DNA of 37,177 nt, from IMG/VR virus record IMGVR_UViG_3300036399_001019, positions 1-37,177 of that record; one strand, written 5' to 3'. Position 1 is the first letter of the stretch, and every line of letters begins with the position of its first letter. The notes beneath the pieces are model-generated. The model searched no databases. It worked only from the letters and a program-made list of their open reading frames with translations, and had not been told where the DNA came from. The position numbers and the translations under genes were made by a program. Below are positions 1-37,177 of the stretch, piece after piece. This stretch comes from a virus.

Positions 1-931
1 TGCCTGTTGAAGCATTAATCAAAGCAAACCCTCCGGAAGCGGAGGCTGCATTGAAGTTGCAGGGAGCATTAACTGTTATTGTTCCAGTTGAGGAATTGTT
101 TACTCCGCCTGTGTTGGTAGTAACGCCTCCATTGAAAGTGCATGAAGCGTTGACTGTTACTGTTCCGGTTGAGTTATTGTTTAAACCGCAAGCTCCTGTT
201 GTGATGCCTCCATTGAAAGTGCATGAAGCGTTGACTGTTACTGTTCCGGTTGAGTTATTGTTTAAACCCGCTACAAAACCGCCTCCGTTAAAAATACAAG
301 GGGTGCTAACCGTCACTATTCCAGTTGAAGCGTTATTAAATCCGTTGCCGCCAGAACCGGCGCTGGTTGCTGTAAATGTGGAATTTGCTAAAGTAGCGGT
401 TCCAGTTGAATTGAAATTGCATCCATGTGTGCCAGTCGCGTTACCTCCAATAACCCGCAATCCATCCAGCGTGATATTAGTCGCTCCGGTTACAACCAGA
501 CATGCGGTCGTGCCTGCGCGGAGGTCGCATGTCATGGCGCGGATGGTGGACATGGTAAACACGCCGCCTCCTGTGGTCGCGCCTGCGGGGGTATTTGTGG
601 CTGTGGTGAGGGTTGCAAGAGCTTTTGCTGTGCCGAGGTTTCCGGCTGTGCCTGCGCCGGTTGATTGGAACACAGTGCCGGTGGTGTTGCTGGCCGCTCC
701 AAGTGTTGTCCAATTCTGGCCGCCGACATTGACGATCTCATACCACTGACCGCTGACGAGCGAGCCAGTGTTGACGGTGGGGTTGTTCGCTCCACCGATG
801 TTGACATCGACATCAAGCGTCACATTGAATCCGTTGGCGTAAACGGTGTCGCCGTCCGTTGGAATCACACCGCCGTTCCATGTGCCGGTGGCCGACCAGT
901 TGCCGTTTGCGATAGCGCGTCTTGTAGCCAT
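1..931 (-). CDS. Tail fibre protein, N-terminal part (gene crosses the window ends)
   Basis: This segment encodes the first 310 codons of a fibre-like protein. It starts at ATG 931, after an AAAGGA ribosome site 9 bases upstream, and is still open at base 1. Joined to 36297-37165 it gives about 599 residues. The N-terminus (MATRRAIANGNWSATGTW) and a DGDTVYANGFNVTLD stretch resemble phage beta-helix fibres. From about residue 165 on it becomes repetitive, with units containing STGTVTVNAS and a Cys. Two units are identical over 63 bp with a period of 81 bp (27 codons). Bases 1-420 are visibly AT-richer than the flanking DNA, as expected for exchangeable receptor-binding tips. The function (host recognition) is inferred from composition and from the fibre-like neighbours. 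Confidence 0.8.
   Translation of the reverse strand, partial: MATRRAIANGNWSATGTWNGGVIPTDGDTVYANGFNVTLDVDVNIGGANNPTVNTGSLVSGQWYEIVNVGGQNWTTLGAASNTTGTVFQSTGAGTAGNLGTAKALATLTTATNTPAGATTGGGVFTMSTIRAMTCDLRAGTTACLVVTGATNITLDGLRVIGGNATGTHGCNFNSTGTATLANSTFTATSAGSGGNGFNNASTGIVTVSTPCIFNGGGFVAGLNNNSTGTVTVNASCTFNGGITTGACGLNNNSTGTVTVNASCTFNGGVTTNTGGVNNSSTGTITVNAPCNFNAASASGGFALINASTG
127..268 (-). repeat. In-frame 81-bp-period direct repeat in fibre gene
   Basis: Bases 125-187 are identical to 206-268 (63 bp), with a shift of exactly 81 bp, that is 27 codons. The repeat encodes NNSTGTVTVNASCTFNGG-type units of the fibre. Weaker copies of the same unit flank it on both sides. Confidence 0.9.
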
Positions 932-934
932 GGC

Positions 935-1216
935 TTAAAGTCCTTTCGCGACGATGAATTGTTGGAGGGCGGATTGGATTGCGCCCACGGTGGCGAGGGT
1001 GGCTTCGTCGGCATGAGCGAGCGAGCCGAGGCGGATGGATTTTGCGTGGGCGGGCTGGGTCTCGACCATGCCGTCGTCGATGCGGAGCGGGGTGAGATTC
1101 ATCACGACCGATGCCTCTGGCTTACCCTCTCCGTCATAGCTGCCGGAGATGATGAGATTGAGGGCGTAGCGGTCGTATTGTTTTGAGTCGATGCTGGATG
1201 GTGCGGATGCGATCAT
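935..1216 (-). CDS. Hypothetical protein of the fibre cassette (93 aa)
   Basis: The protein starts at ATG 1216 (MIASAPSSIDSKQYDRYAL) and ends 3 bases before the fibre gene. I do not recognise the family. It reads as a compact soluble protein with beta-type segments (YALNLIISGSYDG, ASVVMNLTPLRID) and a helical C-terminus (LATVGAIQSALQQFIVA). The same frame is open further upstream, but the longer N-terminus has no good start signal. Its tight packing between two fibre-like genes suggests a fibre accessory or assembly role; that is inference only. Confidence 0.6.
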   Translation of the reverse strand: MIASAPSSIDSKQYDRYALNLIISGSYDGEGKPEASVVMNLTPLRIDDGMVETQPAHAKSIRLGSLAHADEATLATVGAIQSALQQFIVAKGL

Positions 1217-1235
1217 GGTGTTTGGATTTTTTGGG

Positions 1236-1610
1236 TTAAGAAAATTGGAGGTTGGTTTTGTTTGACCACGGTCCGGTGGCAGATTGCTCCGAGACGACAT
1301 CGCCGGCAGAGTTGGTGGTGATTTTGTAAATGGTCCAGGCGGTGGAGTCGTCTGGTTCGCCTGTTGCGGGGTAGTCGTCCCATTCCAAGCGCCCGATGTA
1401 GAGGTTCGCTCCGTCCACGGCGTGGACGAGGATGGCTGGGATTTCGTTGCGTGGGGGGGTGGTTAGTTGGATGACGCTTCCCGACTGAGGATGGCGTCCA
1501 AAAATTTTTCGATCTGCGTAGTTAATGCAGACCTCTCCAAGCGATAAATCCGCCGTGCTGGGGATGCGACCCGGCACGACGGTTTTTTTAGGCTTAATTG
1601 GAACTGGCAT
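1236..1610 (-). CDS. Small tail-fibre-like protein
   Basis: This 124-residue protein starts with MPVPIKPKKTVVPGRIPS. That start resembles the MSVPIRIRRRQSG start of the next upstream gene, and both continue into a LxLGEVCINYADRKIFG / LAFNEVDGILYYGKG segment. This looks like a shared N-terminal domain of phage fibre and tropism-determinant proteins. A longer form from ATG 1649 is possible, but the paralogue argues for 1610. The C-terminal half (GANLYIGRLEWDDYPATGEPDDSTAWTIYKI) looks like a small beta domain. It probably forms part of the adsorption apparatus. Confidence 0.6.
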   Translation of the reverse strand: MPVPIKPKKTVVPGRIPSTADLSLGEVCINYADRKIFGRHPQSGSVIQLTTPPRNEIPAILVHAVDGANLYIGRLEWDDYPATGEPDDSTAWTIYKITTNSAGDVVSEQSATGPWSNKTNLQFS

Positions 1611-1690
1611 GAGTATGGACTCGAAAGAATTTGAAAGGCCGGTCGTCATGTATGGACACGAGGTTGACCGGCCCCATTGGGCCGTTTGCT

Positions 1691-2413
1691 TTAGAACGTG
1701 CCGCCGTCGATCTCAGTCTCGAGAACGAGGATGCGGGCGCTTAGAGCGTTGTCGGCTGAGAGGCGGGTGCTTGCCTCCGAGCTGATGGCGGAGGCGTTTG
1801 ATGTGATGCTGCTCTCGGCGCTGGTGACCCGGCTGTTCAAGGCCGCTGCGGCTGTCTCGATGTCCGAGATGTCGGAAGCGAGGGCTGCCTCGGCTGCGGT
1901 GGCGCGATTGACCTCGTTCGTCAGGCCGGTGGAAGCGCTGGAAGCGAGGCTGGTGATTGCTCCGTTGAGCGAGGAGTCTGCGGCTTGGAAGGCCGAAACC
2001 ACTTCCGAAAGCGAATCAAGCGAGCCGGGAGTGACATTGGAAAGAACATTGTCGATCCGAGTTCCGAGGGCTGCTTCGGCGTTTTGCGCACGGGTGATCT
2101 CGTTTGCGAGGTTCGTGGAAATCGTGCCTTCTGCGGCCTGCGCACGGGTGACCTCGCTGGCGAGGTTTGTGGTGAGGGTGTTGTCAGCAGCGATGCGTGC
2201 GGCTTGCTCCGTGGCGATGAGGCCGTCTGCGTAGCTGCTGGAGGCGTTGCCGCCGATGCCAACGATTTGTGTGGCGTTGCCGGATGCGTCGGCACCTTTA
2301 CCGTAGTAGAGGATTCCATCAACTTCGTTGAAGGCGAGTTCGGCTGATTTGAGAACTCCGGGTGCTCCGGCAGAACCGGATTGGCGGCGGCGAATGCGAA
2401 TTGGGACAGACAT
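1691..2413 (-). CDS. Tail fibre / coiled-coil stalk protein (240 aa)
   Basis: The N-terminal 45 residues carry the fibre-type motif PIRIRRRQSG...AELAFNEVDGILYYGKG. The remainder is a long series of heptad-like Ala/Ser/Asn-rich repeats (TNLASEVTRAQAAEGTISTN, AAEAALASDISDIETAAAAL), typical of trimeric stalk proteins. It ends in ARILVLETEIDGGTF with no obvious globular tip. A terminator lies upstream at 2560-2603 and a dispersed repeat at 2491-2550, so this gene and the two after it may form a separate transcription unit. Confidence 0.7.
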   Translation of the reverse strand: MSVPIRIRRRQSGSAGAPGVLKSAELAFNEVDGILYYGKGADASGNATQIVGIGGNASSSYADGLIATEQAARIAADNTLTTNLASEVTRAQAAEGTISTNLANEITRAQNAEAALGTRIDNVLSNVTPGSLDSLSEVVSAFQAADSSLNGAITSLASSASTGLTNEVNRATAAEAALASDISDIETAAAALNSRVTSAESSITSNASAISSEASTRLSADNALSARILVLETEIDGGTF

Positions 2414-2490
2414 GATTTTTTGGTGTGGTGGTGGTTGTGGTTGCGGTGTCCGGTGGTCGGACGGGCGTTATTTTGCCGCTCGAAAAAGTC

Positions 2491-2550
2491 GTGTCTTCTG
2501 CGGGGCGTTCCGTGCGTTTTTCACCACGGAGAGCGCGGAGGACACGGAGG
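2491..2550 (-). repeat. Composite dispersed repeat, copy 1
   Basis: Bases 2491-2511, read on the minus strand, contain the core CCCCGCAGAAGACAC preceded by GGAACG. Bases 2524-2550 contain a CCACGGAG...GACACGGAGG tract. The same two-part layout recurs at 30738-30809 and 36184-36243, and the core alone at 5811-5831 and 27436-27456. The copy lies 78 bases upstream of the 1691-2413 gene. Confidence 0.75.
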
Positions 2551-2559
2551 GGAGAGGGC

Positions 2560-2603
2560 AAAAAAACCCGCCCAATTACGCATCGTGGAGAGGCGGGGCG
2601 GGT
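2560..2603 (-). terminator. Rho-independent terminator after the collagen-like fibre gene
   Basis: On the minus strand the arms ACCCGCCC (2603-2596) and GGGCGGGT (2573-2566) pair perfectly over 8 bp and are followed by a run of seven T (2566-2560). It sits 23 bases past the stop of the 2626-3366 gene. Confidence 0.75.
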
Positions 2604-2625
2604 ATGATGCTTGGCGCTAAATTTT

Positions 2626-3366
2626 TTAGAAAAACCCTGCGTCGATCTCGCTGGTGGAGACGGCCCCGGCGACATAGTTGGCTGTCTCGCGGGTGTCCCA
2701 GACTGCGTTTGCAGCTACGCCTCGGTTGACGAGTTCGCCGCTGGGTGTGAAGACGCTGCGGGTGATTGTCCACGCCGGTTGATCCGTGCCGGTTCCTGCG
2801 GAGGCGCGACCGATCCAGTGGGTGAGGTGATCGTCGGAGACATCCGAGATGAATGAGAGCGAGCCGTAAACGAAGGCGGGGCCGCGCTCGCCTGCATCGC
2901 CTTTCGGGCCGGGGGCTGGTGACGGGATGCCGAAATTGAGAACGGCGTTTTCCTGCGTGCCGACATTGGCAATCGTGGGCGTTGCGCCTGCGGGCAGCAT
3001 GAAGACCGTGCCGACTGCGATGGTGGAGGAGAGGCCGCGAGGGAGGGCGAAATTTAAAACTGCATTTTGTGGGGTGCCGACATTGGAGACGGTGGCGGGT
3101 TGGTTTCCTGCCACGGTTTGCACTGCGCCAACGGCTATCGTGCCGCCGGGGCCTTGCGCTCCGAGGGGGATGCCGAAATTGAGCACGGCATTGGTGGGGC
3201 TTCCGACATTGGTCACGGTGGGCGCTGTGCCGGTGGCGAGTTGCGAGACGCTGCCGATGGCGACCGTGCCAGCCGGTCCCTGCGCTCCGCTGCCGATGGG
3301 GAGGGCGATGCCGGGAGCGACGACGACTTGCGTATTCGGAACGAGTGTGAGGTCAACGACTGCCAT
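2626..3366 (-). CDS. Repetitive collagen-like tail fibre protein (246 aa)
   Basis: The first 150 residues hold three degenerate repeats of about 40 residues of the form IAVGxVxxLxxGxxPTVxNVG, then NAVLNFGIPxG. Short Gly-Xaa-Yaa stretches (GAQGPAG, GAQGPGG, GPKGDAGERG) lie between them. This is typical of phage fibre shafts. The C-terminal 90 residues (FVYGSLSFISDVSDDHLTHWIG...AWTITRSVF) look globular. The gene starts 4 bases after the stop of the preceding small gene and is followed by a terminator. Confidence 0.75.
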   Translation of the reverse strand: MAVVDLTLVPNTQVVVAPGIALPIGSGAQGPAGTVAIGSVSQLATGTAPTVTNVGSPTNAVLNFGIPLGAQGPGGTIAVGAVQTVAGNQPATVSNVGTPQNAVLNFALPRGLSSTIAVGTVFMLPAGATPTIANVGTQENAVLNFGIPSPAPGPKGDAGERGPAFVYGSLSFISDVSDDHLTHWIGRASAGTGTDQPAWTITRSVFTPSGELVNRGVAANAVWDTRETANYVAGAVSTSEIDAGFF

Positions 3367-3370
3367 GGTG

Positions 3371-3718
3371 TCAGGTGCGGGTTATGGCTCGCTCGATGTA
3401 TGCGAAGCCTTCGAGGATTTTGCGGCTGTTGCCGTAGGGGTCGGTTATGAAAATATCGTAGCGGGCGCGTGTCACTGGAAGGGCACTGGTCTGCTCGTCG
3501 GTGAGGAGCACGCGCACCTTGCCGCTCGTGCGAGGCAGCGGAAAGGAGACGGCAAAGTCGGCGAGGAGTGGCTTGTCCCAATCTTCGCGCAGTTGGCCCG
3601 CTGCGGTGAAGTCGGTGAGGTTGATGGGCAGAGCATTGGGCGCGGTGGATTCCTTGAGCGTGATTTCAAAAAAGAATGACTCGCCGGATGGAATGGTGAT
3701 GTCGAAAGGCTGGCTCAT
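3371..3718 (-). CDS. Small beta-sandwich protein of the fibre region (115 aa)
   Basis: The start at ATG 3718 overlaps the portal stop as ATGA. The protein has the pattern FDITIPSGESFFFEITL...LPINLTDFTAAGQLRED...YDIFITDPYGNSRKILEGFAYIERAITRT. I recognise this as a family of short phage proteins found next to collagen-like fibres. Members start with a GD/GE-SFFF-like strand, contain P-I-x-L-T-x-F, and end in a G-x-xx-I-xR-x-ITR strand. The exact role is unknown; adaptor or chaperone for the following fibre is a guess. Confidence 0.65.
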   Translation of the reverse strand: MSQPFDITIPSGESFFFEITLKESTAPNALPINLTDFTAAGQLREDWDKPLLADFAVSFPLPRTSGKVRVLLTDEQTSALPVTRARYDIFITDPYGNSRKILEGFAYIERAITRT

Positions 3719-5241
3719 GGCTGGGGTTCGGGCTGTGCCACGGGGGCGGCTGCTCCTGCGGGGACAAGCGGGACGATGCCGCGCTTTTTGAGTTCGACCT
3801 CTTCGCGCTCGATCTCGCTCCAGACATCTTCGGGGTCTCGGTTGCTGGTCTCCCGGATGATCTCGCTGCGGGATTTGAGCTTTTGCGAAATGGCTTTTTC
3901 GTTCGCTGCCATTTCTGCGGATGGATCGATCCATGCCCAGCGGCGTCCGGTGAAGGCGACTTGCTTGTATTTTTCCAGTCGGTCGAATTTGAGCGGCTTG
4001 CCAGCGATGAGGATTTTGTTGGCGAGGAGAGAGCGTTCCAACCAAGCCTCGTATATGGGCATGACGAAGCCGCTGATGAGCCATTCTTGCAGGCCCTTCC
4101 AGACTTCGCGTTCGTCGAGTGCGCCTTGGCGGATGCTGGAAAAATTGACGCTCGTGAGGTCGCTGGCCAGGTTGTTGTAGCTCACGCCAAGGCCGGAGGA
4201 AATCGAGCGAAGCATGGCTTTGCAAAAGGGGTCGAATGCTTGGTCGGGGAATTGCGGGGTGTAGGGGATAAACTCGCGGTTGCCGATGTCCTCGAACTTT
4301 CCGGGTTCGGCGTCCATTTCGAGGATGTCGTCGCTGTCGCCGTCGAGGTTTCGGAAAAAGCCCATCTTGCTGGCGGACACGCGAGCGTTCACCACGGCGG
4401 CGTCTTCAAAGCCTGCCAACATGCGCATGCGCCAGAGGGCTGTGCGTGCCCACGGGAGGCCGCGCTTTTGGCCGACTCGCTCTGGCAGGAAACGATGGAT
4501 GACCTGATCGGCGGGCACTCGCTGGAAGCTCTCGCCGTTGTGGTTGATGTAGCCCATCATCATTTCGTCGTAGTTGCGGAAATGGTAGGCGACCGGGCGT
4601 CCGTTCGGGTTAAACTCGATCCCGTGGCGGATGACATTGCCGTTGTTCAATTTTTCCCACTTCGTCGGGTTGAGGAGAACGGGGTCGATGAATTGAACCG
4701 CAAAGCCCCACTTGTTGAGGTCTTCGCCATACTTCTTGATGCAGATGACTTCGCCGTCCATCGCAGCGGTGGTGACGGCCAGCCGTTCGCCATCGGCGCG
4801 GGAGAGTTGTCCGGTGATGTCGTAGTTGCCGCGCTTGCTCCAATCGGCAAAGGCATCCTCGATGGCGCTGCTGGCCACGGTGTCCATCGTGCCACTGGGG
4901 TCGCGGATCTGCGCATTGAAGGTGAAGCCTGTCGGGCCTGCGATGTTATCGCGGGCCATTTGGAGGAATTTTTTGAGGTGGTCGTTGTTCTCTGCCTGCT
5001 CACGGGAGCGGGCGACGATGCGGCTCCAATATTGAAAAATCCATGCGTCAATCGTTGTCGGTGTGCCTGCCCATGTGGATTCCAGACGGCCAGCGCCTGC
5101 GGCTTGCGGCATCCCGGCTGTGGCGAAGCTGCCGATGGTGTCCGAAAGAATGGACCGCGCCGACCAGAGGCGAGGCTGGTCGGCACGGCTTGGCGCGGGC
5201 GTCTTCGTGGTGGTGCGGGAAAATAGATCGAAGAGGCCCAT
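3715..5241 (-). CDS. Portal protein, lambda family
   Basis: The 508-residue product forms the dodecameric portal at one capsid vertex through which DNA enters and leaves. It begins MGLFDLFSRTTTK and shows lambda-type portal features: GTPTTIDAWIFQYWSRIVARSREQAENNDHLKKF near the N-terminus, GVSYNNLASDLTSVNFSSIRQGALDEREVWKG in the second half, and an Asp/Glu- and Lys-rich C-terminal tail. The length fits the family (about 500). It follows the terminase and a small head protein, the usual lambda-like order. Unlike lambda, a fibre cassette follows it rather than the protease and capsid genes. Confidence 0.93.
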   Translation of the reverse strand: MGLFDLFSRTTTKTPAPSRADQPRLWSARSILSDTIGSFATAGMPQAAGAGRLESTWAGTPTTIDAWIFQYWSRIVARSREQAENNDHLKKFLQMARDNIAGPTGFTFNAQIRDPSGTMDTVASSAIEDAFADWSKRGNYDITGQLSRADGERLAVTTAAMDGEVICIKKYGEDLNKWGFAVQFIDPVLLNPTKWEKLNNGNVIRHGIEFNPNGRPVAYHFRNYDEMMMGYINHNGESFQRVPADQVIHRFLPERVGQKRGLPWARTALWRMRMLAGFEDAAVVNARVSASKMGFFRNLDGDSDDILEMDAEPGKFEDIGNREFIPYTPQFPDQAFDPFCKAMLRSISSGLGVSYNNLASDLTSVNFSSIRQGALDEREVWKGLQEWLISGFVMPIYEAWLERSLLANKILIAGKPLKFDRLEKYKQVAFTGRRWAWIDPSAEMAANEKAISQKLKSRSEIIRETSNRDPEDVWSEIEREEVELKKRGIVPLVPAGAAAPVAQPEPQP

Positions 5242-5243
5242 GG

Positions 5244-5741
5244 TTAGATGCGGACGGAAATGGATTGCCCGATGGACGAGATGCCGGATGAGAGTCGGGA
5301 CTCGCGGGACAGCTCACGCCGCCAGAAGGAGAGGAGCTGAAGGAGTTCGGCGATGCTGTGCCGCTCCAACTCTCTGTTATTTATTTTGTAGCGTTTAGCT
5401 TCAAGCGTTGCCCCACCTGCGAGCATGGATTGGATGTGTGCCACGGCGATGCGGGCTTGCGTGCGAACCTCGGCACCGGGGGCGAGTGTGGCAGCGGATT
5501 CGCGGATGAGGAGGTCGCCGGTTCCGACGAGGGCGCGGTGTGCGGCAACGGTTGCCCATGCTTCCCAGATGTAATGCCCTGGAATCCAGCCGCTCGTATT
5601 CGCGGCGGCGGTGAAGGTGCCTGCCGTGCCTGTGGCGGCGACATTGCGCGATTGCATTCCAGCGAATTGCACAAGGACGGTCGCGGCGGGGTCTGCCGAT
5701 ACCGTAACCTCGAATGTTTCGCCTGCCGTTATTGTCACCAT
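5244..5741 (-). CDS. Small head protein between terminase and portal (165 aa)
   Basis: The gene overlaps the terminase stop by 7 bases and ends 2 bases before the portal start, the position of the head-completion protein gpW in lambda. Residues 1-85 form a beta-rich domain (ITAGETFEVTVS...ILVQFAG-like strands, SGWIPGHYIWEAWAT). Residues 95-150 form a helical region with LEAKRYKINNRELERHSIAE, which recalls small gpW-like head-completion proteins. The assignment to head completion rests on position and this helical segment and is not firm. Confidence 0.6.
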   Translation of the reverse strand: MVTITAGETFEVTVSADPAATVLVQFAGMQSRNVAATGTAGTFTAAANTSGWIPGHYIWEAWATVAAHRALVGTGDLLIRESAATLAPGAEVRTQARIAVAHIQSMLAGGATLEAKRYKINNRELERHSIAELLQLLSFWRRELSRESRLSSGISSIGQSISVRI

Positions 5742-7657
5742 GAATTCACGAAGCTGCCACGGCGCTGGGTGCGCCTGCGTTTTCCGGCAGTGTCTTCGTG
5801 AGGTGGGGGGGTGTCTTCTGCGGGGAGTTCCACCGGAGGGGGCATTTCGACCTCTGCGGGCTTGGGCGTGGGCATGGTCTGCCGCCTCCGCAAAGCGAGC
5901 TTGTCAAACTGCGGGGCGCGAAGGACGAGGGCGGCGAAGGCGTAAACCCGGCAGTCGAGCGGTTCGTTGCGAGCGCCGGATGTTTTGTGCCATTCCAGCC
6001 GGGGGAATCCCTTCACAAATTTCGTCACGGCCTTTTCTGCGGTCAACCCTCGGAAATACTCGGCGCTTCGCCCTTGCGGGAAGTGGCAATATCCAGAGCC
6101 GGGTTCCGTGATTCGGAGGCGCTTGTAAACGATGGATTTCGCGGAATCGACGCCGACAATATAGACATCGATGGGGCGTGTGGTTTTTTTCCCTGCCCTG
6201 CGGCGGGCGGGGTTGCCGACGATGGGCAAGCCGGGTCCGCCTTGGCCTTTCACGCCGTAAACTCGATCTCCCTTGTGGCGCTTCACATAGCCGTAAACGG
6301 CCTGCGTGTTCGAGCCGCCGGTGTCGACGCAGGTGGTTTCGATGACCATTTCGCCGCCTGCCTCGGAGGTCCACCGCTTGCGGAGGTAGTCGGTGAGGTG
6401 CGTCCACGGACTGCCTGCCGTTCCTTCGGGAAGGTCAGGGTCTCCGAGAATGACATGATAGGCAACGCTCCAGCTTTCTTCGCCGGCTGCCCATGCGACG
6501 ACTTCGATTTCGAGCCGGTCTTGCTGGGTGTCCACGCCTGCCGTGAGGATGAGGCCACGGGCGGGAACATCCGCCTGCGGGTAGGGTTCGCACCGCTCGA
6601 TGAGGGCGTGTTCGCTGATGCGCTCGCCTCCTTCCTCCCATGTCTCGCCGAGGCTGGTGTTAATCCAGACTTGCAAGGTTGAGGGGTCGTCCTTGGCACG
6701 CCCATGCTCCGTGGCGATGTCTGCGATGCTTCGCCACGGCGAATAAAGTTCGTTTAAGTGAAATCCCGCGATGCGGCTGGGTCCGGCGCTGGCCTGCCAC
6801 CGACCACGGGAGACGGCCTGATTTTTTTGGGCGTTGGTGATCGTGCCGTTGCAGGCGGGGCACCGGAGGGTTGCAAGGTCGCGGCGTCCGTCCGTCCAGA
6901 CGACATTTCCCCACCGCAGCGGGTGCTCGTGTTGGCAATGAGGACACGGCACGAGGAAATGCCGTTGATCGGAAATCTCGAAGGCTCGCTCGATGCGGGA
7001 GAGGCCCTTGACGGTAGGGGTTGAGACCATGACGATTCTTCTGTTCCAAAAGTTCTTTGTTCGGGCGATGGCAAGGTTAACCGGATCGCCCTCGGTTCCG
7101 GCGCTGGCGGGGTAGCGGTCCACCTCGTCAAGCAGTAGGATGCGGATCGGGCGAGAGGCGAGGCCGCTGGGGGCGTTCGCACCCACAAGCGTGACATGCC
7201 CGCCGGGGAATCGTTTGTGCAGGATCGTGTTTCCGCTGTCGCGTGTCTTCGCGGGGCGCACTTTCGAGCGGAGGCTTGGCGAGTCTCGGAACATCGGCGC
7301 GAGTCGGTCTTTGCTGAATGTCTCTGCCATGGCCTCGTCCGGCTGCACGAGCATGAGGGGCGAGGGGTCGAAGTCCACGAAGTATCCGATGCAGTTGAGA
7401 AGCACCTCGGTTTTCCCCACCTGGGCCGATGACATGACGACAACCTGCTCAATGGTCGGATCGGCAACGGCGTCCATGATGCCGCGCTGGTATTCGGCGC
7501 GGTTCGTTCGCCACTGCCCTTTCTCCGCTGCCGCCTCCCCGGAGAGTTTGCGCCGGTGGTCTGCCCATTCCGAAATTGTCCATTTGGGAGGCGGTGGAAG
7601 GATGCCAAACAGAGCGGCCATGTGGTCGACCGCTCTGTCGCCTTGTTTGGCCGTCAT
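5735..7657 (-). CDS. Terminase large subunit, GpA family
   Basis: The 640-residue motor and nuclease packages DNA into proheads. ATG 7657 overlaps the small-subunit stop as ATGA. Walker A-like SSAQVGKT lies at about 76-83 and Walker B ILLLDEVD at about 173-180. A GpA-type Cys4 zinc ribbon (CPHC at 238-241, CPAC at 266-269) follows the ATPase. The nuclease part carries GVDTQQDRLEIEVVAWA, VDTGGSNTQAVYGYVKR and NEPLDCRVYAFAAL. Length and layout fit lambda GpA. Near its 3' end the coding DNA contains one copy of the dispersed GTCTTCTGCGGGG element (5811-5831), read as VELPAEDT. Confidence 0.95.
   Translation of the reverse strand: MTAKQGDRAVDHMAALFGILPPPPKWTISEWADHRRKLSGEAAAEKGQWRTNRAEYQRGIMDAVADPTIEQVVVMSSAQVGKTEVLLNCIGYFVDFDPSPLMLVQPDEAMAETFSKDRLAPMFRDSPSLRSKVRPAKTRDSGNTILHKRFPGGHVTLVGANAPSGLASRPIRILLLDEVDRYPASAGTEGDPVNLAIARTKNFWNRRIVMVSTPTVKGLSRIERAFEISDQRHFLVPCPHCQHEHPLRWGNVVWTDGRRDLATLRCPACNGTITNAQKNQAVSRGRWQASAGPSRIAGFHLNELYSPWRSIADIATEHGRAKDDPSTLQVWINTSLGETWEEGGERISEHALIERCEPYPQADVPARGLILTAGVDTQQDRLEIEVVAWAAGEESWSVAYHVILGDPDLPEGTAGSPWTHLTDYLRKRWTSEAGGEMVIETTCVDTGGSNTQAVYGYVKRHKGDRVYGVKGQGGPGLPIVGNPARRRAGKKTTRPIDVYIVGVDSAKSIVYKRLRITEPGSGYCHFPQGRSAEYFRGLTAEKAVTKFVKGFPRLEWHKTSGARNEPLDCRVYAFAALVLRAPQFDKLALRRRQTMPTPKPAEVEMPPPVELPAEDTPPPHEDTAGKRRRTQRRGSFVNSW
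5811..5831 (-). repeat. Dispersed 21-bp element, copy 2 (inside terminase gene)
   Basis: The minus strand reads GGAACT followed by CCCCGCAGAAGACAC, within codons for the C-terminal tail of the large terminase. It lies 70 bases upstream of the start of the 5244-5741 gene. The CCACGG tract seen with three other copies is absent. Confidence 0.8.
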
Positions 7658-8361
7658 GTTTCCCAAGCCTCGCCGGCCTCTTCCTCTTCTTGCTTTGGCT
7701 CGTTTCGTTTGAGGTAGCGATTTACAACTTCGCGCCCGTTGTATTTTGAGCACTCGGTGAGGGCTTCATGGATTAGCGTCTCGATCATCGCCGCGCATTT
7801 GTTTGGGTCGCTCTCGTCTGCTACTCGCGGGCCTGCGGTGTTTGGAATCGCCAGCATTTTTGCCCGGAGGTTTGCCAGCCCCTCCCCTACGACTTCGGTA
7901 ATGCAGGCAGCATCGTGGAGCTGTCCTTGAATTGCTTGCGATTGTGCTTCGAGGATTTCGGCGCGGGCTTTGTAAACTCTGGTTCTTTGCACTTCGTAGT
8001 CGCCGGTTTCATTGTTCTCCCATTGATTTGCTTTACGAGTTCGCAGAAAACGAATGTAATTGTGCGCCGATTGCCAGAGGTCATACGCTCCGCGACTTGT
8101 CCGTATTACAACGGCATCGGCAACGAGTTGATGGACTCTTGCCGGGGTGACTCCGAACAGCTCTGCGACCTCATCAACTCCAGCGTTGGAATATCGCCCT
8201 TCGCTTTCTTCAGCTTCTCCGTTTCTTTCCGCAAGTTCATACGCAAGTTTTGACTCTCGCGCCGTCAGGGTTTTTCCATCCTTCAGCTTTTGCAGGATGT
8301 TTTTAAATTCAGCATCACGAATTTTTTGCGCTAAGTTTTTTGCTGGCTCTTCGGTTTTCAT
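7654..8361 (-). CDS. Terminase small subunit, Nu1-like
   Basis: The 235-residue protein probably binds the packaging site and recruits the large subunit. An Arg/Lys- and Glu-rich helical N-terminus (1-55) precedes a winged-helix-type helix-turn-helix at about 61-83 (VDEVAELFGVTPARVHQLV), followed by RGAYDLWQSAHNYIRFLR and a helical region (VYKARAEILEAQSQAIQGQL). This matches the Nu1/DNA-packaging family. The start and stop overlap both neighbours as ATGA, so the glycosyltransferase, small subunit and large subunit are probably translated from one message. Confidence 0.85.
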   Translation of the reverse strand: MKTEEPAKNLAQKIRDAEFKNILQKLKDGKTLTARESKLAYELAERNGEAEESEGRYSNAGVDEVAELFGVTPARVHQLVADAVVIRTSRGAYDLWQSAHNYIRFLRTRKANQWENNETGDYEVQRTRVYKARAEILEAQSQAIQGQLHDAACITEVVGEGLANLRAKMLAIPNTAGPRVADESDPNKCAAMIETLIHEALTECSKYNGREVVNRYLKRNEPKQEEEEAGEAWET

Positions 8362-9224
8362 GGTCGTGTCTTTCTGAGTTCTTCACCGACGATGCACGGA
8401 ACTGCGTTTCTCCATTTTATGCGGTGGTGCATCCTCCGATAAACCGGACCCATATCAGCGACCTTTACACAGCTCGGCGCATACATGACGGAGTAGAATG
8501 ATTTAACGTATGTGCCAGATTCCAAATAAAGCTCGGTCATTCCGCCTGAGTTGGCTTGCGTTTGCTTCTGGCAGATTCCGATATTGGGAACGGTCAAAAA
8601 TAAAACCCCGCGCCTGCCTGCGCACGTGTAGGAATTTACGTCTTCGTTGATCCTGCCGAAAAACCGAAAATCGCAAGCGGTATTAAATACGAATGTGTTC
8701 ATTGCCTTTCGCCTTAGTTTTAACTTCTTCGCCATCGACCCATTTTTTCCGCCGATGAAATCCCCGTTCTGCGCCATCGCAATAGTTGCCGCCTTGCTCA
8801 CTTTGAGAAAATCCACCATCGCATCGAACACCCCATCCAGATTTGAGATATTTGTTTTATCGCAAAATTGAAGTTTTCCATCCGCTCGATACCGAAAATC
8901 TTGGTAATCGTCATCCAGCTCGATGAACCACTCTGCGCCCACTTCTTTCGCTACTTCAAAGCATGCGTTTCGAGCGTAAACGATGGCCCTCCGGTCTCCG
9001 AAGTTGTCGCCCTCATCAAAGGTGTCTGAGATTCCTTTTTTGTCGAAGACATGCACCTGTCCCTTGAACCGCTTTTCATATTCGCCCCGGCTTTTGTCTT
9101 CATTGTCGATCAGGATAATGACTCGGCCAGTGTAGCCTTGCCGCTTTAAGGCGCGAGCGGTGTGGACCCGATCCGGTCTCCCGTGCGTCATAATGATGGC
9201 GACGAAGTTTTTATTCTTCATCAT
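8358..9224 (-). CDS. TET-associated glycosyltransferase-like protein (TAGT)
   Basis: The 288-residue protein has the hallmarks of the phage TAGT family: IMTHGRPDRVHTARALK at the N-terminus, IILIDNEDKSRGEY, a DDD motif at about 104-106 in WFIELDDDYQDF, TIAMAQNGDFIGG, GRINEDVNSY at about 190-199, and QKQTQANSGGMTELYLESGTYVKS. Family members are thought to add sugars to modified bases in phage DNA (established by comparative genomics, chiefly next to TET/JBP dioxygenases). No TET/JBP-like gene is visible here, so the acceptor is unknown. The DNA is AT-richer than the structural genes. Two consecutive ATGs (9224, 9221) could start it. Confidence 0.8.
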   Translation of the reverse strand: MMKNKNFVAIIMTHGRPDRVHTARALKRQGYTGRVIILIDNEDKSRGEYEKRFKGQVHVFDKKGISDTFDEGDNFGDRRAIVYARNACFEVAKEVGAEWFIELDDDYQDFRYRADGKLQFCDKTNISNLDGVFDAMVDFLKVSKAATIAMAQNGDFIGGKNGSMAKKLKLRRKAMNTFVFNTACDFRFFGRINEDVNSYTCAGRRGVLFLTVPNIGICQKQTQANSGGMTELYLESGTYVKSFYSVMYAPSCVKVADMGPVYRRMHHRIKWRNAVPCIVGEELRKTRP

Positions 9225-9996
9225 GGGCAGGGTTGTCCTTGTCGAACATTTCAGCGATGTGGTTACTGAACACCACGAACCCTTTTTCGATTGCCTTATC
9301 GAAGTCCACGATTACCAGGGCCGAATCTTCCATCAGGTCTTGAACGTGCGGATCCGAGTGAGCGTAAAACTCGGCGATGTTTTCAAAGTCGAATATGGTG
9401 TGCCGATGAGCCGCCGCGATCAGGAAGGATTTTAAGGCAGGTTCGATTTTGGCTACTTCGATCTTTTCCATTATCGCCCTTGTTTTTTTCTCATCATAAA
9501 GCTCCGCGACTTCCGGCTTTGTTCCCTTTGGCTCATATTTCGGAGCTTCGATTTTTCTGGTGTAGGCGTCCCCGGTTCCCTCCCCTGTTCCGAACGCATC
9601 AATTTCGCCGGCATTGAATCCCGTAAGCTCGATATCGAACCCGTCCGCCGTCAACCTGTCCAGTTCCGCCTTTAGCATCGACTCGTCCCATCCTGCATTT
9701 AGTGCCAACTTGTTGTCTGCGATGACATAGGCGCGGCGTTGGCTTTCGCTTAGATGCCCTAACCGAAGGCACGGCACGGTTTGCATTTCCAACTTGCGAG
9801 CGGCCAGAAGTCGCCCATGCCCAGCAATGATTCCGTTCTCCCCGTCGATCAAAACGGGATTGGTAAACCCGAACTCTCGGATTGAAGACGCTATTTGAGC
9901 AACTTGCGCATCGCTATGGGTGCGACTGTTTGCAGCATAAGGAATTAAAGAGGCAACATTTATGCTCTCGATTTTCTTTGGAATCGTGATATTCAT
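9211..9996 (-). CDS. ParB N-terminal-domain protein paired with TAGT
   Basis: Residues 1-115 form a ParB/Srx-type domain: IESINVASLIPYAANSRTHS, QIASSIREFGFTNPVLID, IIAGHGRLLAARKL (GHGR at 59-62) and RAYVIADNKLALNAGW. In many phages this domain is fused to a DNA methyltransferase; here it is followed by about 100 residues of another kind (KKTRAIMEKIEVAKIEPALKS, VQDLMEDSALVIVDFDKAIE) with no methyltransferase motif. It overlaps the TAGT gene by 14 bases. The pair probably acts together on DNA modification; the ParB domain may bind nucleotide or DNA. The precise activity is unknown. Confidence 0.75.
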   Translation of the reverse strand: MNITIPKKIESINVASLIPYAANSRTHSDAQVAQIASSIREFGFTNPVLIDGENGIIAGHGRLLAARKLEMQTVPCLRLGHLSESQRRAYVIADNKLALNAGWDESMLKAELDRLTADGFDIELTGFNAGEIDAFGTGEGTGDAYTRKIEAPKYEPKGTKPEVAELYDEKKTRAIMEKIEVAKIEPALKSFLIAAAHRHTIFDFENIAEFYAHSDPHVQDLMEDSALVIVDFDKAIEKGFVVFSNHIAEMFDKDNPAHDEE

Positions 9997-10024
9997 TTTG
10001 TAAAATCAAACGGCAGTTTTTCGG

Positions 10025-10498
10025 TCAATCTCTAACCAAACTCTGCAAGTTTCCGTCTACCCGCACCCGTCCCCCCGTGGAAGAACCTACTACCCCCCCG
10101 GCTGGTGGCTGGTCGTAGGCTTTGAGTGGGTATCGATATTCGTCTGGCTTGCGGGCGCAGAGGTTGCGCACCCATTTGACCGTGAGACCATAAGCGACTG
10201 CGACTTGCGCGTGTGTCTTTCCTTCTGCTACGGCAGCACGGATGCGTTGCTGTCTTTCAAAGACGGCGATGTGGTGGCAGGTTGCCAGCGGTAAGAGCAT
10301 GCCGCAGAACTCCCTTTGCATGAGCTTTGCCTTCTCTTCGCCGATTGTCCGAACGAGATAGCTGTCCGGTGCCAGCTTTCCTTTTGGCACATACAGGCAG
10401 CGATACAGGCAGGACATGGCAAGGGCTAGCGTGGCCTCGCGTCCGATGACATCCGCAACGACTTGAGCCGTGGGTGGTAGAGGGATTTCAGAGTTCAT
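10025..10498 (-). CDS. Mor-like transcription activator
   Basis: The 157-residue protein starts at ATG 10498 behind an AAGGGGAGG ribosome site; a longer form from 10528 lacks such a site. It follows the Mor/C layout of phage Mu: a dimerisation part (VIGREATLALAMSCLYRCLYVPKGKLAPDSYLVRTIGEEKAKLM) and a helix-turn-helix near 93-113 (GKTHAQVAVAYGLTVKWVRNLC). Mor-type proteins activate middle or late phage promoters. Its place after a sigma-factor gene and before the packaging genes suits a late activator. The C-terminal tail is Pro/Gly-rich and unlike Mor. Confidence 0.7.
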   Translation of the reverse strand: MNSEIPLPPTAQVVADVIGREATLALAMSCLYRCLYVPKGKLAPDSYLVRTIGEEKAKLMQREFCGMLLPLATCHHIAVFERQQRIRAAVAEGKTHAQVAVAYGLTVKWVRNLCARKPDEYRYPLKAYDQPPAGGVVGSSTGGRVRVDGNLQSLVRD

Positions 10499-10604
10499 GC
10501 GCCTCCCCTTTGTCCTGGCGTTGCTCATCGAGGTCGATTGCCTCCATCATTTCCCTGCTGATCTCGGCAATCGAGCCGCGATGGTTTGGCTTGGCGTGTG
10601 CCAT
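10488..10604 (-). CDS. Possible small coupled protein (38 aa)
   Basis: A short reading frame from ATG 10604 (or GTG 10622) encodes an acidic helical peptide, MAHAKPNHRGSIAEISREMM and EAIDLDEQRQDKGEAHEL. It ends 10 bases inside the Mor-like gene, and its last codons contain that gene's ribosome site. It fills the gap between the sigma factor and the Mor-like activator. No family is recognised and the start is weak, so it could be non-coding leader. Confidence 0.4.
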   Translation of the reverse strand: MAHAKPNHRGSIAEISREMMEAIDLDEQRQDKGEAHEL

Positions 10605-10665
10605 GAGCGTTGCCCATAGCACGACATAACCACGGGCTGCGTGATGAGCTGTCCCGTCTTTGTAT

Positions 10666-11199
10666 TTAAGCGAGGAGATTTTCAAGGTTGAGGCTTTTCT
10701 TGAGTGTGTTAAGTGCGTTTCGGCGAAGGGTTCGGGTTTGGCTGAGAGTGAGGCCTTTTTGTTCCGCGATAGTTTTGAGAGGCAGGTTTTTGAAAAAACT
10801 GAGGCTGATGATTTCCTTTTGAATTTCTGGCAGTTGCTCAATGTGCTTCCGGACTTCGCGCCGGTTTTCCTTTAATGACGGCACGAGAGAGCCTTCCGAG
10901 TCGTTATTTTTTTCAAATAGGGCGACTCGACGCCTCCGAGTGCGCAGGAGGTCAAAGGCCGCTCTGCGAGCGATGCCGATAAGCCACGGCATAACCGGCG
11001 ACCCGGCGCGGAATGTTCCGGCCTTCTGCCATACCTTGAGCATGGCGGTCTGGAATATGTCACCGGCATCGTCAGCCGGGACGATTGAGGCGATGATGCG
11101 CGTGACCTCTGGCTGAGTGAGGGTGAACAGCTCGGCCATCGCGTCTTGGTCGCCGGTGGCGATGCGTTGAAGGCAGGATGTCATTGCGTCCTCGCTCAT
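10666..11199 (-). CDS. Phage-encoded ECF-type RNA polymerase sigma factor
   Basis: The 177-residue protein shows the two conserved regions of an extracytoplasmic-function sigma factor. Region 2 covers about 14-90 (DQDAMAELFTLTQPEV, DAGDIFQTAMLKVWQKAGTF, PWLIGIARRAAFDLLRTRRRR). Region 4 covers about 122-172 (IEQLPEIQKEIISLSF, NLPLKTIAEQKGLTLSQTRT). Regions 1 and 3 are absent, as in ECF factors. I chose ATG 11199, which overlaps the previous stop as ATGA and has GGAAGGA upstream; ATG 11217 is possible. Lying last in the early operon, just before a Mor-like activator, it probably redirects host polymerase to late promoters. Confidence 0.85.
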   Translation of the reverse strand: MSEDAMTSCLQRIATGDQDAMAELFTLTQPEVTRIIASIVPADDAGDIFQTAMLKVWQKAGTFRAGSPVMPWLIGIARRAAFDLLRTRRRRVALFEKNNDSEGSLVPSLKENRREVRKHIEQLPEIQKEIISLSFFKNLPLKTIAEQKGLTLSQTRTLRRNALNTLKKSLNLENLLA

Positions 11200-11525
11200 T
11201 TCTTTAGTTCCTTCCATCGTTTCAATGTGTCTGCAATTCTTTCAGATGTTTCGGTTAATAATGCAGAATCGTGCGATCCGAGGCAGTGTGAGGCGATAAC
11301 GGCCAGATCGTATGCAACGGCCCGCGCCTCGTCTCGTTCGTGCCTTGCCTGCGCCAAAAGCTCCCACGCCTCCACCTCGCACTTGTAGTTGTGAATTGCA
11401 GTAAGCGCCTCATCCCTCTCCAAACAGCAAGCCAACTCCAAAAACTCCTCCAAGTGGATGAAGTTGCCGGGGTTTTCAGCCAGCAGCCGTTTGTAAAGAG
11501 CGTCCGTCTCAGGCGTGTCACTCAT
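11196..11525 (-). CDS. MSDTPETD-type phage hypothetical protein (109 aa)
   Basis: The start (MSDTPETDALYKRL) and the middle part (FIHLEEFLELACCLERDEALTA) match a common family of small phage proteins of the form MSDTPRTD...LERELA. No function is known for it. The rest is helical and charged (ELLAQARHERDEARAVAYDLA). Both ends overlap neighbours as ATGA, placing it firmly in the early operon. Confidence 0.75.
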   Translation of the reverse strand: MSDTPETDALYKRLLAENPGNFIHLEEFLELACCLERDEALTAIHNYKCEVEAWELLAQARHERDEARAVAYDLAVIASHCLGSHDSALLTETSERIADTLKRWKELKK

Positions 11526-11812
11526 TCCTCGCCCCCCTTGTAGATTTCTCTGGGGTCGATTATCCCGGCCTCCGCTTTGCATAGGTCGGATGGTCGGCAT
11601 CCGATTTGCCGAGCGAGTTGAAGGATGGTTTTTCTCTGTAATCTCCGTTGGTTCTTGTATTTTTCGCCAAGTTTTTGCCATTCGCGCATGATTTCGGGAC
11701 ATTGGCCGGCGGCATTGCACCGGCGACACTCGATATCGATTCCCGCCGTGTTCATGTTTGCATGGCTCTCGATTCCCGATCCGTTGCAAGTCCAACATTT
11801 TATCATGCTCAT
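11522..11812 (-). CDS. Zinc-ribbon / helix-turn-helix small protein (96 aa)
   Basis: ATG 11812 overlaps the stop of the DnaC-like gene. The N-terminal 35 residues hold two Cys pairs (CWTCNGSG, ECRRCNAAGQC), typical of a DnaJ-like zinc ribbon. The C-terminal half carries a helix-turn-helix-like segment (KTILQLARQIGCRPSDLCKAEAG). It could be a DNA-binding regulator or replication accessory; the family is not known to me. Confidence 0.7.
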   Translation of the reverse strand: MSMIKCWTCNGSGIESHANMNTAGIDIECRRCNAAGQCPEIMREWQKLGEKYKNQRRLQRKTILQLARQIGCRPSDLCKAEAGIIDPREIYKGGEE

Positions 11813-12546
11813 TGTCCGTCCCTCCATACCGCTGTAATGCGTGAAAATTCGATGAGCCTCCGCATGATCGGCTCGCCTCTGTCCTCGCTGAACATCTTGC
11901 AAAGCACATCGCTCTTGGCGTTGGCTGTCCAGATTGTCGGCAGCATGTTTGCCGTGCGGTGTTCCAGCACGGCGTAAAGTTCCATTTCTCCCCGCTCGGT
12001 CATGCGTTGCTTGCCGAGGTCGTCGAGAAACCACACGCTTGCCGTGTAGCAGGCGCAGAGGTCTTTCTCCGCTTGCGCCTTGCGTGCCTTGTCATCGGCG
12101 AATTGATCGACGCATATTTTCCCGAATGCTGTCGAGGTCATCGCCGCACATCGATGGCCTGCTTGCACCATCCGGTTCATCAGCAAATAAGCCGCCCTTG
12201 TTTTGCCTTTGCCAGCCATCCCCACGAAGCCGACTCCCACCGGATTCCATGTCCAGGTGAAAGCCGCCTCGCGGAAGCGTGCATGGATTCGTTCGGGGTC
12301 GGTGTTGCGGTAGAGAGGCGGGCAAATCGCCAGAAAGGCATCCTCCCGCGCTTTTTTCTTCGCCTCCGCTATCCTGACCCTTTCGGCGTTCTCCGACGCC
12401 TTGCAGGCCCGTTCTTGGCACGCCTCGCACCGTGTCTGCGTGAAGATCGTCCTTCCGCCAAACTCCACATCGTGCGGAGTGAACCCCATTGCGCAGTCCG
12501 AGCAGTCTCGTGTTGTCATCGTTTGCATGTCGTTCAATAGCTCCAT
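11809..12546 (-). CDS. DnaC-like helicase loader ATPase
   Basis: The 245-residue protein has two Cys pairs near the N-terminus (CSDC at 15-18, CEAC at 40-43), then an AAA+ core with Walker A GMAGKGKT at about 109-116 and Walker B VWFLDDLG at about 171-178. A region with TIWTANAKSDVL and RGEPIMRRL corresponds to sensor and arginine-finger positions. It fits DnaC/IstB-type loaders of the replicative helicase. It directly follows the replication protein gene and overlaps it by 13 bases. The start could instead be ATG 12528, which has GGAG upstream. Confidence 0.85.
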   Translation of the reverse strand: MELLNDMQTMTTRDCSDCAMGFTPHDVEFGGRTIFTQTRCEACQERACKASENAERVRIAEAKKKAREDAFLAICPPLYRNTDPERIHARFREAAFTWTWNPVGVGFVGMAGKGKTRAAYLLMNRMVQAGHRCAAMTSTAFGKICVDQFADDKARKAQAEKDLCACYTASVWFLDDLGKQRMTERGEMELYAVLEHRTANMLPTIWTANAKSDVLCKMFSEDRGEPIMRRLIEFSRITAVWRDGQ

Positions 12547-13178
12547 TGTGATTTTTGTGCGGGGATTGCTGGGCTGGATTTTTTGAGCCAACCGAAAAAG
12601 CCCCGTTGGTTTGCTGTCGTTCCTTTGCTGGCGCAGTAACGCTGAAAGGTCTTCAGCTCGCCATCGACATCGCGGTCAGGGAAATTCCGCCGCATGTTCT
12701 CCAACCATTCCGCGTTTTCCGTTTCAAGGTCGCCGACTGGCTCCTCGCGCGTTGGTAGGTCTGTAGGTATACTCTTATTCTTCTCTTCTTCTACTCTAGG
12801 TAACTCACCAAGCGTTAGCGGAGCGTTACCTTTTCTGCTCTTGTGCGCTGCCACTCGTTTTGCGGTAAGCCCCCTGTTTTTAGCTGTTTGGCCGTTGTGC
12901 CGCTCAAAGCGTGGGAAGGAAAGGAGGCCATCGCGTCCTTCCAACCAACCGACTTTGCGGAGCGCCTCAGCGAAACCTTGGCAGTTTGTCAACCTGTCGA
13001 GCGTTACCGTGGTAACGCTGATTGCGTTACCTGTTAGAGTGTGCGTATCGGCCCATGCCCAGACCTTCCAGAGCATCCCGACTATGTGGAGCGGGTCACG
13101 ATCCAGCATACAAGCTATGGAAAAAACTTCCGGCTTTGTGTCGAGTGAAACCTCTACTTTGATCCATTCACCGGCCAT
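12534..13178 (-). CDS. Replication initiator-like protein (gpO-like position)
   Basis: The 214-residue protein starts at ATG 13178, one base after the previous stop. Its first 100 residues (WIKVEVSLDTKPEVFSIACM, IVGMLWKVWAWADTHTLTGN, GFAEALRKVGWLEGRDGLLS) match a winged-helix domain common in phage replication proteins that act before a DnaC-type loader. The C-terminal part (DVDGELKTFQRYCASKGTTA, GFFGWLKKSS) resembles loader-interacting domains. The pair initiator plus loader suggests that the phage opens its own origin, possibly within this gene as in lambda O. No iteron cluster was evident to me. Confidence 0.7.
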   Translation of the reverse strand: MAGEWIKVEVSLDTKPEVFSIACMLDRDPLHIVGMLWKVWAWADTHTLTGNAISVTTVTLDRLTNCQGFAEALRKVGWLEGRDGLLSFPRFERHNGQTAKNRGLTAKRVAAHKSRKGNAPLTLGELPRVEEEKNKSIPTDLPTREEPVGDLETENAEWLENMRRNFPDRDVDGELKTFQRYCASKGTTANQRGFFGWLKKSSPAIPAQKSQWSY

Positions 13179-13179
13179 A

Positions 13180-13482
13180 TTAAAACGGTATTTCCTCCCC
13201 CGTGTCGTCATGCGTCCGGCCTTGGTATCGGTCAGCCGGTCCCTGCGGTTTCCCTGCTGGAACGCTTGCCTTTTTGAGATACTTCCAGTTCCCAATGATC
13301 GGGCCGCGCTCGCCATTGTCCCGCCGTTCCTTGGAAATCTCCTGCGTTACAAAGCCATCGTTCCCAAACTGGTCAGGCCCGCCCTTGTTGGCAAAGAATG
13401 CCAGCCCGACATATTTCCCGTTCTTGCCGACATAGATTTCGCCCTTCTCGATCTTGGTGACATTGATGCTGGCTTTAATCAT
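13180..13482 (-). CDS. SSB-like protein with acidic EEIPF tail (100 aa)
   Basis: The first 70 residues are beta-rich (IKASINVTKIEKGEIYVGKN, YVGLAFFANKGGPDQFGNDG, GPIIGNWKYLKK), compatible with a short OB-type fold. A flexible Gly/Pro-rich linker follows, and the last residues are DDTGEEIPF. That end closely resembles the acidic DDDIPF tip by which bacterial single-stranded DNA-binding proteins recruit partner enzymes. Its place between RusA and the replication genes supports ssDNA binding. I infer function from the tail and context, not from a firm family match. Confidence 0.6.
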   Translation of the reverse strand: MIKASINVTKIEKGEIYVGKNGKYVGLAFFANKGGPDQFGNDGFVTQEISKERRDNGERGPIIGNWKYLKKASVPAGKPQGPADRYQGRTHDDTGEEIPF

Positions 13483-13678
13483 TTGCTTCTTCCGTGGTCT
13501 TTTCGTATTTCCCGTTTTTCCAGAGCCATAATTCCCTCTTTGTTGTCTCAATGGTCGCCGCATCCTCGCGGGCGTTTTTGCGTAGCGCCCGGATGACTGC
13601 GGTTAGCTCCATGTTTTCGGTGAGGAGTTTTTGAACCTCGGTTTGAAGGCGTTTGTTTTCTTGTAGGATTTCGTTCAT
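13475..13678 (-). CDS. Small coiled-coil protein (67 aa)
   Basis: The sequence is dominated by a leucine-zipper-like helix (EILQENKRLQTEVQKLLTEN), then a charged segment and a C-terminal WLWKNGKYEKTTEEAND. It overlaps RusA by 4 bases (ATGA) and the SSB-like gene by 8. No family is recognised. It could be an accessory partner of the resolvase or the SSB-like protein. Confidence 0.7.
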   Translation of the reverse strand: MNEILQENKRLQTEVQKLLTENMELTAVIRALRKNAREDAATIETTKRELWLWKNGKYEKTTEEAND

Positions 13679-14124
13679 TTCATTTCTGAGATTGTGATTT
13701 CAGCCCACGAAGCAGACCGCTCGTGTGCGTATTTTTTGTGTATGAGCGCCGAGACAATTTGCGCATCGTCGCGCCAGACTCCGATTTGCGTGAGGGCGTC
13801 CGTTGCCGCTTTGAAAATGTTGTCGGCGTCCGGTTTACTGGTTTTCCACTCTGGGGCGGTTGGTTTGAGAGCGCCTTTGCTCGTTAGGTGGGATTTTGGG
13901 CGGGCGAAGTGACACCACAGCGAGACCCGAATCGGGACATCCGCCATAAGGTTCTGAGCGCCGGCCTTTGTCGCCGCCTCCGCGATGGCACTCTTCCATG
14001 CCTCTGCCGTGCCGGGGTCGTAAACGCGAGCGGCGAATTTGCCTCCCCCCATGTTGCGGGCGAAGGCTTTTGGCCGTGGTTGGCCTTTTGGCTCGGCAAA
14101 GACTTGGAAGGTGATGGCCTTCAT
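13675..14124 (-). CDS. rusA: RusA-type Holliday junction resolvase
   Basis: The 149-residue protein begins with the RusA N-terminal pattern (ITFQVFAEPKGQPRPKA). It carries the catalytic KPDADN motif at about 97-102, followed by IFKAATDALTQIGVWRDDAQIV with the conserved W-x-DDxQI. RusA cuts four-way junctions symmetrically and resolves recombination or replication intermediates before packaging. It lies with RecE/RecT-like genes in one chain of overlapping genes. The length fits the family (about 120-150). Confidence 0.9.
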   Translation of the reverse strand: MKAITFQVFAEPKGQPRPKAFARNMGGGKFAARVYDPGTAEAWKSAIAEAATKAGAQNLMADVPIRVSLWCHFARPKSHLTSKGALKPTAPEWKTSKPDADNIFKAATDALTQIGVWRDDAQIVSALIHKKYAHERSASWAEITISEMK

Positions 14125-14453
14125 CCTCGGCAGTAAATCGCTGCGCGGCGGATCTCAGCCGCCCGTTGCGTCATCTCCCGCGCTTGGTGTTCCAGCCAGT
14201 TCGCGGCGTGGGCGATTTCGTTGCAGTCTGCGCACGATGCCGCCTTGTAGCCTCGCTGTCCGCTGATGACCTTGCCCCCGCTGGCGTTGGCCAATGCCCG
14301 GATCGTGCGGTCGTTGCAGTCCGGTTCCTCCAAGGCCCGCGCCGAGACCCATGTCCCGGCGCGAGCCAACCGCGCCACAAAAACCTCAACACGCTCTGGC
14401 GTGATCTTCGGTGCGCCCTTTTTTGGACGGAAAAGCTCAAGTTGCATCGTCAT
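14121..14453 (-). CDS. Small helix-turn-helix-type phage protein (110 aa)
   Basis: MTMQLELFRPKKGAPKITPE leads into ERVEVFVARLARAGTWVSAR and ALEEPDCNDRTIRALANAS, a winged-helix-like segment (CNDRTIRALANASGGKVISG). A Cys pair (ASCADC) and a helical Arg-rich C-terminus follow. Similar small proteins occur beside RusA in phages, but I know no function. Both ends overlap neighbours as ATGA; ATG 14447 is an alternative start. Confidence 0.7.
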   Translation of the reverse strand: MTMQLELFRPKKGAPKITPERVEVFVARLARAGTWVSARALEEPDCNDRTIRALANASGGKVISGQRGYKAASCADCNEIAHAANWLEHQAREMTQRAAEIRRAAIYCRG

Positions 14454-14704
14454 ATGGCAAGCTCCTGCTGTGCGGGGTTGCTCACATTCTTCTCGGTCTC
14501 ATCCGTGGTCTTGACCGCATACGAGAGGCGAACTTTGAGATTCCGAGTCGGCCCGCTGTGGTCGAGCTTCACCGCGATGCTCACGCTGCCGTTCTGGTCT
14601 TCGCTGTCCGAGACCGCCCGGAGGATGCCGATCCAATGGGTTTCGAGGATGTCGCCCACGAGCGCTTTGGCTTCCTCAAGCTCGATGTCGTTGTAATCTT
14701 CCAT
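14450..14704 (-). CDS. Conserved phage hypothetical protein (84 aa)
   Basis: The protein starts at ATG 14704 (MEDYNDIELEEAKALVGDIL), 1 base after the RecE-like stop. The second half, GSVSIAVKLDHSGPTRNLKV and RLSYAVKTTDETEKN, is a pattern I have seen in small proteins of phage recombination regions. It looks like a single beta-type domain. No function is known. It overlaps the next gene as ATGA. Confidence 0.7.
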   Translation of the reverse strand: MEDYNDIELEEAKALVGDILETHWIGILRAVSDSEDQNGSVSIAVKLDHSGPTRNLKVRLSYAVKTTDETEKNVSNPAQQELAI

Positions 14705-14705
14705 A

Positions 14706-15515
14706 TTACTTAGCCCAGCGCGGCAGGGTGATGGTTTCGATCTCCTGCGAGTAGGCAGGCCAGATTCCCGACTCCTGGCATTGCTCCAAGAGGTCGAGTT
14801 GCCGGGTGTTCTTTTCCCGTCCGAGGGCGATGCTTTCGGCGTCGAGGCAGTAAACCCCGACCGCATAAGGCGCGACTTTTTCCACCGCGATGAACAGGAA
14901 GAAACTCGCTTCCAGAAGGTCCATGTAATACGCCGCCTGTTGAGCATAGCCAAAAGCCGCGATGGATTTTGCAAAGCCTTCCGGTGATGCGTCCTCCGTG
15001 GTCTTGATGTCGCCGATGGTAGTCGCCCCCTGTGAGTCCACGGCTACGATGTCCAAACGCCCCTTGAGCAAAAGCCCCTCCGGGTTGTTCCGAACGATGC
15101 GCCGGAAAACGGACACCTCCCGCTTGGCTTCGCCAAGGATCGCCGCCGCTGCGGGGTGGGATGCCACCGATACCGCCGCGCCCTTGAGCGCCTCGTTTTG
15201 CTCTGCTGATATGATCGGCAGCGTTTGCGCGTCCCTCCATGCTTTGCCCTCTTTGGTGGTGAAGTTCATTCCCTCCGGGCGCACCGCAAACGACCCCTCC
15301 AACCTGTGCGGCTCCAATGCCGCACGGTGGAGAAGCGTTCCGAATACCATGGCGGGAGTCGGTTCGCTCTTTGGCTGCGTGAGTTGCGCGAGGTAATGCG
15401 CAGGGCTTTTCCCCATTGATTTCAGGGCCGAAATGTTGACGCCTGTGGCTGCGCGGTAGGTATCCTCCGCAAGGTCGAAATAAACCCCCTCCGCTCCGTC
15501 TTGGAAGGCGCTCAT
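14706..15515 (-). CDS. RecE-like exonuclease (PD-(D/E)XK)
   Basis: The 269-residue protein matches the nuclease domain of exodeoxyribonuclease VIII. It contains NISALKSMGKSPAHYLAQL and TPAMVFGTLLHRAALEP, in which the His is expected to help bind metal. The catalytic core is LLLKGRLDIVAVD followed by TTIGDIKTTEDAS, giving the D...D-x-K arrangement, and FGYAQQAAYYMDLLEA follows. It resects double-strand ends 5' to 3' so that the neighbouring RecT-type protein can anneal strands. The two genes overlap by 4 bases. Confidence 0.9.
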   Translation of the reverse strand: MSAFQDGAEGVYFDLAEDTYRAATGVNISALKSMGKSPAHYLAQLTQPKSEPTPAMVFGTLLHRAALEPHRLEGSFAVRPEGMNFTTKEGKAWRDAQTLPIISAEQNEALKGAAVSVASHPAAAAILGEAKREVSVFRRIVRNNPEGLLLKGRLDIVAVDSQGATTIGDIKTTEDASPEGFAKSIAAFGYAQQAAYYMDLLEASFFLFIAVEKVAPYAVGVYCLDAESIALGREKNTRQLDLLEQCQESGIWPAYSQEIETITLPRWAK

Positions 15516-16396
15516 TTTGCGCCCTCCTCGATAGCTGTGAGGATTTCGTTGAGGTCTGCGAGTGCGGCATTTGCGGCATCATCCGAGAGTTCGGAGACCA
15601 GCTTTGATTTGCCTACCAGTTGCGGGGCCGTGGCTTTTAGTGCTTTGAGGAAATCCGCCTCCGAGACGCTCGCGTCCGCCAGCGCAACCTGGATCGTCTT
15701 TTGTGGTGTGTCCGCCTCGAAAACTGGCAGCTCCTCACTGGCCAAAGCGGCGGCGGCGGTTGTTTGCACCGGCTCACCCATTGGAATGTCGTCCTCGATG
15801 TCCTCCGGCTCCACCGCACGAGGGCGGAAAACGGGCTTCGCACCGGAAACGATTTGCACTTGCCCGGAAATGTCCCGCGCTTCGTCCTCGTCATGGATGC
15901 CGCTCACGCCGAAGGCCAAGCGGATTGCTTGAATGATCGCCTTGTTGCGAATCATTCGGCGAGGCATTTGGTTCCACGGGTCGGTGTTGCGTTTGCACTC
16001 CTCGTAATACTCAGTGATTTTTACTGGATGGCTGCGGTCTTTGAGATAGATCGTCCCCGTTGCGTGAGTCGGTGTTTTGCCGTCTCCGTAAACCTCGACA
16101 TCCATGCCGTCGAAATTCGGTTGGCGGTTGGCGATTTTGATCCATCCGTCCACCCCCACCATCGGAGTGATGCCACCGCCCTTTTTCGGAAAAGCATAAA
16201 GCTCCTTCAAGATCGGGTTCAGCTCGTAGGTGTTGGCGGTTACGACCAACGCGAGAAGCTCGTCATCGGTTGCGCCTTTGAAGACCGTGTTTTTAAGGGT
16301 GGAGTGGAGCTTTGCCGGGTCCACATTGCAGCGCGAAGCCATCACAGCCAGCGCGGAAGGTTTTTGTTGCGGTGCAACGATTATTTGGTTAGTCAT
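15512..16396 (-). CDS. Single-strand annealing protein, RecT/Bet family
   Basis: The 294-residue recombinase contains the Bet-type core FKGATDDELLALVVTANTYE, LNPILKELYAFPKKGGGITP, MVGVDGWIKIANRQPNFDGM, TGTIYLKDRSHPVKITEYYE and PRRMIRNKAIIQAIRLAFGV. The last 80 residues are acidic and Ala-rich. It anneals strands exposed by the RecE-like nuclease during phage recombination. It is preceded by a hairpin at 16427-16465 and a 90-base gap, so it may head its own translation unit within the operon. Confidence 0.93.
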   Translation of the reverse strand: MTNQIIVAPQQKPSALAVMASRCNVDPAKLHSTLKNTVFKGATDDELLALVVTANTYELNPILKELYAFPKKGGGITPMVGVDGWIKIANRQPNFDGMDVEVYGDGKTPTHATGTIYLKDRSHPVKITEYYEECKRNTDPWNQMPRRMIRNKAIIQAIRLAFGVSGIHDEDEARDISGQVQIVSGAKPVFRPRAVEPEDIEDDIPMGEPVQTTAAAALASEELPVFEADTPQKTIQVALADASVSEADFLKALKATAPQLVGKSKLVSELSDDAANAALADLNEILTAIEEGAK

Positions 16397-16426
16397 TTTT
16401 TGTTACTCAGTTTTTGGGTTACTCAT

Positions 16427-16465
16427 CGCCTTCGTCAGGTTGCCGCCCGTCGAAGGCGCTTTTTT
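16427..16465 (+). terminator. Hairpin with T-run on the plus strand
   Basis: CGCCTTCG (16427-16434) pairs perfectly with CGAAGGCG (16451-16458) and is followed on the plus strand by C and six T. This has the form of a plus-strand rho-independent terminator. No plus-strand gene lies just to its left, so it could block antisense transcripts or act as an mRNA hairpin upstream of recT. Confidence 0.45.
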
Positions 16466-16485
16466 GTTCCGGGGTGGAAAATTGT

Positions 16486-16635
16486 TCAGTCCTCGTCGTC
16501 GAACTCTTCCCAGCGGCGTCTGCGCTCTTGGAAGTCCCTCATCTGCTGGCGCATGGAATCGCGGCCCAGCATGTAAGAGGCGAGGCACGAGCCGAGGGTC
16601 AGCACGGCGATGGAAATGGCGAGCGTGGCGCTCAT
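16486..16635 (-). CDS. Small single-span membrane protein (49 aa)
   Basis: ATG 16635 overlaps the upstream stop as ATGA. Residues 3-23 form a hydrophobic segment (ATLAISIAVLTLGSCLASYM) followed by a strongly charged tail (RDSMRQQMRDFQERRRRWEE, then FDDED). It is probably an inner-membrane protein with a cytoplasmic C-terminus. No family is recognised. Confidence 0.65.
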   Translation of the reverse strand: MSATLAISIAVLTLGSCLASYMLGRDSMRQQMRDFQERRRRWEEFDDED

Positions 16636-16850
16636 TTTCTCTTCCCCTTCTTGGCGCGTGGTTGCGGAGGCTCAGGAAACCGCGCCCAGAAGAGAGGCGC
16701 ATCCGGCAGGCGGTCGGCGGAAATATCCCGCCATGTCTCCCCATCCAGAAATCCGGTTGTGACATCCCCGTCCTCGAGGGCGACGATCACCGTCTCGTCG
16801 GCATCCGGCAGCTCGTCGGTGGACGCGATCCATTCGATGGTGGAAGTCAT
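16632..16850 (-). CDS. DUF551-like small protein (72 aa)
   Basis: The pattern EWIASTDELPDADETVIVAL, GDVTTGFLDGETWRD and LFWARFPEPPQPRAKKGKRK follows the phage DUF551 form: W-I near the start, L-P-x-x-x-x-x-V, and a final W-x-x-x-P-x-P-P. Its function is not known. The start at ATG 16850 overlaps the previous minus-strand frame as ATGA, and the stop overlaps the next gene in the same way. Confidence 0.75.
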   Translation of the reverse strand: MTSTIEWIASTDELPDADETVIVALEDGDVTTGFLDGETWRDISADRLPDAPLFWARFPEPPQPRAKKGKRK

Positions 16851-17197
16851 TTCGCTCTCCCTTCCGGCTTGCAAGCCTCAGCCAATTTGCCAGCATCATT
16901 GAATGAGCGATCTTTGGTATTTCCACCTTCGAGTTCGGCAGACAGAGAAGCCGGATTATCCAGAGGCTTTGGCCGATTGTTATGTGTATGACAAAGACTA
17001 CGATTCGGCTCGTCGGCGCTTGGACCGCTATCTGGAAGAGTATTTGCTTGTCCCCTTAGTTTGGGGCGAAAGCGGTCCGATAGAGCTTCCGCTTCCTCCC
17101 GAGAAGCCACTACTTGCACTTCATGCAGACAGAGCCGTTCGCAATGGCCTGTCTGTGTCGCTAACGACATGGCCGAAGGACGATTGATGGTCATCAT
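16847..17197 (-). CDS. Operon-linked minus-strand frame, possible protein (116 aa)
   Basis: This frame begins with ATG 17197 overlapping the previous stop (ATGA) and ends with a TGA overlapping the start of the DUF551-like gene (ATGA). It thus fits the translational chain of the early operon exactly. The product, however, looks unlike a folded protein: it is poor in hydrophobic residues and rich in Ser, Pro, Asn, His and Cys (GQANTLPDSGPSADEPNRSL). A plus-strand frame at 16903-17187 covers the same DNA and looks more protein-like. I keep both. Confidence 0.5.
   Translation of the reverse strand: MMTINRPSAMSLATQTGHCERLCLHEVQVVASREEAEALSDRFRPKLRGQANTLPDSGPSADEPNRSLCHTHNNRPKPLDNPASLSAELEGGNTKDRSFNDAGKLAEACKPEGRAK
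16903..17187 (+). CDS. Possible plus-strand protein inside the minus-strand operon (94 aa)
   Basis: The translated product looks like a real globular protein: SDLWYFHLRVRQTEKPDYPE, DCYVYDKDYDSARRRLDRYL, EEYLLVPLVWGESGPIELPL. It has Trp, Tyr and Leu in normal proportions. Codon choice is less GC-rich at third positions than in neighbouring genes. There is no clear ribosome site before ATG 16903. It could be an inserted moron or a chance antisense frame of 16847-17197. I recognise no family. Confidence 0.45.
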   Translation: MSDLWYFHLRVRQTEKPDYPEALADCYVYDKDYDSARRRLDRYLEEYLLVPLVWGESGPIELPLPPEKPLLALHADRAVRNGLSVSLTTWPKDD

Positions 17198-17451
17198 TTC
17201 GCTTCCTCCACCAGTTTGACCTTCAGCGAGGAGCTACCGACCGGACGCACTTTGGCGACCAGTTGGAGAATTTGATAGGTCGCAGACGATGCGGCATCCC
17301 GATCCTTCAACGGCGTATCTGACTCTTCCCACCAGTCCGCAAAGTCTTTTCGGATAAATGTCTCTGCCCCTGCGCGGGTCTCGTAGGGACCGAAAATGTT
17401 CATCATCCCGACCTTCTCGGCCTCGGTGTCGATCACGTAATAGGCACTCAT
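17194..17451 (-). CDS. Early-operon hypothetical protein (85 aa)
   Basis: MSAYYVIDTEAEKVGMMNIF and GPYETRAGAETFIRKDFADW suggest a small alpha/beta protein. The pattern of a short strand followed by G-P-Y-x-T-x-x-x-A-E-x-F recalls small phage proteins of unknown function. The C-terminus (YQILQLVAKVRPVGSSSLKV) is a further strand pair. ATGA overlaps occur at both ends. Confidence 0.7.
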   Translation of the reverse strand: MSAYYVIDTEAEKVGMMNIFGPYETRAGAETFIRKDFADWWEESDTPLKDRDAASSATYQILQLVAKVRPVGSSSLKVKLVEEAK

Positions 17452-17567
17452 CGGGAGATCCTCCAGGTTGCCCAAGCCAGCCCGACGAGCGGGGCGATGG
17501 TGCCGAGGTATTGGATGAAATAGCCGAGCGAGCGGCAGACGGATTGCGGGTCGTGTAGGTCGATCAT
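17448..17567 (-). CDS. Very small membrane protein (39 aa)
   Basis: The peptide MIDLHDPQSVCRSLGYFIQY then LGTIAPLVGLAWATWRISR has one hydrophobic segment (about 14-35). It is bounded by ATGA overlaps with both neighbours, which is the main reason to accept so short a gene. The function is unknown. Confidence 0.6.
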   Translation of the reverse strand: MIDLHDPQSVCRSLGYFIQYLGTIAPLVGLAWATWRISR

Positions 17568-17704
17568 AATTTGGTTGGTGTGACATGCGCGGCTTGAACG
17601 CCGTGCTTTTGAAAAAACTTGATGCGGGCATCCCCGAACCCGCAGGCGCGGATCGTGTCGGTGATGTCGCCTGACTGGCAGAGGTAGAGGCGATGGGATT
17701 TCAT
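17564..17704 (-). CDS. Very small hypothetical protein (46 aa)
   Basis: The frame starts with ATG 17704, overlapping the excisionase-like stop, and ends with TGA overlapping the next ATG. It encodes MKSHRLYLCQSGDITDTIRA and CGFGDARIKFFQKHGVQAAH. The position mirrors that of the integrase after the second excisionase-like gene, which also begins MK after an identical ...RRPxK stop. No function is known. Confidence 0.6.
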   Translation of the reverse strand: MKSHRLYLCQSGDITDTIRACGFGDARIKFFQKHGVQAAHVTPTKL

Positions 17705-17904
17705 TTCGCGGGCCTCCGGTTCGATGTCGCGCCGATCTGGTCAGACAACCATTGGCGGAAAGGCTCCTCAAAAATCCTCCAGCCTCCACGGTCCGAAAGC
17801 GGTTTGCAGGCCGAGAAGGTTCCGCGCCGAATATGGCGGAGAATTGTCTCGGTGTGCGCTCCGGTTTCCTCGGCGGCTTGCTTCACGGTGAGCGTGCCTT
17901 TCAT
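17701..17904 (-). CDS. Excisionase-like DNA-binding protein, early copy (67 aa)
   Basis: MKGTLTVKQAAEETGAHTET, ILRHIRRGTFSACKPL, RGGWRIFEEPFRQWLSDQIG form a MerR/Xis-type winged helix: helix-turn-helix at about 6-26, wing with GGWRIF, then a helix with FRQWL. It shares about 42 of 67 residues with the protein encoded at 20199-20402, upstream of the integrase. As second gene of the early operon it may act as early regulator or as the lytic-phase recombination directionality factor. Confidence 0.75.
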   Translation of the reverse strand: MKGTLTVKQAAEETGAHTETILRHIRRGTFSACKPLSDRGGWRIFEEPFRQWLSDQIGATSNRRPAK

Positions 17905-18071
17905 TTCGAGGCCCTCCGCTTGTTGCTTTTGGCCTCGCTCGCCATTTTTTCCCGAAGTGCTGCCGCAATCAGTCTGCTGACAGGGGTGCCAAGCACTTCA
18001 CTTTTCTCCTTCAGATACTCCATGAGGTTTGAAGGAAGACTTACGCTCGTTCTCTCGTATGCAGTGTGCAT
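17901..18071 (-). CDS. RHH (CopG-like) repressor candidate (56 aa)
   Basis: MHTAYERTSVSLPSNLMEYL and KEKSEVLGTPVSRLIAAALR fit the ribbon-helix-helix layout: a short strand (RTSVSLP), helix A (SNLMEYLKEKSEVLG), turn at TPVS, then helix B. A basic tail (KSNKRRASK) follows. It is the first gene of the leftward operon, 8 bases past a 22-bp palindrome that overlaps its promoter, and its stop overlaps the next start (ATGA). It probably represses its own operon and perhaps the divergent gene. Confidence 0.75.
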   Translation of the reverse strand: MHTAYERTSVSLPSNLMEYLKEKSEVLGTPVSRLIAAALREKMASEAKSNKRRASK

Positions 18072-18079
18072 GGCTCATA

Positions 18080-18101
18080 CCGATATGATCGATCATATCG
18101 G
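18080..18101. promoter_or_regulatory. 22-bp perfect palindromic operator
   Basis: Half-sites GATATGAT and ATCATATC meet around a central CG, with CC and GG at the outer ends; all 22 bases are symmetric. It lies between the promoter -35 and the start codon of the RHH gene at 17901-18071. The same half-site recurs beside the divergent RHH gene (18225-18253). Confidence 0.85.
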
Positions 18102-18120
18102 CGTGCAAGAAAATTTCCAA
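18092..18120 (-). promoter_or_regulatory. Early leftward promoter overlapped by the operator
   Basis: On the minus strand TTGGAA (18120-18115) and TATGAT (18097-18092) are separated by 17 bases, a good sigma-70-type pair. The -10 lies entirely within the palindrome, so operator binding would block polymerase. Transcription would start about 15 bases before the RHH gene. Confidence 0.65.
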
Positions 18121-18224
18121 AAACGGGTCAATAAGTAGATCACCCCACATCAAGAAAACTCTTGACACGCCCATAAACACTAAGTCTGCGGGCGAAAAAA
18201 AATTTTAATGGTCGTTTGATTTTT

Positions 18225-18253
18225 TCATATCCGGTGTTACTGATATGATATGA
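18225..18253. promoter_or_regulatory. Second operator region with three half-sites
   Basis: TCATATC at 18225-18231 and two overlapping GATATGA copies at 18242-18248 and 18247-18253 repeat the half-site of the 18080 palindrome. The last copy covers the ATG of the plus-strand RHH gene. No convincing -35/-10 pair for that gene was seen. Confidence 0.65.
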
Positions 18254-18576
18254 GCACCAAAGAAAAATTCCCTCGAATCACCATCACATTGCCGCCAGAC
18301 CTACTGTGTTGGGTCAAAGAAAAAGAGGCCAGTCTGAACGCTAAAGATCGCCGCATGAAAACCTCTGTAAGCGCCATCATTGCGGATGCCGTTGATGAAA
18401 TGAAAAAGCGCGAAGAACTCAGCCAAGCCATGCCCGACATGCCCCGCTACCGTCTCAATGAAGACCCCCCTACGCCCCAGGACACATTGATCCGGCCCTC
18501 CACCGAGACCTTAGATGGTGGATTATCAACAGCTACGACGGCCCGCTACCAGAAGGGTGGACGGCGCAAGTCATAG
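18250..18576 (+). CDS. Divergent RHH-type regulator (108 aa)
   Basis: This is the only confident plus-strand gene. Residues 8-58 follow the ribbon-helix-helix layout: strand PRITITLPPD, helix LLCWVKEKEASLNAKDRRMK, a TSVSAIIADAVDEMKKREEL second helix. A flexible Pro/Thr-rich tail follows (RYRLNEDPPTPQDTLIRPST). It is divergent from the leftward operon and shares operator half-sites with it, as CI and Cro do in lambda. I infer that it is the lysogeny-side regulator. There is no clear ribosome site; the start overlaps a half-site. Confidence 0.75.
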   Translation: MSTKEKFPRITITLPPDLLCWVKEKEASLNAKDRRMKTSVSAIIADAVDEMKKREELSQAMPDMPRYRLNEDPPTPQDTLIRPSTETLDGGLSTATTARYQKGGRRKS

Positions 18577-18711
18577 ACCTGACGGGGGAATAAAGCCTAC
18601 CAATCCGCACTCAGACCCGCATGATTGCAGGTTTTGGAAGCGATGTATTATTGCGATCTGTTCGCGCCTAATCTGAGGTGCAAGTCGGCAGCTTTGCTCC
18701 AAGTTGATTTT

Positions 18712-19134
18712 CTACGAGATCATCCAACGCCAAATTTGCCATAGGAAAAACAGCGCTATCAGCAACATCAAGCACCCGCACCCTGCCTGGCACCCGGACA
18801 AGGCATCTTTTTTTTCCTTCTCTTTTTTCTTTTCAATGCCAGCCACATTTTGCTTCCAAGCTTGGTATTCATCTTCATCGTAAAGATGCTTGTTTTTATC
18901 AATCAGTTCAGACGCCTCTTTTTTACTGAAATCCCCATAGATTCCGTAGAACTCTAAGCGTCGAATCTGCCCCTCTGTCGCACCGTCCTCTTTGCGTAAA
19001 ATCTCTGTGATGAGGTCGCTCGCCTCGCCCTTTGTATCAGGTGCTTTGTAGCCTTTTTCCTCAATCAATTCTCGTTGCCGGTCCGTGATTGGATCGAAGC
19101 GCCAATCATCATTGGAAGCATTTTTTTCAGGCAT
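18712..19134 (-). CDS. C-terminally membrane-anchored protein, possible moron (140 aa)
   Basis: The start ATG 19134 (MPEKNASNDDWRFDPITDRQ) is more likely than a TTG at 19158. The soluble part has two short helical repeats (TDRQRELIEEKGYKAPDTKG, TEGQIRRLEFYGIYGDFSKK), then a Lys/Glu-rich segment. A Cys-rich turn (SGCQAGCGC) and one membrane span (LMLLIALFFLWQIWRWM) follow at the C-terminus. It lies after the integrase, next to the switch, a usual place for lysogenic-conversion or exclusion genes. Its DNA is AT-richer than its surroundings. The function is unknown. Confidence 0.7.
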   Translation of the reverse strand: MPEKNASNDDWRFDPITDRQRELIEEKGYKAPDTKGEASDLITEILRKEDGATEGQIRRLEFYGIYGDFSKKEASELIDKNKHLYDEDEYQAWKQNVAGIEKKKEKEKKDALSGCQAGCGCLMLLIALFFLWQIWRWMIS

Positions 19135-19176
19135 ATTAAAAGAATGAATGTCTGACAACGATCCGCCAAGAATTTT

Positions 19177-20202
19177 TCAAACCGCCCACCAAGCCCGCCA
19201 ATCTGCACGGCGCGAAGGAACGGCATAGACTCGCTTGACCATTGCTGTCGTCGAATGCCCAAGCTGGTGCGCAGTCTTGCCAGCGTCCTGCCCACGCCCC
19301 AGGTGATAGGTGGCGAACGAATGCCGCAGGGCGTTTTCTGGAAACTGCGACCACGGCACCTTGCCCGCCTCGTGTAGCCTCACAATGAGCGCCTGACGCT
19401 CTGCGTAAATCCGCAGAGAGGCCGGGGGCAGAATCAGTCCCTTCTTTTTATCATCTTGAAAGAACGCCGCCCTTCGCGTCAGCGGCTCGGTTAAATCAAC
19501 GATACGCTCTGGCAGTCCGCTGGATTGCTTGGAAACCTCCCGCCTGATCTCGATCTCTCCCCTCGCGGCGTCAATATCTTCCCAGCGCATCCGCCTGACC
19601 TCGATAGACCGCAGCCCCGCAAACCCTCCCAGGAGAAACCACGCCCGCAGCTCGTCGCTCATCTCCTCGGCCAAGATCGTCGCCATTTCCCCGGCTGTGA
19701 CAAGCGACCGCTTCGCCTCGGCCTTTGGCGCTCGTATCCTCCGCAGCGGATTCCGGTCGATAAGCTCCATATCCACACACCATGCGAAAAACCCGCTCGC
19801 GTAGCGGTGCCATCCCGCCCGTGTGGTCGGTGATCCTTCGATGCCGTCAAACCATTTTCCAGCCTTGATCGGCGTCACATTCGCCACCGGCCCGTCGAAC
19901 TCCTCCAGCAACTTGCCGCAAACCCGCTCGATTTTGTCTTTATGAGCCTGTGAAGACTTGGATTTGGTCGCAACATAATCCCTCACCGCAGATTTCATCG
20001 AAAGCCCTCCCTGATCCTTTTCCCGCAGCCCCTGCGTCCCTGTCTTTTGCAACGCCTCTAAAAGAGCAGGCCCCGCCGCCCATGCCTCCGCCTCCGTTTT
20101 GAAAAACCGCTTGATCCTGCTGCCCGACACCGACGCCGGAATCTCCAGTTTCCAAGTGCCGGGTCGTGCCGTGTGCTGGGTAACAAAGTATCGGGCTTTC
20201 AT
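19177..20202 (-). CDS. int: Tyrosine-recombinase integrase
   Basis: The 341-residue integrase starts at ATG 20202, overlapping the excisionase-like stop as ATGA. A small N-terminal arm-binding part (TWKLEIPASVSGSRIKRFFK) precedes a core-binding helical domain (70-160). The catalytic domain shows R198 (FAGLRSIEVRRMRW), K225, R293 within NALRHSFATYHL, H316 in LGHST and nucleophile Y326 in VYAV. Asn290 stands where most family members have the first His of the H-x-x-R box. It should recombine attP (20539-20594) with a host tRNA-Leu gene. Confidence 0.92.
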   Translation of the reverse strand: MKARYFVTQHTARPGTWKLEIPASVSGSRIKRFFKTEAEAWAAGPALLEALQKTGTQGLREKDQGGLSMKSAVRDYVATKSKSSQAHKDKIERVCGKLLEEFDGPVANVTPIKAGKWFDGIEGSPTTRAGWHRYASGFFAWCVDMELIDRNPLRRIRAPKAEAKRSLVTAGEMATILAEEMSDELRAWFLLGGFAGLRSIEVRRMRWEDIDAARGEIEIRREVSKQSSGLPERIVDLTEPLTRRAAFFQDDKKKGLILPPASLRIYAERQALIVRLHEAGKVPWSQFPENALRHSFATYHLGRGQDAGKTAHQLGHSTTAMVKRVYAVPSRRADWRAWWAV

Positions 20203-20402
20203 TTCGAGGGCCTTTTGTTCGAGGTCTCGCCGATCCGGCCCGCCCACCATTGGTTGAAGGACTCAGTAAAAATCCGCCACCCGCCACGATTCCCGAGTGG
20301 CTTGCAGGCCGAGAACGAGCCTTTGTAAATGTGCATCTTGATCGTCCAAGGGCATGCCCCGGTTAGCTCGCAGGCCTCCTTAATGGTGATGGTGCCTTTC
20401 AT
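20199..20402 (-). CDS. Excisionase-like protein upstream of integrase (67 aa)
   Basis: MKGTITIKEACELTGACPWT, IKMHIYKGSFSACKPL and RGGWRIFTESFNQWWAGRIG form a MerR/Xis-type winged helix. The protein is about 63% identical to the early-operon protein at 17701-17904. ATG 20402 overlaps the first of the TGTTACCC arm-type repeats, so binding there could also control its own expression. It probably bends attachment DNA to set recombination direction. A start at 20411 (MGN) is also possible. Confidence 0.8.
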   Translation of the reverse strand: MKGTITIKEACELTGACPWTIKMHIYKGSFSACKPLGNRGGWRIFTESFNQWWAGRIGETSNKRPSK

Positions 20403-20429
20403 GTTACCCAACTGTTACCCGTGTTACCC
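20402..20429 (+). repeat. attP arm-type sites, three direct TGTTACCC repeats
   Basis: TGTTACCC occurs at 20402-20409, 20413-20420 and 20422-20429, all in the same orientation with periods of 11 and 9 bases (about one helical turn). Two more copies lie on the far side of the tRNA-like core at 20631-20648. This matches the layout of integrase arm-binding sites. Confidence 0.75.
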
Positions 20430-20538
20430 AAAAAACCAAGAAAAAACGCTTTTGCAAGTAATGGCAGTTTGTGCGGTGTAGCGGCAACAAAAACCCGCCA
20501 ACCCGCACCCAGAGCGCCAAAGAAGCCCTCCCACAGAG

Positions 20539-20594
20539 TGCCGGCGGCGGGACTCGAACCCGCACACTCCTTTCGGAATAAGGGATTTTAAGTC
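20539..20594 (-). other. attP core: 3' part of a tRNA-Leu(UAA)
   Basis: On the minus strand the segment reads from anticodon loop CTTAAAA (anticodon TAA, 20592-20586) through 3' stem TCCC, a long class-II variable arm (ATTCC GAAA GGAGT), T arm GCGGG-TTCGAGT-CCCGC (20563-20547), acceptor strand CGCCGGC (20546-20540) and discriminator A (20539). The 5' half is missing, and the bases upstream of the loop do not complete the anticodon stem. This is typical of a phage site that restores the 3' end of the target tRNA on integration. Confidence 0.85.
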
Positions 20595-20630
20595 TGTTTT
20601 TGGTGTTTGCAAATCAACGGCTTGCGTGGC

Positions 20631-20648
20631 TGTTACCCGCTGTTACCC
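20631..20648 (+). repeat. attP arm-type sites, two direct TGTTACCC repeats
   Basis: Exact copies lie at 20631-20638 and 20641-20648, in the same orientation as the three copies on the other side of the core. The second overlaps the stop codon of the 20643-20906 gene. Confidence 0.75.
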
Positions 20649-20906
20649 GATTAAACGGATTTCGCCTTTTTGAATATCGCAAACGACCTCGTATTGTTTC
20701 CCGCCTCCCCCGGCTGGTAGTAGCGACTCGATGAACTTCCCTCGGCTCATCGTGCCGCGCTGGCGGTCGAGCTTGGCCCAGCTTTCGGGCTGCATGGAGA
20801 CGCTGCGCGTCACGGCGGTTCGGCCTTTGGCGTTGGCTGACTTCTTGCCTTGCGGGCGACCCGCTCCTTTGCGCGGGCCGCCGTGGGTGGTTTTTTTATC
20901 AAGCAT
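20643..20906 (-). CDS. Basic RHH-like phage protein (87 aa)
   Basis: A basic, Gly-rich N-terminus (KKTTHGGPRKGAGRPQGKKS) leads to an RHH-like segment (AVTRSVSMQPESWAKLDRQR then MSRGKFIESLL). A short C-terminal strand pair (YEVVCDIQKGEIRLIG) follows. The GGPRKGAGRP start is common in small phage and plasmid DNA-binding proteins. The stop lies inside an attP arm site. It may regulate int/xis or take part in the intasome; this is inference. Confidence 0.65.
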   Translation of the reverse strand: MLDKKTTHGGPRKGAGRPQGKKSANAKGRTAVTRSVSMQPESWAKLDRQRGTMSRGKFIESLLPAGGGGKQYEVVCDIQKGEIRLIG

Positions 20907-21144
20907 TGTAAGATGCGCAGACTACGCCTTGTTTCATGGATGAGATCGCTTGGCCGATGAGTTTACACTTAACATTTGCTGGAGCGACCCAGTAGCTCCT
21001 TTCTTCCCACCATTCAATCAATTCTGGTTTTCCATTTGGGTCTATTTGCCGCGCGGTGTTTTCGTCTGGAGCGCAAACAATGGCTGAATCGTAGGTGTCC
21101 CACTCAACGCGATCAACTGGTTGAGAAATAAGGTAAAGATTCAT
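20899..21144 (-). CDS. Conserved small phage protein (81 aa)
   Basis: MNLYLISQPVDRVEWDTYDS then AIVCAPDENTARQIDPNG, EERSYWVAPANVKCKLIGQA belong to a recognisable family of small phage proteins. The family pattern is a strand with L-Y-x-x-x-Q, D-T-Y-D-x-x-V, an A-x-D-E-x-x-A-R helix, then W-V. The function is unknown. It overlaps the next gene by 8 bases. Confidence 0.7.
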   Translation of the reverse strand: MNLYLISQPVDRVEWDTYDSAIVCAPDENTARQIDPNGKPELIEWWEERSYWVAPANVKCKLIGQAISSMKQGVVCASYNA

Positions 21145-21161
21145 TTTTTTGTATAGGTTGT

Positions 21162-21184
21162 GGCGCGGGGATCGAACCCGCGCC
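21162..21184 (-). other. tRNA T-arm-like hairpin
   Basis: On the minus strand GGCGCGGG (21184-21177) pairs with CCCGCGCC (21169-21162) around the 7-base loop TTCGATC. The loop and closing pairs match the tRNA T-arm consensus GTTCRANNC exactly. There is no complete tRNA around it and no T-run after it. It could be a remnant of a second tRNA 3' end or a structured leader of the downstream gene. Confidence 0.5.
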
Positions 21185-21194
21185 GGGTGGGTTG

Positions 21195-21386
21195 TTAGGC
21201 AAGAGCTGCTGTGGCTTGTTTTTCAGACTCGAACCAGTTGATGAAGTTTCCAGCGGCATCAAAGGCTTTCCATTCTGTAGCCGAGAAACAATGAACGATT
21301 CCGAGTGGTGAGAGTTTACCGCCAACAACTGAGAAGATCATTTTTGAGTTTTTGTCGGCGGGGTCTGTGATTTTGATGAGTTTCAT
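21195..21386 (-). CDS. Small hypothetical protein (63 aa)
   Basis: MKLIKITDPADKNSKMIFSV, VGGKLSPLGIVHCFSATEWK, AFDAAGNFINWFESEKQATA reads as a compact beta/alpha protein. I recognise no family. It lies in the region upstream of the attachment site, 28 bases after a 55-residue gene, and is probably co-transcribed with xis and int. Confidence 0.6.
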   Translation of the reverse strand: MKLIKITDPADKNSKMIFSVVGGKLSPLGIVHCFSATEWKAFDAAGNFINWFESEKQATAALA

Positions 21387-21414
21387 TTTTCGTTTTGGTT
21401 TTTGGTTGAGTTAA

Positions 21415-21582
21415 TTATCCGAGGCGAGCGGCAAGCCAGCGGACTGCGCCTGCTTCGGTTTTGAATGTTTTGGAGGCGCTGAATGTGATGGCTGTAAATG
21501 TGCCGTCGTTGTTGCGGGTGATTCCGCGTGTCAGGCTTTCGTTGTTGCTCATTTGGATTTTTGTCGTGGTGTTGTTTTTCAT
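21415..21582 (-). CDS. Small hypothetical protein (55 aa)
   Basis: ATG 21582 has GAGAGA upstream. The product, MKNNTTTKIQMSNNESLTRG then ITRNNDGTFTAITFSASKTF and KTEAGAVRWLAARLG, has the pattern of a small strand-rich domain with an A-x-x-W-L-A helix. This is common in short phage proteins that resemble AP2/integrase-arm-like modules, but I assign no function. It is the first gene of the attachment-integration group. Confidence 0.6.
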   Translation of the reverse strand: MKNNTTTKIQMSNNESLTRGITRNNDGTFTAITFSASKTFKTEAGAVRWLAARLG

Positions 21583-21595
21583 AACGCAATCAATC

Positions 21596-21619
21596 TCTCA
21601 TAAACTTGATTTCTCGTCA
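21596..21619 (-). promoter_or_regulatory. Weak candidate promoter of the integration gene group
   Basis: The minus strand has TTGACG, then 17 bases, then GAGATT, shortly before ATG 21582. The -35 is good and the -10 poor. The surrounding DNA is AT-rich. It is the best candidate in the 120-base gap after the tail gene D. Confidence 0.3.
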
Positions 21620-21701
21620 ACAACTTTTTTCAAAAAGATAAAAATAATTTTGCTGGCCCGCAGAGGTAGATTAAATGCGGTTCTGCGAGGGGGTGAGTTT
21701 T

Positions 21702-22811
21702 TTACTCGAAAGAATTTGTCTCAGGATTCCACGTGACCGCCTCGATGTTTCGGCCTGCGGGGGTCGATGGATTGTTGGCTGCGCTGGTCGTGTTCGGGGT
21801 GGCCTCGGCGTTGCTTGTGCTGGAGAGGTCTTTGATTTCGGCCTGCACGGAGGTCGTGAATCCGCTGGGGCTGAGAGAGTGCGTGACGGTTTTTATCGTC
21901 CAGCTTTTGTTCATGGCGTCGGGGAATCCGCTCAAGGTTATCAAGCCCTCGGCGATGATGTCGGGTCTGCCGGACATGGAGAGCGTTATTGATTCGCTGC
22001 CGCGCTCGCTGGATTTAAGGAATGATTTGGCGGCGTTTTTGGCGGCGGTCTCGTCGGGGTAAAGGTTTGGGGCCTCGTAGTCCGCGCCGCTGCCTTCGCC
22101 GTCCAGCTTGAATGAGTTTGTCTCGCCTGTCTCTGGATCGTGCCAGCGGGTGGTCGCGCTGCCGTATTTTGTGCGCTGCGAAAATTGTGCGCTGTAGCTG
22201 GCGACCTCGCTCTTGGTGATCGTCGGGCCGGGGATGAGTGCGCCGGTGATGCTCGCGCCGGTGGATCGCGGCAGGAAGAGGAGACGCCCGAATGTGGGCT
22301 TCATGAGCGCCTCGTAGTCGCGGGCGAGGCGCGTGAGGAGGTTCATGTTGCTCTCGTTGGTCTGGTCCAGGTGGGGAATCGTCACCGTGTAGTATTGCGG
22401 GGCGATTCCGGGGATGAGGCCACACTCGGCGGCGATGTTGGTGACGAGCTGGCCGAGAGTGATGTTGTCGAAGCTGCGGGTTTTTCGGCTTTGGAATGGC
22501 GTGAATCCGCCCGCCGCCGCGAAGGGGGCGGCCTTGCCGGATAGGCTCATGCGTTCGGGGAAACCGGAGAGGCTGATTTCATCGATGACGAATTTGCCTT
22601 TGTCCACCGTGTTTCCCTCGTAGCCGATGGCGATGCTCAGGATTTCGCCCTCGGAGGGGATCGGGAGTTTGCCGTCGTGGTTGGAGAGTTCGATGGAGAC
22701 CGTATCGGCCTGCTCGGTCGAGTTGTCGGTAATTGTGAGCGAGGCGAGGCGTTGCGCGTAGGTTTTCGTTAAGTCGCCGCCTGTGCCGGTGATTCGGAAA
22801 TCGGGCTTCAT
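21702..22811 (-). CDS. Tail protein D, late control family (baseplate hub)
   Basis: The 369-residue protein fits P2 gpD / gp27-like hub proteins: DFRITGTGGDLTKTYAQRLA, TVSIELSNHDGKLPIPSEGE at the N-terminus, and a middle part with FDNITLGQLVTNIAAECGLI and NESNMNLLTRLARDYEALMK. The C-terminal SWTIKTVTHSLSPSGFTTSV strand is characteristic. The hub links spike and tube. As in P2 it is the last gene of the tail operon. The C-terminal 40 residues are a low-complexity Asn/Ser/Thr tail. Confidence 0.9.
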   Translation of the reverse strand: MKPDFRITGTGGDLTKTYAQRLASLTITDNSTEQADTVSIELSNHDGKLPIPSEGEILSIAIGYEGNTVDKGKFVIDEISLSGFPERMSLSGKAAPFAAAGGFTPFQSRKTRSFDNITLGQLVTNIAAECGLIPGIAPQYYTVTIPHLDQTNESNMNLLTRLARDYEALMKPTFGRLLFLPRSTGASITGALIPGPTITKSEVASYSAQFSQRTKYGSATTRWHDPETGETNSFKLDGEGSGADYEAPNLYPDETAAKNAAKSFLKSSERGSESITLSMSGRPDIIAEGLITLSGFPDAMNKSWTIKTVTHSLSPSGFTTSVQAEIKDLSSTSNAEATPNTTSAANNPSTPAGRNIEAVTWNPETNSFE

Positions 22812-22814
22812 GGC

Positions 22815-23030
22815 CTACGAGAAGAGCGAGACCGTTTCTTTTGCTTTCGGCGCTTCGATGATTGGAAGGACGATGTAGAGGCCAGCAGGCAGATATGGGC
22901 CTTGCTCTGCGAGGCGCAGCGAGCGGTTGACCTCAAGCACGGTTTCCACCTGTTGCCCGTAGGTGGAGCCGTAATGCCGGTGGCAGATTTCATCCAGCAT
23001 GTCGCCTTGCTTGGTTTTGTAGACATTCAT
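22815..23030 (-). CDS. Tail protein X, LysM-like
   Basis: The 71-residue protein (MNVYKTKQGDMLDEICHRHY, TVLEVNRSLRLAEQGPYLPA, GLYIVLPI) has the LysM-like fold pattern of P2 gpX: a G-D-x-L-D start, an E-x-N segment, then L-P-A-G-x-x-I-x-L-P. ATG 23030 overlaps the U gene stop. It stabilises the baseplate-tube junction in relatives. Confidence 0.88.
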   Translation of the reverse strand: MNVYKTKQGDMLDEICHRHYGSTYGQQVETVLEVNRSLRLAEQGPYLPAGLYIVLPIIEAPKAKETVSLFS

Positions 23031-23479
23031 CGCAGTAATGATCCAAGAAGCCCGGAAACGGAAACATTGAAAGGCCCGATCTTTAGCGTCACCTCGGCGT
23101 ATTTTTTGAGGTTGATCTGAAAATCGATTTTTCGGGGCGTTCCGTTGCTCCAGAAAACTTCCTGCGCCTCGTTGACCGATTCGACGACCCAGAGGCCGTA
23201 ATAATTTCCTGTGCCAGTTACCAGCGGCAGGGCGATTCCGAGGGAGGCTTGCACGCGTATTTGCGACATCTGGCCAAGCCCGCCTTTGTATTCGGGCAGG
23301 ATCGTTCCTTGGAGAGAGATGGTTTCCGAGTCGTATCCGCAATATTGCATGAGCGGGGCTTGACCGAATCGTTCGACTTCTTCCCATTTGTAGGAGCTTT
23401 GCCGTTCCAACTGCTGATATGCGGCAGTCGAAATCGAGAACCGGAAAGCGCCAAGGGCGAGCATGGTGTCGTTTGCCAT
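23027..23479 (-). CDS. Tail protein U
   Basis: The 150-residue protein contains MLALGAFRFSISTAAYQQLE, SYKWEEVERFGQAPLMQYCG, SETISLQGTILPEYKGGLGQ and a WVVESVNEAQEVFWSNGTPR-type segment, all typical of P2 gpU. Members act in tail/baseplate assembly together with the hub. It lies between the tape measure and X. Confidence 0.9.
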   Translation of the reverse strand: MANDTMLALGAFRFSISTAAYQQLERQSSYKWEEVERFGQAPLMQYCGYDSETISLQGTILPEYKGGLGQMSQIRVQASLGIALPLVTGTGNYYGLWVVESVNEAQEVFWSNGTPRKIDFQINLKKYAEVTLKIGPFNVSVSGLLGSLLR

Positions 23480-23481
23480 GG

Positions 23482-25356
23482 TTAGTCGTAGAGGGCGCCA
23501 CCAGCAAGGGCGGCTTGGCGTCCATCGAGGCGGGCGAGCACGAGGTCGGCCAGCGTGCGCTCGTTCATGCCGGGGCTGGCGGTGATGTTGATGGTGATCG
23601 TGCGGTTGTCGTTGCTCACGCTGCCGCCTGCGCGGTGGTTGGGGATGATCGACCCGGAGGATGAGGGTGAGAAGATTTCGGGGCCTCGCTCTCCGACGAG
23701 GTAGTTTTTGCCAGCGGACACGGGTCCGCCGGCTGCGCGTGCGCCGTCAATCGGTGCGGGGGCGTCGCCGCCTGTGAAGACGCCTTTGATTGAGCTGCCG
23801 AGGTTGGCGAATTTTTCGCGCACCCATGAGAACCACGCGCCGATTTTGCCTGTGAGGCGGTCGAAGGCTCCAGCGATTGAGTCGTAGATGCTTGTTCCCA
23901 TCTCCGCGATGGCCATGGTGGTGTTGTTGACCCATTCGCCGATTGCGCTGCCCATGTTTGAAATGAATCCGGTTGTTGCCGTCCATGCTTCGTTGAGCGC
24001 CCATGCGTAGGTGTCCCAGTTGTCGGCCACATGCTTGACGGCAAAGCCAAGGGCGACCACTCCAGCGGCGACAACGGCGACCGTGCCGATGATTGGCAGG
24101 AGTGCTGCGCTTCCTCCTGCTGCGGCTGCGGCCATGCCCCAGAGTCCTGTCGTGAGGGAGACCACTGCGGGCAGCGCCATCACGATAGATGCGCCAAGGG
24201 AAACCACGGCGGCGATAGCCGGGGCAAATGCTACGGCGGCGATTCCGACCAGCACGGCTTTTACACCTCCGACAGATTCGATGAATGGCCAAGCGGCCTT
24301 GCCCATTTCGACCAGGCTTTTGGCCATGTCGCGGATTTGCGTGCCGATGATGGGCCCGTTGGTTTTGATCCAGCCGCCGAACTCTTGCGCCATGGCTTTG
24401 ATGTTGGGCGCGTTTTCTCGGATGAATGATCCGAGGGAGGTCATCAGCTCAGTGAGCACGGGCAGGAGTTCGCGCCCGATTATGTTCTGTGAACCTTGGA
24501 GGGCGAGGTTGAATTGGCCCATCGCCTCGTCGAACGCATCGCCCATTGCCATGTCGGAATCACTGAGGAGGTATCCGGCATCCTTGGCGGCTTGGGCGTA
24601 GCCTTGCAGACCTTCCTTGCCGAGGTTGAGGAGGTTCGGGATTTTGCGCCCTGCCTTGCCAAAGATGTCTGTGGCGATTTTGGCTTTGTTTACGCTGCCG
24701 GTGTATTTGGAAAACGCCTGCGAGATCGTGGCGAACTGCGAGGCAGGGTCCATCTTTTGGAGTTTGCCGATGTTTAGACCAAGCTCGCTGAGTGCTTCGC
24801 CCGTCTTGTTGCCGTCTTCGCCCGCCTCGACCATGCGGATGTTCATTTCTGAAAGCGCCTTGTCGGCCATTTCGGCGGAGGCTCCGACTTGGCTTGCGGC
24901 GTAGCGCACGGAGAGGAGAAAATTTGCATCCGTTCCGAGGGTCGCGGCGCCTTCCGCTGCGGAGTCTGCAAAGTTGCCGAAGCCGGTGCCGAGTTTCCAC
25001 ACGGCAGCACTGGCTCCTGCGGCGGCTGCGCCGATGGCGACGAATCCGCCTGCGGTGCGTTTCAGAACGGTTTGAAAGTTGTCGCCTATGGGTTTGATCT
25101 TGCCCCACGAGTCCATCACCTTTCGGGTGGCGTCGGCTTTGCGTTGGAGGGCGGCAAGCTCTTTGCCGAGCGTGACGGTATCCGCGCCGGATTCTTTCAT
25201 CGCCGCACCGACTTCTTTCATGCGGGTTCTGAGCTTCGACATCGAAGCGCCGAGAATCTTGGTGTTCCCGGTGACGGCGGCAAACGACGATTTTAGCGAG
25301 CCAGCAACGGCCCCGCCGATCTCGATTGTCGCTTTGAATTTTTTTTCGGTCGCCAT
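23482..25356 (-). CDS. Tape measure protein (gpT-like)
   Basis: The 624-residue protein sets tail length and is ejected with DNA. It begins with a charged helical part (LRTRMKEVGAAMKESGADTV, LAALQRKADATRKVMDSWGK), then a phage minor-tail domain (GFGNFADSAAEGAATLGTDA, DIFGKAGRKIPNLLNLG). A long hydrophobic stretch covers about 365-445 (VLVGIAAVAFAPAIAAVVSL and similar). Near the C-terminus lies the usual YLVGERGPEIFSPSSSGSII motif. It starts 2 bases after the frameshifted E' stop. Confidence 0.92.
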   Translation of the reverse strand: MATEKKFKATIEIGGAVAGSLKSSFAAVTGNTKILGASMSKLRTRMKEVGAAMKESGADTVTLGKELAALQRKADATRKVMDSWGKIKPIGDNFQTVLKRTAGGFVAIGAAAAGASAAVWKLGTGFGNFADSAAEGAATLGTDANFLLSVRYAASQVGASAEMADKALSEMNIRMVEAGEDGNKTGEALSELGLNIGKLQKMDPASQFATISQAFSKYTGSVNKAKIATDIFGKAGRKIPNLLNLGKEGLQGYAQAAKDAGYLLSDSDMAMGDAFDEAMGQFNLALQGSQNIIGRELLPVLTELMTSLGSFIRENAPNIKAMAQEFGGWIKTNGPIIGTQIRDMAKSLVEMGKAAWPFIESVGGVKAVLVGIAAVAFAPAIAAVVSLGASIVMALPAVVSLTTGLWGMAAAAAGGSAALLPIIGTVAVVAAGVVALGFAVKHVADNWDTYAWALNEAWTATTGFISNMGSAIGEWVNNTTMAIAEMGTSIYDSIAGAFDRLTGKIGAWFSWVREKFANLGSSIKGVFTGGDAPAPIDGARAAGGPVSAGKNYLVGERGPEIFSPSSSGSIIPNHRAGGSVSNDNRTITINITASPGMNERTLADLVLARLDGRQAALAGGALYD

Positions 25357-25358
25357 TT

Positions 25359-25744
25359 TTATTTAGGAAGTTTCCCGCACCAGTCCACAAGCTCCTCGGC
25401 GGTCATTTCGCTGATCTCTGCGAGGCTCCATCCGGTGTGGCTGGCCAGTGCGAGAGTGCCGCGCATGGCGTCCTCCCGCGTTAGCCTAAAAAACCGGAGA
25501 ATGCCTTCTGGAGCTTCTTGTAATCGCCGAGGTCGAGGTCGCGGATTTCGGCAGGCGTCACCATGCAGAGGTTGGCGAAGGCGAGAATCTCTGTCTCTTG
25601 ATCACTCTGTCCTTTGCTTCCTTCTTCAGCCGCCAGCATGTCGCCAACCTTCGGCCTGCGGAGGGTGAGGCGGCTGCACTCCACGCCTTCGATCTTGATT
25701 GGAAAATCGAGGGCGATTTCGACGGTGGATTTTTTGCTCGCCAT
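25359..25744 (-). CDS. Tail assembly chaperone E+E', -1 frameshift product (128 aa)
   Basis: Slippage by -1 at TTTTTTA (25493-25487) carries E reading past its stop and adds RLTREDAMRGTLALASHTGW, SLAEISEMTAEELVDWCGKL and PK. The new frame ends at 25359. P2 and many long-tailed phages make a longer chaperone in just this way; the extension binds the tape measure protein, and the E:E' ratio matters for assembly. The extension's S-L-A-E-I-x-x-M-x-x-x-E-L-x-x-W form matches P2 E'. The base count gives 129 codons including stop. Confidence 0.88.
25481..25744 (-). CDS. Tail assembly chaperone E
   Basis: The 87-residue product (KKSTVEIALDFPIKIEGVEC, LTLRRPKVGDMLAAEEGS, ETEILAFANLCMVTPAEIRD, LDLGDYKKLQKAFSGFLG) is a clear gpE/gp41-type tail assembly protein. 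It ends 2 codons after a -1 slippery site, TTTTTTA. It lies between the tube protein and the tape measure gene as in P2. Confidence 0.92.
   Translation of the reverse strand: MASKKSTVEIALDFPIKIEGVECSRLTLRRPKVGDMLAAEEGSKGQSDQETEILAFANLCMVTPAEIRDLDLGDYKKLQKAFSGFLG
25487..25493 (-). other. Programmed -1 frameshift slippery site
   Basis: In the E frame the message reads GGT TTT TTA GGC TAA, giving a perfect X-XXY-YYZ heptamer T-TTT-TTA two codons before the stop. P2 uses the very similar TTTTTTG in the same gene. Confidence 0.88.
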
Positions 25745-25756
25745 TTTTGCGCGGGA

Positions 25757-26266
25757 TTAGATGCCGATTGCGTTGCGCTGTGCTGCGAGGCGGTCCACTC
25801 CGTTCACCACACGGATCATGTTCGGGATGTCGATCTCGTTGATGGTCCGGCCTGCTTGGGTGTATTTGTAGCTGCGGAGGTCCATCGTAAAGGAGATGGT
25901 CGATTTTTCGCCTGCTTTCCATGCGCCAGGTTCCATCGAGCGGATCGTGCCGTTCATGTAAACGACTACGGGCGTCACTGAGCCATCGAGACTTTCGAGA
26001 GCGCCACGGGCCACAAGCGGCACGGTCTGGCCTTGCCCAATGCCCCAGAGGTTGAGGACATTTTCCTCGTAGCCTGAGAGGACGAAGGAGGCTTCCAGTT
26101 TTTCCTGTCCCATTTCGACGGCCACGGTGGCGTCCATACCACCAGCGCGGAAGTCTTCGACCACAAGGCCGAGGGTCGGGAGTTGCAGTTCGTCGCAGAC
26201 GCCTGCAAAGCCGCGCCCGTCCACATAGAGGTTGTAGTTTTTGAGGATTTTCGATGCGGTTGCCAT
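25757..26266 (-). CDS. Major tail tube protein FII
   Basis: The 169-residue protein matches P2 FII: KILKNYNLYVDGRGFAGVCD, GLVVEDFRAGGMDATVAVEM, GQEKLEASFVLSGYEENVLN, and KSTISFTMDLRSYKYTQAGR near the C-terminus. It polymerises as the inner tube of the contractile tail. Confidence 0.93.
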   Translation of the reverse strand: MATASKILKNYNLYVDGRGFAGVCDELQLPTLGLVVEDFRAGGMDATVAVEMGQEKLEASFVLSGYEENVLNLWGIGQGQTVPLVARGALESLDGSVTPVVVYMNGTIRSMEPGAWKAGEKSTISFTMDLRSYKYTQAGRTINEIDIPNMIRVVNGVDRLAAQRNAIGI

Positions 26267-26275
26267 GGTCTTTTT

Positions 26276-27382
26276 TTAGTTGAGGATTTCGGTGAGGTAT
26301 TCGTTGGTCAGCTCGCCACGGAAAACGATGTGTTCGGCGGGATACGGCGGCGAGAAATCGAAGTTGAAATAAACTTTGCCGAGTTGGATGTTTGCCGGGG
26401 TGTTGAGGTCTGGATCGGCCCAGCACTTCCCGCCGAGGATTGCGCCTTGGTTTTTGAGGCTGGCGAGGTAGGCGTTGACGGACTCGGTGACATCTTCGAG
26501 GTAGGTCTTGGAAATGAGGCGGTCCACTGCCCAGAGGTGGGCGCGTTGGAGGCTGTCGAAAATGAGGTCCGCTGTGCGGCGGACATTTACAAATTGGTAT
26601 TTTGCATCGCTCGATCCGGTCTGGTTTCCCCAGAGGCGGAATCCCCCGCTGCGGATGAATGTGGCGACATTGCCGAGGTTGAGCACATTTGCCAGCGAGG
26701 AGGTATCACCGAGGACAAAATCAACGCTCTTGTCGATATTCTCGATGCCGAAAACCTCATTGTTTGAGGGCGACCACCAGAAGCCGCGCTCGTTATCAAT
26801 GCGAGCCATCACACCGGCCACATATGGCGCGGGGTCTTCGCCGCCGTTTACGGCTGGCCAGATGCCATAAATGCGGTCGTTGCCGTTGGCTGTGACCCAT
26901 GCAGAAGCTTCGGTGGCGGTGTCGATTGCCGCCACGCTGGAAACGAGGCCAGCGATGGCGACAGCACGGAGAGCGGAGGCCACTGTTTTCACATCGTCAA
27001 TTGTAGTCGTCTCATACGCGCCTTCGGCAACGATGAGGCGAGGCGTGACATTAAGTTCGGCTTGAGCTTTGCGGAGGGCGTGGACTCCTGTGAGAAGGCT
27101 GGAGCTGCCCGCGACATCAGCCATAGCGTTAACCCGCACGACAACAACAACCGCGCCGGTCTGTTTGTAAATGGCCTCGATGGCTTTTCCGAGGTAGCTG
27201 GTTGCGCCAAGCTTGGTTGAGACTCCTGTTGGGGATGTGACGAGGACAGGCGTGTTGAGCGGGAAATCCGCGTGAGCCGTGCCTGTGCCGACGAGGCCGA
27301 TGACAGATGAGGAAACGGTTTTAATCGGGCGCGGTCCGCCCGTGATTTCTTGGACTTCGACGCCGTGGAGAAATTGAGACAT
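26276..27382 (-). CDS. Contractile tail sheath protein FI
   Basis: The 368-residue protein is a P2-type sheath: GVEVQEITGGPRPIKTVSSS, VIGLVGTGTAHADFPLNTPV, ARIDNERGFWWSPSNNEVFG, GFRLWGNQTGSSDAKYQFVN and VYFNFDFSPPYPAEHIVFRG. It proves a myovirus morphology. A dispersed 21-bp element lies 54 bases upstream of its start. Confidence 0.95.
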   Translation of the reverse strand: MSQFLHGVEVQEITGGPRPIKTVSSSVIGLVGTGTAHADFPLNTPVLVTSPTGVSTKLGATSYLGKAIEAIYKQTGAVVVVVRVNAMADVAGSSSLLTGVHALRKAQAELNVTPRLIVAEGAYETTTIDDVKTVASALRAVAIAGLVSSVAAIDTATEASAWVTANGNDRIYGIWPAVNGGEDPAPYVAGVMARIDNERGFWWSPSNNEVFGIENIDKSVDFVLGDTSSLANVLNLGNVATFIRSGGFRLWGNQTGSSDAKYQFVNVRRTADLIFDSLQRAHLWAVDRLISKTYLEDVTESVNAYLASLKNQGAILGGKCWADPDLNTPANIQLGKVYFNFDFSPPYPAEHIVFRGELTNEYLTEILN

Positions 27383-27435
27383 GGTGATTTAGTGGATTGC
27401 GGTTGCGGGTGAGAGTGTGCGGGGATCGTGTTGCG

Positions 27436-27456
27436 GTGTCTTCTGCGGGGACTTCC
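27436..27456 (-). repeat. Dispersed 21-bp element, copy 3
   Basis: The minus strand reads GGAAGT then CCCCGCAGAAGACAC, beginning at the base after the stop codon of the H-like fibre gene. It lies in the 74-base gap before the sheath gene. It has no CCACGG tract. Confidence 0.8.
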
Positions 27457-28701
27457 TTAGAATTTGATGCAGTAGAGGAGGGCGATGTTGCGCGGTCGGG
27501 TTTCGGTTCCGCCTTCAGCGGTAATTGTGTGGGTGTGGTTTCCAACGGTGCTAGTTTGCCCGTTTGAATCCAAAGTTGCGCGAACATTAGGCCAGTCGCC
27601 GCCTGTGCCCTGTCGAATCGTGTAATTTGAAATAGTGTTGTTGTAAGTATGGTTATGGCCACCGTTTGAAGAGGTTGATCCAGTATGGCTGTGACTCTTA
27701 AAATCGTCCGCCTGCTTCGCCCCAAAAGTCCCCGCCGCCGTGCCGTCCGCATTTGTCGCACTGCCGCGCACGAAGTATCCGCGCAGGTCGGGGAGATTGA
27801 AGGTCGTGCTGCCGTCTCCGACTCCGTAGAGCGTTCCGATTGCGGCAAAAAGGGCGGGGTATGTTGTCCTTGAAACCGCCGCGCCATTAGCCGCGAGCCA
27901 GCCAGAGGGAGTGACGGCCATGGCGAATGGCAGAACTGCCCCCGGAGGGACAAAAAGCGAGGCTGCGCTGGCGAGGCTTGCAGGGGTCACGGCGCGCGTT
28001 GCGTCTGTGCCTGTCTGCGTTTGAGCGTTTGTTGCAAGCGTGACTACGCCAGCTCGTGATGTTGTAGCCGTGCGGTCTAAAAGCCGCGCCACCGTTAGCG
28101 CCTTCGTTGCATCAGGCGCGAGTGCTTGCGCCTCCGTAGTATTTGCCAGCGCGATGACGCCTTTCCGAGTTTCCGTTGCGGTGACTTCCGCCAACCTTAA
28201 AGGCGTGATGATCTTTGTGTTTATTATTCCAGCCTGCGCTTCGGCGGTTGTGGCAATGCCAAGAACGCCCATGGCCGTCTCGGTGGCCTGCGAATAGGTG
28301 AAGCCGACATTCCCCACGGTGACCGTCCCTGCCGGGACATTGGTCATGACAAAATCCATTGCAAAAAGCGCAGCGGACCCGCTCGCTTTTGTCATGATGA
28401 CGCTTGTCTGTGCACAGATTGCAAACAGGACATTGTTGTTTGTGTAGAGGCCGATTTCTTTGATCGAATAAGAATCGGCTGAATTGTCCTGTGCGGTGAT
28501 CGAGATCGTTCCCGGCACTGGCACGCTGCTTCCGCTTGGGTCGAGGCGCTTAATCTCGGTCTGAAGCGCGGTCTGCGTTGCCGTTGGCGTGTATCCGCCG
28601 CTTCCAAGGGCAATCTTTGTGAGCGTGACGGGGCCAATGGCTCCACCGACTTGAGCGATGGCAGCGCGTCCGGCGTTGGTGATGACGAATTGAAGGGGCA
28701 T
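27457..28701 (-). CDS. Tail fibre protein, P2 H-like with tail-collar domain (414 aa)
   Basis: The N-terminal 150 residues (LQFVITNAGRAAIAQVGGAI, TKIALGSGGYTPTATQTALQ, SIKEIGLYTNNNVLFAICAQ) match the baseplate-attachment domain of P2-like tail fibres. A set of short repeats (ATTAEAQAG, ANTTEAQALAPDATKALTVA, TNAQTQTGTDATRAVTPASL) forms the shaft. The C-terminus is a tail-collar domain: GAVLPFAMAVTPSGWLAANG, TTFNLPDLRGYFVRG, SHSHTGS and a GNHTHTI motif with His pairs. It is the direct counterpart of P2 gpH. Confidence 0.92.
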   Translation of the reverse strand: MPLQFVITNAGRAAIAQVGGAIGPVTLTKIALGSGGYTPTATQTALQTEIKRLDPSGSSVPVPGTISITAQDNSADSYSIKEIGLYTNNNVLFAICAQTSVIMTKASGSAALFAMDFVMTNVPAGTVTVGNVGFTYSQATETAMGVLGIATTAEAQAGIINTKIITPLRLAEVTATETRKGVIALANTTEAQALAPDATKALTVARLLDRTATTSRAGVVTLATNAQTQTGTDATRAVTPASLASAASLFVPPGAVLPFAMAVTPSGWLAANGAAVSRTTYPALFAAIGTLYGVGDGSTTFNLPDLRGYFVRGSATNADGTAAGTFGAKQADDFKSHSHTGSTSSNGGHNHTYNNTISNYTIRQGTGGDWPNVRATLDSNGQTSTVGNHTHTITAEGGTETRPRNIALLYCIKF

Positions 28702-28707
28702 GGTGTG

Positions 28708-29475
28708 TTAGTAAGTGGCTCGGCAGTCGAGGCGGTCGAATGTGGCTGTGCGGCAGATGCCGACTACGTTCACGCTCCCGACGAATGTTTCAATGGCGGC
28801 GATGACGAAGGATGAGCGCACGGGCTTGAGGGCGGCGATCGCTTTGGCAATCGAGTTTTGGACTGATTCGGGGGTTTGAAGCCAGCCGAGGCCGACCGTG
28901 AAAGTGTAGGGCGTGCCTTTTGGCGTGGTCTGCCACCACTCGGTGAGCACAAGCGCGATGCCGAACGATTGGAGGAGAGATTTGATGGCTGCAACGGTTC
29001 CTTTTTTCCGGTGAATCTCGGCGCTGTTCTTGATGACATTCCGCTTTGTGGCTGTCGTCCAGTTGGCATCCCACTCGTCAACTGATGCGGCCCAGGCTAA
29101 CCATGGCAGGAGGTTTTCTGGGCATGTGTCAGGGTTCCATAGTGAGCGAATAGGCGTGGAGATTGTTCCGAGGCGGGAGGTTGCAAGGGAGAGTGATCGC
29201 TCCGGGCCTGTGGCGTTCGGCGGCAGGAGGTCGCGGAGGGTTATGTCTGCGGCGATTTCGTCTTCGTTTACCGGATCGCCATAGGGGACATTTGTTCGGT
29301 TCGTCCATGCGACTTTGATCGCAACTTTGGTGTCGAGAAGATCGCCTGCGGAGCTGTATTCCTGCCGTAAAATATTCCAGAGAAGGTCTGTGGTTTTTGC
29401 GGCGTTCGGCGCTTGCCCGTAGTAAAAGAAATTCCCGTCCTGGTCTGACAGGTATTGGTAAATCGACTTGCTCAT
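28708..29475 (-). CDS. Tail protein I (baseplate)
   Basis: The C-terminal 160 residues follow P2 gpI: IRSLWNPDTCPENLLPWLAW, AASVDEWDANWTTATKRNVI, HRKKGTVAAIKSLLQSFGIA, TEWWQTTPKGTPYTFTVGLG. The extra N-terminal 100 residues (SIYQYLSDQDGNFFYYGQAP) are longer than in P2. It links the baseplate wedge to the fibres. Confidence 0.9.
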   Translation of the reverse strand: MSKSIYQYLSDQDGNFFYYGQAPNAAKTTDLLWNILRQEYSSAGDLLDTKVAIKVAWTNRTNVPYGDPVNEDEIAADITLRDLLPPNATGPERSLSLATSRLGTISTPIRSLWNPDTCPENLLPWLAWAASVDEWDANWTTATKRNVIKNSAEIHRKKGTVAAIKSLLQSFGIALVLTEWWQTTPKGTPYTFTVGLGWLQTPESVQNSIAKAIAALKPVRSSFVIAAIETFVGSVNVVGICRTATFDRLDCRATY

Positions 29476-29476
29476 T

Positions 29477-30376
29477 TTATTGGCTCAAGCCTCCGTATGT
29501 CAGGTTGATCGCGGTGCAGAAGGGCGCTTGCGTGTGGTCGCAGACGATGTTGGCCGTGGGGGCGGCGAGGTTGACTTTTTGAACTCCGTCCACATGGAGA
29601 GCGGCAAAGATGGCGGAAAGATTGATGTCGTTGCCGACTTTGTGGTTTTGCGTGGCGAAAGCTTGGGCGCTGGCTTGGGCTTCGGCCATGACCACCGAGG
29701 AGTCGGGGCCGGGGAATGTGTAAATCGTCGCGGTGATTGTGTAGTTTTGAATCGATGCGCCTTGCACGGTGACGGCATCCGTGAGCGGGCGGACGCTTTC
29801 GGCGTTGAGGGCCTGCGTGACATTGGAAATGACGGTTGCCGAGGGTGCGCCGTTGCCTGTGAGGCCGAGGACGGTAACGAGGACATTGCCGGGGGAGACG
29901 GTAGGAGGGCCGACGATGGTGGCGTGTTTCACGCCGGCTACTTTTAGCGCGTGGTAAAGGTAGCTTCCCTCGGGGCCTGCGGTGCTCAAGCCCTCAAGGG
30001 CGAGTGTGACCCGATAACGGAAATCGGTGTCGGTTTCCATGACGGCCAAGCGCGGCGGGATTGCTGTCGGGGCTGCTGGCACGAGGACTTTGCGGGTTGT
30101 CCCGAAAATCGCTCCAAGTTGGTCGAGGTCAGCGCCGGTGGCATAGGCGAGCATGACTCCACGGGCGGCATCGTTGACCCGTTGCCGGATGAGCATTTCG
30201 CGGTATGCACAGACTTCCAGAACCTTGAAAGCTGGGTCCGACTCCACAATGGCCGTGAAAGCCACATCGCGGGCTTTGAGGTCGTCCACCATTTCTTGCA
30301 AAATCGCGGCGTAGTCGAGGCTCTCGACAATCGTCGGCGCTGGGAGGCTACTGAGATCGATTGGCGTGTAACTCAT
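29477..30376 (-). CDS. Baseplate assembly protein J
   Basis: The 299-residue protein fits gpJ/gp6-like wedge proteins: YTPIDLSSLPAPTIVESLDY, VCAYREMLIRQRVNDAARGV, MLAYATGADLDQLGAIFGTT, DFRYRVTLALEGLSTAGPEG and VLVTVLGLTGNGAPS. It overlaps the W gene as ATGA. Confidence 0.93.
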   Translation of the reverse strand: MSYTPIDLSSLPAPTIVESLDYAAILQEMVDDLKARDVAFTAIVESDPAFKVLEVCAYREMLIRQRVNDAARGVMLAYATGADLDQLGAIFGTTRKVLVPAAPTAIPPRLAVMETDTDFRYRVTLALEGLSTAGPEGSYLYHALKVAGVKHATIVGPPTVSPGNVLVTVLGLTGNGAPSATVISNVTQALNAESVRPLTDAVTVQGASIQNYTITATIYTFPGPDSSVVMAEAQASAQAFATQNHKVGNDINLSAIFAALHVDGVQKVNLAAPTANIVCDHTQAPFCTAINLTYGGLSQ

Positions 30377-30699
30377 ACAACCATCCCGTCCAGCGTGAGC
30401 GCGGTTCCGGTGGGGAGATAGACGCCCTCGAGCGCGATGGTGATCTTGCCCGGTTCGATGGCTTGGGCGATGACGCGAGTAATCTCAACGCGAGGTTCCC
30501 ATTTGCGGATCGCCTCGATGGTGGCGACATAGATTTCGACGATGGTTCCGCGATTCATCGGCGCGTCTACGAGGTCGAACAGGCGCGAGCCGTAGTCTCG
30601 GAGCATGACGCGAGAGCCGAGAGGGGTCGTTAAGATGTCCCGTATCGACTGCTTCAAATGGTCCAGCCCGGAAAGCGCCTTGCCGGTCTCGCTGCTCAT
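30373..30699 (-). CDS. Baseplate wedge protein W (gp25-like)
   Basis: The 108-residue protein carries the gp25 pattern: GLDHLKQSIRDILTTPLGSR, VMLRDYGSRLFDLVDAPMN, IEAIRKWEPRVEITRVI. It is the P2 W wedge subunit. ATG 30708 would add three residues. A composite dispersed repeat separates it from V. Confidence 0.93.
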   Translation of the reverse strand: MSSETGKALSGLDHLKQSIRDILTTPLGSRVMLRDYGSRLFDLVDAPMNRGTIVEIYVATIEAIRKWEPRVEITRVIAQAIEPGKITIALEGVYLPTGTALTLDGMVV

Positions 30700-30737
30700 G
30701 CCTCGCATGCTGGCGAATTTTAGGGGCGCGTTGGGGG

Positions 30738-30809
30738 GTGTCTTCTGCGGGGACTTCCCTCGAAGCGGTCAGAAAAGATTAACCACGGAGGACACGGAGA
30801 GCACGGAGG
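30738..30809 (-). repeat. Composite dispersed repeat, copy 4
   Basis: Bases 30738-30758 hold the GGAAGT-CCCCGCAGAAGACAC element on the minus strand, and 30783-30809 the CCACGGAGGACACGGAG tract in plus orientation with a further GCACGGAGG unit. It fills the gap between V and W, 39 bases upstream of W. Confidence 0.8.
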
Positions 30810-30812
30810 AGG

Positions 30813-31586
30813 TTATGGATTTGGGACGGCGGTTAGTGCTGGTCCTGACATGACGCCGCCGTGAGTGTGGGTGGAGAGCGTGATACCGTTGGATTTCATT
30901 AAGCCGGTCTGGTCGTAGTTGCCGGTTTGGGTGATGTTGCCTGTGATCGTGATTCCGCCGGATGCAATTTCGAGGGTGGTTCCTCCGACCGTGATTTTCA
31001 CGCTCCCGCTGGTGACTTCGATTTTGCTGCTGCTGCCGAGGGTGTGCGTGATTTTGCTGGCGGTGATTTCGCTTTTGGCATCGGTGCCGATTTGGGCGAG
31101 GATTTTGGAGGCGGTGATTTCGGTTTTTGCGTCTGATCCGACCTTGGCCGTGATCTTCGATGGCGTAATCTCGCTTTCCGCATCGTCTCCGACTTTGACG
31201 GTGGCCTTGCCTTCGGGGAGTTGCAGGAGGTGAGTGTGGTTTTCTCGGTCGTATTCGAGGATTGCGCCGTCTTTGTAGGTGGTTCGGCTGATCTCGGCTT
31301 TGTCAGCGTTGGCGGGGTAGTCGTTTTTATAGACTCCTCCTGGCATGACATAGCCAGCGGAGAGTTCGCCGCCGGGGGCCATGACGATGACTTGCTCACC
31401 GACTTCGGGGGCGTGCCATGTGCGGTCTTCACCGGCGCGGCTGGTGAGCCACGGGAGCCATGCGCTGGTGTTGTCTCCCATCGTGACACGCAGGCGGGCC
31501 TTGGCGTAGTCCGCCTCAAGCACGGTGCCGGGGCGGATGGTGTTCGAGAGTCGGCGCTCAAGCTCGCCTATGCGGGCGTTGCTCAT
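30813..31586 (-). CDS. Baseplate spike protein V
   Basis: The 257-residue protein has an OB-fold N-terminus (GTVLEADYAKARLRVTMGDN, TSAWLPWLTSRAGEDRTWHA, GEQVIVMAPGGELSAGYVMP) and a beta-helix with four repeats of 17 residues (KVGSDAKTEITASKI type). It ends in a tip with THTHGG, the His pair that binds iron in P2-like spikes. The start ATG 31586 overlaps the previous stop. It is the membrane-piercing needle. Confidence 0.93.
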   Translation of the reverse strand: MSNARIGELERRLSNTIRPGTVLEADYAKARLRVTMGDNTSAWLPWLTSRAGEDRTWHAPEVGEQVIVMAPGGELSAGYVMPGGVYKNDYPANADKAEISRTTYKDGAILEYDRENHTHLLQLPEGKATVKVGDDAESEITPSKITAKVGSDAKTEITASKILAQIGTDAKSEITASKITHTLGSSSKIEVTSGSVKITVGGTTLEIASGGITITGNITQTGNYDQTGLMKSNGITLSTHTHGGVMSGPALTAVPNP

Positions 31587-32125
31587 GGCGCGAGGAGGTC
31601 TTGGATCGGCACATAGTCCGGCTCGTGAGGGATGCCGATCTTTGGCACCCACGAGGCGCGGATGTCGGTTGGAAGTGCTCCACCTTCGGGCCATGCGGTT
31701 TCACCGAGGAGGCAGGTGTGTTCCCATTCGACCCTCCATGTTTCGTATTCGGGATTCTCGGCGTCGAACTCTTGTGGGGTTGCGGCGATGAAGCGGGCTG
31801 GGGTCACTGGCATTCCGAAACGCTGGCCTTGGAGGAATGCGGCGAAGTTTGCGGCCATGAGACGCACCGCGAATTTGTTGCCCTGCTTGTAGGAGTAGAT
31901 GAGCGAAGCGGAAAAGCGGATGTCGACCTGGAGTTGCTGCGTTCCCACATCCGAGGGGTCGGACGGCTCGATGGTGTCCAACTCGAAAGTGATTGCTGGC
32001 ACCTCGATCTTGTCGTTGAAGCGCGAATAGGCGGCGATGGTTTTGACCGTGCTGCCGAATTTGGCGTTGATCTTCTCGGCAATCTTCGTGTGGAGAACGG
32101 CGAGGTCTATTTGGACATTTGCCAT
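31583..32125 (-). CDS. Tail-completion / neck protein (180 aa)
   Basis: The protein has a helical N-terminus (IDLAVLHTKIAEKINAKFGS) and a beta-rich body (VPAITFELDTIEPSDPSDVG, QLQVDIRFSASLIYSYKQGN, YETWRVEWEHTCLLGETAWP). It sits between the Z/gp10-like protein and the spike gene, where tail terminators or R-like completion proteins of P2 relatives are found. Assignment is by pattern and position. Confidence 0.7.
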   Translation of the reverse strand: MANVQIDLAVLHTKIAEKINAKFGSTVKTIAAYSRFNDKIEVPAITFELDTIEPSDPSDVGTQQLQVDIRFSASLIYSYKQGNKFAVRLMAANFAAFLQGQRFGMPVTPARFIAATPQEFDAENPEYETWRVEWEHTCLLGETAWPEGGALPTDIRASWVPKIGIPHEPDYVPIQDLLAP

Positions 32126-32622
32126 TTTAGTTGGGATTCAAATTCGCGTTGCAGGCGTTCGCCGATTTCGTTTTCGAGACTGCCCATGGCATCCATGCCG
32201 GGGTCGAGGATGTTGATGCCTGGGGATTTTTTAATCGGCAGGCGTTCTTTTCCGACCCGTTCAAAGACATGCCCACCCATTTTTTTAGATATAAATGCAC
32301 CGGGGCGTTTGGCTGGGCCTGCGGTGACTCCGCTCTTGGTCTGGCGAGGCTTCATGGCCTTTAGTGGGATGTTGCGGAGGCCAGCCCACACGCGCCCGAG
32401 GACGCCATCTTTGCCCATCACTTCCACGCGCATGCGGCCTTTAATGACTTTGCCTGTGACTTTGGTGGCCTTGGAGATTCGGCGGGCTGCTTCGTTGCCT
32501 GCCCAGCGGGTTACGCGAGAGACGGCTGTGCGCATGGCGGGGGCGATCTGCGCGGCGGTTGCTCCGAGGTCGCGCCCAATGCGGTCGAGGCCCTTGGCGT
32601 TGATGAAAATCATGTCACTCAT
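32107..32622 (-). CDS. Minor tail protein Z / HK97 gp10-like (171 aa)
   Basis: ATG 32622 is preferred over more upstream starts in this frame. The protein is basic and helical at first (FINAKGLDRIGRDLGATAAQ, AMRTAVSRVTRWAGNEAARR, ISKATKVTGKVIKGRMRVEV), then has a beta part (VLGRVWAGLRNIPLKAM). It ends in a helical tail. This is the layout of prophage minor tail protein Z and related tail-completion proteins. Confidence 0.75.
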   Translation of the reverse strand: MSDMIFINAKGLDRIGRDLGATAAQIAPAMRTAVSRVTRWAGNEAARRISKATKVTGKVIKGRMRVEVMGKDGVLGRVWAGLRNIPLKAMKPRQTKSGVTAGPAKRPGAFISKKMGGHVFERVGKERLPIKKSPGINILDPGMDAMGSLENEIGERLQREFESQLKWQMSK

Positions 32623-32908
32623 GGGCGAGCGTGACGGTGGCGAGGCCGGTGCCGTCTGGCTGGATTCCCAGCACGGTGTAATCTTTGCCTTCGACTTTGC
32701 AGGCGGTTTCGTGGGGGATGCCGGTGACATCCGACTCTTTGCACTGGAAACGGGGCTGCGTGCTGTCGAGGACTACCTCGCCCACGGCGCTGTCGAAAAA
32801 GGCGTTGTCGAAATAGCCGCGCACGATCCGGGTTCCGGTGGGAAGGGCAAACAGAATCTCGGTGTGGTCGAGACCGGAGAAAAAGACATCGAGGTTGCCG
32901 TAGGTCAT
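32615..32908 (-). CDS. Head-tail joining protein, FII-like (97 aa)
   Basis: RIVRGYFDNAFFDSAVGEVV, RFQCKESDVTGIPHETACKV and DYTVLGIQPDGTGLATVTLA resemble lambda gpFII-type joiners: R-G-x-F-D near the start, a G-D-x-L-like middle, then a D-G-x-G strand. It overlaps the endolysin stop and the next start, as expected in a compact neck cluster. Confidence 0.78.
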   Translation of the reverse strand: MTYGNLDVFFSGLDHTEILFALPTGTRIVRGYFDNAFFDSAVGEVVLDSTQPRFQCKESDVTGIPHETACKVEGKDYTVLGIQPDGTGLATVTLAHE

Positions 32909-33414
32909 CGGGCGGGGTGTATGCGAATGAAATTTCGAGCGAGGGATTTTGGCCGGATTTTGCGCCAGACTCCATCGCCGTTCTCGCTGTCGCGTGTGCC
33001 GGAGAAGTTCGTGTTTCCTTCCACCGTGACGAGGTTCTTTCCATCGTCCTCAAGGACGATTCCCACATGCGAAAAATCAAAGGTCACGATGTCACCCGGC
33101 TGGGCGGCGTCTTGGTCGGTGTAGATGCTGGTCGTGCGGGTGCGGGCCTTTGCCCATGTCACGAATCCATACGCCAGCGCGGTGCGGGGTTGCCATTGGG
33201 CGGGCGTGCGGGTGAGGCGTAGCCACTCAGGGACATCGTTTTCTATGAGCCATTGCTGAACGCAAAACGAGACAAAAGCGGCGCACCAAGGCCACGGGCC
33301 GGGTGGTAGGTCGGTGGCGCGTTGGTAGTCGCGGATTCGCTGGCCGCGATTGTTGCCGCCCTCTTCGCGGATGCCGATCTCAGCTTGGGCGATGGCGAGG
33401 AGTCGGTGAAGCAT
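32905..33414 (-). CDS. Endolysin with CHAP-type peptidase domain
   Basis: The 169-residue protein contains AQAEIGIREEGGNNRGQRIR and the nucleophile region PGPWPWCAAFVSFCVQQW with C44. DFSHVGIV carries the catalytic His (H116), and VEGNTN gives the polar third residue. These define a CHAP/NlpC-P60-like amidase or endopeptidase that cuts peptidoglycan. There is no signal peptide, so it needs the holin. It directly follows the holin and spanin candidates. Confidence 0.85.
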   Translation of the reverse strand: MLHRLLAIAQAEIGIREEGGNNRGQRIRDYQRATDLPPGPWPWCAAFVSFCVQQWLIENDVPEWLRLTRTPAQWQPRTALAYGFVTWAKARTRTTSIYTDQDAAQPGDIVTFDFSHVGIVLEDDGKNLVTVEGNTNFSGTRDSENGDGVWRKIRPKSLARNFIRIHPAR

Positions 33415-33432
33415 TTTAGTAGCGGGGCAGGA

Positions 33433-33609
33433 TCATTTCTTCTCTTTGCGAAAAATGTTGATGGCTCCCACCACGGCCATTCCGGCAGCGGCGATGGCGT
33501 TGGCTTTGTCGGGATCAAGAACGATTCCGGCTGCGGAGGTGACGAATACGAGGCCGCGCCATGTTGAGGCTTCGGCGAGGCGGGCGAGGATGTAGTCGAG
33601 TGCTTTCAT
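33433..33609 (-). CDS. Holin candidate (58 aa)
   Basis: MKALDYILARLAEASTWRGL then VFVTSAAGIVLDPDKANAIA and AAGMAVVGAINIFRKEKK contains two hydrophobic segments around a short DPDKA loop and a basic C-terminus, a common phage holin layout. ATG 33609 overlaps the upstream stop. It lies right before the endolysin gene. Confidence 0.75.
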   Translation of the reverse strand: MKALDYILARLAEASTWRGLVFVTSAAGIVLDPDKANAIAAAGMAVVGAINIFRKEKK

Positions 33610-33785
33610 TTGTCTTTGAGGCTGGGGATTTGCGGGTTGAACCAGTCCAGCGTGACTGGTGGGAAGTAGCGGATGCCGACCTCCACTCGCCCGAGGCTTC
33701 CCATCTTTTCCCCGCTTGGCGGCAGCGGGATGCTTGCGCATCCGGGCAGGAGTAGGAGCGGCAGGAGTGCCAGCAGGTTTTTCAT
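33606..33785 (-). CDS. Outer-membrane lipoprotein, o-spanin candidate (59 aa)
   Basis: The protein starts with a lipoprotein signal (MKNLLALLPLLLLPGC), with the lipobox Cys at 16. The rest is short and Pro-rich (ASIPLPPSGEKMGS, RYFPPVTLDWFNPQIPS). Size, lipobox and Pro content match Rz1-type outer-membrane spanin subunits. It is overlapped at both ends by neighbouring lysis genes. Confidence 0.7.
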   Translation of the reverse strand: MKNLLALLPLLLLPGCASIPLPPSGEKMGSLGRVEVGIRYFPPVTLDWFNPQIPSLKDK

Positions 33786-34048
33786 TTGGCTTTGAGGCTT
33801 TCTTCGATGCGTTTGGTGCGCTCATCGATGCGGGCGAGGGTTTCGCTGCGCTCGCTGGCGAGGCGTTCGATGGCTTGGAGGCGGATGTCTTGGCGTTCGT
33901 TTTCATTTCTGACTTGGCGCATTTGTTCGGGCAGGACGATCCAGCCGTTAAGTGAAGAAAAGACCGTTGCCACGAGGGCAAGGGCGGCTATGGCTTCCGC
34001 GAGATTCATCTTCACGGCAGGGCGTCCGTCCTTTTCGTCGAGGCTCAT
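33782..34048 (-). CDS. Inner-membrane coiled-coil protein, i-spanin candidate (88 aa)
   Basis: Residues 15-38 form a membrane span (NLAEAIAALALVATVFSSLN) and residues 42-88 a charged coiled coil (RQVRNENERQDIRLQAIERL). This matches an Rz-type spanin that spans the periplasm. It overlaps the lipoprotein gene. If correct, the host has an outer membrane. Similar small phage membrane proteins of unknown role exist, so the call is moderate. Confidence 0.65.
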   Translation of the reverse strand: MSLDEKDGRPAVKMNLAEAIAALALVATVFSSLNGWIVLPEQMRQVRNENERQDIRLQAIERLASERSETLARIDERTKRIEESLKAK

Positions 34049-34212
34049 TTTTTCTTCTTAGGCTCGGCGGCTGTTTCGACGAATGGCTTGGCGAGGCCAA
34101 GGGCGATGAGTTCGCGGGCGAAGGATGGCGAGACTTCGACATCACTGCCGACCGGGCAGGATTCGCCGGCAATCATCAGGCTTTGAAGAAGGGTGATTTT
34201 TTGAGGTTCCAT
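34045..34212 (-). CDS. Small post-capsid protein (55 aa)
   Basis: MEPQKITLLQSLMIAGESCP then VGSDVEVSPSFARELIALGL and AKPFVETAAEPKKKK follows the form of a small protein often found after capsid genes: a strand, G-x-x-V-E-V, then an A-R-E-L-I-x-x-G-x-A helix. Its role is unknown. It follows a terminator, and its stop overlaps the next start. Confidence 0.6.
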   Translation of the reverse strand: MEPQKITLLQSLMIAGESCPVGSDVEVSPSFARELIALGLAKPFVETAAEPKKKK

Positions 34213-34229
34213 GGCGTTTGGTCGTTAGC

Positions 34230-34262
34230 AAAAGCCTCCGCCGCGATTGACACGGCGGAGGC
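34230..34262 (-). terminator. Terminator after the capsid gene
   Basis: On the minus strand GCCTCCGCCG (34262-34253) pairs perfectly over 10 bp with CGGCGGAGGC (34243-34234) across a 9-base loop, followed by four T. It may be partial, allowing capsid excess over the genes downstream. Confidence 0.7.
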
Positions 34263-34283
34263 GGTTGAGTTGTCAGCTATCGT

Positions 34284-36152
34284 TTACGGGCGCTTGCCGA
34301 AAACGAATGACTGGGCGCGGCGGACAGCGAAGTCCACATCCTGCATGCAGACGATGCGGAGACGGCCCTTTGTGCTGTTCGAGTAAGGGTCGACGACGAT
34401 CTCGAGTCCACCCCAGAGACCGATGATGAAGTCGGCGAAGTTTCCGAAGAACACATCGCCAGAGGTGATCTGGTTGGTGATCTCGGTGCGGTAGCCGTTC
34501 ATCGTGCCGTTTTCCCAGATGGTGCCGCCATTGGTGGAGCCGGTTGGGAATTTGAGCGCGGTCTTGGCCATGCCGCGTGTGGATGGGTTGGCGATGAATG
34601 CCATGCTGGCAACATCCGTGTTCTGCGCACTGACGAGGCTTTCCATGTCCACGAGTTCGGCGAAGGTTGGCTGCACCGCTACGAAGCTCTTGGAGAGCAC
34701 GCCTGCGGCGGATTTGATTCCGGTTGGGGCGTTGCTGAGTCCGGTGCCGTAGAAGGCTGCGGAGTCGATGGTGAGGGCGAGTCCTTGGGCGAGGTCGTTA
34801 CGAAGCAGAGCTTCGACGGACAGCGATGGTTGCATGAGCATGCGGCGGGTGATTTCGCCGAAGTTGGCAACGGTGCGAGGACGGAGCGAGACGAGTCCGA
34901 AATCGATGTCGGATTTTGTCGCGTCGTCGTCTTCACCGAGCCAGTAGCCGGTTCCGAATGTTGTTTGCTTGGGCATGTCCACATTGCCGACGAGGCCAGC
35001 CAGCTCGGTGCCGAGGTTCATGATGACGGCCTTGTTGCGGAGGACATCGATGAACGAGGAGGCGAGGAGGTTGGTCTGCACGGTGTTGTTGCCTGTGCCG
35101 GTGTAGCCAGCGGCGGCTTTGCCGGAAACGGTGTTAGTTCCGCGCTGTCCGAAGCCAGAGGTAAGGACATCTACGGGAATCATGGTGCCTTTGACGTTGC
35201 GGTGCGCAACTTGTCCGGCGGCTGCTTCGCAAGCTTCCAACTCGAAAGCCGCATCTTGACGGGCTTTTTTGTCGGTTGGCTCTGCGGCGAGGGCGCGGAT
35301 GAGCTTCACGAAGCTGAAGCTACCAGCCTCGCGTTCGTTGAGGCCGATGGGTGCGTTGCCTTCGCGGACTTGGGCGCTGCGCTTGTCTTTCTCGGCAAGT
35401 GCGGCGGCTTGGAAGTCCACCAGGTTGCCGCCGTCACGCACGATTTGTGCGGCGAGTGCGGGCATGCCGTATTTGTCGCCTGCTTCCAGGATCGAGCGGG
35501 TGCGGTCTTGCTCGCCTTTCACAGCGGCGTTGCGCTCTGCGACGATGTTGATCTCCGGGGCCGCCGGTGCGGGCGCTTGTGGCGCGGGTGTAGGTGTGTC
35601 TTGCATGGGATTTGGTTGATTTGTGCCGTTGCCGATTGGCTCTGGCGGGTTGATAAGGCTGCGACCCACTCCGACAGAGGTGTCGGCTGGGATGGTGACG
35701 ATGCTGATCTCGTAGGGTTCCCACCGCGTGACGGTGTAGACATCGAGGGCTTCGCGTTCTTCGGTCAACTTGACTTCGCGAATGCGGTAGCCGACCGAGA
35801 CTTTCGTGAGGATTCCGTCCTCAACATCTCGCCACGCTTCTTCGGCGCGTTCGGATTTGCCAAAGCGAACCAACGCTCGGCCCATCCCGTCAGCGTCAAT
35901 GCGGGCGGTCTCGACGACTCCGAGGACTTCGGATGCGTCATGGTTGAACAAAAGATTAGCGCGGTCGTTGAGCCGCGAGAGGTCGCAGGCATCCGCCGAG
36001 TGATCGAGGACTTCGACCATGCCAGGCCAACGCTCGATCTCGGCGTTGCTGGAAAATGCCAGCTCCACCGTGCGCGACTCCGCGCTGATCGTGCCGATCG
36101 TCATGACTCGGCGCATTGGCTGGCTAAAAAATTCTTTCGCGGCGGGCTTCAT
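34284..36152 (-). CDS. Prohead protease - HK97-fold major capsid fusion protein
   Basis: One 622-residue frame holds both functions. Residues 1-170 are an HK97-type serine protease (VELAFSSNAEIERWPGMVEV, LLFNHDASEVLG with His71, ILTKVSVGYRIREVKL with Ser119). A Pro/Ala-rich linker follows (PTPAPQAPAPAAPE), then a delta/scaffold-like helical segment (VKGEQDRTRSILEAGDKYGM). The rest is capsid (GTMIPVDVLTSGFGQRGTNT, VIMNLGTELAGLVGNVDMPK, TGYWLGEDDDATKSDIDFGL, FGEITRRMLMQPSLSVEALL, TRGMAKTALKFPTGSTNGGT). Other possible starts are ATG 36116 and 36104. The protease should cleave itself off during maturation. Confidence 0.93.
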   Translation of the reverse strand: MKPAAKEFFSQPMRRVMTIGTISAESRTVELAFSSNAEIERWPGMVEVLDHSADACDLSRLNDRANLLFNHDASEVLGVVETARIDADGMGRALVRFGKSERAEEAWRDVEDGILTKVSVGYRIREVKLTEEREALDVYTVTRWEPYEISIVTIPADTSVGVGRSLINPPEPIGNGTNQPNPMQDTPTPAPQAPAPAAPEINIVAERNAAVKGEQDRTRSILEAGDKYGMPALAAQIVRDGGNLVDFQAAALAEKDKRSAQVREGNAPIGLNEREAGSFSFVKLIRALAAEPTDKKARQDAAFELEACEAAAGQVAHRNVKGTMIPVDVLTSGFGQRGTNTVSGKAAAGYTGTGNNTVQTNLLASSFIDVLRNKAVIMNLGTELAGLVGNVDMPKQTTFGTGYWLGEDDDATKSDIDFGLVSLRPRTVANFGEITRRMLMQPSLSVEALLRNDLAQGLALTIDSAAFYGTGLSNAPTGIKSAAGVLSKSFVAVQPTFAELVDMESLVSAQNTDVASMAFIANPSTRGMAKTALKFPTGSTNGGTIWENGTMNGYRTEITNQITSGDVFFGNFADFIIGLWGGLEIVVDPYSNSTKGRLRIVCMQDVDFAVRRAQSFVFGKRP

Positions 36153-36183
36153 CTGTGCGCGAATTTTGCCAGCGGGGGGCGGG

Positions 36184-36243
36184 TTGTCTTCTGCGGGGCG
36201 TTCCGAGGAGGTTTGACCACGGAGGACACAGAGGCCACGGAGG
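36184..36243 (-). repeat. Composite dispersed repeat, copy 5
   Basis: The minus strand carries GGAACG-CCCCGCAGAAGACA (36204-36184, one mismatch at the end) and the plus strand a CCACGGAGGACACAGAGG tract at 36217-36243. It lies between the terminator and the capsid gene, 32 bases before ATG 36152. Confidence 0.8.
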
Positions 36244-36246
36244 CAC

Positions 36247-36280
36247 AAAAAACCCGGCGTGGGTTTTGGCCCACGCCGGG
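36247..36280 (-). terminator. Strong rho-independent terminator after the fibre gene
   Basis: On the minus strand CCCGGCGTGGG (36280-36270) and CCCACGCCGGG (36263-36253) form a perfect 11-bp stem with a 6-base loop, followed by six T. It lies 16 bases past the fibre stop and should separate the fibre cassette from the capsid unit. Confidence 0.92.
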
Positions 36281-36296
36281 AAACAACAAACCAAAC

Positions 36297-37177
36297 TTAC
36301 GAGAGGGCGGCTGCGAGTTGTGCGCCGGTCGTGCTGACCGTGCTTTGATTTTTTGCGCGTTCGCCGATGGAGCCGGTGATGGTTAGCTCGGTGGTCGGCT
36401 TGGCCCAAACTTCGGCGGCGATTTCCGTTTCTGTCGGAATGTCTCCGGGGGTTGCTCGACTGGAGATGGCTTGATCCACTCGCCCAAGCTCCACGGAAAG
36501 CTCCGATCTCACCTGGCTGGCGATGGCGGCGGCGGTTGGGACGGTCGGTGCGTTGGTCAATGTCGTGACCGTGGCGAGCGTGCCGCTTGGCGCGAGGCGG
36601 CTGGATACGGTGGTATCGAGGTTGGCGAGCTTGGTTGAGTTGCTGTCCATTTCCTGCCGGATTTGCACGGCGGTCGGCCCGCTCGATGTCGTGAGCGACC
36701 GAGTTGCGTAGTCCCACACATCCGAGGCGCTGATGCCGCCTTCGGTGATCGTGCGTGATGCGTGGCCCCAGACTGCTTCTGGTGTGAGGACTGCTGTGCC
36801 GAAGCCTGCATCTACAGGGACTCCCAGACTAACCGAGCCTGCGGCTGGGACTGCACAGAGGCCGGCGACGGCTCCTCCGCCATAGCTCACGCCGGAGCGG
36901 ACATCGGTGGCGGCGGGGAGGCCGAATCCGGTGTTGTCTGCGGTGAACATTTCGACATAGCTGTCGGTAGTTCCCGCAAGTGCGTAGCGGGTGCGGGCGG
37001 CGGTGGGCGTGGTGCCAAGCCTCCATTTAGTGCCGCTTACGGCTTTCCAGCCGCTCCAGTGGTCGAGGAAATCGCCGCTCAGGCGGACATCGGCAGATGT
37101 GTTGGCGGCAGAGACGGCAGGGGAAAATGCAGAGGCAGTAAAAGTGCTGTTTGCAACGATTAGCGTGCCTGTTGAAG
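36297..37177 (-). CDS. Tail fibre protein, C-terminal part (gene crosses the window ends)
   Basis: This is the remainder of the fibre gene that starts at 931. Across the join the protein reads INASTGTLIVANSTFTASAF, matching the upstream repeat NSTGTATLANSTFTAT, so the join is natural. The part here begins with an ordered domain (GDFLDHWSGWKAVSGTKWRL, TTDSYVEMFTADNTGFGLPA), then fibre repeats (EAVWGHASRTITEGG, SDVWDYATRSLT, AAEVWAKPTTEL) and a helical end. A strong terminator follows. The last 12 bases duplicate bases 1-12. Confidence 0.8.
   Translation of the reverse strand, partial: STGTLIVANSTFTASAFSPAVSAANTSADVRLSGDFLDHWSGWKAVSGTKWRLGTTPTAARTRYALAGTTDSYVEMFTADNTGFGLPAATDVRSGVSYGGGAVAGLCAVPAAGSVSLGVPVDAGFGTAVLTPEAVWGHASRTITEGGISASDVWDYATRSLTTSSGPTAVQIRQEMDSNSTKLANLDTTVSSRLAPSGTLATVTTLTNAPTVPTAAAIASQVRSELSVELGRVDQAISSRATPGDIPTETEIAAEVWAKPTTELTITGSIGERAKNQSTVSTTGAQLAAALS

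Follow-up and report, generated by a model that had tools for sequence, protein, structure and literature searches.

A divergent pair of paralogous ribbon-helix-helix proteins as a probable primary immunity cassette in uncultured temperate phages

The immunity regions of lambdoid phages carry divergent repressor and Cro genes (cI/cro) with shared operators, and among the heteroimmune phages lambda, 434 and 21 they are exchanged as a unit, the operators moving together with both DNA-binding domains. A different arrangement is found in the immI region of phage P22, where divergent ribbon-helix-helix (RHH) genes of 83 codons and 53 amino acids lie 90 bp apart with the Arc/Mnt operators between them, Mnt acting in lysogeny and Arc in lytic growth (PMC7549136, PMC8022706). 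RHH control of lysogeny as such is already known from SSV1, whose RHH protein F55 is the main lysogeny repressor and binds tandem repeats at early promoters (PMC5569661). The RHH protein AvtR of AFV6 controls its own gene and that of gp30, predicted to be another RHH protein, with about 100 nt protected between the promoters (PMC5569661). In some Pf prophages, an Arc-family gene replaces repressor C in the regulatory region (PMC7549136).

The window analyzed here is the whole of a 37,177 bp IMG/VR virus record, and is probably a complete circular map because it has a 12-bp terminal repeat and a 600-codon frame that crosses the joined ends. Nearly all of its genes point leftward, with one clear rightward gene at 18250-18576. 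The sequence-only reading of this DNA had described divergent RHH proteins of 56 and 108 residues, and both open reading frames are present: the small RHH protein (17901-18071, minus strand), encoded by the first gene of the leftward early operon, and the large RHH protein (18250-18576, plus strand), encoded by the single rightward gene. We infer a Cro-like role for the small protein and a CI-like role for the large one.

Like P22 immI, the locus has two divergent RHH genes with operators, here predicted, in the short region between them. Such an RHH-versus-RHH design had been called unusual; mnt/arc is a close anatomical precedent, in which the pair is a secondary module. The P22 region lies beside immC with its c2 repressor, whereas no CI/c2-type repressor was detected here; P22 arc leads to ant, whereas an HTH_17 gene, not an antirepressor gene, follows the small RHH gene; and the present pair is exchanged as a block. 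In sequence the cassette proteins resemble Arc and Mnt no more than the common fold implies (hhalign 26% and 15%). SSV1 F55 is comparable as an RHH lysogeny regulator, but it is a single protein of an archaeal virus without an opposing RHH partner, and AvtR of the lipothrixvirus AFV6 differs in being a tandem RHH protein, with no lysogeny switch or specificity-block exchange reported for that system (PMC5569661). The Pf prophages also offer an Arc-type protein in a temperate phage lacking the usual repressor, but these are filamentous phages with a single such gene of putative function. Lambdoid regulators, in turn, are helix-turn-helix proteins whose CI carries an S24 autoprotease; the pair described here is RHH with no protease domain found, and so lacks the lambda-type combination. 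In the best reading of these comparisons, the cassette would work like cI/cro and resembles mnt/arc, and by sequence it is a member of neither beyond the RHH fold.

Searches of IMG/VR that started from either protein, or from an alignment of its family, found the same divergent pair in more than 60 contigs. In loci read from the small gene, the divergent upstream neighbor is RHH-like and normally lies 157-188 bp away, and in the loci examined the small protein has 50-57 and the large protein 83-116 amino acids. The set analyzed comprises 44 distinct small and 54 distinct large proteins, and the pairs were sorted by protein and operator sequence into seven groups: A (which includes the window), B, C, D, E, F and H. 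Locus L014 was left out as a possible frameshifted relative; it keeps the large-protein tail, its RHH part looks frameshifted, and the RHH-like gene on its other side is a different one. No relatives of the pair were found among 50,697 phage records (INPHARED) and 72,556 plasmids (PLSDB), searched with either protein and with DNA, or among 84,980 genomes of GTDB species, scanned by pattern with the small-RHH profile. The lysogeny part of our reading rests on the integrase, because that pattern-based scan of 84,980 genomes found no prophage carrying the cassette. A scan of genomes with the portal protein found relatives of only 39%, in Clostridia and Gastranaerophilales bins, and the best match of the integrase is Akkermansia phage Chantilly, which is only 25% identical and has its own annotated repressor.

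Membership in the RHH (CopG/Arc/MetJ) fold is indicated for the small protein by Pfam and a structure model, and for the large protein by profile homology and a model. The small protein scores 22.9 bits against Pfam RHH_1 (cut-off 20.5) and its PHROG match is to Arc-like repressors; the large protein by itself falls below the Pfam cut-off at 15.5 bits. By profile comparison the two are paralogues, because their family profiles align at E 3.6e-12 (hhalign, 97.6%). The AlphaFold model of the small protein (pLDDT 82) has an RHH fold and matches CopG, Arc and CopASO, whereas in the large protein an N-terminal RHH domain (about residues 1-60) is followed by a disordered tail, and residues of about 8-62 match ParD2, TraM and NikR. 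In both models the helix-helix part is of good confidence and the strand is unassigned in the monomers. Mnt does not appear in the structure comparison listing, which therefore says nothing on likeness to Mnt.

The region between the genes contains a perfect 22-bp palindrome, CCGATATGATCGATCATATCGG (18080-18101), as had been claimed from the sequence; the second-longest palindrome in the window is 14 bp. It is made of the adjoining subsites GATATGATC and GATCATATC with flanking CC/GG. In the closest relatives the palindrome is only 14-22 bp long or is broken, and as a conserved operator it was dropped, being broken in L037 and L053. The predicted conserved operator unit is the array of 9-bp subsites, of the form GNT-NNN-ANC, and not the palindrome. 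At the small gene these subsites occupy offsets 0/1 and 18-20, with a third at 9/10 in some loci, and at the large gene one subsite lies 17-20 bp before the ATG. The predicted left operator of the window (18073-18099) consists of the contiguous subsites GCTCATACC, GATATGATC and GATCATATC at offsets 1, 10 and 19 from the small start codon, which are also occupied in other specificity groups. The predicted right operator region (18224-18250) holds TTCATATCC, GGTGTTACT, which overlaps the predicted -10, and GATATGATA in a 9-bp register. Three half-sites had been reported at the start of the rightward gene, but an exact copy is present only once (18242-18249), along with the imperfect GATATGAG overlapping it and an inverted CATATCC at 18226. 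The sequence GATATGAT occurs four times in 37 kb against 0.59 expected, three of the copies inside the interval 17901-18576. In four related phages (G002, G014, G001 and G019) every exact copy of the group-specific 8-9-mer tested falls within the cassette; the window has one extra copy outside, at 15208.

Subsite sequence differs by group: groups H and B have GGTGCTACC/T, groups D and E have GGTCATACC or GGTATTACC, and group A has GATCATATC. Groups C and F conform poorly to the subsite rule. The operators on the two sides co-vary, matching better within than between groups (p=0.0006 in a permutation test over just seven groups, which are evolutionarily non-independent), and the right-hand subsites, which double as the -10, are less distinctive. 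The ribbon of the small protein is nearly constant across groups, whereas the outward-facing residues of the large protein follow the subsite: the triple KNS occurs with GGTGCTACC, K(S/T)S mostly with GGTCATACC/GGTATTACC, and RTT with GATCATATC. This comparison, which is confounded by relatedness and includes a KSS ribbon with a different subsite in group C, hints that it is the large protein that recognizes the variable positions of the subsite.

Promoters were predicted from an alignment of 53 distinct intergenic regions. On the leftward side, nearly all relatives retain a TTG some 37 nt ahead of the start codon, and the promoter is probably TTGCAC (-35, 18108-18103), a 17 bp spacer and TATCGG (-10, 18085-18080), ending 8 nt before the ATG (18080-18108, minus strand). 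The leftward promoter proposed previously, TTGGAA-17-TATGAT (18120-18092), does match the sigma-70 consensus formally, but its TTGGAA is absent from the relatives. The predicted rightward promoter (18216-18243, plus strand) is TTGATT, 16 bp, TACTGA, 6 nt before the ATG; across relatives it takes the form TTGNNN-16/17-TAC(T/C)NN, ending 6-9 nt before the ATG, and would produce a leaderless mRNA. Taken together, the two predicted promoters would imply very short or absent leaders. Between them lies a central core (18135-18205), a GTGATCACCCC-like element followed by TTGACA...GCGGGCGAAAA, which is conserved across groups with different operators and contains no recognizable promoter or terminator; its TTGACA was considered as a promoter and rejected for want of a fitting -10.

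The cassette is also found as a discrete block in otherwise different genomes. Positions 17900-18583, almost exactly the interval 17901-18576, are 93.5% identical to phage G002 (42 kb, 127-bp terminal repeats), whereas only 5.9% of the DNA of the window and G002 is common to both. The reverse case, flanks about 82-98% identical around unalignable cassettes in which the central core alone still aligns, is seen in six locus pairs (L034/L083, L051/L094, L019/L100, L042/L065, L039/L084 and L044/L058). A strict two-flank test is passed by only seven locus pairs, of which three have different cassettes, in two group combinations (A/B and D/H). Because the breakpoints sit inside both genes, in the last bases (3′ end) of the small one and near codon 55-60 of the large one, an exchange carries the operators along with both DNA-binding domains. 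Large-protein tails stay with the flanks, so that the window and L007, and likewise L100 and L019, share tails and not DNA-binding domains. Exchange of a specificity block with its operators, as seen here, is a feature of primary immunity regions, and uncultured temperate phages appear to swap the two-RHH cassette as one block.

The surrounding genes have the layout of such a region as well, since divergent regulators heading an early operon near an integrase are another of its features. The next gene of the leftward operon encodes an HTH_17 excisionase-like protein (17701-17904, minus strand) and overlaps the small RHH stop codon (ATGA); RecT, a PDDEXK nuclease, RusA and replication genes follow. 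A tyrosine integrase (19177-20250, minus strand) lies 0.6 kb beyond the large RHH gene, and by coordinate arithmetic each integrase found among the long contigs (18/21) is within about 1.5 kb of the cassette. The statement that no CI-like or LexA-type protein is visible in the window held up, both among the scanned proteins and in a six-frame search of the whole window for CI-like and S24 proteins. In the 21 long contigs, neither Peptidase_S24 nor HTH_3 above the cut-off was found (0/21 each), and the sub-cut-off HTH_3 hits in relatives were by eye of TerS, Xis and ParB type; the search covers the families tested, and a repressor of another fold could escape it.

We estimate a probability of about 0.78 that the interval 17901-18576 serves a temperate phage as its primary immunity (lysis-lysogeny) cassette and consists of two opposing paralogous RHH repressors with their operators between them. 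The divergent RHH-versus-RHH switch suggested from the sequence is supported by recurrence of the pair, block exchange and replacement, operator co-variation, nearby integrases and the lack of a detected CI/LexA-type protein. In a prophage, the large RHH protein would be made from a promoter overlapping its own start codon. By occupying 9-bp subsites (GNT-NNN-ANC) that span the -35/-10 region of the leftward promoter, it would shut off the small RHH gene together with the early operon that follows (HTH_17, RecT, nuclease and replication genes). Once infection or induction has taken place, the small RHH protein, as the first product of the operon, would repress the large RHH gene in a Cro-like manner through the subsites at the rightward promoter. 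Specificity groups would be set by operator sequence and ribbon residues, and recombination that swaps the whole block would move a phage to another immunity group; the cassette probably decides whether the phage remains dormant and to which relatives it is immune. Induction without a LexA-type autoprotease might proceed by proteolysis of the disordered tail or through an antirepressor. It is also conceivable, if rather unlikely, that the two paralogues form mixed dimers and that the outcome depends on the balance between homodimers and heterodimers on shared 9-bp subsites, with no separate competing repressors; the lysis-lysogeny switch would then be of a new type, and its RHH recognition code could be read.

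The anatomy shared with mnt/arc would suit a secondary immunity module of the P22 immI type, in which the pair controls an antirepressor or accessory function and an unrecognized repressor elsewhere maintains lysogeny. We regard this as improbable: the small RHH gene heads the early operon and does not lead to an ant gene, the scanned proteins include nothing ant-like, no CI, S24 or HTH_3 repressor was detected, and the pair adjoins the integrase, the usual place of primary immunity. Another reading is that the block moved like other phage modules and that immunity specificity was not under selection; this would agree with the mosaicism seen elsewhere, as G002 and G014 also differ outside the cassette (25% of the genome unaligned). 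Recurrent breakpoints that keep the operators with both DNA-binding domains, and the co-variation of the operators, make this explanation quite improbable.

Two further readings draw on the structural neighbors and were rejected as main readings. CopG is among the top structural matches of the small protein and also matches the large one weakly by profile, which would fit a CopG/plasmid-type copy-number or autoregulatory module in a phage-plasmid with no role as immunity determinant. There is only a slight chance of this, as no plasmid record matches, an integrase is present in most long contigs, no replication initiator adjoins the pair, and block exchange that repeatedly moves both DNA-binding domains along with their operators is not expected from copy control by itself. 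Least probable of all is a toxin-antitoxin remnant with one or both proteins as antitoxins; antitoxins are many of the RHH structural neighbors and there is weak, sub-cut-off similarity to CopG/BrnA antitoxins, but the two genes diverge from separate predicted promoters, both proteins have the RHH domain, and no toxin-like gene follows either of them.

If the primary immunity reading is right, an uncultured family of temperate phages decides between lysis and lysogeny using a pair of RHH paralogues, with neither a CI-type repressor nor a LexA-type protease, and the mnt/arc arrangement moves from a secondary role to the main switch. It would also raise the question of what induces the prophage if RecA-driven autocleavage is not available to it. 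With over 50 distinct pairs whose operators match, falling into about seven specificity groups, these phages offer a natural data set for a possible RHH recognition code and for the evolution of heteroimmunity.

Several other features of these genomes were recorded. A second HTH_17 excisionase-like gene (20199-20411) overlaps the start of the integrase gene and is in part about 76% identical in DNA to the one behind the cassette. On the right flank, as noted at L039 and L067, accessory genes between the large RHH gene and the integrase vary by phage (for example a small lipoprotein-like ORF), and are possible exclusion genes. An 87-aa protein (20643-20906) is RHH-like in its middle by eye, without a Pfam match. 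An Rfam abiF RNA match of 39.9 bits (2566-2602) lies within a repeat-like stretch of the tail region and may be a chance or repeat hit. In the region 10025-11217, a sigma-70-family factor (10666-11217) is followed by a Mor-like late transcription activator (10025-10528). A TET-associated glycosyltransferase (TAGT, 8358-9224, E 1.8e-31) adjoins a ParB-like gene, which suggests glycosylated modified bases.
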